NCBI GenBank assembly: GCA_018141845.1
Contig: CP073340.1
Coordinates: forward strand, 1,575,001-1,639,000
Reading direction: 5' to 3'
Origin: Lachnospiraceae bacterium oral taxon 096
GTDB lineage: Bacteria; Bacillota; Clostridia; Lachnospirales; Lachnospiraceae
DNA length: 64,000 nt
The stretch's first letter is position 1, and the number at the start of each line of letters is the position of its first letter. Made by a program: the position numbers and the translations under genes. Under the pieces are notes generated by a model. It was not told the origin of the DNA and made no database searches. It worked only from the letters and a program-made list of their open reading frames with translations. Shown piece after piece: positions 1-64,000 of this stretch.

Positions 1-1
1 G

Positions 2-463
2 CATATGATTGGTCATCTTCAAACCAATAAAGTAAAGGCTGTAATTGGAAAGGCGTATCTGATTCACTCGATTGACAGCATAAAGCTTTTAGAGGCCATT
101 GAGCATGAGGCAAAGAAATTAGACATCGTGGTGAGAGGACTGTTGGAGGTCAATGTGGCGAGAGAAGAGTCAAAATTTGGCTTTTTGCCAGAGGAATTAC
201 TCTCTGATGCTGAGAACTTTACAAAGTATCCTCATGTCAAGATTTGTGGATTGATGACGGTGGCACCCAATGTCGAAGATGGACAAGAGAATCGAGCAGT
301 TTTTTCAAAGTTAAAAGAATTGTCAGTTGACATAGAAAATAAAACCAACCATAATATAACCATGGAATATCTGTCAATGGGAATGTCAGGAGATTATCCT
401 GTGGCCATCGAAGAGGGGGCAACCTTTGTTCGAGTGGGCACAAAGATTTTTGGAGGAAGATAG
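2..463 (+). CDS. yggS: YggS/PROSC-family PLP-binding protein, 5' end missing
   Basis: C-terminal 153 residues of a pyridoxal-phosphate homeostasis protein; the reading frame is open at the left window edge, so the true start and the PLP-lysine lie outside. The visible part begins with the family motif IGHLQTNK and ends with the motif MGMSGDY, which binds the cofactor phosphate in this fold-type III barrel family, followed by GATFVRVGTKIFG. YggS proteins have no firm catalytic activity and buffer free PLP in the cytoplasm. It lies 18 bases upstream of sepF, the usual Firmicute arrangement (yggS-sepF-ylmH), so it is probably in the same transcript. Identity is confident; only completeness is lacking. 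Confidence 0.93.
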   Translation, partial: HMIGHLQTNKVKAVIGKAYLIHSIDSIKLLEAIEHEAKKLDIVVRGLLEVNVAREESKFGFLPEELLSDAENFTKYPHVKICGLMTVAPNVEDGQENRAVFSKLKELSVDIENKTNHNITMEYLSMGMSGDYPVAIEEGATFVRVGTKIFGGR

Positions 464-481
464 AGAAATGGAGGAATTATC

Positions 482-922
482 GTGAGTTTTTTAAAAGGCG
501 TTACAGATATATTTAGGGGCGATGACGACGACGATGATGTAGATGAGTCTGGGCTTGAGGAGCAAGAAGAGGAAGAGACAAGTAAGCCAAAGCGCTTGGG
601 AGCCAAAGAAAGGTCGACGACGGAAGCGGGAAGGGGAAGTTATTCCATGTCAAAAAAGGATGATAATCTGGAAGTTCAGATGATTGAACCGAGTATATTT
701 GATGATGGTGCCCTGGTGAGCGATGCTCTTGCAGCGGGCAAAGTGGTTGTGCTAAATCTTCAGGGCACACACGCACAGGAGTCTGCAAGAATTGTTGACT
801 ATGTTTCAGGTGTGACCTACAGCATGCATGGAAGTATGCAAAAAGTTTCCAATACCATCTATATTATTACACCAGTCAATGTCAAGTTTTCCGGTGGTCT
901 TGATCCGATCAATAGACTATGA
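482..922 (+). CDS. sepF: Cell division protein SepF
   Basis: 146 residues, the usual SepF length. It starts with GTG preceded by GGAGG at 470-474. The N-terminal stretch MSFLKGVTDIF is the short amphipathic membrane-targeting helix. A very acidic, low-complexity linker follows (runs of Asp and Glu, about residues 14-35), then the globular SepF domain from about residue 62 to 140, with a conserved core reading VVVLNLQG and DYVSGVTYS. SepF polymerises into rings that bundle FtsZ and tether it to the membrane. The stop codon overlaps the start of the next gene (ATGA), which suggests translational coupling to ylmH. Confidence 0.95.
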   Translation: MSFLKGVTDIFRGDDDDDDVDESGLEEQEEEETSKPKRLGAKERSTTEAGRGSYSMSKKDDNLEVQMIEPSIFDDGALVSDALAAGKVVVLNLQGTHAQESARIVDYVSGVTYSMHGSMQKVSNTIYIITPVNVKFSGGLDPINRL

Positions 923-1668
923 TGGACAAGGAAGAGTTATTTTTAAAGAAGCGGTTGGCGGAGTTGGCAAGAAATTGTGAGTTTCGCCACAGACCGACGC
1001 ATAGTGTATTTTTGAATTTATATGAGCAGACAGTCTTTCGCTCGATGACCGATACATTTTCAGGCGTTCAATGGAAACTGGACGGTGGATATGATGAGGC
1101 GGAGCGAAGGGTTGTTTGCTTTCTTCCGTTCTCTTGTGAGGAAGAAGATGTCCTTGACTATCTTCGCATTGAGCCGAGCAATGAAAAGTTTGCCCAAAAC
1201 CTAAGCCACAGGGATTATCTTGGGGCATTGATGAATTTGGGACTTGAGCGACATATGATGGGGGACATTGTTGTAGATGGCTTTGTTGCCCACATCATTG
1301 TCTTAGCAAGTGTCAGCGAAGTTATCTTACAAAACCTTGAATTTGTGGCAAAGACCAAGGTCAAAGTCAGCAAAGAGGAAAGAGAAGAGATTGCTCGCTC
1401 ACAAAAAAGAGAAGTCAAAAGCATCAATGTCGCCTCACAGCGATTAGATGTGTTGATTGCAGGGGCATTTCATCTGTCAAGAAATGCCGTCAGTGAGTAT
1501 CTGATGGCACAGAAAGTATTTGTCAATGCCAAGATGACCACCAATCATTCCTATATAGTTCAGGAGAAGGATTTGATTTCTGTGCGAGGAATGGGACGGT
1601 TTCGCTATCTTGGCGATGCCCATATCACAAGAAAGGGAAGAATAAGTGTACAAATTGAGTGCTTTTAG
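919..1668 (+). CDS. ylmH: YlmH-type RNA-binding protein with S4 domain
   Basis: 249 residues. The N-terminal part matches the YlmH family layout of a DUF-type domain with an RRM-like region. The C-terminal S4 RNA-binding domain is at about residues 172-240 (QRLDVLIAGAFHLSRN and EYLMAQKVFVN). YlmH homologues bind the ribosome and have been linked to rescue of stalled peptidyl-tRNA complexes; this role is taken from the family and is not visible in the sequence. The start ATG at 919 overlaps the sepF stop by 4 bases; a second in-frame ATG follows at 922. Neighbours (sepF before; divIVA is the usual next gene but is absent here) support the family call. Confidence 0.9.
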   Translation: MMDKEELFLKKRLAELARNCEFRHRPTHSVFLNLYEQTVFRSMTDTFSGVQWKLDGGYDEAERRVVCFLPFSCEEEDVLDYLRIEPSNEKFAQNLSHRDYLGALMNLGLERHMMGDIVVDGFVAHIIVLASVSEVILQNLEFVAKTKVKVSKEEREEIARSQKREVKSINVASQRLDVLIAGAFHLSRNAVSEYLMAQKVFVNAKMTTNHSYIVQEKDLISVRGMGRFRYLGDAHITRKGRISVQIECF

Positions 1669-1682
1669 AGGAAAGAGATGAA

Positions 1683-2768
1683 ATGGAACTTTTAGTAAAA
1701 AATCAAGGGACTGCCTATTCCATTGTGATTGAGGGAGACTTCCAAGGATTAGAAGAAAGACTGAGAGACATTCAAGTCGAGGGAAGAAAGATTTGCATTG
1801 TGACCGATACCAATGTCTCTCCACTCTACCTTTGTGAAGTGAAACAAAGAGTGGAAAAAGTGGCAAAGCAAGTTATTGCCGTGACCATTCCTGCGGGGGA
1901 GGAGCACAAGACTCTGGATACCGTGCGAGAGATCTACAAAGAATTAATAGAGCATAAGTTTGATCGAAAGGATCTTCTCCTTGCCCTTGGCGGCGGCGTG
2001 GTGGGAGATATTTGTGGTTTTGCAGCAGCAACCTATCTTCGTGGAGTTCGCTTTATCCAGATGCCAACGACCTTGCTATCACAGGTGGATTCTAGCATTG
2101 GCGGAAAGACAGGCGTTGACTTTGACGCCTACAAAAATATGGTGGGGGCCTTTCATATGCCCGCCCTCGTCTACATCAATGTGGCGACACTAAAGAGTTT
2201 GCCAAAGAAAGAGCTGGCTTCGGGAATGGGCGAAGTATTAAAACATGGACTCATTCGAAATCGGGAGTATTATGATTGGTTAATTGAAAATGCCAAGGCA
2301 ATCGAGGATGTTGATGTTGATGTGTGCAGTCAAGTCGTCTTAGAAAGTGATAAGATTAAGCGAGCAGTGGTCGAGGAAGATCCGACGGAGCAAGGCGTGA
2401 GGGGACATCTCAATTACGGGCACACCCTAGGTCATGCCATTGAAAAGCAGATGAACTTTTCACTAAGTCACGGAGCATGCGTGGCCCTTGGAATGCTTGC
2501 CGCCATGCAAATTCAAGTGGCCAGAGGAACCCTTGATCAACGGGAGTATGACAAATTAAAATCTGCCCTCAAGAAATTTTCTCTTCCAACGCATCTGGGT
2601 GAAATTGATATTCAGGCAGTACTTGAAAATACAAAGAATGATAAAAAGATGGAAGCTGGTCAGGTAAAATTTATCCTACTAGAAGAAATCGGAAAGGCTG
2701 TAATTGATCGGACAGTGAGCTTAGATGAGATGGAAGCTGCCCTCAAAAAAATTCAATATGAAGAATAA
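1683..2768 (+). CDS. aroB: 3-dehydroquinate synthase
   Basis: 361 residues from ATG 1683, chosen over an upstream in-frame GTG at 1659 because AGAGGA at 1667-1672 sits at the right distance and the protein then begins MELLVKNQG. It converts DAHP to 3-dehydroquinate, the second step of the shikimate pathway, using NAD+ and a divalent metal. Visible signatures are the NAD-binding glycine-rich segment GGGVVGDICGF, the substrate/metal region SQVDSSIGGKTGVD, and the histidine motif GHTLGHAIE for the metal site. It sits alone among division and membrane genes; no other shikimate gene is in the window. Its 3' end overlaps lspA by 11 bases. Confidence 0.96.
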   Translation: MELLVKNQGTAYSIVIEGDFQGLEERLRDIQVEGRKICIVTDTNVSPLYLCEVKQRVEKVAKQVIAVTIPAGEEHKTLDTVREIYKELIEHKFDRKDLLLALGGGVVGDICGFAAATYLRGVRFIQMPTTLLSQVDSSIGGKTGVDFDAYKNMVGAFHMPALVYINVATLKSLPKKELASGMGEVLKHGLIRNREYYDWLIENAKAIEDVDVDVCSQVVLESDKIKRAVVEEDPTEQGVRGHLNYGHTLGHAIEKQMNFSLSHGACVALGMLAAMQIQVARGTLDQREYDKLKSALKKFSLPTHLGEIDIQAVLENTKNDKKMEAGQVKFILLEEIGKAVIDRTVSLDEMEAALKKIQYEE

Positions 2769-3255
2769 GAAGATAAGAGCAATAATATTTTTGATTTTGG
2801 CGGCCGTTGGAATTTTCTTTGACCAGTGGACGAAGAGACTTGCCGTACTTCATCTGATGAATCAGCCATCAAGGAAGATAATTCCTGGCGTATTTGAACT
2901 AAGCTACCTAGAAAATCCAGGCGCTGCCTTTGGAATGATGCGGGGAAAGCAGTTTCTCTTTTTTGTCATTATGGCAGTGGTTATTCTCACGATTTTGTGG
3001 TTGCTCGTTCGCCTTCCACTGACGAAAAGGTTTTTCCCACTGCTCCTCTGTATGGTGTTGATTTTTTCAGGGGCCATTGGCAATAGCATTGACAGAATGA
3101 GTCAAGGATATGTGGTTGACTTTTTGTACTTTTCATTGATTGATTTTCCTGTCTTTAATGTGGCCGACATCTATGTCACCGTGGGAACGATTATCCTTAT
3201 AATTTTTTCTGTATTTTTCTACAAGGACGACGACTTTCGATTTGACAAGGAATAA
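2758..3255 (+). CDS. lspA: Lipoprotein signal peptidase (signal peptidase II)
   Basis: 165 residues from ATG 2758, which overlaps aroB; a longer in-frame ATG at 2725 lies well inside aroB and is less likely because the family starts with a short basic stretch directly before the first membrane helix (MKNKKIRAIIFLILA). Four hydrophobic segments are visible. The catalytic aspartate pair is present in the motifs NSIDRMSQGYVVDF and FPVFNVADIY. The enzyme cleaves the signal peptide of diacylglyceryl-modified prolipoproteins in the membrane. The next gene starts within 4 bases of the stop, so the two are very likely co-transcribed. Confidence 0.96.
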   Translation: MKNKKIRAIIFLILAAVGIFFDQWTKRLAVLHLMNQPSRKIIPGVFELSYLENPGAAFGMMRGKQFLFFVIMAVVILTILWLLVRLPLTKRFFPLLLCMVLIFSGAIGNSIDRMSQGYVVDFLYFSLIDFPVFNVADIYVTVGTIILIIFSVFFYKDDDFRFDKE

Positions 3256-3258
3256 GTG

Positions 3259-4173
3259 ATGCAAGTATATGAATTTTTGGCGGGGGAAGAGAGCAAAGAT
3301 TTGCGACTAGATGTGTTTTTAAAGCAAAATATCGAAGAAATCTCCCGCACCTATATTCAAAAGTTAATTAAAGATGGCTATGCCAATGTCAATGGCACTG
3401 TGCCAAAGACAAATTACAAAGTTAATTCTGGTGACAAGGTGTGTCTTAATGTCCCAGAGACGGAGGAGCCCGACATTGTAGCACAAGAGATGCCACTGGA
3501 TATTGTCTACGAAGATGACGATGTGATTCTTATTAATAAACCAAAGGGAATGGTCGTTCATCCTGCGGCAGGACACTACACAGGAACCTTAGTGAATGGC
3601 TTGATGCACCACTGCAAGGACAATCTTTCCGGTATCAACGGTGTTCTTCGCCCAGGCATTGTTCACCGCATTGATATGGATACAACGGGGATTTTAATTG
3701 CCTGCAAAAATGATGTCGCCCATCAAAAGATTTCGGAACAATTAAAGGAGCACAGCATTACTCGGCGCTATCGAGCCTTGGTCTATGGTGTCATCAAGGA
3801 GGACGAGGGGGTGGTCAATGCTCCCATCGGTCGCCATCCCATCGACAGGAAAAAAATGGCAATCAATCCCAAAAATGGAAAGAATGCCATCACCCACTAC
3901 CGAGTGCTTGAGCGATTTCGGGAGTACACCTATATTGAGTGTGAGCTAGAGACAGGAAGGACACATCAAATTCGAGTACATATGGCCAGCCTTCACCATC
4001 CACTTGTGGGGGATCAAGTCTATGGACCAGAAAAAAATCCTTTTCATCTCCAGGGGCAGTGTTTGCATGCCATGGTGCTTGGTTTTGTCCACCCAAGGAC
4101 GCACGAATATATGGAGTTTTGTGCAGATTTACCGCAATATTTTTCAGAACTCTTAAAAAAATTGCCAAAATAG
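3259..4173 (+). CDS. RluD-family large-subunit rRNA pseudouridine synthase
   Basis: 304 residues from ATG 3259 (an adjacent GTG at 3256 is possible), with AAGGAA at 3247-3252 as binding site. The N-terminal S4 domain covers about residues 12-75 (LRLDVFLKQN, YIQKLIKDGYANVNG). The catalytic domain contains HRIDMDTTGIL with the catalytic Asp, and the family C-terminal motif GRTHQIRVHMA. It isomerises uridines in 23S rRNA. The lspA-rluD order is common in Firmicutes. I give no symbol because RluD, RluC and YlyB-type members cannot be separated by eye. Confidence 0.92.
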   Translation: MQVYEFLAGEESKDLRLDVFLKQNIEEISRTYIQKLIKDGYANVNGTVPKTNYKVNSGDKVCLNVPETEEPDIVAQEMPLDIVYEDDDVILINKPKGMVVHPAAGHYTGTLVNGLMHHCKDNLSGINGVLRPGIVHRIDMDTTGILIACKNDVAHQKISEQLKEHSITRRYRALVYGVIKEDEGVVNAPIGRHPIDRKKMAINPKNGKNAITHYRVLERFREYTYIECELETGRTHQIRVHMASLHHPLVGDQVYGPEKNPFHLQGQCLHAMVLGFVHPRTHEYMEFCADLPQYFSELLKKLPK

Positions 4174-4190
4174 GCAGAATGAAGTATAAT
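4162..4190 (+). promoter_or_regulatory. Sigma-A-type promoter for the cytidylate-kinase-like gene
   Basis: TTGCCA at 4162-4167 and a perfect TATAAT at 4185-4190, separated by 17 bases. It overlaps the last codons of the pseudouridine synthase gene and lies 31 bases upstream of the next start codon, so the two genes that follow can be transcribed separately. Confidence 0.75.
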
Positions 4191-4221
4191 AAAAGAATAA
4201 ATTGGCGAGGAGGAAGAAAAG

Positions 4222-4872
4222 ATGGGGAATAATCTAGTCATTACTATTGGCCGCCAATGCGGGAGCGGCGGAAAATTAATTGGAGAAAAACTAGCAAAGG
4301 AATTGGGCGTTAAGTGCTATGACAAAGAGCTACTGACCAGAGCAGCCAAAGAAAGCGGAATGAGTGAGGCACTCTTTGAGTCTCATGATGAAAAACCAAC
4401 CAACAGCTTTTTGTACTCTCTAGTGATGGATAGCTACTCTATGGGCTATGCCACATCATCCTATATGGATATGCCAATCAATCACAAAATTTTCCTTGCA
4501 CAGTTTGAAACCATCAAAAAGATTGCACAGGAAGAAAGTTGTGTCATTGTCGGTCGCTGTGCCGACTATGCACTGGCGGACAATCCAAATCTAATTTCTG
4601 TCTTTATTGTGGCAGAGGATGAGGATAAGATTGCACGCATTATGGAGACGAATGACCTAAAGGCAGATAAGGCAAAGGACATTATGATTAAGACAGACAA
4701 GAGAAGGTCAGGATACTATAATTACTATTCAAGTAAGCGTTGGGGCGATGTCCGAAGCTATGACCTTTGCATCAATAGCTCAAGGCTTGGCGGAGTCGAT
4801 GGATGCGTCGAAGCGATTAAAAGTTATATTGAGGTTCGCAAAAAGTTTCACCAAGCACCAGCGAAACAATAA
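4222..4872 (+). CDS. Cytidylate kinase-like family protein
   Basis: 216 residues. The P-loop GRQCGSGGKLIGEKLA at about residues 10-25 is typical of the cytidylate-kinase-like family found in clostridia (Pfam Cytidylate_kin2). It is followed by KCYDKELLTRAAKESG, the region that corresponds to the nucleotide-monophosphate-binding part, and by CVIVGRCADYAL. The C-terminal arginine-rich lid is read as KTDKRRSGYYNYYS. It probably phosphorylates a nucleotide, but the substrate of this subgroup is not settled, and the canonical Cmk is a different family. It has its own promoter and GGAGG site and is followed by the SseB-family gene after 18 bases. Confidence 0.85.
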   Translation: MGNNLVITIGRQCGSGGKLIGEKLAKELGVKCYDKELLTRAAKESGMSEALFESHDEKPTNSFLYSLVMDSYSMGYATSSYMDMPINHKIFLAQFETIKKIAQEESCVIVGRCADYALADNPNLISVFIVAEDEDKIARIMETNDLKADKAKDIMIKTDKRRSGYYNYYSSKRWGDVRSYDLCINSSRLGGVDGCVEAIKSYIEVRKKFHQAPAKQ

Positions 4873-4890
4873 AGAATTTGGAGAGAAAAG

Positions 4891-5682
4891 ATGACAAGAG
4901 AAGAATTGATACAGGCAATCCCAAGCATCGATCAGTTGTATGTTCTCTATTCCGTACATACCAGATCGCCCTATGTGGTCTGTGAGGAAAAGACACAAGA
5001 CGATGCGGCCGTTGTATATTTGGATGAAGTAGAGGCTGAGCAGGCGGCAAGAGCACTCACAGAGGAGAAAAAGGATGTGAACGCATTGAAGATGGACGAT
5101 CCATCGAGAATCCTTTCGACATTTACGAGCTTTTTCCTCTTTGGCATCAATGCAGTGGAATTTCACACGGGAGACGGTGTGATTATCCTACAGCTCAATG
5201 AATTTATCCGAAGACATGACCTAAGCGACATTCCAGAAGATCGTCGCCCAGTGGAAAATCCAAGCCTTCAACTGACAATGCTTTACTTTATGCAGGAGTT
5301 TCGAAGAGGACTTGAAAATCCTGACAATGAAAAACTTCGAGAGATGGAAGAGGAGATGGTCGTCAATGTCCTTCGAGGAAAGTTTTTATTGCCATTTCGC
5401 CCAGGGGAGGGAGAGATGAAGGATCAGGTGCAATTATTGATGGTCAAGATGCAGGAGGACAAGTATATGATTCCTGTGTTTACAGACAACTTTGAATTTA
5501 CAAAGTTTAGAGGACCAGACACCAGCATCAGCATCTCTGTGGCCACAATGGACAATCTTCTCGCACTTCCAATACCAGACAACAGTTTGGGTATTGTTGT
5601 GAATCCGGCAGGAGTGTCTCTTGCTCTTACCAAAGACTGGATGCAAAGGGTTCGTGATACCAAGGCCACAGAGAATGTGTAA
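4891..5682 (+). CDS. SseB-family protein
   Basis: 263 residues, no signal peptide and no membrane segment. The N-terminal third resembles SseB-type domains: an acidic alpha/beta region with a conserved FLLPFRPG-like segment (KFLLPFRPGEGE, about residues 166-177) and the later segment IPVFTDNFEFTKF. The C-terminal part contains NSLGIVVNPAGVSLALTKDW, typical of the SseB N-domain motif where a hydrophobic strand is followed by 'NP'. The biochemical role of these cytoplasmic proteins in Firmicutes is unknown. A separate in-frame start with TTTGGAGAG upstream supports 4891. Confidence 0.75.
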   Translation: MTREELIQAIPSIDQLYVLYSVHTRSPYVVCEEKTQDDAAVVYLDEVEAEQAARALTEEKKDVNALKMDDPSRILSTFTSFFLFGINAVEFHTGDGVIILQLNEFIRRHDLSDIPEDRRPVENPSLQLTMLYFMQEFRRGLENPDNEKLREMEEEMVVNVLRGKFLLPFRPGEGEMKDQVQLLMVKMQEDKYMIPVFTDNFEFTKFRGPDTSISISVATMDNLLALPIPDNSLGIVVNPAGVSLALTKDWMQRVRDTKATENV

Positions 5683-5689
5683 ATCATAG

Positions 5690-5721
5690 ACTTCTTTGGG
5701 AAAGGGAAGTGTACTCTTTTT
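5690..5721 (+). terminator. Possible terminator after the SseB-family gene
   Basis: An imperfect inverted repeat (ACTTCTTT around 5691-5698 against AAAGGGAAGT at 5701-5710) is followed by a T-rich run at 5715-5721. It lies 8 bases after the stop codon. The stem has a mismatch and a bulge, so the call is moderate. Confidence 0.4.
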
Positions 5722-5772
5722 GTGATGTTGTCTCTGTTTGTTTTTTATTTTGACAGAGACAACTCACAAAAG
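5716..5772. repeat. Long near-perfect inverted repeat
   Basis: The arms at 5716-5737 and 5753-5772 pair over about 21 positions with one unpaired T (5726); the core GTTGTCTCTGT / ACAGAGACAAC is perfect. The 15-base loop is T-rich. There is no T-run after the right arm, so it is not a standard terminator on either strand. It could be a bidirectional transcription barrier or a protein-binding site upstream of the surface-protein leader. Confidence 0.6.
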
Positions 5773-5832
5773 GGGGAAGTTTTTGCAGATAAGCAACAAA
5801 ACTTACAAAAAGTTTACAAATACAAAAAACTA

Positions 5833-5861
5833 TTTTAAAATTTAAAAATTTATAGTATAAT
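5833..5861 (+). promoter_or_regulatory. Candidate promoter of the surface-protein locus leader
   Basis: A perfect TATAAT at 5856-5861 in very AT-rich DNA; the matching -35 position 17 bases upstream is only TTTTAA at 5833-5838. If used, transcription would start near 5868 and give a leader of about 475 bases before the first start codon at 6344. Confidence 0.45.
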
Positions 5862-5969
5862 CCAAAAGAGAATAAAGAAGGTCTACTTTGTGTTTGTTAG
5901 AGGACAGAAAGGAAGACAAGGAAATGATGTATACCAAAATACAGTTTTGTAAGTGATAGTATACAATAA

Positions 5970-6150
5970 AATCGACGCCACAATAGGATATACGAAAGCA
6001 GGGCGCATTAAAAAATTTGGAAACTCGATAGTCAATCGCAAGACGGGACGGTGGAGGGACCTCGGTTTTTATGCGCCTTTTCCCATCCTTGGCCGCCGTA
6101 ATATGGGACGGTGCCTGACTACACAGGGAAAAGGTAGTGACGGCAGAGAA
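5970..6150 (+). ncRNA. Candidate structured leader RNA, family not recognised
   Basis: Between the promoter and the first surface gene are several nested pairings. Positions 6002-6014 pair with 6066-6077 (12 base pairs, one bulge). Positions 6076-6084 pair with 6126-6134 (CCTTTTCCC with GGGAAAAGG, perfect). Inside the second, GGC 6091-6093 and CCGT 6096-6099 pair with ACGG 6108-6111 and GCC 6113-6115. The first helix encloses further small hairpins around 6026-6065. The segment is clearly richer in G and C than the DNA on either side. I compared it by eye with c-di-GMP, c-di-AMP, cobalamin, SAM, glycine and T-box leaders and found no match. It may be a riboswitch-like element or a separate small RNA. 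Confidence 0.5.
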
Positions 6151-6230
6151 AGAACTGCTTAGAGGGAATAAATTTGGTTTGGAAAGTACCAGACGACTGA
6201 ACTGAGTTTATAAAAAACAAAGAAAGGGAG

Positions 6231-6317
6231 GTTTTGGAGATCGGGAAAAGCTTTGCGCAATGCGCATCCACCCACTTGGGTGTGCCACTCGATCAAAACA
6301 ACAATAGATTTCGAGTG
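6231..6317 (+). promoter_or_regulatory. Leader hairpin with two mutually exclusive pairings
   Basis: GTTTT 6231-6235 plus GATCG 6239-6243 pair with CGATC 6290-6294 plus AAAAC 6295-6299. This closes a junction that contains hairpin CACCC/GGGTG (6269-6273 with 6278-6282) and GCGC/GCGC (6255-6258 with 6262-6265). The downstream strand CACTCGA 6286-6292 can instead pair with TCGAGTG 6311-6317. The two helices share bases and cannot form together. The ribosome binding site of the first surface gene (GAGAGG, 6332-6337) lies just downstream. Confidence 0.5.
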
Positions 6318-6343
6318 AGAAAAGGATGAAAGAGAGGTAAAGG

Positions 6344-7951
6344 ATGAAAAAGAATTTCGTGGGTGTAGCCTTTGCTGCTGCACTTATGGCAGGTGCATTC
6401 GCCATGCCAACCCACGCCGCAACTGTTTCTAATGGACAGTGGCAGCAGGTAGATGGTTCTTGGACCTACAAGAATGCAGACGGAAGCCAAGCAACCAATG
6501 CTTGGGCCGCATCAAATGGTCAATGGTTTTATCTCGGAGATAATGGTAAGTTGGTTGTCAACACAGTGGTTAGTGATGACAACAACAATAAGTACTATGT
6601 TGACTCCGATGGAGCTATGGTGACCAATGGCTGGAGACAGCTCTCTACAGATGATGGAGATGCTGCTTGGTATTATTTCGGTGCAGATGGAAAGGCACTG
6701 ACAGGAAGAAGCGATCGCCTTTCAAAGAAGGTGATTGACGGAAAGACATACGCATTCGATGAGAATGGTGCGATGCTCACAGGTTTTGTTAAGCAAAACG
6801 GCGAGACAGTCAATCCTGATTCAGAGGATACATTTGCCGAGGCAATGTACTACTTTGGTGCAGACGGCGCGATGTATCAAAATCAATGGTTAAGGTATGA
6901 GGATGTTGGCCTTAATGCTGGCTACAGCGATCTTGCACAGAGAAATTACTCTGAGTACGATGAGATGTGGTTATACTTTGATCAGAGAGGAAAGAAGGTA
7001 GCCGCAAGGGATATTACCGCTTCCAAGGTTCGTGAGATCAATGGCAAAAACTATGCCTTTGATGAGAATGGAATTATGATTCCAAGGCTTGCAAAGATTG
7101 ATGCAACCTTAGTAGCCACGCGTTCTAATGCAGATATCCGCTATGGATCTGAGGACAAGGACGGAGAGGTAAAGGGCGATCATTGGGCATTTATGGTACC
7201 AAATGAGGATATGGATGCCGATGACTACAACTTGCAAGAGTATTCTTGGTTCCGTACAAACAACAAGGGTAAGGTTTACAAGGATCGCATTAAGGAAGTT
7301 AATGGCAGAAAGTATGCCTTTGATGAGATCGGAAGAATGCAGACACAGTTTGTTGTAATGTTTAGAAATGGTACATTTGCTAAGCAGTTCGACACCAGCG
7401 TGTTTGATTCAGAGGATTTCCTTGTGGACAATGCAGATTCGGATATCCCTGGAATCGACAGAGGTAACTTATATCTCTTCGGTGCAGATGAGTTAAACGA
7501 CGGATCAATGAAGACAGGAACCGATATTCCTGTAGAGCTTGCAGATAAGTTGGTTTACTTTGGATTTAAGAACAGTGGCGTTGCCATTGGAAATAGAGGA
7601 CGGTTGGAGAAGTATAAGAGTAAGTACTACTTCAATGGTTTGAGATTGGATGCGAAAGAGGACATTGGTTATGGACTCGTTAAGGATTCAAGATCAGGTG
7701 ACTATATCGTTGTCGACAGAAACGGTAAGCAAGTCACAGGTGATAAGAGAGTGTTACAGGATGCAGAAGGTTGTTGGATCGTAATTAAGAAGGGCAAATT
7801 CTTTGCTAGAGTAGATAGCGGTGACAAGCCAAGATTTAAGAATGGCGTTGCTTACCTCTATGATGGCTCCTTAGATAGTGCTCATCGCTATGTACGCCCA
7901 CTTGCACAAAACGAGGGCGCAAACGATTCAGGATTCCTCTTGTTCGAATAG
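6344..7951 (+). CDS. Secreted protein built of cell-wall-binding repeats
   Basis: 535 residues. A signal peptide covers residues 1-25 (MKKNFVGVAFAAALMAG, cleavage after THA). From residue 28 to about 520 the protein is a chain of aromatic/glycine repeats of the choline-binding / cell-wall-binding type, for example SWTYKNADGSQATNAW, WYYFGADGKALTG, KTYAFDENGAMLTGF and KYAFDEIGRMQTQF. No enzymatic domain was recognised, so it may be a structural surface or matrix protein that binds wall glycan or teichoic-acid choline. It is the first gene of a three-gene surface locus; the next gene starts 13 bases after its stop. GAGAGG at 6332-6337 supports the start. Asp/Asn-rich insertions interrupt the repeats. 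Confidence 0.85.
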   Translation: MKKNFVGVAFAAALMAGAFAMPTHAATVSNGQWQQVDGSWTYKNADGSQATNAWAASNGQWFYLGDNGKLVVNTVVSDDNNNKYYVDSDGAMVTNGWRQLSTDDGDAAWYYFGADGKALTGRSDRLSKKVIDGKTYAFDENGAMLTGFVKQNGETVNPDSEDTFAEAMYYFGADGAMYQNQWLRYEDVGLNAGYSDLAQRNYSEYDEMWLYFDQRGKKVAARDITASKVREINGKNYAFDENGIMIPRLAKIDATLVATRSNADIRYGSEDKDGEVKGDHWAFMVPNEDMDADDYNLQEYSWFRTNNKGKVYKDRIKEVNGRKYAFDEIGRMQTQFVVMFRNGTFAKQFDTSVFDSEDFLVDNADSDIPGIDRGNLYLFGADELNDGSMKTGTDIPVELADKLVYFGFKNSGVAIGNRGRLEKYKSKYYFNGLRLDAKEDIGYGLVKDSRSGDYIVVDRNGKQVTGDKRVLQDAEGCWIVIKKGKFFARVDSGDKPRFKNGVAYLYDGSLDSAHRYVRPLAQNEGANDSGFLLFE

Positions 7952-7964
7952 GAGGTTTTGAACA

Positions 7965-10900
7965 TTGAAAATTAAAAAGAGAAAACGCGTAAAGCAGGCA
8001 ACCGCCTTAGCCCTGTCAGCGGTAATGGCGATGAGCGGCCTGCCGTATGTACCGTATTTGGGCGCCAATGTTGCATATGCAGCAACAACATTGGAGAATA
8101 ACATTGCGAGTAATACTGGGGAAAGTAGTAATACAAAGTATGTATATGGTCATGCAGATGATACCACAAATGGTTCATCTTCATCAGCTGGTGGTGTCCA
8201 AGGCCTTTATTCACCAAATCAAAATTCGTTTTACTTGGAACTTAATAGAACACCAGGAACATCAGCAACACCAGGATCAGTAAATGCATATGGCCAGGTA
8301 CTGTATCAACAGGGGGGGAATACCAATTATTTCCAAACAAGGTATGCCTTTGGAAAGCCAAGTGATGTAGATGGAAATAATCTTATCTCACCTAAGTTGA
8401 ATTATTCAGGCACTGGTGAGATTACAGGCTTTACGGTAGATAACAGTATTGCTAGTCGTATTCATGAAATTTCAGGAGCACAAAATGGTGTACCATCTAT
8501 ATTGAATATTCCAAATGATCCTAGTGGACATCTTGAAGTTCGGCAGACGGTTTCACCTTCTAAAGATAATGAATATATAATGCTAGAGTATACAGTGTAT
8601 AATGACAGCAGTCAGGTTACAGATTTTACCATTGGAAATGAAGCTGATACAGCTTTGATTAAACATGATAATAACCCTATTGTTGTCAGTGGAAAACAAA
8701 GCTCAGGCTATGAAGGTGTACATTTTCATGCAACGGGTGGAGAACCAGGAGGTACAAATTTAGGCGGTGGCCATGTATTTTCAACTTTAGATGTCTATAC
8801 AAAGCTTCCAACAGATCCAACAGTTACTATGCAGACGAGGGATAATTCAGATCCTAGCCGTACAGCTGTTTGGGCAGGTCAATGGTCAACAAATGGATAT
8901 AGTCCTTCAACTGCGATTCAAACCGCACTGTTTATGTTCACAGGAATGGAAAAACCAGTGTTAATGCAAGATGGTGATTCAGCAGTAGCTTTTTCAGCAT
9001 ATTTTAATTTGCTGCCACATGAAACAAAAACGGCAAAATTTGCGATTGCAACTCGCCAACATGTGTATTATGCGGCACCACAGCTCACAGATCAAGGATT
9101 GGATACAGGATATATGGCAACACCGGTAACCAGAAAAACTGGTGCTGATGCAGCTAAGTCCACTATAGAAAGAGTTTTAGATAAGACTGCGGCAGATAAT
9201 GGTGGTCTAAATAAAACTCTCTATATCATGATGCAGGGTGACGAAGAGATTGGGAAGACCATTGACATTCCAAGTGGATATAATGTTGTTATTATGTCGG
9301 CAGACTATAATACACCACAAAATTTAGCATCTTCATCGCCATCATATAAACCAGCTGGTGGAGTAGCGATGCAATATTCTTATGGGCCATCTGTTCCAAA
9401 GGCTAATTCTACTACCTATACACTGAAACGTAAGGCAGGATTTGATGGGCCATTATTTAGTGTAAAAAATGGTGGTACTGTTAAGTTTATGGATATTAAT
9501 CTTGATGGTCGGAATGTTCCAGCTACCAAGCCTATGATTGATGTGGAAAGTGGTGGAACTTTAACATTGGCTACAAAGGCTAGCATTACAAATGCAAATA
9601 CATCAGCTACAGAGGGTATGCCAGCTGCAGTTAATGTGGCAGGCGGAGCCAAGGTGGATATGTATGGATCTAGTATCCAAAATAATATTTCAGGTAAGAA
9701 GGCTGGTGCGGTAAAATTAGCAGATAACAGTGCTAATTTTACAGTTAGTGGAACAGTTAATATTACAGGAAGTAAGGATGCTGCTGGATCTAATGCCAAT
9801 GTTTATCTGGATGGAGCAGCAGCGGCTTCAGGTGCTTTTATTAAAACAAATAGTGATGGATTAAATTCAGATTCATCTATTGGTGTTTCCGTTGCATCTG
9901 GTTTGATTCCAACAGAAATTAGTCAAGGATATCCTGTTGTAAGACCAACAGGTGGTTCTTCTTACGCAGTATCTAACTTTATTGGAGATGCAGATACCCT
10001 ACCAGTAACAGATTATGTTGCAAGCCACACAAGTAGCATGGGTGGTAATGAGGTAGCTAATAATTACTATGTGGAGTCAGAAAAGTATACAATTTCTGTT
10101 CAAGTAATTGATGAGACAGGTCTTACGGTTAACCTAGGTGGACCAGCGAATCCATTGATTGCTACAAGTTTTGGATTTACTGCAGGGGCTATTCCAGCAG
10201 GTTCAGATATTGATTATACATATCCTACTTCTCTTACAGGTTTGAGGGAATTTGTAGAGTATAAAGAAGGTGTAACCCCAGGTGTAGGAAGTGTAATGAA
10301 TGAGACCAATGCAGCGGGAGCAGTTGTTTCTAGTATAGATTTCAATAAAGATGTTGCTGGAACAAAGCACATCAAAGGAAAGATGCCTAGAAAGAATGTT
10401 ATTGTTACTGTAAAATTTGCTCCTCAAATGGCAAATTACTACTTTGATGCACAGGGTGGACTTATACCAGGTGGTGTAACACATAAGAGTGAGCCAGCTA
10501 GTGGAACATCTACTACACTTGGTCAGATGCCAACACCGAGCAAGGGAGGAATGACCTTTGCAGGATGGTTTGAATATACAGATTCTGATGGTGATCATGT
10601 GTATAATCCAGCACTTCCAGCGGAGGCTGCTTCTGTGTCTACATCAGCTGTAACAGGTTATCCAGCACCTGGAAATCACACAAAGACATATTTTGCAAAG
10701 TGGGTTCCAGATACAACACCATATACTATTCAGAAGATTTATGAGAATGTAAATTCTAGCTTGCCATTGCATTTTGGTTCAGAGTTTGATCCAAGTACAT
10801 TTGTAGTTAATGGTAATATTCAGCCAGCAACTTCACCTGTAATTCCAGGATATACATTCCAATTTGGTGCGGATACACCTTCAGGTGGTACATTCACAGC

Positions 10901-13900
10901 TACAGGTGCAACTACGGCAAATTATTTAAAGACATCTGCACCGGCAACAAATGCTAGCTTGACCTATCGTCATAGAGTAGATCCAACACAGCCACCATTT
11001 ACACTAAATGTTGTACATGAGGTGATGGGCTCAGGAATTACTTTGGGAAGTCAAACACTGCAAAAGAGACCAGAGCAACCAATCAATGTAGCAAGTCAGA
11101 CTTATCCAGGATATACATTTGATCATGCAGCGATTACAGCAGGTGGCTCACAGGTAGGATATCAGCTTGGTTTAGATGCAAGTCAGGGACTGTTGACGAA
11201 TACAAATTATGTGAATGATGGAAATCTGACAGGATTTATGCCTAACCAAAATGTTACGGTCGTTTACTACTATAGACCAGACAGTGCTTCAGCTGTAACA
11301 AGAAGATTTATGGCTGATGGTGTGGCAATCTATGCAGATAGTAATGCATTTGCACCAAACTCAGCAATCACAACACCATTGGCAGTGCCAACAGCTGCAA
11401 CTACAGCAGCAATGTATGGATATATCTATAATCCAGCACTTCCAAATGCATTGACATTAAACCCATCTGGTGCTTTGACTGCGGATTCAGCAGGTGCTTT
11501 GACAGGAACAATGCCAGCCAGTGGTGGAGTTCGTGCAATCTATAATCTCGACAGAGATCCAGCAAAGTGGCAGAACTTAAACTTTGACTTTGTCAACGAT
11601 GGTTCTTCTAACTTTGCAACATTGAGTTCTCATGGACCAATCAGTGTACTCACAGATGATGGTGTAACAAATGGTCACGAGAACGCAATGCAGTTTAGTG
11701 TAATTAAGAATCTCAACGGATTCCCAACAGTAACACCAGACAACTACCATATGGTACAGGGATGGTATTACGATCAGGCAGGTACACAGCCAATTACAGA
11801 TGCAGATCGTTTGGCAACAGATCCATCTGGATCAAGAACAGTTTATGTAAAGGTTGTCGAAGATCCTAGCAAGTGGGTTGATGTTAACTTTGCTTCATCT
11901 GATACTTCAAAGGGTACATTGACATCAGCAGGTACAAATGTTCCAGGTGGTACACCACAGCATCTTCACTACGACTTAGCATGGAGTAGCCTTGTTCTTC
12001 CAACAACAAATCCTATTGCTAACTACGAGTTGAAGAATTGGACATCACCAAGTGGACAGGTTGTTCAGCCAAGTGATATCGTTGTTGCAGGTACATATCT
12101 TGCAAACTTTGGTAAGGTAGATGCAACATGGGGTCTTAACCCAGGTGCATTTGGTGCAAACGGAAGAATTGGTGACAATGGTCAGGGTACAATTACTGTT
12201 ACAGGTACAACACCAGGTAACCGCTATGTAATTACAGATCCTGATAACAATATTATTGCCGTTGTTGATGGACCAGCAAATGGAAGCGATATTCAGGTTC
12301 CAAATGTAATTCCAGGTAGAACTTATAATGTTGTTGAGGGCGGACCAGATACACAGGCAACTGTAGGTCAGCCAGGAACTTCTGTGACAGGAAGTAACAT
12401 CTCTAGTCCAAAGCCAGTTATGATTCCAGCAATTGGTGATAACAGAAATGTCGGCGTGGATCCTAATGATACAGATAGAGCACAGATTGTAATTAATCCA
12501 GCAGATCCAGATGCAGATTACGCATTGATTGATTCAAATGGAAATGTTGTGCCATATCCAAATTCAGATAATGGTTGGTTGACACCGGTAGGATCTGGAC
12601 CAGCAACCGTGACATTTAATAACTTAAATCCAGGTGATACATACACCGTTGTTGCTCGTCGCCATGGCAATCCAAGTGAGACACCAACTGGAAATCTTCC
12701 AGCAGGTGTACCAGTTGTAGCTAACCCTGGTGATATGGTTGATATTCAGAATTACACCATTAAGACAGTTACAAATGCTGTTGGTGGAAATGTAGGAATT
12801 ACGAGCGTGGATACAAACTCAGTTAATACTACAGATTTCAACACAGCGAAGGGAACTTCAACCTTTACACTTCATGCAGATCCTACAGATGGTGCAGGTC
12901 ATGCATTTAAGTATTGGTTAATTGCCAATGGTAGAATTCCAGGCGTAACAGCAAAGATTACAAGCAACGATTACACAGGTACTTTGGATAGAAGCAATGT
13001 TATCTTTGAAGCTATCTATGATGTGCCAGCAACAGATGCTTTTGGCAATCCAATTGCACCAGTTTCACAGGAGAATAGAGGCGGAGCAGCAGACGGTGAG
13101 TTTGCTATGGACGCAAGTCAAATCTCCGATATTCAGAACAACTTGACCAACCCTACTGACCAGAGCTTGATCAATGTTAACCATGCCGATGTTCGCTACA
13201 AAGTTATCTTTGATAAGAGAAATGCAGAGAACAACGAGGTACAGGCTGTAAAGAATGTACCATCTCAGGTATGGGTTGATCACCCAGGTGCATTTACAGC
13301 AGGTTGGGCACTTGATGTCAAGGAAGAAAGATATGTCGATGGAAGATTAGTACAGAATGCAACTCCATCTGATGCACAGGTCAATGTCAATGTTCAGTTG
13401 GCAAGTCAGGATACAGATATGCTTGACTATGAAGTTTGGGATCTTGGTCCTACAGTAGATTCTACATGGACAAAGATTGCAAATCCTACCTATACATCAC
13501 AGATGAGCGTTGTTGAGGATGTAGCAAACAACGGTGGACTTCTTTCCTTCGTTGGAAATCTCAACCATACTTATGTCCTTGTTTACTCAAAGACATTTAA
13601 GTTGAACTTCATCGATAACAATCCTACAAAGGATCACCTCTATCTCGGTGATACAACCAGAAACTTCTTTAAGAAGATTAAGGTGAGAAAGAAAGACGCA
13701 GTTGATGACAGCTGGTACACATCAGACTATGCAGTTGTTACAGGATATGCAGATGGTGCAACAGCCAACACCTTGGTAACTCCATTTGATGATATCTATG
13801 GTACAACCCATACTTATGTGAACTGGTCAAAGAAGGATATGCCAAACAATATCTCTATCTTCGATCCATCAGCTGAAGTAACAAGAACAATGAATGTCTA

Positions 13901-14909
13901 TGCTTACTACGATAACAACAGACCTCAGGTACAGCAGGCAAGAAAGGATTTGACAAGCTTAATTGGTCAGGCCAATGACCTTGTTGGCGATCCATTCTTA
14001 AAGGCTGGTGAGGCTGAGAGATTGCAGGCAGCCATTGCTGAGGCACAGAATGTTCTTGATCGTATCCGTGGAAGACTAGAGAATGGCACAGATCCTCTTC
14101 GTATGGCAAATTATCCAGAGTTGCAGGCAGCAATTGACGCTCTCCGTGCAGTGATGGATGATCTCTATGGACATTCTAACAGAAGAAGCGATCGCTTCAA
14201 CCAGAGAAATAATGGTGCAGGCGGTGGCTCAGGTTCATCAGGACGTGGTGGCGGAAATGTTTCTGGTACACCACTTCAGGGAACAAGATATGTAAGTATG
14301 CCATTGCAGAACACACCACAGATTACATTTACACTTGGTGTAGATGGAGGCTGGAAGATCAATCCAACAACCAATCGTTGGGGATTCTACTTAAATGGTG
14401 GACTTCCATTGAACAATAGATGGGGAAGAATTGATTATGTCAATGCAAACGGACAGCCTGTTACCGATTGGTACAGATTTGATGAGCAGTCAAGCCTTGT
14501 TACAGGTTGGTACTATGACAAGGATGACAAGCAGTGGTATCTGTTAAATCCTAAGGAAGGTTCCGATCAGGGCAAGATGATCAGAGGATGGTACCTTGAT
14601 ACCACAAAGAATAAGTGGTACTTCTTGAACAGAGACAATGGTACCATGATGACTGGTTGGTATCATGATCCAAGTGATGGCAAGTGGTACTTCTTCGATC
14701 CAACAACTGGTGAGATGTACACAGGTTGGGCTAAGATCAACAACAAGTGGTATTTCTTTAATCAGTTTGCAAGCGAACCAACATGGAGATTAGAGAATGA
14801 TGTTTGGGTATATAACAACAACAATGTTCGCCCATTTGGTTCTTTATATGTGAGTGAGACAACGCCAGATGGTTACACAGTCAATAGCAATGGCGAGTGG
14901 ATCAACTAG
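7965..14909 (+). CDS. Giant secreted surface protein with C-terminal wall-binding repeats (2314 aa)
   Basis: TTG start at 7965 with GGAGG at 7951-7955. Signal peptide about residues 1-39: basic KIKKRKRVK, hydrophobic core, cleavage after VAYA. Residues about 45-370 form a beta-rich domain of unknown type. About 395-650 is a parallel beta-helix-like stretch (SGGTLTLATKASITN, IQNNISGKKAGAVKL). About 826-916 resembles an InlB/Listeria-Bacteroides beta-grasp repeat (GGMTFAGWFE, KTYFAKW), then MucBP-like units (YPGYTFDHA, VTVVYYYRPD). About 1450-1590 holds beta-sandwich repeats (ADYALIDSNGNVV, LNPGDTYTVVARR). About 1986-2067 is an alpha-helical, FIVAR-like segment. A Gly/Ser linker (2085-2100) leads to wall-binding repeats (2125-2314). 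It is probably an adhesin; the ligand is unknown. Confidence 0.85.
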   Translation: MKIKKRKRVKQATALALSAVMAMSGLPYVPYLGANVAYAATTLENNIASNTGESSNTKYVYGHADDTTNGSSSSAGGVQGLYSPNQNSFYLELNRTPGTSATPGSVNAYGQVLYQQGGNTNYFQTRYAFGKPSDVDGNNLISPKLNYSGTGEITGFTVDNSIASRIHEISGAQNGVPSILNIPNDPSGHLEVRQTVSPSKDNEYIMLEYTVYNDSSQVTDFTIGNEADTALIKHDNNPIVVSGKQSSGYEGVHFHATGGEPGGTNLGGGHVFSTLDVYTKLPTDPTVTMQTRDNSDPSRTAVWAGQWSTNGYSPSTAIQTALFMFTGMEKPVLMQDGDSAVAFSAYFNLLPHETKTAKFAIATRQHVYYAAPQLTDQGLDTGYMATPVTRKTGADAAKSTIERVLDKTAADNGGLNKTLYIMMQGDEEIGKTIDIPSGYNVVIMSADYNTPQNLASSSPSYKPAGGVAMQYSYGPSVPKANSTTYTLKRKAGFDGPLFSVKNGGTVKFMDINLDGRNVPATKPMIDVESGGTLTLATKASITNANTSATEGMPAAVNVAGGAKVDMYGSSIQNNISGKKAGAVKLADNSANFTVSGTVNITGSKDAAGSNANVYLDGAAAASGAFIKTNSDGLNSDSSIGVSVASGLIPTEISQGYPVVRPTGGSSYAVSNFIGDADTLPVTDYVASHTSSMGGNEVANNYYVESEKYTISVQVIDETGLTVNLGGPANPLIATSFGFTAGAIPAGSDIDYTYPTSLTGLREFVEYKEGVTPGVGSVMNETNAAGAVVSSIDFNKDVAGTKHIKGKMPRKNVIVTVKFAPQMANYYFDAQGGLIPGGVTHKSEPASGTSTTLGQMPTPSKGGMTFAGWFEYTDSDGDHVYNPALPAEAASVSTSAVTGYPAPGNHTKTYFAKWVPDTTPYTIQKIYENVNSSLPLHFGSEFDPSTFVVNGNIQPATSPVIPGYTFQFGADTPSGGTFTATGATTANYLKTSAPATNASLTYRHRVDPTQPPFTLNVVHEVMGSGITLGSQTLQKRPEQPINVASQTYPGYTFDHAAITAGGSQVGYQLGLDASQGLLTNTNYVNDGNLTGFMPNQNVTVVYYYRPDSASAVTRRFMADGVAIYADSNAFAPNSAITTPLAVPTAATTAAMYGYIYNPALPNALTLNPSGALTADSAGALTGTMPASGGVRAIYNLDRDPAKWQNLNFDFVNDGSSNFATLSSHGPISVLTDDGVTNGHENAMQFSVIKNLNGFPTVTPDNYHMVQGWYYDQAGTQPITDADRLATDPSGSRTVYVKVVEDPSKWVDVNFASSDTSKGTLTSAGTNVPGGTPQHLHYDLAWSSLVLPTTNPIANYELKNWTSPSGQVVQPSDIVVAGTYLANFGKVDATWGLNPGAFGANGRIGDNGQGTITVTGTTPGNRYVITDPDNNIIAVVDGPANGSDIQVPNVIPGRTYNVVEGGPDTQATVGQPGTSVTGSNISSPKPVMIPAIGDNRNVGVDPNDTDRAQIVINPADPDADYALIDSNGNVVPYPNSDNGWLTPVGSGPATVTFNNLNPGDTYTVVARRHGNPSETPTGNLPAGVPVVANPGDMVDIQNYTIKTVTNAVGGNVGITSVDTNSVNTTDFNTAKGTSTFTLHADPTDGAGHAFKYWLIANGRIPGVTAKITSNDYTGTLDRSNVIFEAIYDVPATDAFGNPIAPVSQENRGGAADGEFAMDASQISDIQNNLTNPTDQSLINVNHADVRYKVIFDKRNAENNEVQAVKNVPSQVWVDHPGAFTAGWALDVKEERYVDGRLVQNATPSDAQVNVNVQLASQDTDMLDYEVWDLGPTVDSTWTKIANPTYTSQMSVVEDVANNGGLLSFVGNLNHTYVLVYSKTFKLNFIDNNPTKDHLYLGDTTRNFFKKIKVRKKDAVDDSWYTSDYAVVTGYADGATANTLVTPFDDIYGTTHTYVNWSKKDMPNNISIFDPSAEVTRTMNVYAYYDNNRPQVQQARKDLTSLIGQANDLVGDPFLKAGEAERLQAAIAEAQNVLDRIRGRLENGTDPLRMANYPELQAAIDALRAVMDDLYGHSNRRSDRFNQRNNGAGGGSGSSGRGGGNVSGTPLQGTRYVSMPLQNTPQITFTLGVDGGWKINPTTNRWGFYLNGGLPLNNRWGRIDYVNANGQPVTDWYRFDEQSSLVTGWYYDKDDKQWYLLNPKEGSDQGKMIRGWYLDTTKNKWYFLNRDNGTMMTGWYHDPSDGKWYFFDPTTGEMYTGWAKINNKWYFFNQFASEPTWRLENDVWVYNNNNVRPFGSLYVSETTPDGYTVNSNGEWIN

Positions 14910-14926
14910 GCATAAGGAGGAAACAA

Positions 14927-17900
14927 TTGAAAAAAGCAAGATTTAAGAAAGGAATTTCCAATTTGCTTGCTGCTACCATGGTTGCGACTATGGTAGCACC
15001 GGCTCTGCCGGTTTACGCAGCAGGAGGCATTAATTTGGATATAGAGTCACTATTTCCAGGTGTATTTAATGCTACTGAAAGGGCAACTTTTCAGCTTACA
15101 GGAACTCCAGGAGCTTCCACCCCAGTATTACCTGTACAAACAGATGGATCTGGTAGAAAGTTATTGCCATTTCTTCAGGTGAATGGCTCAGGATATAAGC
15201 TTCATGATTACAATGGTATGTTGGCAGCTAAGGGTATTAGTTTAAGTGATTATAGTATTGATGGCTGGTATGAGGGTGATCAATCTAGTCTTTCACCTAG
15301 GTATTTTTATCCTAGTTATTTCCCAGCTGTAGACACTGTGTATACTGCTAGAGGAACAGGTGCAGGTAATCAGTATATTGTAAAGACGCAGTTGAATTTA
15401 CCAAGTGGCACTTCTATTTATATGGGAGATTTAAGCCCAGCTTATGCAGATGTGCACTCAGGTTCAGCATTTTCAAAAGCAGCAAGTCGAATTGATGGAT
15501 TTGAAGCAAGTAGTGGTACTATTAGTATGTATAAGGTTGCAGATGCTGACAAAAGTCCGACAAGAACATCGGTTGTCACTCCACCTGCAACAGTTCCATT
15601 TAGTACGACAGCAGATCCTGGTGCTTTTCCAGATGCCTTTGCATGGAATGCAACGGATAAGAAGGTAAGCGGTAGAATGGTACCAAGAGATGTAGCGATT
15701 GATTTTACTTATACAGCTGATACAAACAAAAAGCAGCCGATTGTAGTAAAAGATGTTGTAGTAGATGCAGCAGGTCATCAGCTATCTAGTACAATTCGAT
15801 CAGCGAATTCTTATTATGCTAGCGAGACGATTCCAGCAGGAGCTGTTGTTCCAAATAATGATATGATAACCGCTCCGTCAGGTTCTCCAGCAGGTACAGA
15901 GCCAAGATTTATATTAAAGAGACAAGCGCCTGGAACAGTATCAGATCCTATAGAAAAGGCGAAGATAACCAAATCGGGTACAACGAATGAGTTGAAGACA
16001 TTAGCAGAGTTAACTGCAACACCAGACGTTTCTTGGATTGGATTTATGACAGGTGATAATTTGCATGTAAATGCTACCAGCAATGAGGTCACAGGTAACA
16101 TGGTTAACTATCCAGTTGATGTTACTTATACCTATATGGTTAATCCAAATTATCAGAAGTCTGTGGACATTGTGTATAAGGATGAACTGGGCAATAATAT
16201 TACAGATAAGGTTGTTGCTGCATTAACAGCAGCTGGTACAACAGTTGGAACTGTTCATGGAGCGACAACTGCTACAGGTGGTGGACTGTATGAAAGCAAT
16301 CATCATTTGATGTATGATTTGGATCGTGTTGCTTCAGGAGGAGGAAATGGAAATTATTTGATTCCAGCCCCAGTGCTTAATGGATATTTGAGTACAGGAA
16401 CAAGAATACCAACGATGACAATTAAAAATGCGAATCCAGCAGGTGATGGTTTCACTAATACATCAGCAGGATGGACAGCATCGACACCTTCATTCCAAGT
16501 TACATCATCCGTGGCAGCACCACCTAATAACCTTGAGATTCAGGTTACCTATAATCTTGATCCGGATGCTGTGAAGAAAGTTCGCTTGAGCACAAAGGGT
16601 GGTGGTAGCTTAGTAATGGCAAGTGGTAGTCAGTATATTCAGGGTTCTACAGGTCAAATTGAAAGTGTTGCAGAGGACTTTACAGATAACAGTTATAAGA
16701 TTGACCAACCATTTATTTCTAACTTGGCAACTCCAACACCAGATTTAGGTTATACCGTAGGATCTTGGGAACGCAAAGATGCTAGTGGAAACTGGGTTCC
16801 ATTTACACCATACGCTGGAACAGGTGCAGGTATTGCCCAGACAGACATTCCTAGTAGCCCTGGAGATACAATCGATTTGAGAGTTTCATTTGATGCAAAT
16901 CCAGCAATGATGAACACTTATACATTTACATCAAGTGATCCAAACTTAAATTACAGTTTGTTGAACACATCACCAGTGACCAATATTCAGAATCAGACAA
17001 CAGTTACAATGTCAAGAACCGATGTTGATGCAGCATCCAATGCAAGTACAGTGACAGCAAATGCAGGTTACAGAGTTGGTTGGTTTGATTCTCATGGTCA
17101 AGAGATTGACTTTAATACTGGCGATATTACACATATGAGTGGCGAGACATTTACAGCAAGAGCTGTACCAACAACACCTCTCAATGCGTACACACCAACA
17201 GGAACTGGACAGTTAGATGACACAACAGGAGCACCAACTATTCAGGTAGATACAGGTACTCAGGCGATTGACCCAAGATTGAACTATGTAGTTACAGATC
17301 CAAGTGGAAATGTAGTTACTGTTATTCCTGGTTCAAATCTTGCAGGAGATAATGGTGCAATTACAGGACCATTTACACCAGGTTATCCATATAACATCTA
17401 TACTTATGATCCAGCAACAGCAGGAACTCCAGTAGTGACGGGATCACCAATTCCAAGTACAGTGACAACTTCAGCTCCAGGACAAGTGGTTATCCCAACA
17501 ACAAATCCACAGGGATCAACCAGTGGACCAAGACCAATTGTAGCTCCAGATAATTCAAATCCTGGAACAACAAGTATTACAGTTAATCCAACAACACCAA
17601 ATACAGATTATCAATTGCTTGATCCTTCAGGCAATGTGGTTGCACCTTGGACAACACCAACAACACCTGGTGCACCAGTGACATTTGGTGGATTGGATCC
17701 TAATACGACTTATACAATCGTAGCTAGAACAACAGGAACAAACGATCCTGGATATCCAGCTAATGGTACCCCAGTCAATACAGCAGTCTTGACACCAGTA
17801 CAAAGTGCTCATAAGGTTATGTTCCAAAGTGTAATGCCACCAATGAACATTAAGGTTGGAACACATTCAGGTCTATCACTGAGTGATTTAAATAGTGTTG

Positions 17901-19702
17901 ATCCAGGAACTCGTGTAGAAATTACAGCAAATGGAATTGATAGCACAACAGCACCATTTAATAACTTCTCTAGATTTACATATCCATCATCTATTACAGA
18001 TGATGCAGCAGCAAATGATGTGATTAGTTTCTTGATGCCAAATGATGATGTAACCATTGTTGCACACTATACTGATCCAGGTGTCATTATTTCTACAGTG
18101 GCTACGCCAAGTAGTGCGACAGCAACAGATACAGGAGTTCTCTATGATGGCGATCAGCATACAAGCGGTGATGCAGGTGTATTCCCAAGCATCACAAGCA
18201 ATGCACCAGCAGGTATCTACAGACTTTATGTAGAGAAGAGAACAGCTACAGCAGCTGAGGAAGCTATTGGAGCAGCAGGAGAGAGAAATATCTATACTCC
18301 TTCATTTGTTGTTACTCCAGTTGTTCAGGTATATAATCCAACAACAGGCAACTGGGATCCATACAATGGTACTGTAGGTGATATTACATTGACATTGGAT
18401 ACAGGATCAACGAATACAACTGATGGTTACACATTGAAGGATATGAATGGAAATGTAGTAAGCACAGGTGTTGACTTTAATTCAACAAATAGTGTTTATC
18501 CAGGATATTTCACATTGTCAAACTTCGTCAATGGTCAGAGCTATATCTTTGGATCTACTCGCACAAGAAGACATAATGTCATCTTTAAGAGCAACAAGGA
18601 TTCATCTTACTCAAGATCATTTGTCGTAATGGATGGAGATGTACTGAGTGCAAATTCAGCAAGACAGGCTACATATACAGGCGACATCGCTTCAATCCGT
18701 GCAAATGGTGTTGATGCCGGTGGCGTTGATATCAATGGTGTGACATGGACATACAGAGGTCTTTCAACTTCTGCAACATCTTATGTACCATTTAATGACA
18801 ACGATGCAGTATTATCTGATACAACTGTTTATATCTACTTTGATAGTGATGCTCCATTGAGAGCAAGCACAGCTACAGCTCTTGGCAATGCCATTACAAG
18901 AGCACAGGGCATGGTTAATGCGAGAAACTTAACGATTGCAGATGAGGCTAGACTTCAGGATGCCATCAACAGAGCAAATGCAATTCTTGCTCAGACATCA
19001 CCAAGAAAGGCTTCAACTCCAGAGTTACAGGCAATTCTTGATGAGATCAACCGTTACTTAGGCGTTCGCCCAATCATCAGCGGTGGTGGTGGCGGCTCAA
19101 GAGGCAGCTCAGGTGGTTCAGGCGGCGGCTCAGGTAGCAGCAGCGGAGTCATCAACACTCAAGCAAATGTTCAGGCTGCAGGTGCTTACCGTGTAGGCGT
19201 AGATGGTGACTGGGAGTTAGTTGACGCAGCAAATCATAAGTGGGTATTCAACTTAAAGAATGGTACTCGTGTAACAGGATGGCAAAAGCTTGCTTATACT
19301 TATGGTAATACCACAAGAACAGAGTGGTATCACTTTGCAAGTGACAACATCATGGATCACGGCTGGTTCTTAGATCAGAATACAAACAGATGGTATTACT
19401 TATCTGATGTTCATGACGGATTCTTCGGCCATATGGTTGAGGGATGGCATCAGGACGATCAGGATGGAAGATGGTATTATCAGAACCTCAACTCTGGTGA
19501 GATGCTCCTTAACTGGCAGCACATCGGAGATGCTTGGTACTACTTAAATCCATACAACAACGGACCAACATGGTTCTACAACAATGCAACTCAGACTTGG
19601 GATTACTCAAATAACAGTGACAGACCTTATGGTTCACTCTATGTTAATGAGACAACAAAGGATGGTTACAAGGTAGACGAGAATGGTCGTTGGGTTAAGT
19701 AA
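14927..19702 (+). CDS. Giant secreted surface protein, paralogue of the preceding gene (1591 aa)
   Basis: The TTG start at 14927 is preceded by AAGGAGG at 14914-14920; an in-frame ATG at 14897 lies inside the previous gene, lacks a binding site and would spoil the signal peptide. Signal peptide about 1-31 (KKARFKKGISN, hydrophobic core, cleavage after VYA). The middle is beta-rich, with MucBP-like units and repeats that parallel the upstream protein (TDYQLLDPSGNVV and LDPNTTYTIVAR at about 890-940). The C-terminus has the same order as its neighbour: helical segment (about 1307-1381), Gly/Ser linker (1385-1406), wall-binding repeats (1423-1591). Both end with the motif RP-aromatic-GSLYV-x-ETT-x-DGY. 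It probably acts with the upstream protein on the cell surface. Confidence 0.85.
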   Translation: MKKARFKKGISNLLAATMVATMVAPALPVYAAGGINLDIESLFPGVFNATERATFQLTGTPGASTPVLPVQTDGSGRKLLPFLQVNGSGYKLHDYNGMLAAKGISLSDYSIDGWYEGDQSSLSPRYFYPSYFPAVDTVYTARGTGAGNQYIVKTQLNLPSGTSIYMGDLSPAYADVHSGSAFSKAASRIDGFEASSGTISMYKVADADKSPTRTSVVTPPATVPFSTTADPGAFPDAFAWNATDKKVSGRMVPRDVAIDFTYTADTNKKQPIVVKDVVVDAAGHQLSSTIRSANSYYASETIPAGAVVPNNDMITAPSGSPAGTEPRFILKRQAPGTVSDPIEKAKITKSGTTNELKTLAELTATPDVSWIGFMTGDNLHVNATSNEVTGNMVNYPVDVTYTYMVNPNYQKSVDIVYKDELGNNITDKVVAALTAAGTTVGTVHGATTATGGGLYESNHHLMYDLDRVASGGGNGNYLIPAPVLNGYLSTGTRIPTMTIKNANPAGDGFTNTSAGWTASTPSFQVTSSVAAPPNNLEIQVTYNLDPDAVKKVRLSTKGGGSLVMASGSQYIQGSTGQIESVAEDFTDNSYKIDQPFISNLATPTPDLGYTVGSWERKDASGNWVPFTPYAGTGAGIAQTDIPSSPGDTIDLRVSFDANPAMMNTYTFTSSDPNLNYSLLNTSPVTNIQNQTTVTMSRTDVDAASNASTVTANAGYRVGWFDSHGQEIDFNTGDITHMSGETFTARAVPTTPLNAYTPTGTGQLDDTTGAPTIQVDTGTQAIDPRLNYVVTDPSGNVVTVIPGSNLAGDNGAITGPFTPGYPYNIYTYDPATAGTPVVTGSPIPSTVTTSAPGQVVIPTTNPQGSTSGPRPIVAPDNSNPGTTSITVNPTTPNTDYQLLDPSGNVVAPWTTPTTPGAPVTFGGLDPNTTYTIVARTTGTNDPGYPANGTPVNTAVLTPVQSAHKVMFQSVMPPMNIKVGTHSGLSLSDLNSVDPGTRVEITANGIDSTTAPFNNFSRFTYPSSITDDAAANDVISFLMPNDDVTIVAHYTDPGVIISTVATPSSATATDTGVLYDGDQHTSGDAGVFPSITSNAPAGIYRLYVEKRTATAAEEAIGAAGERNIYTPSFVVTPVVQVYNPTTGNWDPYNGTVGDITLTLDTGSTNTTDGYTLKDMNGNVVSTGVDFNSTNSVYPGYFTLSNFVNGQSYIFGSTRTRRHNVIFKSNKDSSYSRSFVVMDGDVLSANSARQATYTGDIASIRANGVDAGGVDINGVTWTYRGLSTSATSYVPFNDNDAVLSDTTVYIYFDSDAPLRASTATALGNAITRAQGMVNARNLTIADEARLQDAINRANAILAQTSPRKASTPELQAILDEINRYLGVRPIISGGGGGSRGSSGGSGGGSGSSSGVINTQANVQAAGAYRVGVDGDWELVDAANHKWVFNLKNGTRVTGWQKLAYTYGNTTRTEWYHFASDNIMDHGWFLDQNTNRWYYLSDVHDGFFGHMVEGWHQDDQDGRWYYQNLNSGEMLLNWQHIGDAWYYLNPYNNGPTWFYNNATQTWDYSNNSDRPYGSLYVNETTKDGYKVDENGRWVK

Positions 19703-19724
19703 TCCATAGATTTCAGTCTTTGAG

Positions 19725-19767
19725 AATAACTCGGGCGGGGAGAAATCCCCGTTCGGGTTATTTTTTT
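19725..19767 (+). terminator. Rho-independent terminator of the surface-protein locus
   Basis: The stem ATAACTCGGGCGGGG (19726-19740) pairs with CCCCGTTCGGGTTAT (19747-19761) through G-U-tolerant pairing, around a 6-base loop. It is followed directly by a run of seven T. It lies 23 bases after the stop of the second giant gene. Confidence 0.9.
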
Positions 19768-19797
19768 GTCTATAATTAGAACTTATGTTCGATTTGC

Positions 19798-19827
19798 TTG
19801 ACTTTTCCTTTGTCTACTCGCTATAAT
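19798..19827 (+). promoter_or_regulatory. Upstream promoter (P1) of the topoisomerase operon
   Basis: TTGACT at 19798-19803 and a perfect TATAAT at 19822-19827 with 18-base spacing. It lies between the terminator of the surface locus and parE. Confidence 0.75.
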
Positions 19828-19832
19828 TGAAC

Positions 19833-19862
19833 TTGCAAAGAGAGAGGCAAATCGTTTATAAT
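19833..19862 (+). promoter_or_regulatory. Downstream promoter (P2) of the topoisomerase operon
   Basis: TTGCAA at 19833-19838 and a perfect TATAAT at 19857-19862 with 18-base spacing, 31 bases before the start codon. Two tandem promoters of this kind suggest strong or doubly controlled expression. Confidence 0.65.
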
Positions 19863-19893
19863 ATCCGATACGCTTTTTAAATTGGAGGATAGC

Positions 19894-21810
19894 ATGGGAA
19901 AAAATTACGACGCAAGTAGCATTATGATCCTAGAGGGATTAGAGGCTGTGCGAAAGAGACCAGGTATGTATATTGGTGGGGTGGGCACGAAGGGGCTAAA
20001 CCACTTGATTTATGAAATTGTAGATAATTCTGTCGATGAGCATTTGGCGGGATTTTGCAGTTGTATATGGGTGACTTTGGAGGCCGATGGCTCCTGTACG
20101 GTCAAAGACAATGGGCGAGGAATTCCAGTGGAGATGCACAAAAAGGGAGTTTCTGCAGAAAGAATTGTGCTTTCGACCTTGCATGCGGGCGGAAAGTTTG
20201 ACAATGAAGCTTATAAGACCAGTGGAGGTCTCCATGGTGTGGGTTCTTCGGTGGTCAATGCTCTTTCAGAAAAATTGTATATTGAAATTAGCCGAGGGGG
20301 TAAGGTCTATGCCGATAGCTATGAGAGGGGAAAACCAACGACAGAACTGATTGATGGAATGATTCCAGTGATTGGAAAGACCAAGGAGACAGGCACAAAG
20401 ATTAATTTCTATCCTGATGCAGAGATATTTGAAAAGATTTACTTTAAGGCGGACTGGTTAAAGTCAAGGCTGCACGAGACCACCTATCTCAATCCAAATC
20501 TGACCATTTACTACGAGAATAAGAGAGTGGGTGAGGAGGAAAAGATCACCTATCACGAGCCAGAGGGCATTGTTGCCTATGTGCGTGACCTCAATCGCCA
20601 AAAGGAAGTGGTGCATGAGCCAATCTATATTCGTGGCAAGGCCGACGGAATGGAAGTTGAGGCGGCGATTCAGTTTGTCGATGCATTTGAGGAAAATATC
20701 TTGGGCTTTTGTAATAATATCTTTACTCAGGAGGGCGGAACACATATTGTGGGGTTTAAGACCAAGTTTACACAGATGATCAATGCGTATGCGAGGGAGT
20801 TAGGGATACTGAGGGAAAAGGATGCAAACTTTACAGGGGCGGACACAAGAAATGGAATGACGGCAGTGGTGGCCATTAAGCATCCAAATCCCATCTTTGA
20901 GGGGCAGACAAAGACAAAGCTGGCCAGTGCCGATGCGAGCAAGGCGACGGCAACCATTATTGGTGATGAGCTCACAAGATTTTTTGATCGCAATGTTGAA
21001 ATCGTCAAGGCGATCATTGGTTGTGCTGAAAAGTCAGCAAAGATTCGAAAGCAAGAAGAGAAGGCAAAGACCAATATGCTCACCAAATCAAAGTTTTCTT
21101 TTGACTCCAATGGAAAACTTGCCAACTGTGAATCAAAGGATCCATCGCAGTGTGAGATCTTTATTGTCGAGGGAGATTCGGCAGGTGGCTCGGCAAAGAC
21201 CGCAAGAGATCGAAGGTATCAGGCGATATTGCCGATTCGAGGAAAGATATTGAATGTGGAGAAGGCCTCGATGGATAAGGTGCTTGCCAATGCAGAGATT
21301 AAGACAATGATTAACACTTTTGGCTGTGGATTTTCAGAGGGCTATGGGAATGACTTTGATATCAGTAAACTTCGCTATGACAAGATTGTCTTAATGACGG
21401 ATGCGGATGTCGATGGCAGTCATATTGACACGCTATTGCTTACCTTTTTGTACCGCTTTATGCCAGAGCTAATCTATGATGGACATGTGTATATTGCAAT
21501 GCCACCACTATATAAGGCCATTCCAAAGCGTGGTCAGGAGGAGTATCTCTATGACGAAAAGGCATTGGCCAATTACAGAAAAAAGCATGGCGATAACTTT
21601 ACCTTACAAAGATATAAGGGACTGGGAGAGATGGATGCCCAGCAACTTTGGGAGACGACACTTGATCCAGAAAGGCGACTACTAAAGCGAGTGGAAATTG
21701 AAGATGCGAGACTGGCGAGCGAAGTGACTGAATTATTGATGGGTGGAGATGTCGCACCGAGAAGAGAATTTATCTATCAACACGCCAATGAGGCGAGTAT
21801 AGATTTATAG
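19894..21810 (+). CDS. parE: Type IIA topoisomerase ATPase subunit (ParE/GyrB-like)
   Basis: 638 residues from ATG 19894 with GGAGG at 19884-19888; an upstream in-frame TTG overlaps the binding site. The GHKL ATPase domain shows RKRPGMYIG, EIVDNSVDEH, DNGRGIPVE and SGGLHGVGSSVVNAL. The TOPRIM domain shows EGDSAGGSAK and the acidic DADVDGSHI. The end has the QRYKGLGEMD motif. Length and the short C-terminus fit ParE or a GyrB without insertion. The partner gene follows after 8 bases. I prefer ParE because the partner lacks the GyrA-box, but topoisomerase IV and gyrase cannot be separated with certainty without a tree. Confidence 0.85.
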   Translation: MGKNYDASSIMILEGLEAVRKRPGMYIGGVGTKGLNHLIYEIVDNSVDEHLAGFCSCIWVTLEADGSCTVKDNGRGIPVEMHKKGVSAERIVLSTLHAGGKFDNEAYKTSGGLHGVGSSVVNALSEKLYIEISRGGKVYADSYERGKPTTELIDGMIPVIGKTKETGTKINFYPDAEIFEKIYFKADWLKSRLHETTYLNPNLTIYYENKRVGEEEKITYHEPEGIVAYVRDLNRQKEVVHEPIYIRGKADGMEVEAAIQFVDAFEENILGFCNNIFTQEGGTHIVGFKTKFTQMINAYARELGILREKDANFTGADTRNGMTAVVAIKHPNPIFEGQTKTKLASADASKATATIIGDELTRFFDRNVEIVKAIIGCAEKSAKIRKQEEKAKTNMLTKSKFSFDSNGKLANCESKDPSQCEIFIVEGDSAGGSAKTARDRRYQAILPIRGKILNVEKASMDKVLANAEIKTMINTFGCGFSEGYGNDFDISKLRYDKIVLMTDADVDGSHIDTLLLTFLYRFMPELIYDGHVYIAMPPLYKAIPKRGQEEYLYDEKALANYRKKHGDNFTLQRYKGLGEMDAQQLWETTLDPERRLLKRVEIEDARLASEVTELLMGGDVAPRREFIYQHANEASIDL

Positions 21811-21818
21811 GAGAGGCT

Positions 21819-24014
21819 ATGGCAGAGAAAATATTAAGAACGGAATATTCAGAGGAGATGCAAAAGTCCTACTTGGACTATTCAATGAGTGTCATCACCT
21901 CCAGAGCGATTCCAGATGCAAGGGATGGCTTAAAACCAGTGCAAAGGCGTGTGCTCTATGATATGAGTGAGTTGCACATCAATGCCGATAAGCCACACAG
22001 AAAGTCGGCAAGAATTGTGGGCGATACCATGGGTAAGTATCATCCCCATGGAGATTCTTCCATCTATGAGACATTGGTCGTATTGACGCAGGATTGGAAA
22101 AAGGGAATGCCCTTGATTGATGGGCATGGAAACTTTGGCTCAATTGAGGGCGACGGAGCAGCGGCCATGCGCTATACGGAGGCCAAGCTCACAAAGTTTA
22201 CACAAGAAGTCTTTTTAAAGGATCTGGATAAGACTGTGGACTTTGTTGCCAACTATGATGAGACAGAAAAAGAACCTGCAGTTTTGCCAGTGCGCATTCC
22301 TAATCTCTTGTTAAATGGAGCAGAGGGCATTGCCGTAGGTATGTCCACTTCGATGCCACCACATAATTTGGCAGAAATTTGTGATGTCTGCATCGCCTAT
22401 ATCCGAAATCGTCTGATTAGTGTCGAGGAATTGATGCATATTATGCCAGGACCTGATTTTCCGACGGGGGGAATCGTTGCCAATCGCTCGGATTTATTGG
22501 ATATCTATCGCACGGGAACGGGAAAGATTAAGCTTCGAGGAAAGATTGAGATTGAGCTTGGAAGAAGAAAGAGCGACAAGGACAGGTTAATTGTCACAGA
22601 AATTCCCTATACGATGATTGGTGCGGGATTAAATAAGTTTTTACAAGATGTGGCGGATCTTGTGGAGAGCAAAAAACTTCCTGAAGTGGTGGATATTTCC
22701 AATCAGTCGGACAAAAATGGTACACGCATTGTCCTTGAGTTGAGGAAGGATGCTGATATTGACCGTGTCAAAAATATGCTCTACAAAAAGACGAAGTTAG
22801 AGGATAGCTTTGGGGTAAATATGCTGGCCATTGCACAGGGGCGACCAGAGACATTGAATCTTTTGAGTATTTTGCAAAATTTCCTTGATTTTCAATATGA
22901 GAATGCGACAAAAAAGTATAATATTCTTCTGGAAAAGGAGATCGAGAAAAAGGAAATTCAAGAGGGACTGATTCGGGCCTGCGACTGCATCGACCAGATT
23001 ATTGCCATTCTGAGAAAGTCAAAGAATATCTCACTGGCGAGGGAGAGATTGATGGCAGAACTTGAGTTTACACAGCGTCAGGCACAGGCTATTTTGGAAA
23101 TGAAGTTATATAAGTTGATTGGTCTTGAGGTGGAAGCCCTGTTAAAGGAGAATCGGCAGACACTAAAGAATATTAAAAATTACACCAAGCTTTTGCAATC
23201 ACAAAAGAGTATGGACGAGGTTTTGATTGCTGACTTATTAGAGATTAAGGAAAAATTTGGCAGACAAAGAAGAACTAGCCTAGAAGATGCCAAGGAAGCT
23301 GTAGTTGTGGAATTGCCAAAGGTGGCACAAAAGATTGTCTTTGTCATGGATCGCTTTGGCTATGCAAAGACGATGGATTTTGGTCTGTTCGAGAAAAACC
23401 GTGAGACCGTGGAGAGCGAATATAAGTATGTGGTTCCGATGATGTCAGATGACAAGGTCTGTATATTTACCGATTTGGGGCTTTTGCATCAGGTGAAGGC
23501 AGAAAATATTTTATCGGGAAAATTAAGAGATAAGGGGATTCCTCTGGACAATCTTTGCAAGTTGGATACAAGTAAGGAAGAAATTCGCTTGATTGCATCC
23601 TTTGCTCAAGTTTCTGATGAGGAAAAGCGATTACTTTTTGTGACCGAATGGGGACTCATTAAGCAAATCGACGGAAAGGAATTGAGCACGAATAATCGCC
23701 AGGTAGTGGCCACAAAGCTTGGTGAGGGCGATAAGGTGTTGAGTGTTCGTCTAGTCAGCACAGATAGTGGGTATGAGGAAGTGATTCTTGTCTCCGATGG
23801 GGGATATATTGTCAAGTTTCCACTGATTGCCGTCAATCTCTATAAAAAGACCTCTAAGGGAGAAAAAGCAATGCGTCTTTTGGAGGGAGAAAAGTTAGTG
23901 GCTATGTATCTACTTTCGGATGGTGATATTGTCAAGATCCATGGAAAGCCAGTCAATCTATTGAAATTAAAGCTGAGTAACCGCAATGATCGTGGGACAA
24001 AGCTGAAGGGATAG
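21819..24014 (+). CDS. parC: Type IIA topoisomerase cleavage subunit (ParC/GyrA-like)
   Basis: 731 residues, shorter than typical GyrA (over 800). The winged-helix active region contains the catalytic Tyr in AAAMRYTEAKL and the quinolone-determining segment YHPHGDSSIYE, with the usual Ser and Glu, so no resistance change is seen. The coiled-coil 'tower' follows, with LEFTQRQAQAILEMKLYKLIG. The C-terminal beta-pinwheel is reduced, and I find no GyrA-box (QxRGGKG), the element gyrase needs for negative supercoiling. This points to a decatenating topoisomerase IV. AGGAG at 21808-21812 gives the start. An IS110 insertion lies 110 bases downstream. Confidence 0.85.
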   Translation: MAEKILRTEYSEEMQKSYLDYSMSVITSRAIPDARDGLKPVQRRVLYDMSELHINADKPHRKSARIVGDTMGKYHPHGDSSIYETLVVLTQDWKKGMPLIDGHGNFGSIEGDGAAAMRYTEAKLTKFTQEVFLKDLDKTVDFVANYDETEKEPAVLPVRIPNLLLNGAEGIAVGMSTSMPPHNLAEICDVCIAYIRNRLISVEELMHIMPGPDFPTGGIVANRSDLLDIYRTGTGKIKLRGKIEIELGRRKSDKDRLIVTEIPYTMIGAGLNKFLQDVADLVESKKLPEVVDISNQSDKNGTRIVLELRKDADIDRVKNMLYKKTKLEDSFGVNMLAIAQGRPETLNLLSILQNFLDFQYENATKKYNILLEKEIEKKEIQEGLIRACDCIDQIIAILRKSKNISLARERLMAELEFTQRQAQAILEMKLYKLIGLEVEALLKENRQTLKNIKNYTKLLQSQKSMDEVLIADLLEIKEKFGRQRRTSLEDAKEAVVVELPKVAQKIVFVMDRFGYAKTMDFGLFEKNRETVESEYKYVVPMMSDDKVCIFTDLGLLHQVKAENILSGKLRDKGIPLDNLCKLDTSKEEIRLIASFAQVSDEEKRLLFVTEWGLIKQIDGKELSTNNRQVVATKLGEGDKVLSVRLVSTDSGYEEVILVSDGGYIVKFPLIAVNLYKKTSKGEKAMRLLEGEKLVAMYLLSDGDIVKIHGKPVNLLKLKLSNRNDRGTKLKG

Positions 24015-24204
24015 AAGGAGAACAAGAGAGTAGAAAGACTAACTATTAAAAGTCAAGCCCTAAAATGATATTTTTTAAATAAAGTACAGAAATGTATTTT
24101 AGATATATTCGGAATACAGTTAGAGCTCCTTGCACTTTGAAAACTGCATGACAAAAAGAGCATCATGATAGGTGCATGAAAAAGGAGTATTGAATTAGAG
24201 TTAA

Positions 24205-25380
24205 TTAAGCTACTTTAATGTATTGCTGATTCGATTTTACAAGATGATAAATAACTCGAACCAGTTTTTTGACGGCATGAGATATTGCAACATTATAATG
24301 CTTGCCTTCAGCTCGTTTCTTGGTAAGGTACCTGGCAAATGTCGAATCCCAGTGGCAAACATACTTGGCAGCATTGTACAGAGCATATCGTAAGTATTTG
24401 GAACCTCGTTTTTCCATGTGGGAGTATGCTGAGTCAAGCTGCCCTGATTGATATGTTGATGGTGAAAATCCGGAATAAGCCAAGATTTTATCAGGAGAAT
24501 CAAACCGACTGAAGTCGCCAATCTCGGCAATGATCATAGCGCCCATACGATAGTTGATACCTGGAATACTGAGAATTGGAGAATTAATTTCATCCATGAT
24601 AATTTTGATTTCATTTTCGATTTCATCAATCTCAGAAGCAAGTTCCAGTATCAACTTGATGGTGTGTTTTAGTTCAAGAGATTTGGCTGGCATATTTGAG
24701 CCGATAGAAGCCCTTGCAGCTTCCCTGAAAGTTATGGCGGTATCTTTACCATATCGACCTTTAGATGCATCTGAAAGAAGATTTGTAAGTCTGGTAAGAT
24801 GTGCACCAGCTACATATTTAGCCCCGGGAAATTCAGAAAGCAATGCATAAATGGATGTCATATGAAGTGTTGGTACAAGTTTTTCTAATTCAGGAAATAA
24901 GATACAGACCAGTCTTGAAACGGAAGTTTTTAGTTTGGCACGTTCTTTTACCTTATCAAAACGATAACGAGTTAATGACTTTAATTCTTCGTTGTGGTAA
25001 GATGTATCTGAGTAGGACTTCAAGTTCACATCAGACATGAGCATGTAAGCAATCGTGCGGGCATCTACTTTATCCGTTTTCGTGAGTCTAAGGCTTAGAC
25101 TTTTTCTGTACAGATTTGTATGTAACGGATTGATGACATAGGTGGTCAGACCTTTATCAATGAGATAACCTAAAAGATTGTAATTATAGTGTCCGGTAGC
25201 TTCCAGTCCTACTTTTACTTTTGTTATATCTTCCATAACAGATTCTATTCTTTGGTAAAGGTCATTGAAACCATCTTGACTGTTAGAAATGGTAAAAGCT
25301 TTAAATAATACTTCTCCATTAGAGTTTGTGATAAAGCAATCATGCTTATCCTTAGCGACATCAATTCCTACATAAATCAT
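24205..25380 (-). CDS. IS110-family transposase (bridge-RNA-dependent recombinase)
   Basis: 391 residues. The N-terminal RuvC-like DEDD domain has Asp7 (GIDVAKDK), Glu60 (GLEATGHY), Asp103 and Asp106 (TKTDKVDARTIA). A central coiled-coil follows, then the C-terminal Tnp domain with IPGINYRMGAMIIAEIGD and the catalytic-serine motif SPSTYQSGQ (Ser312). These positions closely parallel the published IS621 residues. The protein excises the element as a circle and inserts it under direction of a bridge RNA. The reading frame is intact and full length, so the element may be active. The binding site GGAG is at 25386-25389 on the minus strand. Confidence 0.95.
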   Translation of the reverse strand: MIYVGIDVAKDKHDCFITNSNGEVLFKAFTISNSQDGFNDLYQRIESVMEDITKVKVGLEATGHYNYNLLGYLIDKGLTTYVINPLHTNLYRKSLSLRLTKTDKVDARTIAYMLMSDVNLKSYSDTSYHNEELKSLTRYRFDKVKERAKLKTSVSRLVCILFPELEKLVPTLHMTSIYALLSEFPGAKYVAGAHLTRLTNLLSDASKGRYGKDTAITFREAARASIGSNMPAKSLELKHTIKLILELASEIDEIENEIKIIMDEINSPILSIPGINYRMGAMIIAEIGDFSRFDSPDKILAYSGFSPSTYQSGQLDSAYSHMEKRGSKYLRYALYNAAKYVCHWDSTFARYLTKKRAEGKHYNVAISHAVKKLVRVIYHLVKSNQQYIKVA

Positions 25381-25404
25381 AATAATCTCCTTTAAAATGT
25401 ATTT

Positions 25405-25615
25405 GATACTGTTTTAGAACCACAGGGACTCCTTGCGATTGTAGCCTCGTTCTAAATAAACCGTCATGCGGTATCTAACTGATTAACAAATGAGCAAAGA
25501 GACTGTGGTTGGGGCCTTTCTAAAACCATCAAGTGGTAGGAGTAAATAACCAATCCACAGTATCTTATATATCATAGTCGAACCTACGGAAGAGGTAAAG
25601 AAAAGACTATGACTT
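25405..25615 (-). ncRNA. Candidate IS110 bridge RNA
   Basis: The non-coding region upstream of the transposase, on the same strand, contains ordered stem-loops. Stem-loop 1 pairs 25572-25579 with 25605-25612 (8 perfect pairs). Stem-loop 2 pairs 25502-25512 with 25550-25561 (11 pairs, one bulge) around a large loop. A small hairpin ACCG/CGGT lies near 25460-25472. The last pairs 25414-25420 with 25449-25455 (7 perfect pairs) around a 28-base loop. This matches the known plan: 5' stem-loop, target-binding loop, donor-binding loop. The RNA contains CAGTTAGA (25481-25474), complementary to the minus strand of the flank next to the element end, and GCAAGGAG (25436-25429), identical to the element end itself. 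Confidence 0.65.
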
Positions 25616-25682
25616 AATAGTTATAAAGACCTTGGAGAGGGTCTCTAAAAACTACTACTATATAATACGAGGAGAGAAAGAT

Positions 25683-26399
25683 ATGGATAAAATTCCGACA
25701 CCACATATTGAAGCAAGAGAAGGAGAGATTGCAAAGACCATCCTCTTGCCAGGAGATCCTTTGCGTGCAAAGTTTATCGCCGAGCATTTTTTAGAGAATG
25801 TCAGGCAATTTAATCAGACCAGGAATATGCTCGGTTTTACAGGAACTTATCAAGGGAGAGAAGTCTCTGTGATGGGTACAGGAATGGGTTGTCCATCGAT
25901 GGGAATTTATTCCTATGAGTTGATTCATTTTTATGGGGTGAAGAATCTCATTCGCATTGGAACAGCGGGTGCGATGAGTCAAAAGGTAAAAGTGAAGGAT
26001 ATGATTTTTGCTATGGGCACCTGTACAACATCAAATTTCCCATCCTTAATGGGACTTCCAGGTCAATTTTCTCCTCTGTGTTCATTTGAGTTATTACAAA
26101 GAGCAGTCACTGTAGCAAAAAGGCTAGGCATTGACTATCATGTGGGCAATATTCTCACTTCGGATATGTTCTATGCACCACAAACAGAAAATAAAGAGGG
26201 GATGACATGGGCAGATATGGGGGTGCTGGCGGTGGAGATGGAGGCCGCAGCACTCTATACCAATGCAGCCGCAGGGGGAGCCAATGCCCTTGCGATTCTC
26301 ACCATTAGTGATGACAAGGAGCGAGGCGAGATGACGAGTGCAAGGGAGAGAGAGACTACCTTTACCAATATGATGAAGGTTGCATTGGAGTTGGCATAA
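25683..26399 (+). CDS. deoD: Purine-nucleoside phosphorylase, DeoD type
   Basis: 238 residues from ATG 25683 with GAGGAGAG at 25669-25676; the frame stays open upstream into IS110-derived DNA but that part is not coding. Visible family motifs are the phosphate-binding LLPGDPLRAKFIAE, the GTGMGCPSMGIYSYEL segment, the trimer/hexamer motif IRIGTAGAM, and the base/ribose-binding EMEAAALYT with the later SDD-like TISDDKE. It cleaves purine (deoxy)nucleosides with phosphate in salvage. The IS110 element ends about 45 bases upstream, so the native promoter may have been displaced; a TATAAT at 25661-25666 is too close to the start to be a normal promoter. Confidence 0.95.
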   Translation: MDKIPTPHIEAREGEIAKTILLPGDPLRAKFIAEHFLENVRQFNQTRNMLGFTGTYQGREVSVMGTGMGCPSMGIYSYELIHFYGVKNLIRIGTAGAMSQKVKVKDMIFAMGTCTTSNFPSLMGLPGQFSPLCSFELLQRAVTVAKRLGIDYHVGNILTSDMFYAPQTENKEGMTWADMGVLAVEMEAAALYTNAAAGGANALAILTISDDKERGEMTSARERETTFTNMMKVALELA

Positions 26400-26451
26400 T
26401 CTTATGGTAGACCATAGAAGAAAGATATAGGAGTGATAGATGCTTGTTATA

Positions 26452-26485
26452 AGAAAAGACACTTAAACTTTGAGTGTCTTTTCTA
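26452..26485 (+). terminator. Terminator downstream of deoD
   Basis: The perfect 12-base inverted repeat AGAAAAGACACT (26452-26463) / AGTGTCTTTTCT (26473-26484) has its T-rich side within the right arm. It lies 53 bases after deoD. Confidence 0.65.
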
Positions 26486-26608
26486 CAAAAACAACTGTCT
26501 TTTCTATGCGAAAAAGTACTTGCATTTTTTTTGAAATTGTACTAAGATAAGCCGTAAATGCAAGAAATTGCAAAAATAATAAAGATAGACAGAAACGAGG
26601 ACAGGAAA

Positions 26609-27694
26609 ATGGATAAGAAATTACGAGTTGGCGTTCTTGGTGCAACTGGAATGGTTGGACAGCGCTTTTTAAGTTTATTGGAGAATCACCCTTGGTATGA
26701 GGTTGTTGTTGTGGCCGCTAGCCCAAACAGTGCAGGAAAAACTTATGAGGAGGCTGTTGGTGGTCGCTGGAAGATGACTACACCGATGCCAGAAAAGTTT
26801 AAAAAGCTGGTTGTAATGAATGTCAATGAAGTGGAGAAGGTAGCTGCACAGGTTGACTTTGTATTTTCAGCAGTGGATATGAGTAAAGATGAGATTAAGG
26901 CCATTGAGGAAGCCTATGCAAAGACAGAGACTCCAGTTGTCTCAAACAATAGTGCACATCGCTGGACAAAGGATGTTCCAATGGTTATCCCAGAGATTAA
27001 CCCAGAGCATTTTGCTGTGATTGAGTCACAGAAAAAGCGTCTTGGCACAAAGAGAGGATTTATTGCGGTAAAGCCAAATTGCAGTATTCAAAGTTATGCT
27101 CCAGCACTGAGTGCTTGGAAAGAATTTGAGCCATATGAGGTCATTGCTACGACTTATCAGGCAATTTCCGGTGCAGGTAAGACATTTAAGGACTGGCCAG
27201 AGATGGTAGAGAATGTCATTCCTTACATTGGTGGTGAGGAAGAAAAGAGCGAGAAAGAGCCACTTAGAATTTGGGGCAAGGTAGAGGGCGATGAGATCGT
27301 GCCTGCATCTGAGCCAAAGATTAGTTGCCAGTGCGTTCGTGTGCCAGTACTCAATGGTCACACAGCAGCAGCATTTGTAAAGTTTAGAAAGAAAGTGACT
27401 AAGGAGCAATTGATTCAAAAGCTTGTAGAATTTAAGGGACTTCCACAGGAGTTGAATTTGCCAAGTGCACCAAAGCAGTTTATTCAGTACATGGAAGAGG
27501 ACAATAGACCACAGGTAAAATTGGATGTTGACTTTGAACATGGCATGGGTGTGTCCATTGGTAGAATTCGCGAAGACAGTATTTATGATTGGAAGTTTAT
27601 TGGTCTTTCACACAATACACTTCGTGGTGCAGCAGGTGGAGCACTTCTTTGTGCAGAGCTTTTGACGGCTCAAAATTACATCACAGCAAAGTAG
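26609..27694 (+). CDS. asd: Aspartate-semialdehyde dehydrogenase, archaeal/fungal-type
   Basis: 361 residues from ATG 26609; an upstream in-frame ATG at 26558 would add 17 residues without a binding site, and the Rossmann strand KLRVGVLGATGMVGQRF should start near the N-terminus. The catalytic Cys is in KPNCSIQSYAP and the catalytic His is probably in VPVLNGHTAAAFV. It makes aspartate semialdehyde for lysine, diaminopimelate, threonine and methionine. The length and motifs fit the branch found in archaea, fungi and some clostridia rather than the enterobacterial one. It is a single-gene unit with terminators on both sides. Confidence 0.95.
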   Translation: MDKKLRVGVLGATGMVGQRFLSLLENHPWYEVVVVAASPNSAGKTYEEAVGGRWKMTTPMPEKFKKLVVMNVNEVEKVAAQVDFVFSAVDMSKDEIKAIEEAYAKTETPVVSNNSAHRWTKDVPMVIPEINPEHFAVIESQKKRLGTKRGFIAVKPNCSIQSYAPALSAWKEFEPYEVIATTYQAISGAGKTFKDWPEMVENVIPYIGGEEEKSEKEPLRIWGKVEGDEIVPASEPKISCQCVRVPVLNGHTAAAFVKFRKKVTKEQLIQKLVEFKGLPQELNLPSAPKQFIQYMEEDNRPQVKLDVDFEHGMGVSIGRIREDSIYDWKFIGLSHNTLRGAAGGALLCAELLTAQNYITAK

Positions 27695-27703
27695 GATGAA
27701 AGA

Positions 27704-27741
27704 AGAGAATCCCTGGACTGTTTGTGGTCTTGGGATTCTTA
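27704..27741 (+). terminator. Terminator of asd
   Basis: AGAATCCC (27706-27713) pairs with GGGATTCT (27732-27739) around an 18-base loop, followed by TTATTTAT. It lies 12 bases after the asd stop. Confidence 0.7.
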
Positions 27742-27753
27742 TTTATGTGGATG

Positions 27754-27803
27754 GAAAATAAAAAGAAGTGCAAAAAAGCCAAACTGCCTTTTCGCACTTC
27801 TTT
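27754..27803 (-). terminator. Minus-strand terminator-like hairpin
   Basis: The perfect 10-base arms AAAGAAGTGC (27762-27771) and GCACTTCTTT (27794-27803), read on the minus strand, are followed by TTTTATTTT (27761-27753). No firm minus-strand gene lies upstream of it; only a 40-codon frame ending at 27815 could be its client. Confidence 0.55.
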
Positions 27804-28439
27804 CCAGCTATGTTCTAAGCATTATATTGTTGATAATTCATTCTAAGCAATATATGTAATTTTAGAACAACGATCAAAAGTAAAGGTAATAATATAACTA
27901 CACATGTGATAGTTTCAATATAGAGAATTACGATCATGGATGTCTGTATATGCAACGAGACATGAAAACAGACAATGAACGTAATCCTACAATAGCGTTT
28001 TCGCGTTGCTTCAATAATATACTCTAACTATATATAATCACGTTCAAAATGAGATAATTCTGTTATAATCAATCAACTACATAACCAATATAACTCTAAC
28101 TTTGCATTTTTGTCACCCCGATAGAAGTTGATATCACATTCTGTGTATAACACAGAAATAATTTTCTGCTACAATACAGACAAGGATTCCTTGCTGTGGC
28201 ACTCAGACCTCTATAAAAGGGGGCAAAAATACAGTGTTATTCTCTCTTGGCTTAACAGTCAACTAGGATCTGGAAATTGTTCAAAGAACTTTTAGATCGA
28301 ACTAACACGATATGGAGTATAGCATTTTTTAATAAAAAAATCAATAATATTTTATTTTTTATTCATTATATAGTCAAGAGTGGAGAAATTTTTAAATGTG
28401 GCGAAAGAATCTTTTAAGCTGAATAAAAAAATAGGATTT
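27804..28439. other. AT-rich stretch without a recognisable gene
   Basis: About 640 bases with stops in all frames. It contains small palindromes, such as CTGTGT/ACACAG (28141-28146 with 28150-28155) and GTTC/GAAC near 28278-28288. An extended -10 box, TGCTACAAT, lies at 28167-28175. There is also a 40-codon minus-strand frame (27937-27815) encoding a hydrophobic peptide. No tRNA or known riboswitch was recognised. The composition differs from the coding regions around it and the stretch borders the IS607 element, so it may be remains of earlier insertions. Confidence 0.5.
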
Positions 28440-28452
28440 TTGTCAAAAGTTG

Positions 28453-28461
28453 TGGTAAAAT
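28453..28461 (+). promoter_or_regulatory. Extended -10 promoter upstream of the IS607 element
   Basis: TGGTAAAAT (28453-28461) fits the extended -10 pattern TGN-TATAAT with one mismatch. It could be the original galM promoter now separated by the IS607 insertion, or the element's own promoter. Confidence 0.35.
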
Positions 28462-28525
28462 CTAAGAGTGAAGGGGGCTAACAACTGTTAAGAATAATTT
28501 ATAAAAAATTATAAATATGTGTTGA

Positions 28526-28539
28526 TTTTTATAAGTTTT
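28526..28539 (+). repeat. 14-base direct repeat, left copy
   Basis: TTTTTATAAGTTTT occurs here, 52 bases upstream of the serine recombinase start codon, and again at 30529-30542 downstream of tnpB. The two copies bracket the IS607 genes. It is AT-rich, so chance cannot be excluded. Confidence 0.5.
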
Positions 28540-28591
28540 AATGATAAAATAAAATATAAATATTGAAAAGGAGGCTTTAAGAACTTTAATT

Positions 28592-29209
28592 ATGAGTAAA
28601 TACTATTCTATCAGAGAATTTTCAAGAATTTTAGGAGTATCAGCCCAAACACTTAGAAATTGGGATGCAAACGGTAAACTTCATCCACATCATGTGTCTA
28701 GTAATGGATACAGATATTATTCTCATGAACAATTAAATCAGGTTATGAATATAAAATCTGATTTGAATAGAATTGTCATTGGATATTGCAGAGTTTCAAG
28801 CAATAAACAAAAAGATGATTTAGAAAGACAAATAGAGAATATGAAGCTGTATCTAAATGCTCAAGGGAAACCTTATGAAATAATTTCGGATATAGGTTCT
28901 GGAATTAATTATAAGAAAAAGGGTTTAAGAGAATTAATCAAACGTATATCTCAGCATGAAGTGGAAAAAGTTGTAGTTCTTTATAAAGACAGATTATTAA
29001 GATTTGGATTTGAATTAGTTGAATATGTTGCAAGTTTATATAATTGTGACATAGAAATAATTGATAATACAGAAAAACCAGAACAGCAAGAGCTTGTAGA
29101 AGATTTAGTTCAAATTATCACAGTTTTTAGTTGTAAATTACAAGGCAAACGTGCTAATAAAGCTAGAAAATTAGTAAATGAATTAATGGAGGTTGACAGT
29201 GAAAAATGA
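28592..29209 (+). CDS. tnpA: IS607-family serine recombinase (TnpA)
   Basis: 205 residues. The N-terminal MerR-like helix-turn-helix (about 4-55: YSIREFSRILGVSAQTLRNW, GYRYYSHEQL) precedes the small-serine-recombinase catalytic domain. That domain has GYCRVSSNKQ, where Ser69 is the predicted nucleophile and Arg67 supports it. The DNA-binding-first order is the mark of IS607 rather than resolvases. Later motifs are VVVLYKDRLLRFGFEL and the helix near the end. It catalyses excision and integration without target duplication. The binding site AAGGAGG is at 28568-28574. The stop overlaps the tnpB start. Confidence 0.95.
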   Translation: MSKYYSIREFSRILGVSAQTLRNWDANGKLHPHHVSSNGYRYYSHEQLNQVMNIKSDLNRIVIGYCRVSSNKQKDDLERQIENMKLYLNAQGKPYEIISDIGSGINYKKKGLRELIKRISQHEVEKVVVLYKDRLLRFGFELVEYVASLYNCDIEIIDNTEKPEQQELVEDLVQIITVFSCKLQGKRANKARKLVNELMEVDSEK

Positions 29210-30381
29210 TAAAATCAATAAAAATCAGACTATACCCAAATAATAAACAGATTACTAAACTATTTCAATATGCTGGATGTGCGAGATTTGCTTACAATTG
29301 GGCTATTACAAAGGAACAAGAGAACGATAAGCAAAAAAATAAATTCTTATCGGATAATGAATTACGAAAAGAATTTACACAGCTAAAGAAACTGCCAGAG
29401 TATAGATGGTTAAATGAAGTAAGTAATAATGTAACAAAGCAAGCAATCAAAGATGCTTGTAATGCCTATAAAAAATTTTTCAAAGGGCAATGCAAATATC
29501 CTAAATTTAAAAGTAAAAAGCATTCAACTCCTTCTTTTTATCAAGATACTGGTAAAATTCAGTTTACAGATACTCATGTAAAAGTCGAAGGATTTTCAAT
29601 GAGTAAAAGACGAAATAAACAAAAATTGAATTGGATTAGACTTTGTGAAAAAGAAAGAATACCAATTAACTGTAAATACTTAAATCCACGCTTTACATAT
29701 GATGGATTGTATTGGTATGTATCCATTGGAATTGAAGTAGATGACAATAATAATCTTCCATCAAATGATGGTGTCGGAATTGATTTAGGTATTAAAAACT
29801 TAGCAGTTTGTTCTGATGGAAATACTTATAAGAACATAAATAAAACACAAAAAGTAAGAAAAATAGAAAAGAAAAAACGCAGGTTACAGCGTTCAATATC
29901 AAGAAGATATGAGAAAAATAAGAAAGGAGGCAGTTATTGTAAAACAAGTAACATAATAAAAAGAGAAAAAGAACTTTTAAAAGTAATAAAACGATTAACA
30001 AATATTCGTCAAAACTACTTACATCAGACAACATCTGAAATCATAAAGCGAAAACCAAGTTTTATCTGTATGGAAGATTTGAATGTAAGTGGAATGATGA
30101 AAAATAAGCATTTATCCAAAGCAGTACAACAACAATGTTTTTATGAATTTAGAAAGCAGATTGAGTATAAGTCTAACTGGAATAATATTTCAGTCATTAT
30201 AGCAGACAGATTCTTTCCAAGTTCTAAACTATGTAGTTGTTGTGGAAATATTAAAAAAGATTTGAAACTGTCTGACAGAATTTATAAATGTGAATGTGGA
30301 AACATCATAGATAGAGATTTTCAAGCAAGTTTGAATCTAAAGCAGTATGGAGAGAATGTTTTAAAACAATCTGTAGTGTAA
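29206..30381 (+). CDS. tnpB: TnpB RNA-guided nuclease of the IS607 element
   Basis: 391 residues. The N-terminal OrfB helix-turn-helix region is IKIRLYPNNKQITKL; the wedge domain follows. The RuvC nuclease has Asp193 (GIDLGIKNLAV), Glu290 (CMEDLNVSGM) and the Asp369/Asp371 pair (IDRDFQASLNL), so all catalytic residues are present. A zinc ribbon sits between RuvC II and III with Cys343, Cys346, Cys362 and Cys364 (LCSCCGN, KCECGN). TnpB uses an RNA from the element's right end to cut DNA next to a short transposon-associated motif, which favours retention of the element. The gene is complete, so activity is plausible. Confidence 0.95.
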   Translation: MIKSIKIRLYPNNKQITKLFQYAGCARFAYNWAITKEQENDKQKNKFLSDNELRKEFTQLKKLPEYRWLNEVSNNVTKQAIKDACNAYKKFFKGQCKYPKFKSKKHSTPSFYQDTGKIQFTDTHVKVEGFSMSKRRNKQKLNWIRLCEKERIPINCKYLNPRFTYDGLYWYVSIGIEVDDNNNLPSNDGVGIDLGIKNLAVCSDGNTYKNINKTQKVRKIEKKKRRLQRSISRRYEKNKKGGSYCKTSNIIKREKELLKVIKRLTNIRQNYLHQTTSEIIKRKPSFICMEDLNVSGMMKNKHLSKAVQQQCFYEFRKQIEYKSNWNNISVIIADRFFPSSKLCSCCGNIKKDLKLSDRIYKCECGNIIDRDFQASLNLKQYGENVLKQSVV

Positions 30382-30530
30382 CACTTTAAAGTTATTACAG
30401 ATATGTACCGAACGTTAATCGGGAATTGACGCCTACGGAGAGTACAAGAACTTGTAATTAGTATTTGAATTTATTCAGTATGAAAGCATACTCGATGAAG
30501 TAGGAATGAAACATAAAAGTTTATTAGCTT
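30330..30530 (+). ncRNA. Candidate TnpB omega RNA (scaffold plus guide)
   Basis: Downstream of, and probably overlapping, the tnpB 3' end. Hairpins: TACAAG/CTTGTA (about 30442-30455) and AGTATG/CATACT (about 30478-30493). The scaffold ends GAAGTAGGAATGAAAC (30497-30512), very like the conserved 3' ends of TnpB omega RNAs and Cas12f repeats. The guide would be the next 16-20 bases (from 30513), which are host DNA in front of galM. It is therefore predicted to target the empty insertion site. Confidence 0.55.
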
Positions 30531-30542
30531 TTTATAAGTTTT
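30529..30542 (+). repeat. 14-base direct repeat, right copy
   Basis: Second copy of TTTTTATAAGTTTT (first at 28526-28539). It lies 17 bases beyond the proposed end of the IS607 element and 15 bases upstream of the galM start codon. Confidence 0.5.
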
Positions 30543-30557
30543 CAGTAACGGAGCAAT

Positions 30558-31553
30558 ATGGCAATTTATATAAAAGAATTTGGAAAAACGAGAGAAGGTA
30601 GAATCGTAAAAAAGTATGCGATTTCTAATGCGAATGGAGTGAGTGCATCATTTTTAGACTATGGTGCGATCTGGAAAGAAATGCTTTTGCCAGAAAAAGA
30701 GGGGTATCACAATGTCGTGCTCGGATACGACAGCATGGAGGAGTACGAAAAGGACAGGGCACAGATGGGAGCGATTGTCGGGCGAAATGCTGGGCGAGTG
30801 AGTGATGGAATGTGTATGATTCAGGGAAAATTATATTCCTTGGAAAAGAATGAGGGAAAGAATAATCTTCATTCGGGACCAAAGTATTGGGGAAAGAGAG
30901 TATGGGAAGCAAGCGTAGATGAAAAAAATAATACAGTCAAATTTTTCTTAGATAGCCCAGATCTCGATCAAGGATTTCCTGGAAATGCAAAAGTCTGTGT
31001 GAGTTACACATTGACAGAGGACAATGGTGTAAAGATCCACTACGATGTAGTAACGGATCAGCCGACCATTTGCAATATGACAAGCCATGTCTATTTTCAT
31101 CTATCGGCAGATTGCGATGTCTTAAAAGAAAAGGTTTGGATGGATGCAGATTACTTTTTGCCAAATGATTATGATTTGTTGTCGATGGCAAGGCTTTGTT
31201 CGGTAAAGGATACCGCAATGGATTTTACCAGGGAAAAGGAAATTGGAAGGGATATCAAGAGTCCATATACGAAAAGAGAAAATGGCTATGACCACGCTTG
31301 GATTATCAATGATTGTAATCTCGAAGTAAAGAAAGTGGCGGGGGCAAAAGATCCTGTGAGTGGGCGAAAGCTTACGGTATGGACAGATTTACCAAGTATT
31401 CAGTTTTATACAGGAAATGGCTTGAGTGGAAAGTTTAATGCCCATAGTGGGTATTGTTTTGAGACAGAATTTGTTCCAAACTTGTCTCACACAGCACTTT
31501 TACTTCCAGGAGAACATTTTGATAAGACGACCATCTTTTACTTTGAGTTTTAA
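30558..31553 (+). CDS. galM: Aldose 1-epimerase (galactose mutarotase)
   Basis: 331 residues. It interconverts alpha and beta anomers of aldoses. Family motifs: GAIVGRNAGRV near the N-terminus, NLHSGPKYWGKRVWEA with a substrate-binding His, CNMTSHVYFHLS with the catalytic His, YDHAWIINDC with a conserved Asp, and the catalytic Glu in CFETEFVPN. It is the first gene after the IS607 insertion. The binding site CGGAG at 30548-30552 is weak. No promoter is evident in the 45 bases between the repeat and the start, so it may depend on transcription through the element. topB follows after 9 bases. Confidence 0.93.
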   Translation: MAIYIKEFGKTREGRIVKKYAISNANGVSASFLDYGAIWKEMLLPEKEGYHNVVLGYDSMEEYEKDRAQMGAIVGRNAGRVSDGMCMIQGKLYSLEKNEGKNNLHSGPKYWGKRVWEASVDEKNNTVKFFLDSPDLDQGFPGNAKVCVSYTLTEDNGVKIHYDVVTDQPTICNMTSHVYFHLSADCDVLKEKVWMDADYFLPNDYDLLSMARLCSVKDTAMDFTREKEIGRDIKSPYTKRENGYDHAWIINDCNLEVKKVAGAKDPVSGRKLTVWTDLPSIQFYTGNGLSGKFNAHSGYCFETEFVPNLSHTALLLPGEHFDKTTIFYFEF

Positions 31554-31562
31554 GGAGAATTT

Positions 31563-33536
31563 ATGAGGTTATTTATTGCGGAAAAGCCCAGTGTAGCCAA
31601 GGCCTTTGCGAAGGCATTAGGCATTGCGGGAGTAAAGAGTGATGGCTATATTGAGTCAAAAGAAGCGATTGTAACTTGGTGTGTTGGGCATTTGGTGACG
31701 ATGAGTTATCCAGAAAAGTATGATGAGAAGTACCGACGCTGGTCGTTAGATACCCTGCCTTTTATTCCAGAGACCTTTCGCTATGAGGTAATTGATAGTG
31801 TAAAAAAGCAATATGATATCGTCAGTGGTCTTCTCAATCGAGAAGATGTTGACTGTATCTATATTTGCACAGACTCAGGGCGAGAAGGGGAGTATATCTA
31901 CCGCTTAGTGGATGAGATGGCAAAGGTCGCCTCGACAAAACAAAGGCGGCGCGTCTGGATTGATTCACAGACGGAGGAAGAAATTCTTCGAGGAATTGAA
32001 AATGCAAAGGATTGGAAAGAGTACGATCATCTCGCAGCTTCTGCCTATTTAAGGGCCAAAGAAGACTATTTGATGGGGATTAATTTTTCAAGACTGTTGA
32101 CCTTGCGGTATGGAAATACATTGGCAAGTCTAATGAAAAAGGATCGAATTGTCTTAAGTGTTGGGCGAGTGATGACCTGTGTCGTTGGGATGGTGGTCAA
32201 AAGAGAAAGAGAAATTCGAGATTTTGTTAAGACCTCGTTTTATCGAGTGCTAAGCGACTTTTCTAGGGATGGCGTGGTGATTACGGGCGAGTGGAGAGCT
32301 GTGGAAGGGTCTAAATATTTTCAATCGCCAAAGCTGTATCGAGAAAATGGCTTTAAAAAAGAAGAGGATGCCAAAGTTTTGATTGATGAGCTCAGAGACT
32401 GCAAAGAAGGTGTGGTGTTAAAGACAGAAAAAAAGAAGGAAGTGAAAAATCCACCTCTACTGTATAATCTTGCAGAAATTCAAAATGAATGTTCAAAGCG
32501 ATTTAAGATTCGTCCAGATGAGACATTGCAGATTATTCAAGAGCTCTATGAGAAGAAATTGGTGACTTATCCAAGAACCGATGCCAGAGTACTTTCGACG
32601 GCGGTAGCTAAGGAGATTGGAAAAAATATTTCTGGACTTTGTAAGGTCGAGGCGGTGGCTGACTTTGCCAAAGAGGTGATGGGGAAAAAGACATTTCTTT
32701 CTATTGCAAAGTCAAAATATGTCAATGATAAGCAGATTACCGATCACTATGCGATTATTCCAACGGGGCAGGGGCTCTATGCCTTGGAAAAACAAAGTCC
32801 GCTAGCTAGGAAAGTCTATGAACTAATTTGCAGGAGATTTTTAAGTATTTTTTATCCGCCAGCCATCTATCAAAAGGATATGATAGAGATTGGCGTTTGG
32901 AAGGAACATTTCTTTGTCAACACAAAGGTCTGTGTGCAAAGGGGATATCTTGCAGTCGCAGAGATGTTGCTTGATGAGTCAGAGGAAAAAAAAGGCGAAG
33001 AAGAGCGACCAGAATTGATCGCTATGGTGACAAAACTAAAAAAGGGTGATACAATAAATGTCGCTAAACTCTATATCAAAGAGGGAGAGACAACACCGCC
33101 AAAGCGGTATTCCTCTGGCTCTATGATCCTTGCGATGGAAAATGCAGGGCAATTGATTGAAGATGAAGAATTGCGAAGTCACATCAAGGGCAGTGGCATT
33201 GGCACTTCGGCGACGAGGGCCGATATCCTAAAGAAGCTAGTGAATATTAAGTATCTAGGACTCAACAAAAAGACGCAAGCCATCACGCCGACACAGCTTG
33301 GCGAAATGGTCTATGAGGTGGTACTTGCTTCCATTGCCCAACTGCTGAATCCAGAACTGACAGCCAGTTGGGAAAAGGGCTTAAACTATGTGGCACAGGG
33401 CAGTATTACGCAGGAGGAGTATATGCAAAAACTGGATACATTTGTGAGAAGGCGAACCTATGGGGTGATGCAAAAGAGCAATCAATACCTCATTCGAGAG
33501 GCCTTTGATCGGGTATCAAAATTTTACAAAAAATAG
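31563..33536 (+). CDS. topB: DNA topoisomerase III (type IA)
   Basis: 657 residues. The TOPRIM domain begins MRLFIAEKPSVAKAFAKALG and has the acidic DSGREGEYIYRLV. The active-site Tyr lies in LVTYPRTDARVL. SGIGTSATRADILKKLV is the conserved type IA segment before the C-terminus. No zinc-ribbon tail is visible, as in other TopB proteins. It relaxes and decatenates single-stranded DNA regions in replication and recombination. AAGGAG at 31552-31557 supports the start. It shares an operon with galM and the next gene by spacing. Confidence 0.93.
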   Translation: MRLFIAEKPSVAKAFAKALGIAGVKSDGYIESKEAIVTWCVGHLVTMSYPEKYDEKYRRWSLDTLPFIPETFRYEVIDSVKKQYDIVSGLLNREDVDCIYICTDSGREGEYIYRLVDEMAKVASTKQRRRVWIDSQTEEEILRGIENAKDWKEYDHLAASAYLRAKEDYLMGINFSRLLTLRYGNTLASLMKKDRIVLSVGRVMTCVVGMVVKREREIRDFVKTSFYRVLSDFSRDGVVITGEWRAVEGSKYFQSPKLYRENGFKKEEDAKVLIDELRDCKEGVVLKTEKKKEVKNPPLLYNLAEIQNECSKRFKIRPDETLQIIQELYEKKLVTYPRTDARVLSTAVAKEIGKNISGLCKVEAVADFAKEVMGKKTFLSIAKSKYVNDKQITDHYAIIPTGQGLYALEKQSPLARKVYELICRRFLSIFYPPAIYQKDMIEIGVWKEHFFVNTKVCVQRGYLAVAEMLLDESEEKKGEEERPELIAMVTKLKKGDTINVAKLYIKEGETTPPKRYSSGSMILAMENAGQLIEDEELRSHIKGSGIGTSATRADILKKLVNIKYLGLNKKTQAITPTQLGEMVYEVVLASIAQLLNPELTASWEKGLNYVAQGSITQEEYMQKLDTFVRRRTYGVMQKSNQYLIREAFDRVSKFYKK

Positions 33537-33555
33537 GATAAGGAGTTAGAGTGAG

Positions 33556-34227
33556 ATGAGAAGAGAGGATGCAAAGATTGAGATTTTATTTGATTTAGAA
33601 AAGACGATGGCTGGGGAGTACTTAAAGAAGTTTACCTATCCTTGGGAAGCACTAAAGGGGCTTGGAGACTTGATTTTACAGCTTGGGCAGAGCCTGCCAC
33701 AAGAAGAGTATCAAAGAGTGGGAGAGAATATCTGGATTCACAAGAGTGTGGTCATTCCACCGACGGTTTGTCTGACAGGGCCGATGATTGTTGGCGAGGG
33801 AAGTGAATTGAGACATTGTGCCTACTTTAGAGGAAATGTCTTGGTTGGCAAAAATGCCGTAGTTGGCAATTCCTGTGAGGTAAAAAATTCCATCATTTTT
33901 GATGGGGCACAGACACCGCACTATAACTATATTGGCGATTCTATTATTGGCTATAAGAGCCATTTGGGGGCGTCTTCTTTGACAAGCAATGTAAAGAGTG
34001 ACAAGGCATTGGTAAAGATTCACTTTGAAGATGGCGATGTGGAAACAGGAATGAAAAAAGTCGGTGCTATTGTTGGCGATGGCACGGAGGTTGGCTGTGG
34101 TTCCATCTTAAATCCAGGAACCATCATTGGAAAGAATGCAAATATCTACCCACTTTCTAGCGTAAGAGGCTGTGTGGATGCAAATTGCATTTATAAATGT
34201 CAAGGGGAAATTGTGAATAAGCGATAA
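33556..34227 (+). CDS. Left-handed beta-helix (hexapeptide-repeat) protein
   Basis: 223 residues. From about residue 60 onward the sequence is a chain of hexapeptide repeats forming a left-handed beta-helix: IHKSVVIPPTVCLTGPMIVGE-type units, VGKNAVVGNSCEVKNS, GDGTEVGCGSILNPGTIIGKNA. The internal HYNYIGDSIIGYKSHLGA loop resembles the GlmU acetyltransferase region. There is no N-terminal nucleotidyltransferase domain. It is probably an acyl- or acetyl-transferase on a sugar nucleotide, or a non-catalytic homologue; the substrate is unknown. It is the last gene of the galM-topB group. Confidence 0.75.
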   Translation: MRREDAKIEILFDLEKTMAGEYLKKFTYPWEALKGLGDLILQLGQSLPQEEYQRVGENIWIHKSVVIPPTVCLTGPMIVGEGSELRHCAYFRGNVLVGKNAVVGNSCEVKNSIIFDGAQTPHYNYIGDSIIGYKSHLGASSLTSNVKSDKALVKIHFEDGDVETGMKKVGAIVGDGTEVGCGSILNPGTIIGKNANIYPLSSVRGCVDANCIYKCQGEIVNKR

Positions 34228-34256
34228 TTGACTTGATCTCAATCTACAGCTATAAT
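34228..34256 (+). promoter_or_regulatory. Sigma-A promoter of the yicC-gmk-rpoZ operon
   Basis: TTGACT at 34228-34233 and a perfect TATAAT at 34251-34256, 17 bases apart, 42 bases upstream of the yicC start codon. Confidence 0.85.
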
Positions 34257-34298
34257 AATAGATAGTTGTGTAAAAAAGTAGAAAAGAGGGTTTTGACA

Positions 34299-35180
34299 TT
34301 GATAAAGAGTATGACAGGTTTCGGACGAGCAGAACAACTGACAGATCAATATAAGTTGTCTGTCGAACTCAAGTCAGTAAATCACCGATATTTTGACTTA
34401 AGTCTAAAGATGCCAAAAAAATTCAATATTTTTGAAGCTTCCATCCGCAATTTGTTGAAAAAATATATTCAAAGGGGCAAGGTGGATCTCTATATTTCTT
34501 ATGAAGATTATGAGGGGACACCGGTATTGTTAAAGTATAACGGTCATATTGCCCGGCAATATGTGGAATATTGTAAGCAGATGCAAAAAGATGTCGGCTT
34601 TACGGTCAATGATTTGAAGATATCTACTTTGGCGCAGATGCCAGAAGTTTTTACGATGGAAGAAGTGCCAGAGGATGAGGAAAAGATGTGGGAGATTCTC
34701 TCGTATGGTCTTGAAAAGGCCTGTGAGGAATTTACCCATTCTAGGGAGTCTGAGGGTCAAAATCTTATCAAAGACCTCGTAGATAAGCTTGATTATATGT
34801 CAGAACTTGTCAGTGACATTGAGGGACGGGCACCACAAATTATTGCAAAGTATCGGAAAAATCTGGAGACAAAGGTCAAGGAATTGTTGGAGACAACGGC
34901 CATTGATGATAATCGCATTGTACAGGAAGTTACGATATTTGCAGACAAGGTGAGCATTGATGAAGAGGTTGTCCGTCTCAAAAGTCATATCGAGATGACG
35001 AAGGCGACCATTCGATCGGAAGGGTCTGTGGGCAGAAAGCTAGACTTTATCGCACAGGAGATGAATCGAGAGGCAAATACGATCTTGTCAAAGTCAACCG
35101 ATATGGAGGTGGCCGATCAGGCCATTGCACTAAAGACAGAGATTGAAAAGGTCAGAGAGCAAATTCAAAATATAGAATAG
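34299..35180 (+). CDS. yicC: YicC-family endoribonuclease
   Basis: 293 residues from TTG 34299, chosen because the family starts IKSMTGFGRAE and AGAGGG at 34285-34290 fits; a longer frame from 34266 has no support. Further family motifs are SVELKSVNHRYFDLSLKMP near the N-terminus and GRKLDFIAQEMNREANTILSKS at the C-terminus. YicC homologues are metal-dependent endoribonucleases; the targets here are unknown. The yicC-gmk-rpoZ order is the standard Firmicute arrangement. Confidence 0.93.
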   Translation: MIKSMTGFGRAEQLTDQYKLSVELKSVNHRYFDLSLKMPKKFNIFEASIRNLLKKYIQRGKVDLYISYEDYEGTPVLLKYNGHIARQYVEYCKQMQKDVGFTVNDLKISTLAQMPEVFTMEEVPEDEEKMWEILSYGLEKACEEFTHSRESEGQNLIKDLVDKLDYMSELVSDIEGRAPQIIAKYRKNLETKVKELLETTAIDDNRIVQEVTIFADKVSIDEEVVRLKSHIEMTKATIRSEGSVGRKLDFIAQEMNREANTILSKSTDMEVADQAIALKTEIEKVREQIQNIE

Positions 35181-35192
35181 TGGTGAAAAAAG

Positions 35193-35828
35193 ATGAGAAA
35201 AGGTTTAATCGTTGTTGTTTCTGGCTTTTCGGGCGCAGGTAAAGGAACTTTGATGAAGAGGTTGGTGACTGACTACGATCAATATGAGCTCAATATCTCT
35301 GCAACAACAAGAAAGCCCAGAGAGGGTGAAGTCGATGGCAGGGAGTATCATTTTGTGACGAAGGAATGTTTCAAAAAGATGATTGAAAATGACGAACTGA
35401 TGGAATATGCAGAATATGTTGAGCATAGTTATGGTTCGCCGACGGCCTATGTGATGGAAAAAATCAATGAGGGAAAGGATGTCCTCTTGGAGATTGAACT
35501 TCAGGGAGCATTGCAGATTAAGAAAAAATTTCCTGAAGCACTTTTAGTCTTTATTACTCCACCAGATGCAAAGACCTTAAAGGAGCGTCTCATTGGTCGA
35601 GGGACCGAAACCATTGAGCAAATTGAAAAGAGACTTCATAGAGCTGTAGAAGAGGCAAGGAGTATAGATGCCTATGATTACATTGTGGTCAATGACGATT
35701 TAGATCAGACGGTGAAAAGTTTGCATCAGCTCATTGAAGCACAGCACTTTGATATTCGCTACAATAAAGAGCTGATTAAAAACATACAAAATGACATGGA
35801 AAGAGAATATTCTAGGGGGAAAAATTAA
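35193..35828 (+). CDS. gmk: Guanylate kinase
   Basis: 211 residues. The P-loop SGFSGAGKGTLMKRL is at about residues 9-23. The GMP-binding segment is SATTRKPREGEVDGREYHFV, and the LEIELQGALQIKK strand is the conserved region after it. It phosphorylates GMP to GDP. The C-terminus is basic and slightly longer than the minimum, which is common in clostridia. The stop overlaps the rpoZ start (TAATG). Confidence 0.96.
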   Translation: MRKGLIVVVSGFSGAGKGTLMKRLVTDYDQYELNISATTRKPREGEVDGREYHFVTKECFKKMIENDELMEYAEYVEHSYGSPTAYVMEKINEGKDVLLEIELQGALQIKKKFPEALLVFITPPDAKTLKERLIGRGTETIEQIEKRLHRAVEEARSIDAYDYIVVNDDLDQTVKSLHQLIEAQHFDIRYNKELIKNIQNDMEREYSRGKN

Positions 35829-36076
35829 TGTTACATCCATCATATACCGATTTAATTAATGTCGTAAATAGTGATGTGGAACCAGGCGAACAGCCAGTGG
35901 TACAAAGTCGCTATTCCATTGTTCTTGCGACAGCAAAAAGAGCAAGACAATTGATTGCTGGGGAAGAGGCCGAGGTTCCATCTTTTGGGAAAAAGCCACT
36001 TTCTATTGCTGTAGAAGAGTTATATAAGCATAAGGTAAGAATTGTCTCTGAAGATGTTGATCAGGACGAAGAATAA
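35828..36076 (+). CDS. rpoZ: RNA polymerase omega subunit
   Basis: 82 residues. It carries the omega motif SRYSIVLATAKRARQLIAG (about residues 28-46) followed by KPLSIAVEELYKHKVRI, the part that wraps the beta' C-terminus. It is translated by overlap with gmk. A terminator follows at 36081. Confidence 0.93.
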   Translation: MLHPSYTDLINVVNSDVEPGEQPVVQSRYSIVLATAKRARQLIAGEEAEVPSFGKKPLSIAVEELYKHKVRIVSEDVDQDEE

Positions 36077-36080
36077 AATT

Positions 36081-36120
36081 AAGCCATCTTATTACCAATG
36101 TGTAGTATGATGGCTTTTTA
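36081..36120 (+). terminator. Terminator of the yicC-gmk-rpoZ operon
   Basis: AAGCCATC (36081-36088) pairs with GATGGCTT (36109-36116), followed by a T-run to 36119. It sits between rpoZ and rimO, which also argues against any rimO start codon upstream of 36120. Confidence 0.8.
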
Positions 36121-36145
36121 TACCGAAAAGATAAGGAAAAGATTG

Positions 36146-37468
36146 ATGAAAATTAGTATGATTTCGCTGGGATGCGACAAAAATTTAGTTGATGCAGAGC
36201 ATATGCTGGGTACAATGGCACAAAAGGGATATTCCTTTACAGATGATGAGACACAGGCCGATGTGATTGTGGTCAATACCTGTTGTTTTATTGAGGATGC
36301 AAAGCAAGAGAGTATCAATACCATTATTGATACAGCGAGATTAAAAGAAGAGGGCAATTTGAAGGTGCTGATTGTGGCAGGTTGTCTGGCCCAAAGATAT
36401 AAGGATGAGATTCTTGAGGAAATTCCAGAAGTCGATGCATTGATTGGAACGAGTAGCTTCGATAAAATTGAAGAAGCTGTGGAAAATGCACTTCGTGGGG
36501 AAAAGGCGATGGAATTTTTAGATTTAGATCGCCTGCCAAAAATCTCAACAAAGCGATTAAATTCCACGGGTGGATGGTATGCTTATTTAAAGATTGCGGA
36601 GGGGTGTGATAAAAATTGCACCTATTGTATTATTCCAAGCTTGAGAGGGCATTATCGAAGCTATCCGATGGAGGAGCTTGTGGAGGCAGCAACACAACTG
36701 GCGAGTGAAGGCGTAAAGGAATTGATTTTGGTTGCTCAAGAGACGACACTCTATGGCGTGGATCTCTATCAGAAGAAGATGCTTCCTGAATTATTAAAGA
36801 GACTCTGTGGCATAGAGGGGATTCGTTGGATTCGCATTTTGTATTGCTATCCGGAGGAGATTACAGATGAATTAATTGATACGATTGCTAGTGAAGAAAA
36901 GATTTGCCACTATTTGGACATTCCCATTCAGCATGCCTCTGATCGTATTCTTCGCAGGATGGCAAGGAGAACCAATCAAAATGATTTAAAGGAAATTGTT
37001 GAGAAGTTAAGAAAGAAAATTCCAGATATTACCTTGAGAACTACTTTGATTACCGGATTTCCGGGAGAAACCGAGGAAGACTTTGAAATCTTAAAGGACT
37101 TTGTCGATGAGATGCAATTTGAGCGATTGGGTGTATTTACCTACAGCGAAGAAGAAGGGACCATTGCAGCAGGATTTGAAAATCAAGTGGACGAAGAGGT
37201 GAAGGAGGCACGAAGAGAGGAGATTATGCTCTTACAGCAGGAGATTTCTCTAGCTCACTTGCAATCGCTTATCGGTGAGGAGCTGGATGTGGTGATTGAG
37301 GGAAATATCCCTGACGATGGCGTCTATATTGGAAGGACCTATATGGATGTTCCGGGGGTGGACGGCTATGTCTTTGTGGAGAGCGATCGAAATCATATGT
37401 CAGGCGATTTTGTTCGAGTAAAGATTACAGGAGCTTCGGAGTATGATTTAATGGGGGAATTAGTATGA
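36146..37468 (+). CDS. rimO: Ribosomal protein S12 methylthiotransferase
   Basis: 440 residues from ATG 36146; an earlier in-frame ATG at 36098 falls in the terminator hairpin. The N-terminal UPF0004 domain has cysteines in SLGCDKNLVD, NTCCFI and GCLAQRY for one iron-sulfur cluster. The radical-SAM motif is CDKNCTYCIIP for the second. The TRAM domain is at the C-terminus. It adds a methylthio group to an Asp of ribosomal protein S12. The ATGA overlap with pgsA indicates coupling. Confidence 0.94.
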   Translation: MKISMISLGCDKNLVDAEHMLGTMAQKGYSFTDDETQADVIVVNTCCFIEDAKQESINTIIDTARLKEEGNLKVLIVAGCLAQRYKDEILEEIPEVDALIGTSSFDKIEEAVENALRGEKAMEFLDLDRLPKISTKRLNSTGGWYAYLKIAEGCDKNCTYCIIPSLRGHYRSYPMEELVEAATQLASEGVKELILVAQETTLYGVDLYQKKMLPELLKRLCGIEGIRWIRILYCYPEEITDELIDTIASEEKICHYLDIPIQHASDRILRRMARRTNQNDLKEIVEKLRKKIPDITLRTTLITGFPGETEEDFEILKDFVDEMQFERLGVFTYSEEEGTIAAGFENQVDEEVKEARREEIMLLQQEISLAHLQSLIGEELDVVIEGNIPDDGVYIGRTYMDVPGVDGYVFVESDRNHMSGDFVRVKITGASEYDLMGELV

Positions 37469-38007
37469 ATTTACCCAATAAATTAACCCTACTTCGGGTG
37501 CTATTGGTTCCCTTTTTTGTGGCCAGTTTGTTGTGGGGGCAAGGACAAAATCAAATGCTTCGAGTGGTGGCGCTGATTATTTTTATTGTGGCCAGTTTGA
37601 CCGATATGCTGGATGGTCAGATTGCTAGGCGATACCACTTGGTGACAAATTTTGGAAAGTTTATGGATCCTTTGGCAGATAAATTATTGGTCTGTTCGGC
37701 ACTCATTTGCTTTGTAGAGCTTAGACAAATCAGTGCGGTTGTTGTTATCATTATTATTGCCAGAGAATTTGTGATCAGCGGATTTCGATTGGTTGCCGCA
37801 GATGCGGGAGTTGTCATTGCGGCCAGTTGGTGGGGGAAATTAAAGACGGTGTCACAGATGATTGCGGTTATTTTAATGATCATTCATCTTCAACCTCTCA
37901 TTTTTATTACAAGGGCGATGGTCATTGTAATGACAGCACTGACGGTGATTTCACTCATTGACTATTTGGCAAAAAATCATGGTGTATTGACATCTGAACC
38001 AATGTAG
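37465..38007 (+). CDS. pgsA: CDP-diacylglycerol-glycerol-3-phosphate 3-phosphatidyltransferase
   Basis: 180 residues with several membrane helices. The CDP-alcohol phosphotransferase signature is complete: DMLDGQIARR followed by GKFMDPLADKLL. NLPNKLTLLRVLLVPFFV is the usual PgsA N-terminus. It makes phosphatidylglycerophosphate for membrane lipid synthesis. It overlaps rimO and is followed by a CinA-like gene; the rimO-pgsA-cinA order is common in Firmicutes. Confidence 0.95.
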   Translation: MNLPNKLTLLRVLLVPFFVASLLWGQGQNQMLRVVALIIFIVASLTDMLDGQIARRYHLVTNFGKFMDPLADKLLVCSALICFVELRQISAVVVIIIIAREFVISGFRLVAADAGVVIAASWWGKLKTVSQMIAVILMIIHLQPLIFITRAMVIVMTALTVISLIDYLAKNHGVLTSEPM

Positions 38008-38034
38008 GAGATATAGGAAAGGTGGGCTTTAGAT

Positions 38035-38772
38035 ATGGAGACAAGTTTAGTAACAAGATATAAGACAATTAAGTTATATGGATTGAGCGAGGAAGAAGTC
38101 AGAGAAAGCATTCAAGACCTTGTAGAAAAACATTCAGAGATTGGCTTTTTGGTGGAAACTTATGACGGACGCGTACATATCGTACTTTCTGCTTCTGCAA
38201 ATATGGAAGAGGAAGCAAAGATGATGATTAAGCCAGTATCTAAGGCCTTAAAAGAGCGGTTTGGTAATCAAATTTATTCGACTAGACTTGAGGATACCTT
38301 AGAGGTGATGGTTGTTCGACTGCTTGAAAAATATGAGCTTACAATTGCGACAGCGGAGTCTTGTACAGGTGGACTTTTATCAGCAAAACTAATTAATGTT
38401 CCTGGAGTGTCTGAGACATTTCGAGAGGGATTTGTGGTCTACAGCAATAAGGCAAAGCGAAAGACATTGAATGTCAGCAAGAGCACATTAAAAAAATACG
38501 GTGCAGTGAGTAAGCAAACCGCTAAGGAAATGGCCATGGGAGCTGTGCTTGAGGTGGGAACAGACACTGGTCTTGCCATTACAGGGATTGCGGGTCCAGA
38601 TGGTGGAACCCCAACAAAGCCCGTAGGACTTGTCTACATTGCCTGCTGTGTCAATGATAAGATTCAGACAGAGGAGTATCATTTTACAGGAACGAGAAAG
38701 CAAGTTCGGGAAGAGGCAGTGTCTGCCGCTTTGAACTTACTTAGAAAATGTATTTTGGAATATTTTGAGTAA
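38035..38772 (+). CDS. CinA C-terminal-domain protein (nicotinamide-nucleotide amidase type)
   Basis: 245 residues. Residues 1-85 resemble the KH-like linker domain of CinA and the rest is the CinA C-terminal amidase domain (TAESCTGGLLSAKLINVPG, VVYSNKAKRKTLNV, GIAGPDGGTPTKPVGLVYIA). The N-terminal MoCF-like domain of full CinA (about 170 residues) is absent and there is no sign of a broken gene upstream, so this is the natural short form. The domain removes the amide from nicotinamide mononucleotide in NAD recycling. RBS AAAGGTGG is at 38018-38025. Confidence 0.85.
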   Translation: METSLVTRYKTIKLYGLSEEEVRESIQDLVEKHSEIGFLVETYDGRVHIVLSASANMEEEAKMMIKPVSKALKERFGNQIYSTRLEDTLEVMVVRLLEKYELTIATAESCTGGLLSAKLINVPGVSETFREGFVVYSNKAKRKTLNVSKSTLKKYGAVSKQTAKEMAMGAVLEVGTDTGLAITGIAGPDGGTPTKPVGLVYIACCVNDKIQTEEYHFTGTRKQVREEAVSAALNLLRKCILEYFE

Positions 38773-39099
38773 ATGGGACGAAAGATTGAGTGGAATAAGA
38801 ATTTATATTTTGGTGAGTATGCAAGGGATCACAAAAGAGCACATATCGCAGCGATTAAAAAGCGAGTGAAAGCTCCACTTTTGTATGTGATTGCGTATTC
38901 TTTGGAAGAGGGAAGACGGGCAAGGCTAGAGATTATCCACAATATTGCCTTTTTATTGCCACAATATGACCACTATAAAATTGTTGGACTCGCCGAGGGA
39001 AGGCAGGAAGCCTTTTTGTTGGTGAAAAAGATGCTGGAAGATAGCATAGAGAAGATGGGAAATGAGGATATTCTTGCCTATCTTCAGGGCAAAGAATAG
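38773..39099 (+). CDS. Uncharacterised cytoplasmic protein (108 aa)
   Basis: Starts on the base after the cinA-like stop codon. It is highly charged and basic at the N-terminus (NKNLYFGEYARDHKRAHIAAIKKRVKAP). A hydrophobic core follows (LLYVIAYSLEEGRRARLEI), then an acidic C-terminus. There is no signal peptide, membrane helix or recognised motif. Tight placement between cinA and DUF2953, with AGGAGGG of the next gene overlapping its end, supports it being real. Confidence 0.7.
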   Translation: MGRKIEWNKNLYFGEYARDHKRAHIAAIKKRVKAPLLYVIAYSLEEGRRARLEIIHNIAFLLPQYDHYKIVGLAEGRQEAFLLVKKMLEDSIEKMGNEDILAYLQGKE

Positions 39100-39107
39100 G
39101 AGGGTAG

Positions 39108-40097
39108 ATGCTGACAATCTTTTTGACAATATTAAAAATTATTGGCATACTCTTGTTGGTGGTGATCGGGTTGCTGATTCTTGGCATCTTGGCCATACTC
39201 TTTGTCCCTCTTCGCTATGATGGAAAAATTTCCTACAATGATAAAAATCAATGTGTGGCAACACAGATCACATGGCTGTTTCGACTGATTTGCATAGAAG
39301 GCGGTTATCAAGAGAAAGTCTATGCCAGAGCAAGATTACTTTGGTTTACACTGTGGAAGTGGAAGGCAGATGAGAAAGAAAATGACAAGGAAGATCATCT
39401 TGAGTCTGCTGATTATTCCGAGGAAGAACTCGATCGACTTCTTGAAGAAAGAAGCCAAAAAGAAGAGAGCAAAGAGGAAACCAAAGAAGCAAAAGTTATA
39501 GAGGAAAAGTTGGATGAGCCAGATGCAGAAGAGAATTTAACAGAAGTTCAGCCAACAGAAATTGAGCCAAACGAAGCCGAGTCAACAGAAGTTCAGCCAA
39601 CGGAAATTGAGCTAACAGAAGCTGAGCCAAAAGAAGTTGAATTAAACGAAGCTAAGTCAAAAGAAGCTGAGTCAACAGAGAAGAAGCCAAAAAAGATTCA
39701 ATTTCAACAGATTGGCAAGAGGATCAAGGAAATCAAGGAAAAGATAAAGCATATAAAGGAGATGGCCAGTGATCAGAGGATTCATCGGGCGATTTTACTT
39801 CTCATTGATGGGGCGTGGAAGATGGTCAGACATAGTTTGCCAAGAAAAATAAAGGGAAGGGCAAAGTTTGGATTTGAAGATCCTTCGACAACAGGGCAGA
39901 TTTTAACTTATGTGTCACTGCTGTATCCATGTTATGCAAAGAGCGTTGAGTTGGTGCCAATGTTTACAGAAAAGGTCATCGATTTGGATCTCTATTTTCG
40001 AGGACGAGTTCGGCTATTTTCTTTGATATGGATTTGTGTGAAAATATGGTTTGATAGGAATTTTAGGTATTTATATAAGAAAGTAAAAAAGAAGTAG
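39108..40097 (+). CDS. DUF2953 membrane-anchored protein with pentapeptide-repeat linker
   Basis: 329 residues. One N-terminal membrane helix (residues 6-34, very Leu/Ile/Gly-rich), then a short DUF2953 beginning (RYDGKISYNDKNQ, ARARLLWFTLWKW). A 100-residue acidic linker follows, holding ten imperfect pentapeptide repeats. The DUF2953 end is FGFEDPSTTGQILTYVSLLYP with DLDLYFRGRVRLFSLIW. In Bacillus the homologue YtfI sits next to YtfJ/GerW and both are linked to sporulation; the same pairing here supports the call. Confidence 0.8.
   Translation: MLTIFLTILKIIGILLLVVIGLLILGILAILFVPLRYDGKISYNDKNQCVATQITWLFRLICIEGGYQEKVYARARLLWFTLWKWKADEKENDKEDHLESADYSEEELDRLLEERSQKEESKEETKEAKVIEEKLDEPDAEENLTEVQPTEIEPNEAESTEVQPTEIELTEAEPKEVELNEAKSKEAESTEKKPKKIQFQQIGKRIKEIKEKIKHIKEMASDQRIHRAILLLIDGAWKMVRHSLPRKIKGRAKFGFEDPSTTGQILTYVSLLYPCYAKSVELVPMFTEKVIDLDLYFRGRVRLFSLIWICVKIWFDRNFRYLYKKVKKK
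39540..39689 (+). repeat. Ten tandem 15-base repeats inside the DUF2953 gene
   Basis: The encoded units are TEVQP, TEIEP, NEAES, TEVQP, TEIEL, TEAEP, KEVEL, NEAKS, KEAES and TEKKP, ten in-frame copies of a five-residue pattern with Glu at position 2. There is a superperiod of three units (45 bases) in the first six. This kind of array can gain or lose copies by slippage. Confidence 0.85.
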
Positions 40098-40109
40098 ATT
40101 GGAGAATGT

Positions 40110-40505
40110 ATGGCAGAAAATAAGAGTTTTGTTTCGAATGTAGAGGCATTGTTTAATGGTATGGACAAATTTGTGGACACAAAGACCGTTGTCGGGGAGC
40201 CAGTCCACTTAAATGATGCCGTGATTATTCCGCTGGTGGATGTGACTTGTGGAATGGCAGCAGGAAGTTTTGCACAGGCATCAAAGGACAATTCTGGTGG
40301 TGGAATGAGTGCAAAGATGACACCAGCGGCCGTCTTGATTATTCAAAATGGGGTGACAAAATTAGTGAATGTCCGAAATCAAGATGCCATTTCAAAGATT
40401 CTTGATATGGTTCCTGATTTAATTCATCGCTTTACAGGAAAAGATGAAGTCTCCGTTGAAGCTACACAAAAGGCAGAGGAAATGGCGGAAGAATTAAAGT
40501 CCTAA
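40110..40505 (+). CDS. gerW: GerW-family sporulation protein (YtfJ)
   Basis: 131 residues. The family core is TVVGEPVHLNDAVIIPLVDVTCGMAAG, followed by a Gly-rich turn GGGMSAKMTPAAVLII and the segment LVNVRNQDAISKILDMVPDLI. GerW is needed for normal spore germination in Bacillus. GGAG at 40099-40102 is the binding site. It pairs with the DUF2953 gene and is closed by a terminator. Confidence 0.93.
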   Translation: MAENKSFVSNVEALFNGMDKFVDTKTVVGEPVHLNDAVIIPLVDVTCGMAAGSFAQASKDNSGGGMSAKMTPAAVLIIQNGVTKLVNVRNQDAISKILDMVPDLIHRFTGKDEVSVEATQKAEEMAEELKS

Positions 40506-40513
40506 TGAAGGGG

Positions 40514-40555
40514 AAATGCTTTGGTATAGTTAAAAACTATATCAGGGCATTTTTT
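40514..40555 (+). terminator. Terminator after gerW
   Basis: The 16-base-pair stem, allowing G-U pairs (40514-40529 with 40537-40552), is followed by T residues to 40555. Confidence 0.88.
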
Positions 40556-40623
40556 ATTGGGATTACTCAAATCTCTTGCAAAGTGTTACGATACTTTCAA
40601 GAAGAGATATGGAGGAACAAAAA

Positions 40624-41760
40624 ATGAGTATTCAAAATTTACATACAACACCTCATCGCTATGATGTGGTGGGAAGCTTTTTACGACCAGAGAGATTAAA
40701 AGAGGCAAGAGAAAAGTTTGCCAAGGGAGAAATTGATACAGCTGTCCTAAAAAAGGTGGAGGACGAGGAGATTGTTGAACTTGTCAAAAAGCAAAAGGCA
40801 GCAGGACTAAAGGTAATTACTGATGGAGAATTTCGAAGAGCCACTTGGCATCTTGACTTTATGTGGGGATTTGACGGCATTAACCACAAGCCGACAGAAA
40901 CAGGCATTCCATTTCACGATGAGCAGGCCTTGATTGATGATACTTTTTTGGTAGGAAAATTGGGACTGAAAAAAGAGCATCCATTTGTAGAACATTTTCG
41001 CTTTGTCAAGGCACTGGAAGATGAGGAGACAGTGGCGAAGTTGACGATTCCATCGCCAGCACAGTTTTTGGAGCAATTGATTATACCTATTAATGTAGAT
41101 AGCACAGAAGAAGTTTATTCGACAAGAGAGGAAGTCATTCAGGAGATAGCTAGGATTTATCATGAGTTTTTTGCACAGGTCTATGCAGCAGGTTGTAGAA
41201 ATATTCAGCTTGATGATTGTTCTTGGGGTGTGGTTGTTGATCCGAGGGCACTTCTTATTTTTGGCACAGATGAGGCTGGACTTGAGCAAATAAAAGAAGA
41301 TTTGCTCCGTGTCAACAATCTGGCTATTGAGGGAAAGCCAGAGGATTTAGTGGTGAACACCCATATTTGTAGGGGCAACTTCCACTCTACTTGGGCTTGT
41401 ACGGGAGGATATGATGCTGTGGCAAAGACTTTGTTTGCAAGAGAAAATGTTAATGCCTACTTTCTTGAGTTTGATGATGAGCGAAGTGGTGGATTTGAGC
41501 CACTTCAGGCAGTCTCTGGCGAGAAGAAAGTCGTGTTGGGACTGATTACAACCAAGTCACCAAAGTTAGAGGACAAAAAGGCAGTAATTGAGAGAATTTA
41601 TGAGGCAGCAAAGTATGTGCCACTGGAGAGGCTCTATTTAAGTCCACAATGTGGTTTTGCTTCCTGCGAGATTGGAAATAAGCTCACAGAAAAAGAGCAA
41701 TGGGCAAAGATTGCACTAGTCAAGGAAATTGCACAGGAGGTATGGGGAATAGAAGAATAG
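40624..41760 (+). CDS. MetE C-terminal-like protein (cobalamin-independent methionine synthase family, YxjG type)
   Basis: 378 residues from ATG 40624 with GGAGG at 40611-40615; an in-frame ATG at 40576 has no binding site. The single-domain TIM barrel starts TTPHRYDVVGSFLRPERL. The zinc site is read as His/Cys in NTHICRGNF and Cys in SPQCGFASC. Other family segments are ITDGEFRRATWH and IQLDDCSW. Proteins of this type lack the N-terminal half of MetE and transfer a methyl group to homocysteine or related thiols; the methyl donor here is not known. No S-box riboswitch precedes it. It is a single-gene unit between terminators. Confidence 0.88.
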   Translation: MSIQNLHTTPHRYDVVGSFLRPERLKEAREKFAKGEIDTAVLKKVEDEEIVELVKKQKAAGLKVITDGEFRRATWHLDFMWGFDGINHKPTETGIPFHDEQALIDDTFLVGKLGLKKEHPFVEHFRFVKALEDEETVAKLTIPSPAQFLEQLIIPINVDSTEEVYSTREEVIQEIARIYHEFFAQVYAAGCRNIQLDDCSWGVVVDPRALLIFGTDEAGLEQIKEDLLRVNNLAIEGKPEDLVVNTHICRGNFHSTWACTGGYDAVAKTLFARENVNAYFLEFDDERSGGFEPLQAVSGEKKVVLGLITTKSPKLEDKKAVIERIYEAAKYVPLERLYLSPQCGFASCEIGNKLTEKEQWAKIALVKEIAQEVWGIEE

Positions 41761-41773
41761 AAGAATAAGGGAG

Positions 41774-41805
41774 ATGTCTAGTTTGATAAAAACTAGGCAT
41801 TTTTT
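41774..41805 (+). terminator. Terminator after the MetE-like gene
   Basis: The 11-base-pair stem ATGTCTAGTTT (41774-41784) / AAACTAGGCAT (41790-41800) is followed by TTTTT. The promoter of the next gene begins right after it. Confidence 0.88.
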
Positions 41806-41806
41806 C

Positions 41807-41835
41807 TTGCACAAAAAGCAGAATCATCATACAAT
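41807..41835 (+). promoter_or_regulatory. Promoter of the second envelope cluster
   Basis: TTGCAC at 41807-41812 and TACAAT at 41830-41835 with 17-base spacing, 34 bases upstream of the start codon at 41870. Confidence 0.75.
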
Positions 41836-41869
41836 AAAAATAGTTGGAAATAGGATACAGGGGGTGGCG

Positions 41870-42508
41870 ATGATGAGGAAAAAGGTAAGAACATTGTCAA
41901 TACTTAGTTTAATCGCAATGGTTAGTTTTTCAATGACAAGCTACGCTGGAACATGGAAACAGGATGCAGGAGGCTGGCATTGGCAACAAAAAAATGGAGG
42001 ATACGCCAGGGGCTGTTGGAAGAATATCAACAGTAAGTGGTATTACTTCCATTCAAGTAGCTACATGGCCAAGAGTGAATGGATCAATAATTACTATGTT
42101 GGTCCAGATGGTGCAATGTATACGCAGAGTTTGACGCCCGACGGCTATATGGTCGATGCACAGGGCAAGTGGATACAGGGCTATTATTGTAAGAACTTGA
42201 CGGAACGCTATAATCCAAGTATGGCTTGGTGCAATATAAAGGATATAAAAAGTATTTCCGATGGCTATGAGGCAGTGGTGGAGGTTGTTGGTGGAGCTGA
42301 CAATACCAATACAGCCAATCCCTATAAGACCATTATTCGCATTAGAAAAGATGCGATTGTCCATTGGCAGGGAGAAAAGGAAAAGACAATGTCGATGGAG
42401 GGCTATGTCCATCAGCAAAAAAAGACAACGAAAATTCTTCGCTTTGACAATGCAACAATGGATAAAAGAGGATATGTCCATACTTTTTTTGACGGAATGT
42501 ATGACTAA
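41870..42508 (+). CDS. Small secreted protein with cell-wall-binding repeats
   Basis: 212 residues from ATG 41870 (or ATG 41873), with GGGGGTGG just upstream; the longer frame from 41774 would run through the terminator and promoter. Signal peptide residues 1-26 (MRKKVRTLSILSLIAMV, cleavage after SYA). Residues about 28-105 hold wall-binding repeats (GGWHWQQKNGGYARG, SKWYYFHSSSYM, YYVGPDGAMYTQ) and the motif TPDGYMVDAQGKW shared with the giant surface proteins. The rest (110-212) is an unidentified beta-rich domain. It probably attaches that domain to the wall. Confidence 0.85.
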   Translation: MMRKKVRTLSILSLIAMVSFSMTSYAGTWKQDAGGWHWQQKNGGYARGCWKNINSKWYYFHSSSYMAKSEWINNYYVGPDGAMYTQSLTPDGYMVDAQGKWIQGYYCKNLTERYNPSMAWCNIKDIKSISDGYEAVVEVVGGADNTNTANPYKTIIRIRKDAIVHWQGEKEKTMSMEGYVHQQKKTTKILRFDNATMDKRGYVHTFFDGMYD

Positions 42509-42530
42509 ATTGTAGATGAATGGGGGAAAT

Positions 42531-44201
42531 ATGGAAGAAAAGATAAAGTATAGAATTGGATTTTTGGTTCTATGTTTGGCACTTTTATTTTTTATTGCTT
42601 TGCAATATCTTGATGTTTTGAGTGGGGCAATGGTCAGCAAAGATTCTTGGCTAAAGAAGAATTATTTATTCCTTGCCGTGGGAGTGATGGTTGTTTTTGG
42701 CGGATTTGGTGCATGGTTACTCAAAGAAGGAGAGAAAAGACTTTGGGTAATCTATGCACCACTTGTGTTGATTTTGGGGATCTTTTATCTTTTTGTCTTG
42801 CCACCACTTTCTGCACCTGATGAAATTAGTCACTATATTAGTGCTTATCAGTTGTCCAATCGCTTGATGGGAAAGCAGGCGACCTATCAAGATGGTCATG
42901 TTTTGATTCGTGCACAGGATTTATTTTTGGAGGATGTGCAGGGCGACTATGAATTTAAGGACAAAATTGGAACATTAGAAAAGCCGCTGGACAAGGAAAA
43001 TAAAGAAAAGGAATCGGTGGTTTTATCCAGAGTGCTCGATGAGGGGGCGTATCGCTTAATTCATCAAGTTGGTCTTTCGGGGCGTGGCAATGCAGACACC
43101 AAGGACTTGCCAGAAGATGCCCTTGCACTCTCTCAATTTCCACCTGTGATCACTACGCCGATTGCCTATTTTCCACAGGCTTTAGGAATTAGTTTGGCAA
43201 GAATTGGCAATATGAATAGTCTTGGGCTTGCCTATATGGGAAGGTTTTTTAATTTGCTCTTTTTTGTCTTCATTACAACATTGACTATAAAGATTTTACC
43301 TGTATATAAAGAGATCTATTTTGGAGTCAATTTGCTTCCTATGGTGTTGCATTTGGCAGCTTCTTTTTCCTATGATGCTTACATTTTATCGCTCTGGGGG
43401 CTGTATATTGCGATCTGTCTTTGGTTGGCCTTAGAAAAAGAGAAAGTCAGTGTAAAAGATGTCGCCCTTTTGGCCATTATTGTGGCTCTTGCAGGTCCAT
43501 GCAAGATGGTCTATGCTCCACTAATGGGGGTTGCTCTTTTTATTCCTGTAAAAAAATTTGGGGGAATAAAAAAGATGCTACTGGCTGGAGGAGTGGTCTT
43601 TTTGTTTTGGGCTGTGGCAATGTATTTGGTCAATCACCAAGTGATTACCAATTATGCAGTGGAAACACAAAGTTATGTCGGTTGGGCAAAGGAAGAGGGG
43701 TATTCCTTACAATATTCTTTGCATCATCCATTTCAGACGCTAAAGGTCTTTTACCAAAGCTGGGTGAGTCAGGGCGATTTTTATCACCGCACAATGATTG
43801 GTGGCTACCTTGGAAATATGGACCCTATCTTAGACATTCCCTATATTGTTGTTCTTGGATTTAGTGCTTGTCTTTTGGTTCTTGGACTGCGCCAGAGTGA
43901 GGAGAAGATGGTCTTTTCAAAGAGGAATCGAATCTGGATATTTTTGATGGTGGGAATGTGCATTTTTTTGGTTCAATTTTCGATGCTGATTGCTTGGACA
44001 CCGATTAGTTCAAAGTATATTCAGGGGGTTCAGGGAAGATATTTTCTTCCTTGTTTGCCACTGATTTTGATGGCATTAAAAAACAAAAAAGTAATATTAC
44101 AAAAGTGTTACAAAAATATTGTGTTAGTATTAATGCTATTTGGGAATTGCTACGCATTATGCCGTATTTTCAGTATTGTCTGTTTAAGGATATCGAACTA
44201 A
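42531..44201 (+). CDS. DUF2142 polytopic membrane protein
   Basis: 556 residues from ATG 42531, preceded by GGGGG at 42522-42526 (ATG 42516 is in frame but less well placed). About ten to twelve hydrophobic segments; the conserved DUF2142 extracellular motif is PPLSAPDEISHYISAYQLSNRL after the second or third helix, followed by a large soluble loop (about 125-215). These proteins resemble membrane glycosyltransferases of the ArnT/PMT type by layout, which suggests transfer of sugar or lipid-linked glycan, but the activity is not shown. It lies between a wall-binding protein and a secreted glycosidase-like protein. Confidence 0.85.
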   Translation: MEEKIKYRIGFLVLCLALLFFIALQYLDVLSGAMVSKDSWLKKNYLFLAVGVMVVFGGFGAWLLKEGEKRLWVIYAPLVLILGIFYLFVLPPLSAPDEISHYISAYQLSNRLMGKQATYQDGHVLIRAQDLFLEDVQGDYEFKDKIGTLEKPLDKENKEKESVVLSRVLDEGAYRLIHQVGLSGRGNADTKDLPEDALALSQFPPVITTPIAYFPQALGISLARIGNMNSLGLAYMGRFFNLLFFVFITTLTIKILPVYKEIYFGVNLLPMVLHLAASFSYDAYILSLWGLYIAICLWLALEKEKVSVKDVALLAIIVALAGPCKMVYAPLMGVALFIPVKKFGGIKKMLLAGGVVFLFWAVAMYLVNHQVITNYAVETQSYVGWAKEEGYSLQYSLHHPFQTLKVFYQSWVSQGDFYHRTMIGGYLGNMDPILDIPYIVVLGFSACLLVLGLRQSEEKMVFSKRNRIWIFLMVGMCIFLVQFSMLIAWTPISSKYIQGVQGRYFLPCLPLILMALKNKKVILQKCYKNIVLVLMLFGNCYALCRIFSIVCLRISN

Positions 44202-44231
44202 AACTGTTTGTAAATTGTCATAGAATTGTAA

Positions 44232-44260
44232 TTGTATATCTGCTACGAATGGAGTATGAT
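44232..44260 (+). promoter_or_regulatory. Candidate promoter of the DUF5722 gene
   Basis: TTGTAT at 44232-44237 and TATGAT at 44255-44260 with 17-base spacing, 38 bases upstream of the start codon. Confidence 0.5.
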
Positions 44261-44298
44261 ACTAAGGAAACTAGTTGGATAAAGGTGGGAGGCAAATC

Positions 44299-45993
44299 AT
44301 GAAGAAATTGAATTTAGTAAAAAAAGTCTCTGCTTTTATGTTGTCAGCAGCAATGCTCTTTGGTGTAGGCTATGCCGTCAGTGGATTTTCGTCATTGACA
44401 AGTTATGCAGCAGAAATTCAGGCAAAAGCATCCATTCAATCAGCTCTTGTTACAGCAGATAAGCAGAATATCCAGATTAAGGCGACGACATCGGGAGATA
44501 TGACGGGCACAGATGGGCAGTTTTATCTCTTTGAGACGCAGTCTTATCGTCAGAGCTTAGATGGAAGGTCAGACTACTTGGCAAAGATTTCCACAGGAAG
44601 TTCTACAACCAATATTCCTCTCAACAGAGGAAAAGCAGATGATCGCCTCTACAGTAGTTTTGTCGTTGCTGTGTACGATGGTTCAAAGTACATTCCAGTG
44701 AGTGAAGTTCACTATGTGACAAACCCTGAAGTGGTTGCACCAAATCAGGTTGCGTTTAATCAGCCATTGACTAAAAAGGGATTAAACATTGAGATCAATA
44801 TGCTCGGTGATGCATTTGAGCTTGGTGTAAAGCATGTGGCAACCAATATCACATTTGACCAGATTATGGGTCAAGGAATTGACTTTACTTATGATGGAAA
44901 GACCTATCACTTTAATAAGTCGGTGATTGAGCAATATGATAAGACCATTTCTGCTCTTTCGGGAAAGGGAATGACCGTTACCGCCATCTTATTAAATGGG
45001 TACAATGCCAATGAGCCGGATTTGTTCCAGCCAGGAACACAAAAGACGGACAAGGCAGCCTACTATCTGTTTAATGCAGAGACAGAGGCAGGATTTGAAA
45101 AGACGAGAGCCATTGCCGCATTTCTTGCACAGCGCTACAATGGAAGCAATGCCAGCCAAGGCAAGGTTTCCAACTGGATTATTGGAAATGAGATTAATAA
45201 TCAATATTGGAACTATGTTGGACCAAAGGATCTGACAGCCTATGTGCGCAGCTATGAAAAGGCCTTTCGACTTTTCTACACAGCCATTAAGAGCACAAGT
45301 GCCAATGACCGTGTGTACTATTCTCTCGATTACAACTGGAACAATCCAGAGGAGAAGAATGGTCAGACAAAGTATGGCGGCAAGGAGATTGTCGATTCCT
45401 TTAATTCTCAGGTAATGGCCAAGGGAGACATTGCGTGGGGATTATCCTATCACCCATATCCATTCCCAATGACTGAGCCGGAATTTTGGGATGATGTAAA
45501 GACTGGAAAGTTTAGCAATGATGAGAATTCCCAGGTGATCAACTTTGCAAACTTAGGTACTTTGACTGACTATTTCAAAAAGAGTGCACTTTCAGCACCA
45601 GATGGAAAACCAAGACATATTATTCTTACCGAGCAGGGATTTACAGCGACATCGGCAACTAGAGGAGATGTTGAGCAATTGCAGGCAGCAGCTTATGCCT
45701 ACAGCTATTATCTTGTTGATTCCAATCCGCTAATTGATGCTTATATTTTGAGCCGTCAAGTGGATGCACCTGTGGAAGTAAGAAGTGGACTTTCCTTTGG
45801 TCTTTGGAAATGTGATATGAGCAAGGGAGATCAGATTGTAGCCACACAGAGAAGAAAGATTTGGGCCGTATTTAAGAATATTGATAAGAAGTCAGAGACG
45901 CTTGAAAATACAGCATTTGCAAAGTCACTGATTGGTATTCAAAAGTGGTCTGATGTCGTTCCAAACTTTAAGTGGAGAGCATTAGAAAAATAA
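44299..45993 (+). CDS. Secreted DUF5722 protein, putative glycoside hydrolase
   Basis: 564 residues from ATG 44299 with GGGAGG at 44287-44292. Signal peptide residues 1-37 (MKKLNLVKKVSAFMLSAAML, cleavage after SYA). An N-terminal beta domain (40-150) is followed by a TIM-barrel-like domain (about 160-540). Two Glu residues sit in the places expected for a clan GH-A retaining hydrolase: Glu298 in WIIGNEIN and Glu445 in IILTEQGF. Aromatic/His segments such as LSYHPYPFP line the putative active site. The substrate is unknown; its neighbours suggest cell-surface glycan. No anchor is present, so it is probably released or loosely attached. Confidence 0.8.
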   Translation: MKKLNLVKKVSAFMLSAAMLFGVGYAVSGFSSLTSYAAEIQAKASIQSALVTADKQNIQIKATTSGDMTGTDGQFYLFETQSYRQSLDGRSDYLAKISTGSSTTNIPLNRGKADDRLYSSFVVAVYDGSKYIPVSEVHYVTNPEVVAPNQVAFNQPLTKKGLNIEINMLGDAFELGVKHVATNITFDQIMGQGIDFTYDGKTYHFNKSVIEQYDKTISALSGKGMTVTAILLNGYNANEPDLFQPGTQKTDKAAYYLFNAETEAGFEKTRAIAAFLAQRYNGSNASQGKVSNWIIGNEINNQYWNYVGPKDLTAYVRSYEKAFRLFYTAIKSTSANDRVYYSLDYNWNNPEEKNGQTKYGGKEIVDSFNSQVMAKGDIAWGLSYHPYPFPMTEPEFWDDVKTGKFSNDENSQVINFANLGTLTDYFKKSALSAPDGKPRHIILTEQGFTATSATRGDVEQLQAAAYAYSYYLVDSNPLIDAYILSRQVDAPVEVRSGLSFGLWKCDMSKGDQIVATQRRKIWAVFKNIDKKSETLENTAFAKSLIGIQKWSDVVPNFKWRALEK

Positions 45994-46006
45994 GAAGATG
46001 ATCAAT

Positions 46007-46046
46007 GAATGGGCGATGGAGTAGACATCGCCCATTCAGTTTATTT
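46007..46046 (+). terminator. Terminator after the DUF5722 gene
   Basis: The perfect 11-base arms AATGGGCGATG (46008-46018) and CATCGCCCATT (46026-46036) are followed by a T-rich stretch. Confidence 0.75.
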
Positions 46047-46057
46047 ATGAGATAAAG

Positions 46058-46100
46058 CAAAAGGGAGCTTTCAAGTATAAAACTTGAAAACTCCCTCTTT
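46058..46100 (-). terminator. Terminator of rpmB (minus strand), possibly bidirectional
   Basis: The arms around 46062-46074 and 46082-46096 (AGGGAG and TTTCAAGT against ACTTGAAA and CTCCCT, each side with a one-base bulge) are followed on the minus strand by TTTTGCTTT. Placement between convergent genes fits. Confidence 0.75.
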
Positions 46101-46122
46101 ATTTAAGTTCCATCTTTATCTA

Positions 46123-46311
46123 TTAAGCACGCTCAACAAGACCTGAACGTAATGCTGAGGTAGAAACCCAAACTCTCTTGGTATTTCCGCCAGCAGTCTT
46201 AATTCTGACCTTCTTAAGGTTTGGCTTCCACATCTTGTTACCACGTCTGTGAGAGTGGCTGACAGTATTACCAAATAGAACAGACTTTCCAGTTACTGAA
46301 CACTTTGCCAT
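46123..46311 (-). CDS. rpmB: 50S ribosomal protein L28
   Basis: 62 residues. It starts MAKCSVTGKSVLFGNTVSHS and carries the conserved RRGNKMWKPNLKKVRI and WVSTSALRSG. AAGGAGG on the minus strand (46328-46322) gives the start. It is a single-gene unit facing away from asp23, as in many Firmicutes. Confidence 0.97.
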   Translation of the reverse strand: MAKCSVTGKSVLFGNTVSHSHRRGNKMWKPNLKKVRIKTAGGNTKRVWVSTSALRSGLVERA

Positions 46312-46449
46312 AAACGATTACACCTCCTTAAATGCGCTCGGATTCGGATTCAAAAAATCCATAACAAAGCTATGATAACAGAAAGAGCAAGTTTTTGCAA
46401 GCAAAAAATCATTTCCGTAGATAGAAGATGTGTGGCAGAGGATGAGCTA

Positions 46450-46477
46450 TTGCAAAAAGCATAAAATATAGTATAAT
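46450..46477 (+). promoter_or_regulatory. Promoter of the asp23-yloV-recG operon
   Basis: TTGCAA at 46450-46455 and a perfect TATAAT at 46472-46477 with 16-base spacing, 56 bases upstream of the start codon. Confidence 0.7.
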
Positions 46478-46533
46478 AGATAGTGCACAATCAATTTTTA
46501 TCTCTGCACATCTATGGCAGGGAAGGAGCAGAT

Positions 46534-46893
46534 ATGGACAATGGAGTATTGAATAACACATTGGGCGATGTGATGATTAGCCCAGATGTGATTGCGTTAT
46601 ACGCTGGATTGCAGGCGGTGGAGTGCTTTGGCATTGTGGGAATGGCTGCAATTAGTGTTCGAGACGGATTGGTGAAATTGTTAAAGAGAGAAAGTCTTAC
46701 CAAGGGGGTAAAGGTTTCGATCAAAGACAATCAGCTAAGTATTGATTTTCATGTGATTATTGCCTATGGGGTAAATATTCATGCGGTATCCGATAATTTA
46801 ATTGAAAATGTAAAGTATCGTGTGGAGTTATTTACAGGAATGAAAGTAGAACAGGTCAATATCTTCGTGGAAGGCGTCAGAGTAATCGATTAA
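46534..46893 (+). CDS. Asp23/Gls24-family envelope stress protein (YloU type)
   Basis: 119 residues from ATG 46534 with AAGGAG at 46523-46528. The family core is ISPDVIALYAGLQAVECFGIVGMA, followed by GVKVSIKDNQLSIDFHVIIAYGVNI and the helix RVELFTGMKVEQVNIFVEGV. The YloU-type member always found next to yloV probably forms a complex with it or with the envelope; the role is not settled. Confidence 0.9.
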   Translation: MDNGVLNNTLGDVMISPDVIALYAGLQAVECFGIVGMAAISVRDGLVKLLKRESLTKGVKVSIKDNQLSIDFHVIIAYGVNIHAVSDNLIENVKYRVELFTGMKVEQVNIFVEGVRVID

Positions 46894-46905
46894 GGAGGGA
46901 AATCT

Positions 46906-48579
46906 GTGGAACAGATAGATGTAGTGCTTCTAAAGCGGGCGTTTTTATCGGCAGCCCAAAACTTAGAGGCAAAAAAGGACTGGATCAATGAATTAAATGT
47001 ATTTCCCGTGCCCGATGGAGATACGGGAACAAATATGACCATGACCATTCTTGAAGCTGCAAAGGCTGTGGCTGCTGCAGATAATGATATGACAGCAGTA
47101 GCTAGAGCGATTGCTTCGGGTTCACTGCGAGGAGCAAGGGGAAATTCGGGTGTAATTTTGTCACAGCTTTTGCGTGGCTTTACCAAGGTCATTCAAGATG
47201 CAAAGCAAATTGATGTGATGTTATTGGCTGCTGCAATGGAAAGGGCGACGGAGACAGCCTATCATGCTGTGATGAAGCCAAAAGAGGGAACAATTTTGAC
47301 TGTGGCCAAGGCAATGAGTGAGAGAGCCATTGAGCTTGCACAAGAAAGCGATGACATTGTCGAGTTTTGTGCACAGGTGATGAACCGAGGAGATGAGGTA
47401 TTGGCTCAGACACCACAGATGCTTCCTGTCCTCAAGCAGGCAGGAGTTGTAGATTCTGGTGGTCAGGGATTGATGGAAGTAGTCAGGGGAGCGTTTTATG
47501 CTCTCAGTGGAAAAGAAGTTTCTGCGGACTTTTTAAAGGAAAAGTCAATAGTGGTCAAAGAGAATGCAGAAAATGTGGACACCGCTCATCTTTCCACTTC
47601 AGATATTCACTTTGGCTATTGTACAGAATTTATTATTCATCTGAATAAACCAATGCCTTTAGAGGAGGAGGATCAATTGAAGGACTTTTTGTCTTCGATT
47701 GGTGATTCTATCGTGTGTGTGGCCGATGAAGATGTGGTCAAAATTCATGTGCACACCAATGATCCAGGGCTTGCCCTTCAAAGGGCATTGACTTATGGTG
47801 CACTCTCAAGAATTAAAATTGACAACATGAGACAGGAACATCATGAGCGACTCATTAAGGACGCACAGCGTGTGGCGATGGAGCAAAAAAAGGCGGATGA
47901 AGAGAGAAGAAAGCCGAGGAAAAAATATGGCTGTATCAGCGTCTGTGCGGGTTCAGGATTAAGTGAAATTTTTAAGGGAATTGGGGTTGACGAGGTGATT
48001 GAAGGCGGTCAGACCATGAACCCAAGCACGGAAGATATCTTGCAGGCCATTGAAAAAGTCAATGCAGATCATATTTTTATTTTTCCAAATAATAAAAATA
48101 TTATTCTTGCAGCAAAACAGGCAGCAGAGGTTGTTCAGGACAAAAAGGTCTATGTGGTGGAGACAAAGACTATTCCACAGGGAATTACCGCAATGCTTGG
48201 ATTTATGCCAGAGAGTGAACCGGAAGAAAATCTAGAGGAAATGACTCAGCAGATGAAGACCATTTCTAGCTTGCAAGTGACCTATGCAGTGCGAGATACC
48301 AGCATTGACGGAGTTCAAATCCACAAGGGGGATGTGATGGCCCTTGGCGATCAGGGCATACTCAGTGCAGGTGAGGAAATCAATACCGTTATTCTTGAGG
48401 CATTAAAGACAGTTGTTACACAAGATAGTGAGCTGTTGAGCATTTACTATGGGGAGGATAGGAAAGAAGATGAGGCAAAAGCTTTATCTAGTGAGATTCA
48501 AAAGGCATATCCATCCCTAGAGGTAGAACTTCACCTGGGAAATCAGCCAGTCTATTACTATATTATTTCGGTGGAATAA
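46906..48579 (+). CDS. DAK2-domain fatty-acid kinase-like protein (YloV/FakA type)
   Basis: 557 residues from GTG 46906 with AAGGAGGG just upstream. The N-terminal DhaL/DAK2 domain has the magnesium/nucleotide motif NVFPVPDGDTGTNMTMT and GSLRGARGNSGVILSQLL. The middle and C-terminal EDD/DegV-like part includes HTNDPGLALQ and FPNNKNIILAAKQAAEV. Homologues phosphorylate fatty acids bound to a FakB partner so that they can enter phospholipid synthesis; no FakB gene is in the window. Confidence 0.9.
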   Translation: MEQIDVVLLKRAFLSAAQNLEAKKDWINELNVFPVPDGDTGTNMTMTILEAAKAVAAADNDMTAVARAIASGSLRGARGNSGVILSQLLRGFTKVIQDAKQIDVMLLAAAMERATETAYHAVMKPKEGTILTVAKAMSERAIELAQESDDIVEFCAQVMNRGDEVLAQTPQMLPVLKQAGVVDSGGQGLMEVVRGAFYALSGKEVSADFLKEKSIVVKENAENVDTAHLSTSDIHFGYCTEFIIHLNKPMPLEEEDQLKDFLSSIGDSIVCVADEDVVKIHVHTNDPGLALQRALTYGALSRIKIDNMRQEHHERLIKDAQRVAMEQKKADEERRKPRKKYGCISVCAGSGLSEIFKGIGVDEVIEGGQTMNPSTEDILQAIEKVNADHIFIFPNNKNIILAAKQAAEVVQDKKVYVVETKTIPQGITAMLGFMPESEPEENLEEMTQQMKTISSLQVTYAVRDTSIDGVQIHKGDVMALGDQGILSAGEEINTVILEALKTVVTQDSELLSIYYGEDRKEDEAKALSSEIQKAYPSLEVELHLGNQPVYYYIISVE

Positions 48580-48580
48580 A

Positions 48581-50635
48581 ATGCTACAAGATAAAGTGAC
48601 CAGTCTAAGGGGCGTGGGAGAAAAGACGAAAAATCTTCTCAAAAAATTGGATATTGAGACGATAGAAGATCTGCTAAGGCACTATCCGCTGCGATATGAA
48701 AAGATGGAAGAACCAGTATTTTTTCATCCGACACAGCCGGGGGAGGAAATTAGTGTCTATGCACAGATTGTCAAACCATTGAACAATCGCATCTTTGGAA
48801 AAAAGAAAGTCACAACCGCTGTGCTGGAAGATCAAACGGGGAAAAAAGTCAATGTCATTTGGTACAATGCTGTCTACTTGGCGATGACATTAAAACTATT
48901 TACTCGCCATATTTTTGTGGGAAAAGTTATAGAAAAAAATGGGGTGCTAGAGATGGAGCACCCCAACATTTATGAGGTGGATGAATATGAGAAGCTATGT
49001 TTACACCTTCAAAGTGTTTATCCATTGACTAAGGGAATAACAAGTGGAGCAATGGCCAAGTTTGTGGCCGCAGCCTTGGGGCAAAGTGAGGATATGAACG
49101 AATTTTTGCCCGAAGCAATTCGGCAGAAGTTTTTACTCTGTGGTCTCAAAAAGGCTGTGGAAAAAATCCATTTTCCAAGAGATTTTTCTGAAGTGGTTAT
49201 GGCGAGGAAGCGGCTTGCCTTTGATGAATTTTTCTTATTTTTATATTTGACAAAATTTGAGGCAAAATCAAGGAAGCATCTCCATTCTCTCTATTGCATA
49301 AAAAGATGTTCTATGCAACCATTCTTTGAAGCACTTCCCTTTGCCTTGACTTCTTCACAAAAAGAGGCAATGGAAGCTATTTTAGCTGATATGGCTTCAA
49401 ATCAGGTGATGAATCGACTTGTGCAGGGCGATGTTGGTTCAGGAAAGACGGTGATTGCCTTTGCTGCCCTCTATGCAGTTATTCAACAGGGTTATCAGGG
49501 GGCATTGATGGTTCCGACAGAAGTTTTGGCTAAACAGCATCTATTGGCATTTGAAAAGCTTTTTTCCCATATCGATGGAAATTATCGGGTAGCACTGTTG
49601 ACGGGCTCAATGACCAAAAAACAGCACGAAGAGGCCTACAAAAAAATAAAAAGTCATGAGATTGATGTTGTGATTGGGACCCATGCACTTTTACAAGATG
49701 GGGTAGAATTTGACAAACTTGCTCTTGTGATTGCGGATGAGCAGCATCGATTTGGTGTGATGCAGCGTCAAAATCTTGCACAAAAGGGGGCACAGCCTCA
49801 TATTCTGGTGATGAGTGCAACACCGATACCAAGGACTCTGGCAGTGATTTTGTATGGGGATTTGGATGTGACGCAGATTTTTGTTAAACCACAGGGGAGA
49901 TTACCAATTAAAAATGTAGTCATTGAACCAAAGGATCGAAAGAAAGCCTATGCCCATATTGCAAAGGAAGTACAAAAGGGGCATCAGGCCTATGTGATTT
50001 GTCCGATGGTCGAGGAAGGGGAGGAAAGTTCCCTTGAAAATGTGATGAATTATGGTGCGAAATTAAAAACATATTTTAATAATCGTTATTTTATAGAAAT
50101 TTTGCACGGTAAGATGCAACAAAAAGAAAAAGATGATATAATGGAACGGTTCACACATGGAAAAATTGATATTTTGGTGTCGACAACGGTCATTGAAGTT
50201 GGCGTGGATGTACCCAAGGCCACGGTGATGATGATTGAAAATGCGGAGCGATTTGGACTTGCTTCCTTGCATCAGCTTCGAGGGCGTGTGGGGAGAAGCG
50301 ATTTACAGAGCTATTGTATTTTTGTCCGAACATCAGAAAAGGAAAATGCGAAGAAGCGACTAGATGTCGTGGGAAATTCAAATGATGGTTTTTTCATTGC
50401 ATCAGAGGATCTAAGGCTGCGTGGACCAGGTGAACTCTTTGGGATTGCCCAAAGTGGAGAGTTTGTATTTGGGATTGCAGACATATACAGTGACGCAGCA
50501 GAACTTGCAATGGCACAGCAGGCCTGTGCCATGATTTTTGAAGGGTGTGTTGACTGTACACAAAAAGAGCTGTATAGTCTAAAGGAGCAGATGGAAAAGT
50601 ATAAAAAAAATTATTACAATCGGTTGAGTTTGTAG
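48581..50635 (+). CDS. recG: ATP-dependent DNA helicase RecG
   Basis: 684 residues. The N-terminal wedge domain has an OB-fold (VTTAVLEDQTGKKVNVIWYN). Walker A is GDVGSGKTVIAF, Walker B is DEQHRFGVMQR, motif III is SATPIPRTLA, and motif VI is HQLRGRVGRSDLQSY. RecG reverses stalled replication forks and processes D-loops and R-loops. It starts 1 base after the yloV stop codon. Confidence 0.96.
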   Translation: MLQDKVTSLRGVGEKTKNLLKKLDIETIEDLLRHYPLRYEKMEEPVFFHPTQPGEEISVYAQIVKPLNNRIFGKKKVTTAVLEDQTGKKVNVIWYNAVYLAMTLKLFTRHIFVGKVIEKNGVLEMEHPNIYEVDEYEKLCLHLQSVYPLTKGITSGAMAKFVAAALGQSEDMNEFLPEAIRQKFLLCGLKKAVEKIHFPRDFSEVVMARKRLAFDEFFLFLYLTKFEAKSRKHLHSLYCIKRCSMQPFFEALPFALTSSQKEAMEAILADMASNQVMNRLVQGDVGSGKTVIAFAALYAVIQQGYQGALMVPTEVLAKQHLLAFEKLFSHIDGNYRVALLTGSMTKKQHEEAYKKIKSHEIDVVIGTHALLQDGVEFDKLALVIADEQHRFGVMQRQNLAQKGAQPHILVMSATPIPRTLAVILYGDLDVTQIFVKPQGRLPIKNVVIEPKDRKKAYAHIAKEVQKGHQAYVICPMVEEGEESSLENVMNYGAKLKTYFNNRYFIEILHGKMQQKEKDDIMERFTHGKIDILVSTTVIEVGVDVPKATVMMIENAERFGLASLHQLRGRVGRSDLQSYCIFVRTSEKENAKKRLDVVGNSNDGFFIASEDLRLRGPGELFGIAQSGEFVFGIADIYSDAAELAMAQQACAMIFEGCVDCTQKELYSLKEQMEKYKKNYYNRLSL

Positions 50636-50652
50636 GGTGAGGAAAGGAAGAA

Positions 50653-52278
50653 ATGGCAGAAGTAGAGAACAATGTGGCACAAACACAGGATGTCGTACTG
50701 ACAAGAGTGCCCGTAGCGGATACGAAGGCAAAGAAAAAGACAACAGGAAGCAAGTGGTTAAAAGGGATAGGTTGTGGTATATTGGTGATTGCAGGTGCAA
50801 TCAGCATTGGTTATGTCATCAAGGCACAGACCTTTAATAAAAAGTTTTTCCCAAACACCTATATCAATGGAATCAATGTCTCTTATATGACACCGGAGCA
50901 GGTGCAGGATATTATTAAGGGACAGATTGCAAATTATCAAATTGTCATCAAGTCAAGAGGCAATGGCGAGGAAATTTTTAAGGGCTCAAGTGTTGGTCTA
51001 CACTATGTGCCAGATGAAACTTTAAAGAAAATGGTGGATGATCAAAAGATTTTACAGTGGCTTCCACATATGAAGAAAAAGGATGATTTGACAGTTGAAA
51101 CCAATGTTGAACTCGATGAAGGTCTCTTTGATGGTTCTGTGGTCAAGTTAAAGGCACTGGATGAGGCGACATTTGTTGCTCCAGAAGATGCAAAAGTTTC
51201 TAGTTATGTCAGTGGAAAAGGATTTAGTATTGTTCCAGAAGTGGATGGAAATCAATTGGATGTGGCAAAGGCCAAGGAGGTCATTAAGCAATCTATGCTT
51301 ACGATGCAGCCAGAGATTGATTTAGATGCAAATGGCAACAGTCTCTATGCCAATCCAAAGGTTCGTGCAAATGATACCCAATTGATTGAGGCAAAGGATG
51401 AGATGAATAAGTACGCTTCGGCAAAGATTACCTATTCTGTGGGTGAGACCTTGTCTGGTGAGACCATTAGCAAGTGGTTGAGCGTGGGTGGGGATGGAAA
51501 AGCAGTCATTAGTGATAGTAAGATTGCAGACTATGTCAAGTCTATGGCAAAGAAGTATGATACCTATAATAAGGCAAAGACTCTCCAGATGACAGGTGGC
51601 GGAACAGTGACCATCTCTGGCGGAAGTTATGGTTGGAAGATTAATCAAAGTGCAGAGGCAGCACAGATTAAAAAGATTATTACTGAGGGAAAACAAGTTT
51701 CAAGGGATTTTGTCTACTCGAGAAAGGCAGCTTCTCACGGAAGCAATGACTATGGCAATTCCTATGTCGAAGTCAATCTCTCCGCACAGAAGGTGTATTT
51801 TTACAAAAATGGAGGACTGGTGATTTCTTCAGATTTTGTATCTGGAAATCTTTCCAAGGGAATGGCGACACCAGGGGGAGCTTACAGCGTTGCTTATAAG
51901 CAAAAAGATGCGATCTTAAAGGGTCAAGGCTATGCCTCACCGGTAAGTTTTTGGATGCCATTTAATAATGGCATTGGCTTCCATGATGCCCCTTGGAGAT
52001 CTTCATTTGGTGGATCCATTTATAAGACCAGTGGTTCCCATGGTTGTATTAATTTGCCACCATCTGTAGCCAAGGTATTTTATGAAAATATTAGCGAGGG
52101 ATATCCAGTTCTTTGTTTCTATACCAATAGTGCGACAACGGCACCAGCTGCTGCACCAGTAGCACAGCCTTCACAGGCTCCAGAGGAAACAAAGGCTCCG
52201 ACATCAGAGACAGTGGCCAATTCGGCACCAACAAAGTCTTCTGAGGCCGCTGCAGTGGAGGCACCAAAGGCCAATTAA
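50653..52278 (+). CDS. Membrane-anchored L,D-transpeptidase with PG-binding domains
   Basis: 541 residues. One N-terminal membrane helix (about 37-57) with no cleavage site. Two copies of a PG_binding_4-like domain (about 75-205 and 210-345) follow. The YkuD catalytic domain (about 370-490) has conserved His444 (IGFHDAPW) and the active-site motif SGSHGCINLPP with Cys465. A disordered Ala/Pro/Thr-rich tail (493-541) ends the protein. It cross-links peptidoglycan stems through 3-3 bonds outside the membrane or attaches proteins to the wall. AGGAAAG precedes the start. Confidence 0.93.
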   Translation: MAEVENNVAQTQDVVLTRVPVADTKAKKKTTGSKWLKGIGCGILVIAGAISIGYVIKAQTFNKKFFPNTYINGINVSYMTPEQVQDIIKGQIANYQIVIKSRGNGEEIFKGSSVGLHYVPDETLKKMVDDQKILQWLPHMKKKDDLTVETNVELDEGLFDGSVVKLKALDEATFVAPEDAKVSSYVSGKGFSIVPEVDGNQLDVAKAKEVIKQSMLTMQPEIDLDANGNSLYANPKVRANDTQLIEAKDEMNKYASAKITYSVGETLSGETISKWLSVGGDGKAVISDSKIADYVKSMAKKYDTYNKAKTLQMTGGGTVTISGGSYGWKINQSAEAAQIKKIITEGKQVSRDFVYSRKAASHGSNDYGNSYVEVNLSAQKVYFYKNGGLVISSDFVSGNLSKGMATPGGAYSVAYKQKDAILKGQGYASPVSFWMPFNNGIGFHDAPWRSSFGGSIYKTSGSHGCINLPPSVAKVFYENISEGYPVLCFYTNSATTAPAAAPVAQPSQAPEETKAPTSETVANSAPTKSSEAAAVEAPKAN

Positions 52279-52299
52279 GTAAGATAGTGGGGAAATGTG

Positions 52300-52857
52300 A
52301 TGAGAGTAATTGCAGGAAAGGCAAGAAGACTCCAATTAAAGACAATCCCTGGCGATGCGACAAGACCAACGACAGATAAAATCAAGGAAACGATTTTTAA
52401 TATGTTGATGCCGATTTTGCCTGAGTCAAGATTTTTAGATATCTTTTCAGGCAGTGGAGGCATAGCGATAGAAGCGCTCAGTAGGGGCGCTTCTTATGCT
52501 GTTTTGATTGAAAAAAATCCAAGAGCAGTGGAAATGATTCGGGAGAATTTAAAGACCACCCATCTAGCAGAGGATGCACGCATTATGCCGGGGGATTTTC
52601 GATATGGACTAAAAAAGTTAGAGCAGACAGAAAAGGAGCCATTTGACATTATATTCATGGATCCACCGTATAATCATCAAATGGAAAATGAGGTACTTGA
52701 TATTTTAGAGAATTCTTCATTCATTGATGAGCATACCTTGATTATTGTGGAAATGTCTAAGGAGACGGATATTTCTACCATCTCTGACCAGATATGGGAG
52801 CTTACAAAAGTCAAAGAATATAAAACAAATAAGCATATATTTTTGCGAAGGAGATAA
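52300..52857 (+). CDS. rsmD: 16S rRNA (guanine-966) N2-methyltransferase
   Basis: 185 residues from ATG 52300 (a GTG at 52297 is adjacent). The N-terminus [13 protein letters not shown] and [16 protein letters not shown] are typical. The SAM-binding strand is [20 protein letters not shown], and the catalytic motif is MDPPYN. It methylates G966-equivalent of 16S rRNA. It is followed by coaD after 2 bases, the usual rsmD-coaD pair. Confidence 0.94.
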
Positions 52858-52859
52858 AT

Positions 52860-53336
52860 ATGAAGATTGCAGTATATCCAGGCAGTTTTGATCCTGTCAC
52901 CCATGGACATATGGACATTATTCGCAGATCAGCTTCTGTATTTGACAAATTGATTGTTGGTGTCTTGCGCAATAAGTCAAAAAATCCATTGTTTACAGTG
53001 CAAGAGCGTGTTAAAATGATACAAGAAGTAACTTCAGATATAGAAAATGTTGAGGTTGTCGATTTTGACGGGTTATTAATTGACTTTGTTCACAAAGTAG
53101 GTGCAAAAGCCATTGTTCGAGGTCTACGTGCTGTGACAGACTTTGAATACGAGTTGCAGATGTCCTTGACGAATAAGGTCATTGCACCAGATGTAGAGAC
53201 TGTATTTTTGACAACAAATTTACAATATTCATATCTAAGTTCTAGCATTGTCAAGGAGATTGCTTCCTACAATGGAGATATCAGCCACTTTGTGGACAAA
53301 AGAGTGGAAAAGGCTATACAGGATAAGATGAAATAA
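52860..53336 (+). CDS. coaD: Phosphopantetheine adenylyltransferase
   Basis: 158 residues. The nucleotidyltransferase motif is [18 protein letters not shown] with the HxGH signature; the second motif is [13 protein letters not shown]. It makes dephospho-CoA, the fourth step of coenzyme A synthesis. AGGAG at 52849-52853 gives the start. Confidence 0.97.
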
Positions 53337-53350
53337 CAAGGAGTGTCCAT

Positions 53351-53983
53351 ATGAGTAGAATTGAACAGATTATTGACGATATAGAGACATTTATCAATGG
53401 CTGCAAGATGGTTCCGCTTTCTTCGTCAAAAATCGCAGTAAACAAAGAAGAGATGAAGGAATATTTAGCTGATTTGCGGGAAGAAATTCCAGTGGAGATT
53501 AAACAATATCAGAGAGTATTGAGCAATCAGGAGGCGATTATTGCTGATGCGAAGTTACAAGCCAGCAGTATTGTGGCCAATGCCAATCGAATGACAGAGG
53601 AACTGACCAATGAACATGAGATTATGCAAAAGGCCTATGCTAGGGCAGAAGAGATGATACAAGAAGCACAATTACGAGCAGAGGATATTGTCAACAATGC
53701 AACAGCAGAGGCAAACGATGTCAAGACAGCAGCGATTCAGTATACAGATGAACTCTTGAGCAATGTACAGAGTATGTTACAAAGTTCACTTGGGGGAGCA
53801 CAATCCAAGTTTGATCAATTTACTTCGGATTTGAGATTGACCATTCGCACGATTGACCAAAATCGCAATGATTTGGCAAGAAGTTATAACGAGGTTGTGC
53901 CACCAGAGCAAAACGAGCAAAATGACGAGCTGGAAAGCTATGATGATGGGCAGCAGATGGGCTACTACAGCAATCAAGAATAA
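53351..53983 (+). CDS. Coiled-coil protein of unknown function downstream of coaD
   Basis: 210 residues, no signal or membrane helix. Residues about 55-165 form a long heptad-rich coiled coil with the Ala-rich pattern AYARAEEMIQEAQLRAEDIV, similar to ATP-synthase b/E subunits and DivIVA-type proteins. The C-terminus is acidic and Asn/Gln-rich. The position after coaD is shared with clostridial genes often labelled 'ATPase', a label based only on the coiled coil. A terminator follows directly. Confidence 0.7.
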   Translation: MSRIEQIIDDIETFINGCKMVPLSSSKIAVNKEEMKEYLADLREEIPVEIKQYQRVLSNQEAIIADAKLQASSIVANANRMTEELTNEHEIMQKAYARAEEMIQEAQLRAEDIVNNATAEANDVKTAAIQYTDELLSNVQSMLQSSLGGAQSKFDQFTSDLRLTIRTIDQNRNDLARSYNEVVPPEQNEQNDELESYDDGQQMGYYSNQE

Positions 53984-53997
53984 AAGAGTTTGTAAGG

Positions 53998-54026
53998 GCG
54001 TGCCGAGGATTTTGGGCACGCTTTTT
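53998..54026 (+). terminator. Terminator after the coiled-coil gene
   Basis: GCGTGCC (53998-54004) pairs with GGCACGC (54015-54021) around a 10-base loop, followed by TTTTT. Confidence 0.88.
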
Positions 54027-54046
54027 GATTACTTTGGAGGAAGAAG

Positions 54047-55393
54047 ATGATACAAGAAAAGGATTTGCCAAAAAGTTATGTTGAGGCAATGAAAGAACTT
54101 TTGGGTGAGGAATATCCCGAGTATATTGCAACTTTACATCAAAGGGCGTTTGGTGGTGTGCGAGCCAATACATTAAAGGTCAGCCCAGAAAAGATGTGTG
54201 AGCTTTTAAAGAGTGATTTAAGAAAGGTACCTTGGGTGGAGACGGGATTTTATACAGATGAAAACCGGGGACTTTCAAGAAGCCCTTATTACTATGCAGG
54301 GCTTTATTATATTCAAGAACCTTCGGCGATGACACCAGCTTCGGTTAGCCAAGTTCGCCCAGGCGATCGAGTGCTCGATTTATGTGCAGCCCCTGGGGGA
54401 AAAAGCACGCAAATTGCAGCAAAGCTACAGGGAGAAGGTGTGCTAGTCACCAATGACTTGAGTAATTCAAGAGCGAAGGCCTTGCTAAAAAATATTGAGG
54501 TTTCTGGCGTTGGCAATGCGTTGATTACTTGTGAGGAGCCAGCAAAACTTGCGAAGGTCTATCCAGAATTTTTTGATGTCATTTTAGTGGATGCTCCGTG
54601 TTCGGGAGAGGGAATGTTTCGAAGAGACAATGCGGTATTTCAAGCCTATTTGAAGCGAGGACCAGAATTTTTTGCACCGATTCAGAGAGAAATTCTTGAA
54701 GAGGCAGCAAAGATGTTAAGACCTGGGGGACATTTGGTGTATTCGACCTGCACCTATGCAAAGATGGAGGACGAAGATACACTATGTGCATTTTTGGAAA
54801 AGCATCCAGAATTTTCAATTGATCCACTCCAGATGGAAAAAGGATTTACGGAGTCAAAAATTTTGCCAGGGACGATACGACTTTTCCCACATAAAATTGA
54901 CGGAGAGGGTCATTTTGTGGCAAGATTAAAAAAAGAAGGAGCTATAGAGCACACGACGCACCATATCAATCAAAAAAAGGTGAAATTACCAAAGGAAGTG
55001 GAAGAATTTTTGCATCATATCAAGAGGAATTGGGAGAGTGAACGCTTTTATATCAACAGAGAATATGTTTATTATCTTCCAAGAGAGGCAAAGCTAGATC
55101 GCTCTCTTCGCTATTTACGCACAGGACTTTTGCTTGGGCGAATCAACAATAAGCGATTTGAACCATCTCAGGCTTTGGCAATGAATTTAAAGATGCAGGA
55201 GTGGGACAATCCTGTGAATCTTTCCATTGATGACCCTCGGGTTCTTCGCTATCTAAAAGGGGAGACATTGGAGGCACAAGATGAGGGAAGTGGCTATCGT
55301 TTAGTGTGTGTAGAAGGATATCCCCTCGGTTTTGTCAAGCAAGATCGCATGCGATTAAAGAATAAGTATTACCCAGGTTGGAGGATGATGTAA
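54047..55393 (+). CDS. RsmB/NOP-family RNA (cytosine-C5) methyltransferase, RsmF-like
   Basis: 448 residues. The SAM-binding core is VLDLCAAPGGKSTQIAAKL. The catalytic Cys pair is in VDAPCSGEGMFRR (Pro-Cys) and VYSTCTYAKMED (Thr-Cys). The C-terminal RsmF/PUA-like extension (about 330-448) contains GLLLGRINNKRFEPS. It methylates a cytosine in 16S rRNA; the exact position is unknown. It is the first gene of a tight run that reaches recU. Confidence 0.92.
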   Translation: MIQEKDLPKSYVEAMKELLGEEYPEYIATLHQRAFGGVRANTLKVSPEKMCELLKSDLRKVPWVETGFYTDENRGLSRSPYYYAGLYYIQEPSAMTPASVSQVRPGDRVLDLCAAPGGKSTQIAAKLQGEGVLVTNDLSNSRAKALLKNIEVSGVGNALITCEEPAKLAKVYPEFFDVILVDAPCSGEGMFRRDNAVFQAYLKRGPEFFAPIQREILEEAAKMLRPGGHLVYSTCTYAKMEDEDTLCAFLEKHPEFSIDPLQMEKGFTESKILPGTIRLFPHKIDGEGHFVARLKKEGAIEHTTHHINQKKVKLPKEVEEFLHHIKRNWESERFYINREYVYYLPREAKLDRSLRYLRTGLLLGRINNKRFEPSQALAMNLKMQEWDNPVNLSIDDPRVLRYLKGETLEAQDEGSGYRLVCVEGYPLGFVKQDRMRLKNKYYPGWRMM

Positions 55394-56119
55394 GTGATAC
55401 TACGACTGGACAAGTATTTGGCCAATCAAGGTATTGGCACAAGGAGTGAGGTAAAGAAATGGATTGGCACTGGAAAAGTCTGTGTCAATGGGGAAGTCGT
55501 CAAAAAGCCAGAAGTGAAGGTAAACAGTGAAAAAGATGAGATTGTGGTTTCTGGCAAAGTACTAGTCTATGAAGAGTTTGAATATTATCTACTCAATAAG
55601 CCAGCAGGGGTGATTACAGCGACATCAGATCAAAGGCATAAGACGGTGATGGATTTATTGGATGTTACAAGAAAGGGATTGGTTCCTGTTGGGCGGTTGG
55701 ATATTGACACGGAGGGGCTGCTGTTGATTACCAATGATGGTCAGCTTGCTCACCAGTTGCTCTCTCCAACTCACCATGTGGAAAAAGTATATTTTGCACA
55801 TATCGAAGGAAAATTGCCAGATAATGCCAAGGAGCAGTTTTTGGCGGGGCTAGACATTGGGGAAAAGAAAAAGACATTGCCAGCAAAGCTTGAAGTTCTT
55901 GGAAAAAAAGAAGAATACACCTTAGTCAATGTGACTTTGTGTGAGGGAAAGTTTCATCAAGTAAAGCGAATGTTTCAAGCTCTTAATTGTGAGGTAGTCT
56001 ATTTAAAGCGAGTAAAAATGGGAGGGCTAAGTCTGAGTGATGATTTAGCTCCTGGTGAATATAAAAAATTATCAGAGGAAGAAATCAATGTTATCAAATG
56101 TGGAAGCAGTACTATTTGA
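55394..56119 (+). CDS. RsuA/RluB-family pseudouridine synthase
   Basis: 241 residues from GTG 55394, which follows the previous stop directly; GGAGG at 55380-55384. The S4 domain (RLDKYLANQGIGTRSEVKKW) is followed by the catalytic motif GRLDIDTEGLLLITNDG and the family end motif EGKFHQVKRMF. It modifies 16S or 23S rRNA. Confidence 0.93.
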   Translation: MILRLDKYLANQGIGTRSEVKKWIGTGKVCVNGEVVKKPEVKVNSEKDEIVVSGKVLVYEEFEYYLLNKPAGVITATSDQRHKTVMDLLDVTRKGLVPVGRLDIDTEGLLLITNDGQLAHQLLSPTHHVEKVYFAHIEGKLPDNAKEQFLAGLDIGEKKKTLPAKLEVLGKKEEYTLVNVTLCEGKFHQVKRMFQALNCEVVYLKRVKMGGLSLSDDLAPGEYKKLSEEEINVIKCGSSTI

Positions 56120-56771
56120 CCTCGATGGGACGCTGGTGGATTCGATGTGGATGTGGAAGGCCATTGATGTTGCTTATTTGCAGCAATTTGGCATGGAATG
56201 TCCGAAGGATTTGTCCGATACCATTGAGGGAATGGGTTTTACGGAGACGGCACAATACTTTAAGAAAAGATTTGGTTTGCCCAGAGAAGTCGAGGAGATC
56301 AAGAGGGATTGGGTGGAAATGACACTGGATAAATATAAGAATGAAGTGCCATTAAAAGCGGGAGCCAAGGAATTTTTGGATGAATTGAAAAAAAGGGAAG
56401 TAAAAATGGGCATTGCCACAAGCAATAGCAGAGAAATTGTCCATGCAGTGCTTTCTTCTCTAGGTGTGGAAGATTATTTTCATCAAGTGCTTACATCCTG
56501 TGATGTGAAGAGGGGAAAGCCTTCACCAGATATTTATTTGACCTGTGCAGAGAAATTAGAGGTTGAGCCAAAAAATTGTTTAGTCTTTGAAGATGTGGTG
56601 GCAGGAATTTTGGCAGGAAAGCGTGCCAATATGCAGGTCTGTGCGATTGAAGATGCCCATTCTGCCGATATGAGAGAGGAAAAAAAGGCATTGGCCGATT
56701 ATTACATAAAAGATTACAAAAACTGTCAACAGTGGTTTGTGGGAGGAAAGAATGAGAATTGCAATTATTAG
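56088..56771 (+). CDS. HAD-superfamily phosphatase, beta-phosphoglucomutase-like
   Basis: 227 residues from ATG 56088 (AGAGGAAG upstream), overlapping the previous gene by 32 bases; the longer frame would start further inside it. HAD motif I is FDLDGTLVDS, motif II is IATSNS, motif III has Lys in VKRGKPSPDIYL, and motif IV is CLVFEDVVAGI. The helical cap is type C1. It probably acts on a phosphosugar or nucleotide; the substrate is unknown. Confidence 0.88.
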   Translation: MLSNVEAVLFDLDGTLVDSMWMWKAIDVAYLQQFGMECPKDLSDTIEGMGFTETAQYFKKRFGLPREVEEIKRDWVEMTLDKYKNEVPLKAGAKEFLDELKKREVKMGIATSNSREIVHAVLSSLGVEDYFHQVLTSCDVKRGKPSPDIYLTCAEKLEVEPKNCLVFEDVVAGILAGKRANMQVCAIEDAHSADMREEKKALADYYIKDYKNCQQWFVGGKNENCNY

Positions 56772-57522
56772 TGGTGCTTCTTCTGGGCTTGGAATGGAAA
56801 TGACCGAGCAAATTGCAAAGAAGTTTAAAAATTTAGATGAGATTTGGGTGATTGCTAGGAGAAGGGAAAAGCTCTATGAACTAAAGAAGAAGGTAGAAAA
56901 AGAACAAAAGGTCAATATTCGACCATTTGTTGGTTCAGTGGAGGACGAGCGATTTTTAGAGCACTTTGAAAGGTTCTTAGAGAAAGAAAGACCAAAAGTA
57001 AAGATTTTAGTCAATGCGGCGGGATTTGGCTTATTGGAAGAGATTGGAGAGTGCACAAGAAAAGAAGAGACGGACATGATTCGGGTCAATTGTGTGGCAT
57101 TGACAGAGTTAACCAATATTGTGCTTTCGCATATGCGTGGACGAGCATTGATCCTTAACTTTGCTTCGGCGGCAGCGTTTATGCCACAGCCACAATTTGG
57201 CATTTATGCGGCAACCAAGGCCTATGTCTATTCCTATTCTAGGTCATTGCAGATGGAATTAAAAAAGAGAAAAATCAATGTCTGTGCAGTCTGCCCAGGA
57301 CCTGTGGCCACAGAATTTTTTGACATTGCTCAAAAGTACAAGAGTGTGGCTTTTTACAAGCACCTTGTGATGGCGGACAAAAAGAAGGTAGTAAAAAGAG
57401 CACTAAAGGATGTGGTGGCAGGAAAATCCACTTCTGTATATGGACTGAGCATCAATGTATTTCGCATTTTGGCAAAGCTTTGTCCGTGGAGTTTTATTTT
57501 AAAAATCATGCAAAGAATGTAG
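56752..57522 (+). CDS. Short-chain dehydrogenase/reductase
   Basis: 256 residues from ATG 56752 with GGGAGG at 56741-56746, overlapping the HAD gene by 20 bases. The nucleotide-binding motif is SGASSGLGMEM, NAAGFGLL is the NNAG-type motif, and the catalytic Ser and YxxxK are in NFASAAAF and YAATKAYVYSYSR. NADPH is likely from the Arg pair after the second strand (ARRREK). The substrate is unknown. Confidence 0.9.
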   Translation: MRIAIISGASSGLGMEMTEQIAKKFKNLDEIWVIARRREKLYELKKKVEKEQKVNIRPFVGSVEDERFLEHFERFLEKERPKVKILVNAAGFGLLEEIGECTRKEETDMIRVNCVALTELTNIVLSHMRGRALILNFASAAAFMPQPQFGIYAATKAYVYSYSRSLQMELKKRKINVCAVCPGPVATEFFDIAQKYKSVAFYKHLVMADKKKVVKRALKDVVAGKSTSVYGLSINVFRILAKLCPWSFILKIMQRM

Positions 57523-57532
57523 GAGAAGATGA

Positions 57533-58099
57533 TTGAAGGTAGAAAAGGGAAGTTATGGATACCGAAAGGTATATAAAAAAAGGCAGGGGGCAATGATCTT
57601 TATCTTTTTGGTGGCGATTTTGGCACAGGTCATTGCATCAAAATTAGTGGTCAGTCAAAATTTTAGTAGAATTTTGATTGTGATGTCCATTTTGACTGTT
57701 CTACCTATGGCAAATTTGGCATCACCGTTTTTGGCTACATTTCGCTATCAAACGCCCAGTCAAGAAGAAATGAAAAAGATTCTTGCGTTTTCAGATAGAG
57801 GGGAAATCCTTTTTGATTTAGTCGTGACCATGAGAGAACAAATTATGCCTTTGGATTATGTGATGATTGTGCCAGGATATGCCCTTTGTTATATGCCAAA
57901 TACCAAGGCCAAGGTCGATGTGGGCAGGGAGTTTTTAGAAAAAAATTTTAAGGACAATGGGGCAAGTTGTAAGATTAGTATCTATAAGGACTGGAAAGAT
58001 TATCTTCGAGTACTGGACAAATTATCAATTTCCAAGGAGCAAGGAAGCGATAGAAAGATCGAAAAGATTAAGGAATTGTTTCTCAGCCTTTCGGTGTAG
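57533..58099 (+). CDS. Uncharacterised membrane protein (188 aa)
   Basis: TTG start at 57533 with AGGAG at 57521-57525. Two N-terminal hydrophobic segments (about 20-38 and 45-65: AMIFIFLVAILAQVIAS and ILIVMSILTVLPMANLA) precede a soluble part of 120 residues with the motif LDYVMIVPGYALCYMPN. The C-terminus is basic. I do not recognise the family. The tight placement between the SDR and a pseudouridine synthase suggests a membrane-linked accessory role. Confidence 0.65.
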   Translation: MKVEKGSYGYRKVYKKRQGAMIFIFLVAILAQVIASKLVVSQNFSRILIVMSILTVLPMANLASPFLATFRYQTPSQEEMKKILAFSDRGEILFDLVVTMREQIMPLDYVMIVPGYALCYMPNTKAKVDVGREFLEKNFKDNGASCKISIYKDWKDYLRVLDKLSISKEQGSDRKIEKIKELFLSLSV

Positions 58100-58107
58100 G
58101 AGGAAGA

Positions 58108-59067
58108 ATGCAAGAGATTGTCGTGGGAAAAAATGAGAGCGGACAGAGAATAGACAAATTACTTGGAAAGTATTTGAGTGAGGCGAGCAAGGGATTTTTG
58201 TATAAGATGATGAGAAAGAAAAACATTACACTCAACGACAAAAAATGCGTTGGAAATGAAATGCTTTCTCAGGGAGATTGCATTCGGCTGTGGCTGGCAG
58301 AGGAGACCATTGAAAAATTTAAATCAAAGCCAAAGAAGGAGTTTGCAAAAACCTTGCTCAAACTAGAAGAGATTGTGTATGAGGATGAAGATATTTTGGT
58401 GATGAACAAGCCGGCAGGGCTTCTTTCTCAAAAGGCCGAGCCAAATGACATTTCGGCCAATGAAATTTTTATTCAATATTTATTGGAGAGTGGGCAAATT
58501 TCTACCAAGGATTTGTCCACCTTCTGCCCTTCGATTTGCAATCGCCTCGATCGAAATACCAGTGGACTTTTGATCTGTGGAAAGACATTAAAGGGAAGTC
58601 AAAGAATGAATGCATTGATTAAACAAAGAGGTGTAAAGAAGGAATATCTGGCTATTGTTGAGGGGAAAATCGCTAGGGGGGAAAGAATTGTCGGATGGCT
58701 TGAAAAGGATGAAAAAAAGAACAAAGTTTCACTAGTAGAAGAGGAAAAAGTAGGAGCAAAGCCCATTGAAACAGAATATCTTCCTTTGTACTATGAGAAT
58801 GGGATGACACTTTTATTGGTGCATTTGATTACAGGGCGAACCCATCAAATTCGTGCTCATCTTTCTTCCATTGCTCATCCGATTGTGGGTGATAGAAAAT
58901 ATGGAAGTGGAAGAGGAACAACACAGCAATTACATGCGTATCGCCTACAGTTTCCACCCATTGCGGATATGGAAGTTGGAGGAAAGACCTTGGTGGCCAA
59001 GGTGCCAAAAAGTTTTAAAAAATGGATGAAGGGGTATTCATGGGAACTTGGAAATCGAGAGGTCTAA
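58108..59067 (+). CDS. RluA/RluC-family pseudouridine synthase
   Basis: 319 residues. The N-terminal S4 domain is QRIDKLLGKYLSEASKGFLYKMM. The catalytic motif is NRLDRNTSGLLICGKT and the family end motif is GRTHQIRAHLSSIAHPIVGD. It modifies 23S rRNA. AGGAGGAAG lies just upstream. It is the fourth RNA-modifying enzyme of the 54-59 kb region if the methyltransferase, the RsuA-type protein and RsmD are counted. Confidence 0.93.
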   Translation: MQEIVVGKNESGQRIDKLLGKYLSEASKGFLYKMMRKKNITLNDKKCVGNEMLSQGDCIRLWLAEETIEKFKSKPKKEFAKTLLKLEEIVYEDEDILVMNKPAGLLSQKAEPNDISANEIFIQYLLESGQISTKDLSTFCPSICNRLDRNTSGLLICGKTLKGSQRMNALIKQRGVKKEYLAIVEGKIARGERIVGWLEKDEKKNKVSLVEEEKVGAKPIETEYLPLYYENGMTLLLVHLITGRTHQIRAHLSSIAHPIVGDRKYGSGRGTTQQLHAYRLQFPPIADMEVGGKTLVAKVPKSFKKWMKGYSWELGNREV

Positions 59068-59573
59068 GGGGATCAAATCTGGAGGAAATGATCAATCATT
59101 CCAATCAGGTTTATCAGGAGATGGGACTTGCTCTTATTCAAAAGATTCCAACGCCCATTACACCGATTCAAATTGATCAATCCTCTAGACAGATTACATT
59201 GGCCTATTTTAATCAAAAGTCAACGGTGGACTATATTGGCGTGGTGCAGGGGGTCGCTGTGTGCTTTGATGCCAAGGAATGCCACAGTGATACTTTTCGA
59301 TTGGCCAATGTCCATCCCCATCAGATGGTCTTTATGAAAAATTTTGAGGCACAACAGGGCGTTGCCTTTTTAATTATTCATTACACAAGAAAAAATCAAT
59401 TATATTATCTTCCCTACAGAGAGCTTGCCTATTATTGGAAGAGGATGGAGGAGGGAGGGCGAAAGAGCATAAGTTTTGAAGAAATGTGCAAGGAATATCC
59501 CATTGGTCAACATCGGGATGTCCTTGTTCACTATCTCGTGCCCTTAGGAAAAGATTTGAATGAACGAAATTAG
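59040..59573 (+). CDS. recU: Holliday-junction resolvase RecU
   Basis: 177 residues from ATG 59040, overlapping the previous gene by 28 bases; an in-frame ATG at 59022 is also possible. The start GTWKSRGLRGSNLEEMIN is typical of RecU. The catalytic region has PTPITPI, the conserved Asp/Glu in STVDYIGVVQGVAVCFDAKE, and FVIL-like FLIIHYTR. It resolves recombination junctions in Firmicutes. It is the last gene before the his operon. Confidence 0.9.
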   Translation: MGTWKSRGLRGSNLEEMINHSNQVYQEMGLALIQKIPTPITPIQIDQSSRQITLAYFNQKSTVDYIGVVQGVAVCFDAKECHSDTFRLANVHPHQMVFMKNFEAQQGVAFLIIHYTRKNQLYYLPYRELAYYWKRMEEGGRKSISFEEMCKEYPIGQHRDVLVHYLVPLGKDLNERN

Positions 59574-59574
59574 T

Positions 59575-59603
59575 TTGACATTGTTCCTCTGTTATGGTAG
59601 CAT
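59575..59603 (+). promoter_or_regulatory. Promoter of the histidine operon
   Basis: A perfect TTGACA at 59575-59580 and TAGCAT at 59598-59603 with 17-base spacing, right after the recU stop. The leader is only about 25 bases, too short for a T-box or peptide attenuator. Confidence 0.6.
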
Positions 59604-59635
59604 ACTAAAGTATAAAAGCTGAGGAGAGAAAATGA

Positions 59636-60898
59636 ATGAAAAATCTTTTGCATACGCCAGAGGGCGTCAGAGATATTTATGATAGAGAATGTGCACGAAA
59701 AAATATTGTAGAGCAGAGAATTCTTCGCCAAATGCAATTATTTGGTTATAGTGCTATTGAAACCCCGATGTTTGAATTTTTTGATATTTTTGCCAAGGAA
59801 AGAGGTTCAGTCAGCGACAGGGAGATGTATAAGTTTTTTGATCGATATAATAATACCGTAGTTCTTCGCCCAGATATGACTCCAGCCATTGCAAGATGTG
59901 TGACAAAGTTTTATGGAGAGGAAACGATGCCGCAGCGACTTTGCTATTTGGGACATACCTTTACCAATAGTGCCTCTTATAAGGGAAGACTCTACGAGGT
60001 AACCCAATCAGGTGCAGAGTTAATTGGAGATGATTCTGCTCAAGCGGACGCAGAAATGATTGCGATGGTTATTCAATCGCTAAGGAGTGCAGGGCTAAAG
60101 GAATTTCAAGTGGAACTTGGAGAGGTTGAGTTTTTTCGAGGTCTCCTAGAAGAAGCTGGCATCAGTGAAGAAGAAGGCGATGAGCTCAGAGAGCTGATTG
60201 AAAATAAGAATTATTTTGGAGTAGAGGATTATATTTCAAATGTCTTAAAAAAGGCAGATTTTAAGGATGTATTTTTAAAGCTTCCAGAATTATTTGGCTC
60301 TGTCGACAATATTCGACAAGCCAAGGAAATGACGAAAAATCAGAGAGCACAAAGTGCAATTGATCGCCTAGAAAAGGTGCATCAGATTTTAAAGGAATAT
60401 GGACTTACGGAATATATTTCCTATGATCTGGGAATGCTGAGCAAATTTAGCTACTACACAGGGATTATTTTTAAGGCATATTCCTATGGTATTGGTGATT
60501 ATATGGTCAGCGGAGGTCGCTATGATAAGCTCCTTGTGCAGTTTGGCAGAGATATTTCGGCGATTGGATTTGCCATTACCATTGACCGTTTGATGTCGGC
60601 TCTGTCTTCTCAAAAGGTGGAATTTGATACAAGTGCGGCAGATGTTTTGGTAGTCTATGAGGAGCAAAGGACTGGTGAGGCAGTGCAAGTGCTCACAAGG
60701 TATCGACGAATTGGAAAGAGAGCGATGGGTATGCCAATGGAGGGAGAAAAAGAAAGAAAAGAGTATATCGCCTATGCCAAAGAAAAGGGGATGACACAGC
60801 TTATCTTTATGAAAGAAACCTCCATACTAAAGACAGACATCAATACAGGAAAGGATCTGGAGAAAAATCTCGAGGAAATTTTGGGTGAAATATTATGA
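59636..60898 (+). CDS. hisZ: ATP phosphoribosyltransferase regulatory subunit HisZ
   Basis: 420 residues. A histidyl-tRNA-synthetase paralogue: [15 protein letters not shown] and [15 protein letters not shown] are class II synthetase motifs, and [13 protein letters not shown] is the HisA-like motif. It lacks an anticodon-binding domain of full type, and hisG follows immediately, so it is HisZ and not HisS. It activates and gives feedback control to short HisG. GAGGAGAG at 59621-59628 supports ATG 59636. Confidence 0.92.
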
Positions 60899-61551
60899 GG
60901 TATATAACAGTTGCACTGGCCAAGGGGCGATTGGCCGAAAAGGCCATGGAGATGTTTGAAAAGATTGGCATTTCCTGTGAGGAGATGAAGGACAAAACAT
61001 CGAGAAAACTTATTTTTTCCAATGAGGAATTAGGTATTCGCTTCTTTCTATCAAAGACTTCCGATGTTCCAACTTATGTAGAATATGGGGCAGCCGACAT
61101 TGGCATTGTGGGAAGAGATACCATCTTGGAGGAGGGAAGACAACTCTATGAGGTGCTGGACTTAAAGATGGGAAAATGTAAGATGTGTGTCTGTGGACCA
61201 GCTGCCGCAGCAGAACTATTAAAGCATCATGAGCAAATCCGTGTGGCCACAAAGTATCCCAATATTGCCAAGGACTATTTTTACAATAAAAAGCATCAGA
61301 CGGTGGAGATTATTAAGTTAAATGGAAGTATTGAGCTTGCACCAATTGTTGGATTGTCAGAGGTCATTGTCGACATTGTGGAGACAGGAACAACATTGCG
61401 AGAAAATGGTCTTGAGGTACTTGAAGAAATTTGTGATTTGTCCGCTAAAATGGTGGTCAATCGTGTGTCCATGAAGCGTGAAAATAAGAGAATTTCACAA
61501 ATCATTAAAGACATCAGTGAAAAAGTGTTATATAATAAGATTGTAGACTGA
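60895..61551 (+). CDS. hisG: ATP phosphoribosyltransferase, short form
   Basis: 218 residues, the short form that needs HisZ. Motifs: [34 protein letters not shown], and the phosphoribosyl-binding [17 protein letters not shown]. It catalyses the first step of histidine synthesis. The ATGA overlap with hisZ indicates coupled translation. Confidence 0.96.
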
Positions 61552-61562
61552 AGGAGAAGAGA

Positions 61563-62861
61563 ATGAGAATAGTTCAACTAGATAAGGAAACCAAAAAGAA
61601 TATACTTTCAGATCTATTGAAGAGGGATCCAAATCAATACGGGGAGTATGAGGCAACAGTCAAGGAGATTGTTGAAAATGTTCGACACAATGGGGATGAA
61701 GCATTAAAGGAGTACACACTTCAGTTTGATCATACTGAGCTAGATACCCGTAAGATGTTGGTTAGTGATGATGAAATTGCGGAGGCCGAAAGCCTTGTCG
61801 ATCCTGAGCTTAAGCAGGTGATGCAAAAGTCGCTTGAGAACATTCGCAATTATCATAAAAAGCAGTTGCGGACAAGTTGGTTTGATGCCCAGCCGAATGG
61901 TACCATTCTTGGCCAGAAAGTGACACCGCTTACACGTGTAGGTGTCTATGTCCCTGGTGGAAAGGCTGCCTATCCTTCGACGGTATTGATGAACATTGTG
62001 CCTGCCTCTGTTGCAGGTGTTCCGGAGATAGTTATGGTCACTCCTCCGGGAAAAGATGGTAAGGTCAATCCAGTGACGCTGACTGCAGCAAAGATGGCAG
62101 GAGCAACAAAAATTTATAAAGTGGGGGGCGCACAAGCAATTGCCGCACTTGCATTTGGAACTGCGACGGTGCCTAAAGTCGACAAAATCGTAGGACCAGG
62201 AAATATTTTTGTTGCGCTTGCCAAAAAATGTGTCTATGGATATGTGAGCATCGATAGCATCGCAGGACCAAGCGAGATATTGGTGATTGCCGATGAGACA
62301 GCAAACCCACGCCACATTGCAGCGGATTTGTTGTCCCAGGCAGAACATGACGAATTAGCATCGGCAATTTTGATTACTACAAGTAAAAAACTTGCCGATG
62401 AGGTGAATCAATATATTGAAAAGATGGTTCCTAATCTTTCAAGAAGGGCCATCTTAGAAAAGTCACTTGAAAATTATGGATATATTTTATTGGCAGAATC
62501 ATTAGATGAGGCGATTGATGTGGCAAATGAAATCGCCAGTGAGCATTTGGAGATTGTCACAGCAAATCCATTTGAGGTGATGACAAAGATTAAGAATGCA
62601 GGGGCCATTTTCTTGGGCTCTTATAGTTCAGAGCCACTGGGCGATTATTTTGCGGGACCAAATCATGTCCTTCCGACCAATGGAACGGCAAAGTTTTTCT
62701 CTCCTCTTAGTGTTGATGACTATGTTAAAAAATCAAGTATTATCTATTACTCTAAGGAAGCACTTGAGGCGGTACACGAGGATATTGAAAAATTTGCCAA
62801 GGCCGAGGGACTTACTGCACATGCAAACTCCATTCATGTGCGCTTTGATGGGGAAGAGTAA
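61563..62861 (+). CDS. hisD: Histidinol dehydrogenase
   Basis: 432 residues. Motifs: GVYVPGGKAAYPSTVLMN, GGAQAIAALAFGT, IAGPSEILVIAD, LLSQAEHDELASAILIT (zinc and catalytic residues) and the NHVLPTNGTAKF end motif. It oxidises histidinol to histidine in two steps with NAD+. AAGGAG is at 61552-61557. Confidence 0.97.
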   Translation: MRIVQLDKETKKNILSDLLKRDPNQYGEYEATVKEIVENVRHNGDEALKEYTLQFDHTELDTRKMLVSDDEIAEAESLVDPELKQVMQKSLENIRNYHKKQLRTSWFDAQPNGTILGQKVTPLTRVGVYVPGGKAAYPSTVLMNIVPASVAGVPEIVMVTPPGKDGKVNPVTLTAAKMAGATKIYKVGGAQAIAALAFGTATVPKVDKIVGPGNIFVALAKKCVYGYVSIDSIAGPSEILVIADETANPRHIAADLLSQAEHDELASAILITTSKKLADEVNQYIEKMVPNLSRRAILEKSLENYGYILLAESLDEAIDVANEIASEHLEIVTANPFEVMTKIKNAGAIFLGSYSSEPLGDYFAGPNHVLPTNGTAKFFSPLSVDDYVKKSSIIYYSKEALEAVHEDIEKFAKAEGLTAHANSIHVRFDGEE

Positions 62862-62862
62862 G

Positions 62863-63447
62863 ATGAGAATAGCCAGTGTAGAGAGAAACACAAGGGAAAC
62901 AAAGATTTCTTTGGAGATAAATTTGGATGGCTGTGGAGAGAATCAGATTTGTACAGGCATTGGTTTTTTTGACCATATGCTCACAGCACTTTCTCGCCAC
63001 AGCTTTATTGATATGAAATTAAAGGTCGATGGGGATTTGGAAGTGGACACTCATCACACCATAGAGGATACCGGCATTGTGATTGGCGAGGCCATTCGAA
63101 AGGCACTGGGAGATAAAATGGGCATTAGACGCTATGGAAGTTGTATTTTGCCAATGGATGAGGCACTCGTCCTTTGTGCCGTCGATTTGTCTGACCGCCC
63201 GTATTTGCAATATGACTTGCAGCTTGACCGAGAATTTGTTGGAAATTTAGAGACCGAGATGGTGAGAGAATTTTTCTATGCCCTCTCCTACTCGGCAAGA
63301 ATGAACTTACATATTAAGGAATTTTCAGGAGTCAATAATCATCACAAGATTGAGGCTGCATTTAAGGCATTGGCCAGAGCACTCAAGGAAGCCGTGTCCA
63401 TTGATGAAAGCATTCAGGGTGTACTTTCAACGAAAGGAATATTGTAA
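62863..63447 (+). CDS. hisB: Imidazoleglycerol-phosphate dehydratase
   Basis: 194 residues from ATG 62863, 1 base after hisD; the frame is open further upstream inside hisD but that part is not hisB. Motifs: GIGFFDHMLTALSRH, DTHHTIEDTGIVIGEA and the second metal set NNHHKIEAAFKALA. It is the monofunctional form without the phosphatase domain. Confidence 0.96.
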   Translation: MRIASVERNTRETKISLEINLDGCGENQICTGIGFFDHMLTALSRHSFIDMKLKVDGDLEVDTHHTIEDTGIVIGEAIRKALGDKMGIRRYGSCILPMDEALVLCAVDLSDRPYLQYDLQLDREFVGNLETEMVREFFYALSYSARMNLHIKEFSGVNNHHKIEAAFKALARALKEAVSIDESIQGVLSTKGIL

Positions 63448-63448
63448 T

Positions 63449-64000
63449 ATGCAGTTATATCCAGCGATAGATTTAAAAGGCGGAGCCTGTGTCCGCTTGA
63501 CACAGGGAATGTTTGACAATGTAAAGAAGTACTCGGATACACCACAAGAAATGGCAAAACTTTGGGCAGAACAGGGGGCAAGCTTTCTTCATCTTGTCGA
63601 TTTAGATGGTGCTGTGGCGGGAGAGAGCGTCAATGCCCCTGCACTCAAGGCAATTCGAGATAGCATTCATATTCCTATTCAAGTCGGCGGAGGAATTCGC
63701 AGTGTCGAGACAGTGAAGAATATGCTGAATATGGGGATTGATCGGTGTATTATTGGTACAAAGGCAGTAAAAGAGCCAGAGTTTATTAAGGAATTAATCC
63801 AAAAATTTGGTGCAGAGGCCATTGTTGTTGGAATTGATGCCAAAAAGGGAATGGTTGCTGTGGAAGGTTGGGGAGAAGTCTCCAATGTCTTAGCCAAGGA
63901 CCTTGCAATGGAGATGGTCAGGATGGGTGTAAAACATATTGTATATACCGATATTTTGAGAGATGGAATGCTCTCAGGTCCAAATGTAGAGTACACAAAA
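63449..64000 (+). CDS. hisA: HisA isomerase, 3' end cut by the window
   Basis: 184 codons visible, open at the right window edge. It starts MQLYPAIDLKGGACVRLTQG with the catalytic Asp; GGGIRSVE and the second Asp region YTDILRDGMLSGPN are present. It isomerises ProFAR to PRFAR. The gene follows hisB after 1 base; AAGGAA at 63433-63438 is a weak binding site. Confidence 0.95.
   Translation, partial: MQLYPAIDLKGGACVRLTQGMFDNVKKYSDTPQEMAKLWAEQGASFLHLVDLDGAVAGESVNAPALKAIRDSIHIPIQVGGGIRSVETVKNMLNMGIDRCIIGTKAVKEPEFIKELIQKFGAEAIVVGIDAKKGMVAVEGWGEVSNVLAKDLAMEMVRMGVKHIVYTDILRDGMLSGPNVEYTK

Follow-up and report, generated by a model that had tools for sequence, protein, structure and literature searches.

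Introduction

Guided targeting is established for insertion sequences of the IS110 family (PMC11208160, PMC11208158 and PMC11187229). For IS621 and the other members of the IS110 group, the bridge RNA is encoded in the left end, 5' of the gene for a DEDD recombinase (PF01548/PF02371; PMC11208160; PMC11208158). The IS621 system has a target loop followed by a donor loop, a CT core and a promoter rebuilt across the joined ends, and its targets are REP elements (PMC11208160). Its left target guide (LTG) pairs with the bottom strand and its right target guide (RTG) with the top strand (PMC11208160; PMC11208158). The IS1111 group belongs to the same recombinase superfamily and follows the same guide logic, but carries its RNA in the right end together with subterminal inverted repeats of 7-17 bp (PMC11208160). 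For ISEc21, the upstream non-coding region gives a seekRNA in which each target strand is matched by one of two short segments, the top-strand match lying 3' of the bottom-strand match in IS110-type seekRNAs; its target is a codon region of IS3-family transposases (PMC11187229). A further target class is known from IS900, an IS110-family element of Mycobacterium avium subsp. paratuberculosis, whose target motif CATGNNNNNNTCTCCTT comprises a start codon and a Shine-Dalgarno sequence (PMC8141618, which cites a 1997 paper titled 'IS900 targets translation initiation signals ...').

The locus described here resembles IS621 in its recombinase, in the position of its RNA, in the order of the two loops, in its CT core and predicted joined-end promoter, and in the strands to which the two target guides are assigned. 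It differs in that its targets are Shine-Dalgarno sites instead of REP elements, in a longer left end with one or two extra stem-loops, and in a left donor guide that shares only six letters with the donor and stops short of the core. The two matched segments and their relative placement are those of the seekRNAs, the target being a translation-start signal and not a transposase codon region as for ISEc21; with the IS1111 group only the recombinase superfamily and the guide logic are shared, the RNA lying here in the left end. IS900, from another phylum, has the same target class. It inserts between the spacer and the Shine-Dalgarno sequence, whereas the insertion point of the element studied here lies upstream of the Shine-Dalgarno core, which stays with the gene. 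In kind this is an ordinary IS110 element; of note are its target class, the translation-start signal, and the many natural guide/site pairs. Together these make it possible to read, in the RNA itself, how an IS110 element locates ribosome-binding sites. No guide-based reading of Shine-Dalgarno targeting by IS110 or IS900 was found in the literature searched, subscription papers and supplements lying outside it.

The element and its ends

The window, a stretch of 64,000 nucleotides (64 kb) to which all positions below refer, comes from a genome of 2.24 Mb assembled in one contig. The element occurs there in six full copies that are 100% identical. Aligned in the direction of the recombinase gene, the copies read ..TCCT/CGTATTATATAG.. 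at the left boundary and ..AATAGTTAGT/CTTTC.. at the right one (the slash marks the boundary), and outside these limits their sequences differ. The copy in the window lies on the minus strand, as do all features given below unless stated otherwise. Without its cores it occupies 24038-25669 (1632 bp), the six copies diverging exactly beyond these limits, and with one CT core it measures 1634 bp in 6/6 copies. Copy comparison and guide register place the CT cores at 25670-25671 on the left-end side and at 24036-24037 on the right-end side (AG on the plus strand in both).

The recombinase gene (24205-25380) encodes 391 aa and was assigned from PF01548 (141.6 bits, cut-off 29), PF02371 (73.6 bits, cut-off 21.3), NCBIfam NF033542, 'IS110 family RNA-guided transposase' (209.2 bits, cut-off 140), and alignment to IS621, which together with ISCro4 is its nearest solved relative. 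In the alignment to IS621 (8wt6), D7, E60, D103 and D106 (DEDD) and S312 fall on the catalytic positions, the roles of which are taken from PMC11208158. The left end (289 bp, 25381-25669) is longer than the right end (167 bp, 24038-24204) and holds the RNA upstream of the gene, as is characteristic of the IS110 group; membership of the IS1111 group was considered and rejected, the RNA being upstream of the gene and not downstream. The locus is thus an IS110-group insertion sequence with a predicted bridge RNA encoded ahead of the recombinase, and on this the recombinase family, the catalytic residues and the fold with its covariation agree with the preliminary description of this DNA.

No Rfam family matches the element at gathering thresholds within the 64-kb window. 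A scan of 23980-25760 for terminator-like sites gave 0 (shuffles, 1.0), so no terminator is claimed after the recombinase gene. A promoter directed outward from the left end into deoD was likewise not found in the scan, the 7 sites overall equalling the shuffle level (mean 6.4).

Fold of the predicted bridge RNA

The predicted bridge RNA spans 25402-25655, as judged from fold and covariation, with approximate limits set at the 5' side by the -10 box and at the 3' side by the closing stem. That the non-coding end of the element folds, as first proposed, is borne out: a 236-nt piece folds better than 200/200 shuffles (z -2.64), and a 156-nt piece gives a weaker signal (z -1.83; 5/200 shuffles as good). 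Relatives were compared in an RNA alignment of 64 sequences, taken from 70 (79 unique in all), from which eight opposite-orientation loci are missing and one locus (L097) was omitted for a duplication. Run on these 64 relatives unprompted, RNAalifold returned the same helices as the named structure, a target module followed by a donor module. The former consists of ACTGTGG-A-TTGG / CCAA-CCACAGT with a hairpin inside, and the latter of CTCTTTGC / GCAAGGAG, TTGT / ACAA and ACCG / CGGT. Across the five helices of the named structure 99.1% of cells are paired in the 64 sequences, with changes on both sides in 7/30 pairs as against 2.3 in shuffles; compensatory examples are TTGG/CCAA to TTGT/ACAA or TTAG/CTAA, and CCA/TGG to CCG/CGG.

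The target-module stem (helix 1) has its 5' strand at 25550-25561 and its 3' strand at 25502-25512, with both-side changes in 3/10 pairs, and encloses the apical hairpin of the target loop (25525-25537; both-side changes in 2/4 pairs). The donor-module stem (helix 3) is formed by CUCUUUGC as 5' strand (25494-25501) and GCAAGGAG as 3' strand (25429-25436), alignment columns 132-139 pairing with columns 66-73 in 98.6% of the cells of the 64 sequences. This bears on the function first given to GCAAGGAG (RNA 25436-25429), which had been read as a donor guide. Its letters are present as described and complementary to the plus strand at 24126-24133, but since it is paired with the CUCUUUGC strand across relatives, it is a structural stem and not a guide.

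An alternative fold, seen in 25402-25563 and in the alignment, pairs 5' TACTGT with 3' ACAGTA and CCACAG with 3' CTGTGG. It also covaries (AU/GU/GC 39/13/12 at one of its pairs). This fold competes with the target stem and may represent a switch or part of a longer transcript.

Target guides and the flanks of the element

The guide register was taken from published IS110 bridge RNAs as given in PMC11208160, the LTG being the 11 letters that precede the inner hairpin and the RTG the letters that follow it. In the target loop (25516-25548), the LTG is then UAUUUACUCCU (25538-25548), which ends in the core CU and matches the left flank, and the RTG is UUUUAGAAAG (25516-25525), the effective part of which pairs with CTTTCTA and matches the right flank. 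The 121 loci with a recombinase match were reduced to 111 rows by removing L001-L006, which duplicate L012-L017, and L042-L045, with less than 60% identity. Among the 111 rows the LTG could be read in 105, the RTG in 103, the left flank in 100 and the right flank in 107; the covariation and start-codon counts refer to the rows left once identical or too-short flanks were removed.

Over 86 non-identical sites, the LTG agrees with its own left flank at an identity of 0.722, against 0.566 when the guides are permuted (z 13, 0/2000 permutations); with one row per guide the values are 0.720 and 0.563 (70 sites, 0/2000). Outward from the core, the per-position z is 9, 7, 6, 7, 6, 4, 5 and 3, falling to 1.5 at the outermost position. 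For the RTG, positions 3-7 agree with the right flank at 0.807 against 0.467 permuted (82 sites, z 17, 0/2000 permutations), or 0.794 against 0.451 with one row per guide (66 sites, 0/2000), and positions 8-10 give no signal against the right flank in the 82 sites. The match at the CT core is partly by construction, because CT was in the pattern that located the ends. Guide and flank read alike in clear single cases, as in CTCCATT (L025), CTCCGTT (L102), CTATAAA (L060) and CTATTC (L032). Over the 14 scored letters most sites match at 9-12, with only 4 at one site (L067), and in the six local copies only 2-4 of the 6 outer LTG letters match. These comparisons show that the target guides, as placed by the register, match the insertion sites of the element itself.

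In L083, L088, L096 and L101 the right guide and the right flank both read CTCGTAT, the letters that start the left end of other elements, and the targets of these four may be places where such other elements have already inserted. Upstream of the left end of L120, a left end with the same guide breaks off directly behind its own left guide (ACATTCCTCCT), and a second left end comes next. Since the DNA that encodes a guide is necessarily a perfect half-target on the left side, self-insertion is a predicted accident; the interruption in L120 is apparently such a self-insertion, or else an assembly error.

Insertion sites as Shine-Dalgarno sequences

Read together on the gene strand, the two target guides encode AGAAAGGAG followed by TAAATA, which is a Shine-Dalgarno site. 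Pre-insertion sites rebuilt from the flanks have at least 5 letters in common with the Shine-Dalgarno consensus in 75/78 cases (mean 7.0), as against 16.5% of random 20-mers, and after insertion at least 4 Shine-Dalgarno letters remain in 78/78 sites (mean 5.2). As judged from their letters, these comparisons show that the insertion sites of the element are Shine-Dalgarno sequences. Could the guides instead be directed at the 3' end of the 16S rRNA gene, the Shine-Dalgarno matches being a side effect of complementarity? Between the target encoded by the guides and the complement of the 16S tail, 5-12 letters are indeed shared in 73/73 guide pairs, and at least 8 in 38/73. However, the 16S 3' tail of this genome, GGATCACCTCCTTTCT, occurs three times and is intact each time, no 16S tail was noticed among the flanks inspected by eye, and outside the Shine-Dalgarno core, too, the guides agree with the flanks actually present, which makes recognition of the 16S gene very unlikely.

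The start-codon test required ATG, GTG or TTG at 6-20 nt outward of the junction, followed by at least 40 open codons. Such a start was found at 61/83 left junctions (49 with ATG) versus 7/74 right junctions, the level being 18% at random positions and 23% at AGGA positions; at the other 22/83 left-end sites no such start lies within the range tested. All six local copies have one, and the genes beside them encode HD-domain, ArsC-family, ABC transporter, deoD-like phosphorylase, metallo-beta-lactamase-fold and serine dehydratase alpha chain proteins. In the fifth copy (metallo-beta-lactamase-fold; L016), translation may in fact begin at a second ATG further downstream. For the copy in the window, the Shine-Dalgarno sequence AGGAG retained by the downstream gene lies at 25670-25674 on the plus strand, 8 nt before the ATG at 25683, the true start of a gene of the purine-nucleoside-phosphorylase type (PF01048; deoD-like; 25683-26399, plus strand). 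If the guided reading is right, the uninterrupted parC-deoD site before deoD would read ..GTAGAAAGGAGAGAAAGATATG.., and the guide-matched target would contain ..TATTTACTCCTTTCTA...

Uninterrupted sites were sought in relatives, as the genus of the window is represented in the set by this genome alone. A search with the joined flanks of one relative (L029) covered 41 genomes of its genus and gave a match somewhere in 38 of them. All 9/9 aligned congener loci cross the junction without an insert; 8 carry CCTTTC, and 4 of these CTCCTTTC. The joined flanks share one core, which shows for this one relative insertion at a CT core without target duplication. These empty sites also place the element ends at the CT core and not where they had first been drawn. 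For a second relative (L018), 3/6 genus genomes were matched, outside its own genome by pieces of just 27-52 bp, none of which crosses the junction.

The same sites bear on the view that no guide is involved, TCCT and CTTTC being the terminal bases of the element itself and the proximity of start codons reflecting selection against insertion in genes. Both motifs are constant in the six local copies and could, from one genome, be counted as element ends, and intergenic insertions are generally better tolerated. Yet in relatives with the same left-end start the adjoining letters vary with the guides (CCTTCT, CTCACT and TTTACCT on the left; CTCCATT, CTCCGTT and CTATAAA on the right), start codons are found at the left end only and not at the right, and the uninterrupted congener sites already hold CCTTTC. 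Unguided insertion is therefore very improbable.

Proposed insertion mechanism

The stretch under study is very probably the left end of an IS110-group element that encodes a bridge RNA whose target guides would read Shine-Dalgarno sites. In the mechanism proposed from these sequences, the excised circle would join the two ends and so create a promoter for the RNA. The left guide, composed of the anti-Shine-Dalgarno CUCCU and five to six outer letters, would pair with a Shine-Dalgarno site on the gene strand; the right guide (AGAAAG) would take the opposite strand, and the circle junction would meanwhile sit in the donor loop. Strand exchange at CT would then place the element just upstream of the Shine-Dalgarno core, with the recombinase gene directed away from the host gene. 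The latter would retain AGGA(G) and its start codon and would lose its former leader and the sequence upstream. On this reading CAGTTAGA is an arm of the donor guide, and GCAAGGAG a structural stem.

Such a guide pattern might also be the fossil of a dead remnant; its outer guide letters match the six local sites only in part. Against this stand the six 100% identical copies at different sites, each with an open frame of 391 aa, which imply recent movement, and the catalytic residues that have been kept. A dead element is accordingly a very poor explanation of the locus.

Donor guides and a predicted promoter across the joined ends

On the right side of the donor loop lies the guide ACGAG (25446-25450); in 98/100 rows the right donor guide is the complement of the left end of the element that carries it. 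The partner of ACGAG is the right donor sequence CTCGT (25667-25671), which comprises the core and the first left-end bases and was placed by copy comparison and guide register. In the 100 rows, right donor guide and left end switch as a pair between four classes, CTCGT, CTACT, CTTGT and CTGCT. The left donor guide, CAGUUAGAU (25473-25481), is assigned from its place in the donor loop, and the left donor sequence at the right end, AATAGTTAGTCT (24036-24047), from copy comparison and guide register. This guide (CAGTTAGAT) has AGTTAG in common with the right end, does not reach the core, is nearly invariant whatever the target and shows no covariation; in five rows the right end has changed to AGTTAGACT and the guide is still CAGTTAGAT. 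Pairing of this nearly invariant guide with the right end is accordingly putative.

It was this segment that had first been taken for the target guide. As described, CAGTTAGA is present in the RNA (25481-25474) and on the plus strand at 24117-24124, a stretch read at first as the flank of the element. The six copies, however, are common through to the core at 24036-24037, so that 24117-24124 and the supposed element end at 24126-24133 are internal, about 80-95 bp inside the element. Neither CAGTTAGA nor its complement occurs within 100 bp on either side of any of the six copies. This result and the empty sites of L029 are the two kinds of observation that the preliminary description had named as refuting its reading. 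CAGTTAGA is part of the donor-binding loop and stays nearly constant from target to target, the target guides lying at 25516-25548. The adjacent pair of sites, GCAAGGAGCTCTAACTG, occurs in 6/99 right-end regions, and all six are copies of this same element. Two or more 8-mers in common between RNA and right end arise in 46% of right-end shuffles, which puts the two 8-letter matches at chance level. From the preliminary description, the order of target module before donor module and the idea of readable guides thus hold, but both guide assignments, the target site and the element end have to be given up. That CAGTTAGA guides to a flank at 24117-24124 and GCAAGGAG to an end at 24126 has next to no probability, as the 8-letter matches, literally present, are of a size expected by chance, both sites lie inside the element in six copies and the pair is absent from the other 93/99 right ends, and GCAAGGAG is a paired stem in relatives.

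The predicted promoter is split between the ends, with a -35-like TTGACT at 24051-24056 and a -10-like TATTAT, read from the sequence, at 25662-25667; the former would be used only once the ends join in the circle. Joining the ends in silico gives TTGAC[T/A]-17-TAT[T/A]AT in 86/99 rows, with 13 exceptions.

Relatives and turnover of the target guides

Relatives of the recombinase at E <= 1e-70 were found in 34/397 genomes. The best 80 of 362 relatives in named genomes are mostly from Lachnospiraceae, the top match listed being from Lachnoanaerobaculum sp. ICM7, and the same build is seen in related elements of other bacteria from gut and rumen. The set provides natural guide/target pairs at 86 left-side and 82 right-side sites, and what sets closely related elements apart is chiefly the target guides, so that how bridge-RNA elements change targets becomes testable. 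Among 13 pairs with a 6-10% base difference in the recombinase gene, the outer LTG differs by 43% and the RTG by 32%, third codon positions by 18% and the donor region by 1.2%; for the 15 pairs with a 3-6% difference the values are 17%, 24%, 8.4% and 0.6% (the pairs are not independent of each other in either comparison).

One way in which guides could change is capture, the guide being copied from the site. The outer LTG matches at 0.57 where a guide is found at a single site (53 sites) versus 0.55 where it is found at several (22), and the right side gives 0.78 versus 0.88. Since single-site guides match no better, there is no support for the copying of sites into guides.

Taken further, it is conceivable, if somewhat against the odds, that this Lachnospiraceae-centred IS110 lineage is a specialised seeker of translation-start signals. 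The guide core would be locked on the Shine-Dalgarno sequence and the surrounding letters would outpace third codon positions, so that relatives share a general address and divide the single sites, and each landing would re-wire a leader while sparing the Shine-Dalgarno core.

The four more distant elements set aside above (L042-L045, about 41% identity) have the left end CTTGTATGATG and the right end CATAGCTGGTCT. Among those with a known left flank, at least L043 and L045 likewise begin a few nucleotides before an ATG. A second IS110 element, with a 454-aa frame, is present in the same genome in eight copies (L134-L141). In its readable copies the left end directly adjoins CAT or AT, and its outward reading is GGAGATTTTTATG, as though the element provided a start codon with a Shine-Dalgarno sequence; in at least one such copy (L137) the CAT is no true start codon. 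The window also contains a separate IS607-type element at 28592-30506, with an IS607 transposase (NF033518), an overlapping 391-aa open reading frame named TnpB-like by its appearance (29206-30381) and a RAGATH-18 RNA (30432-30506), the sole Rfam match.
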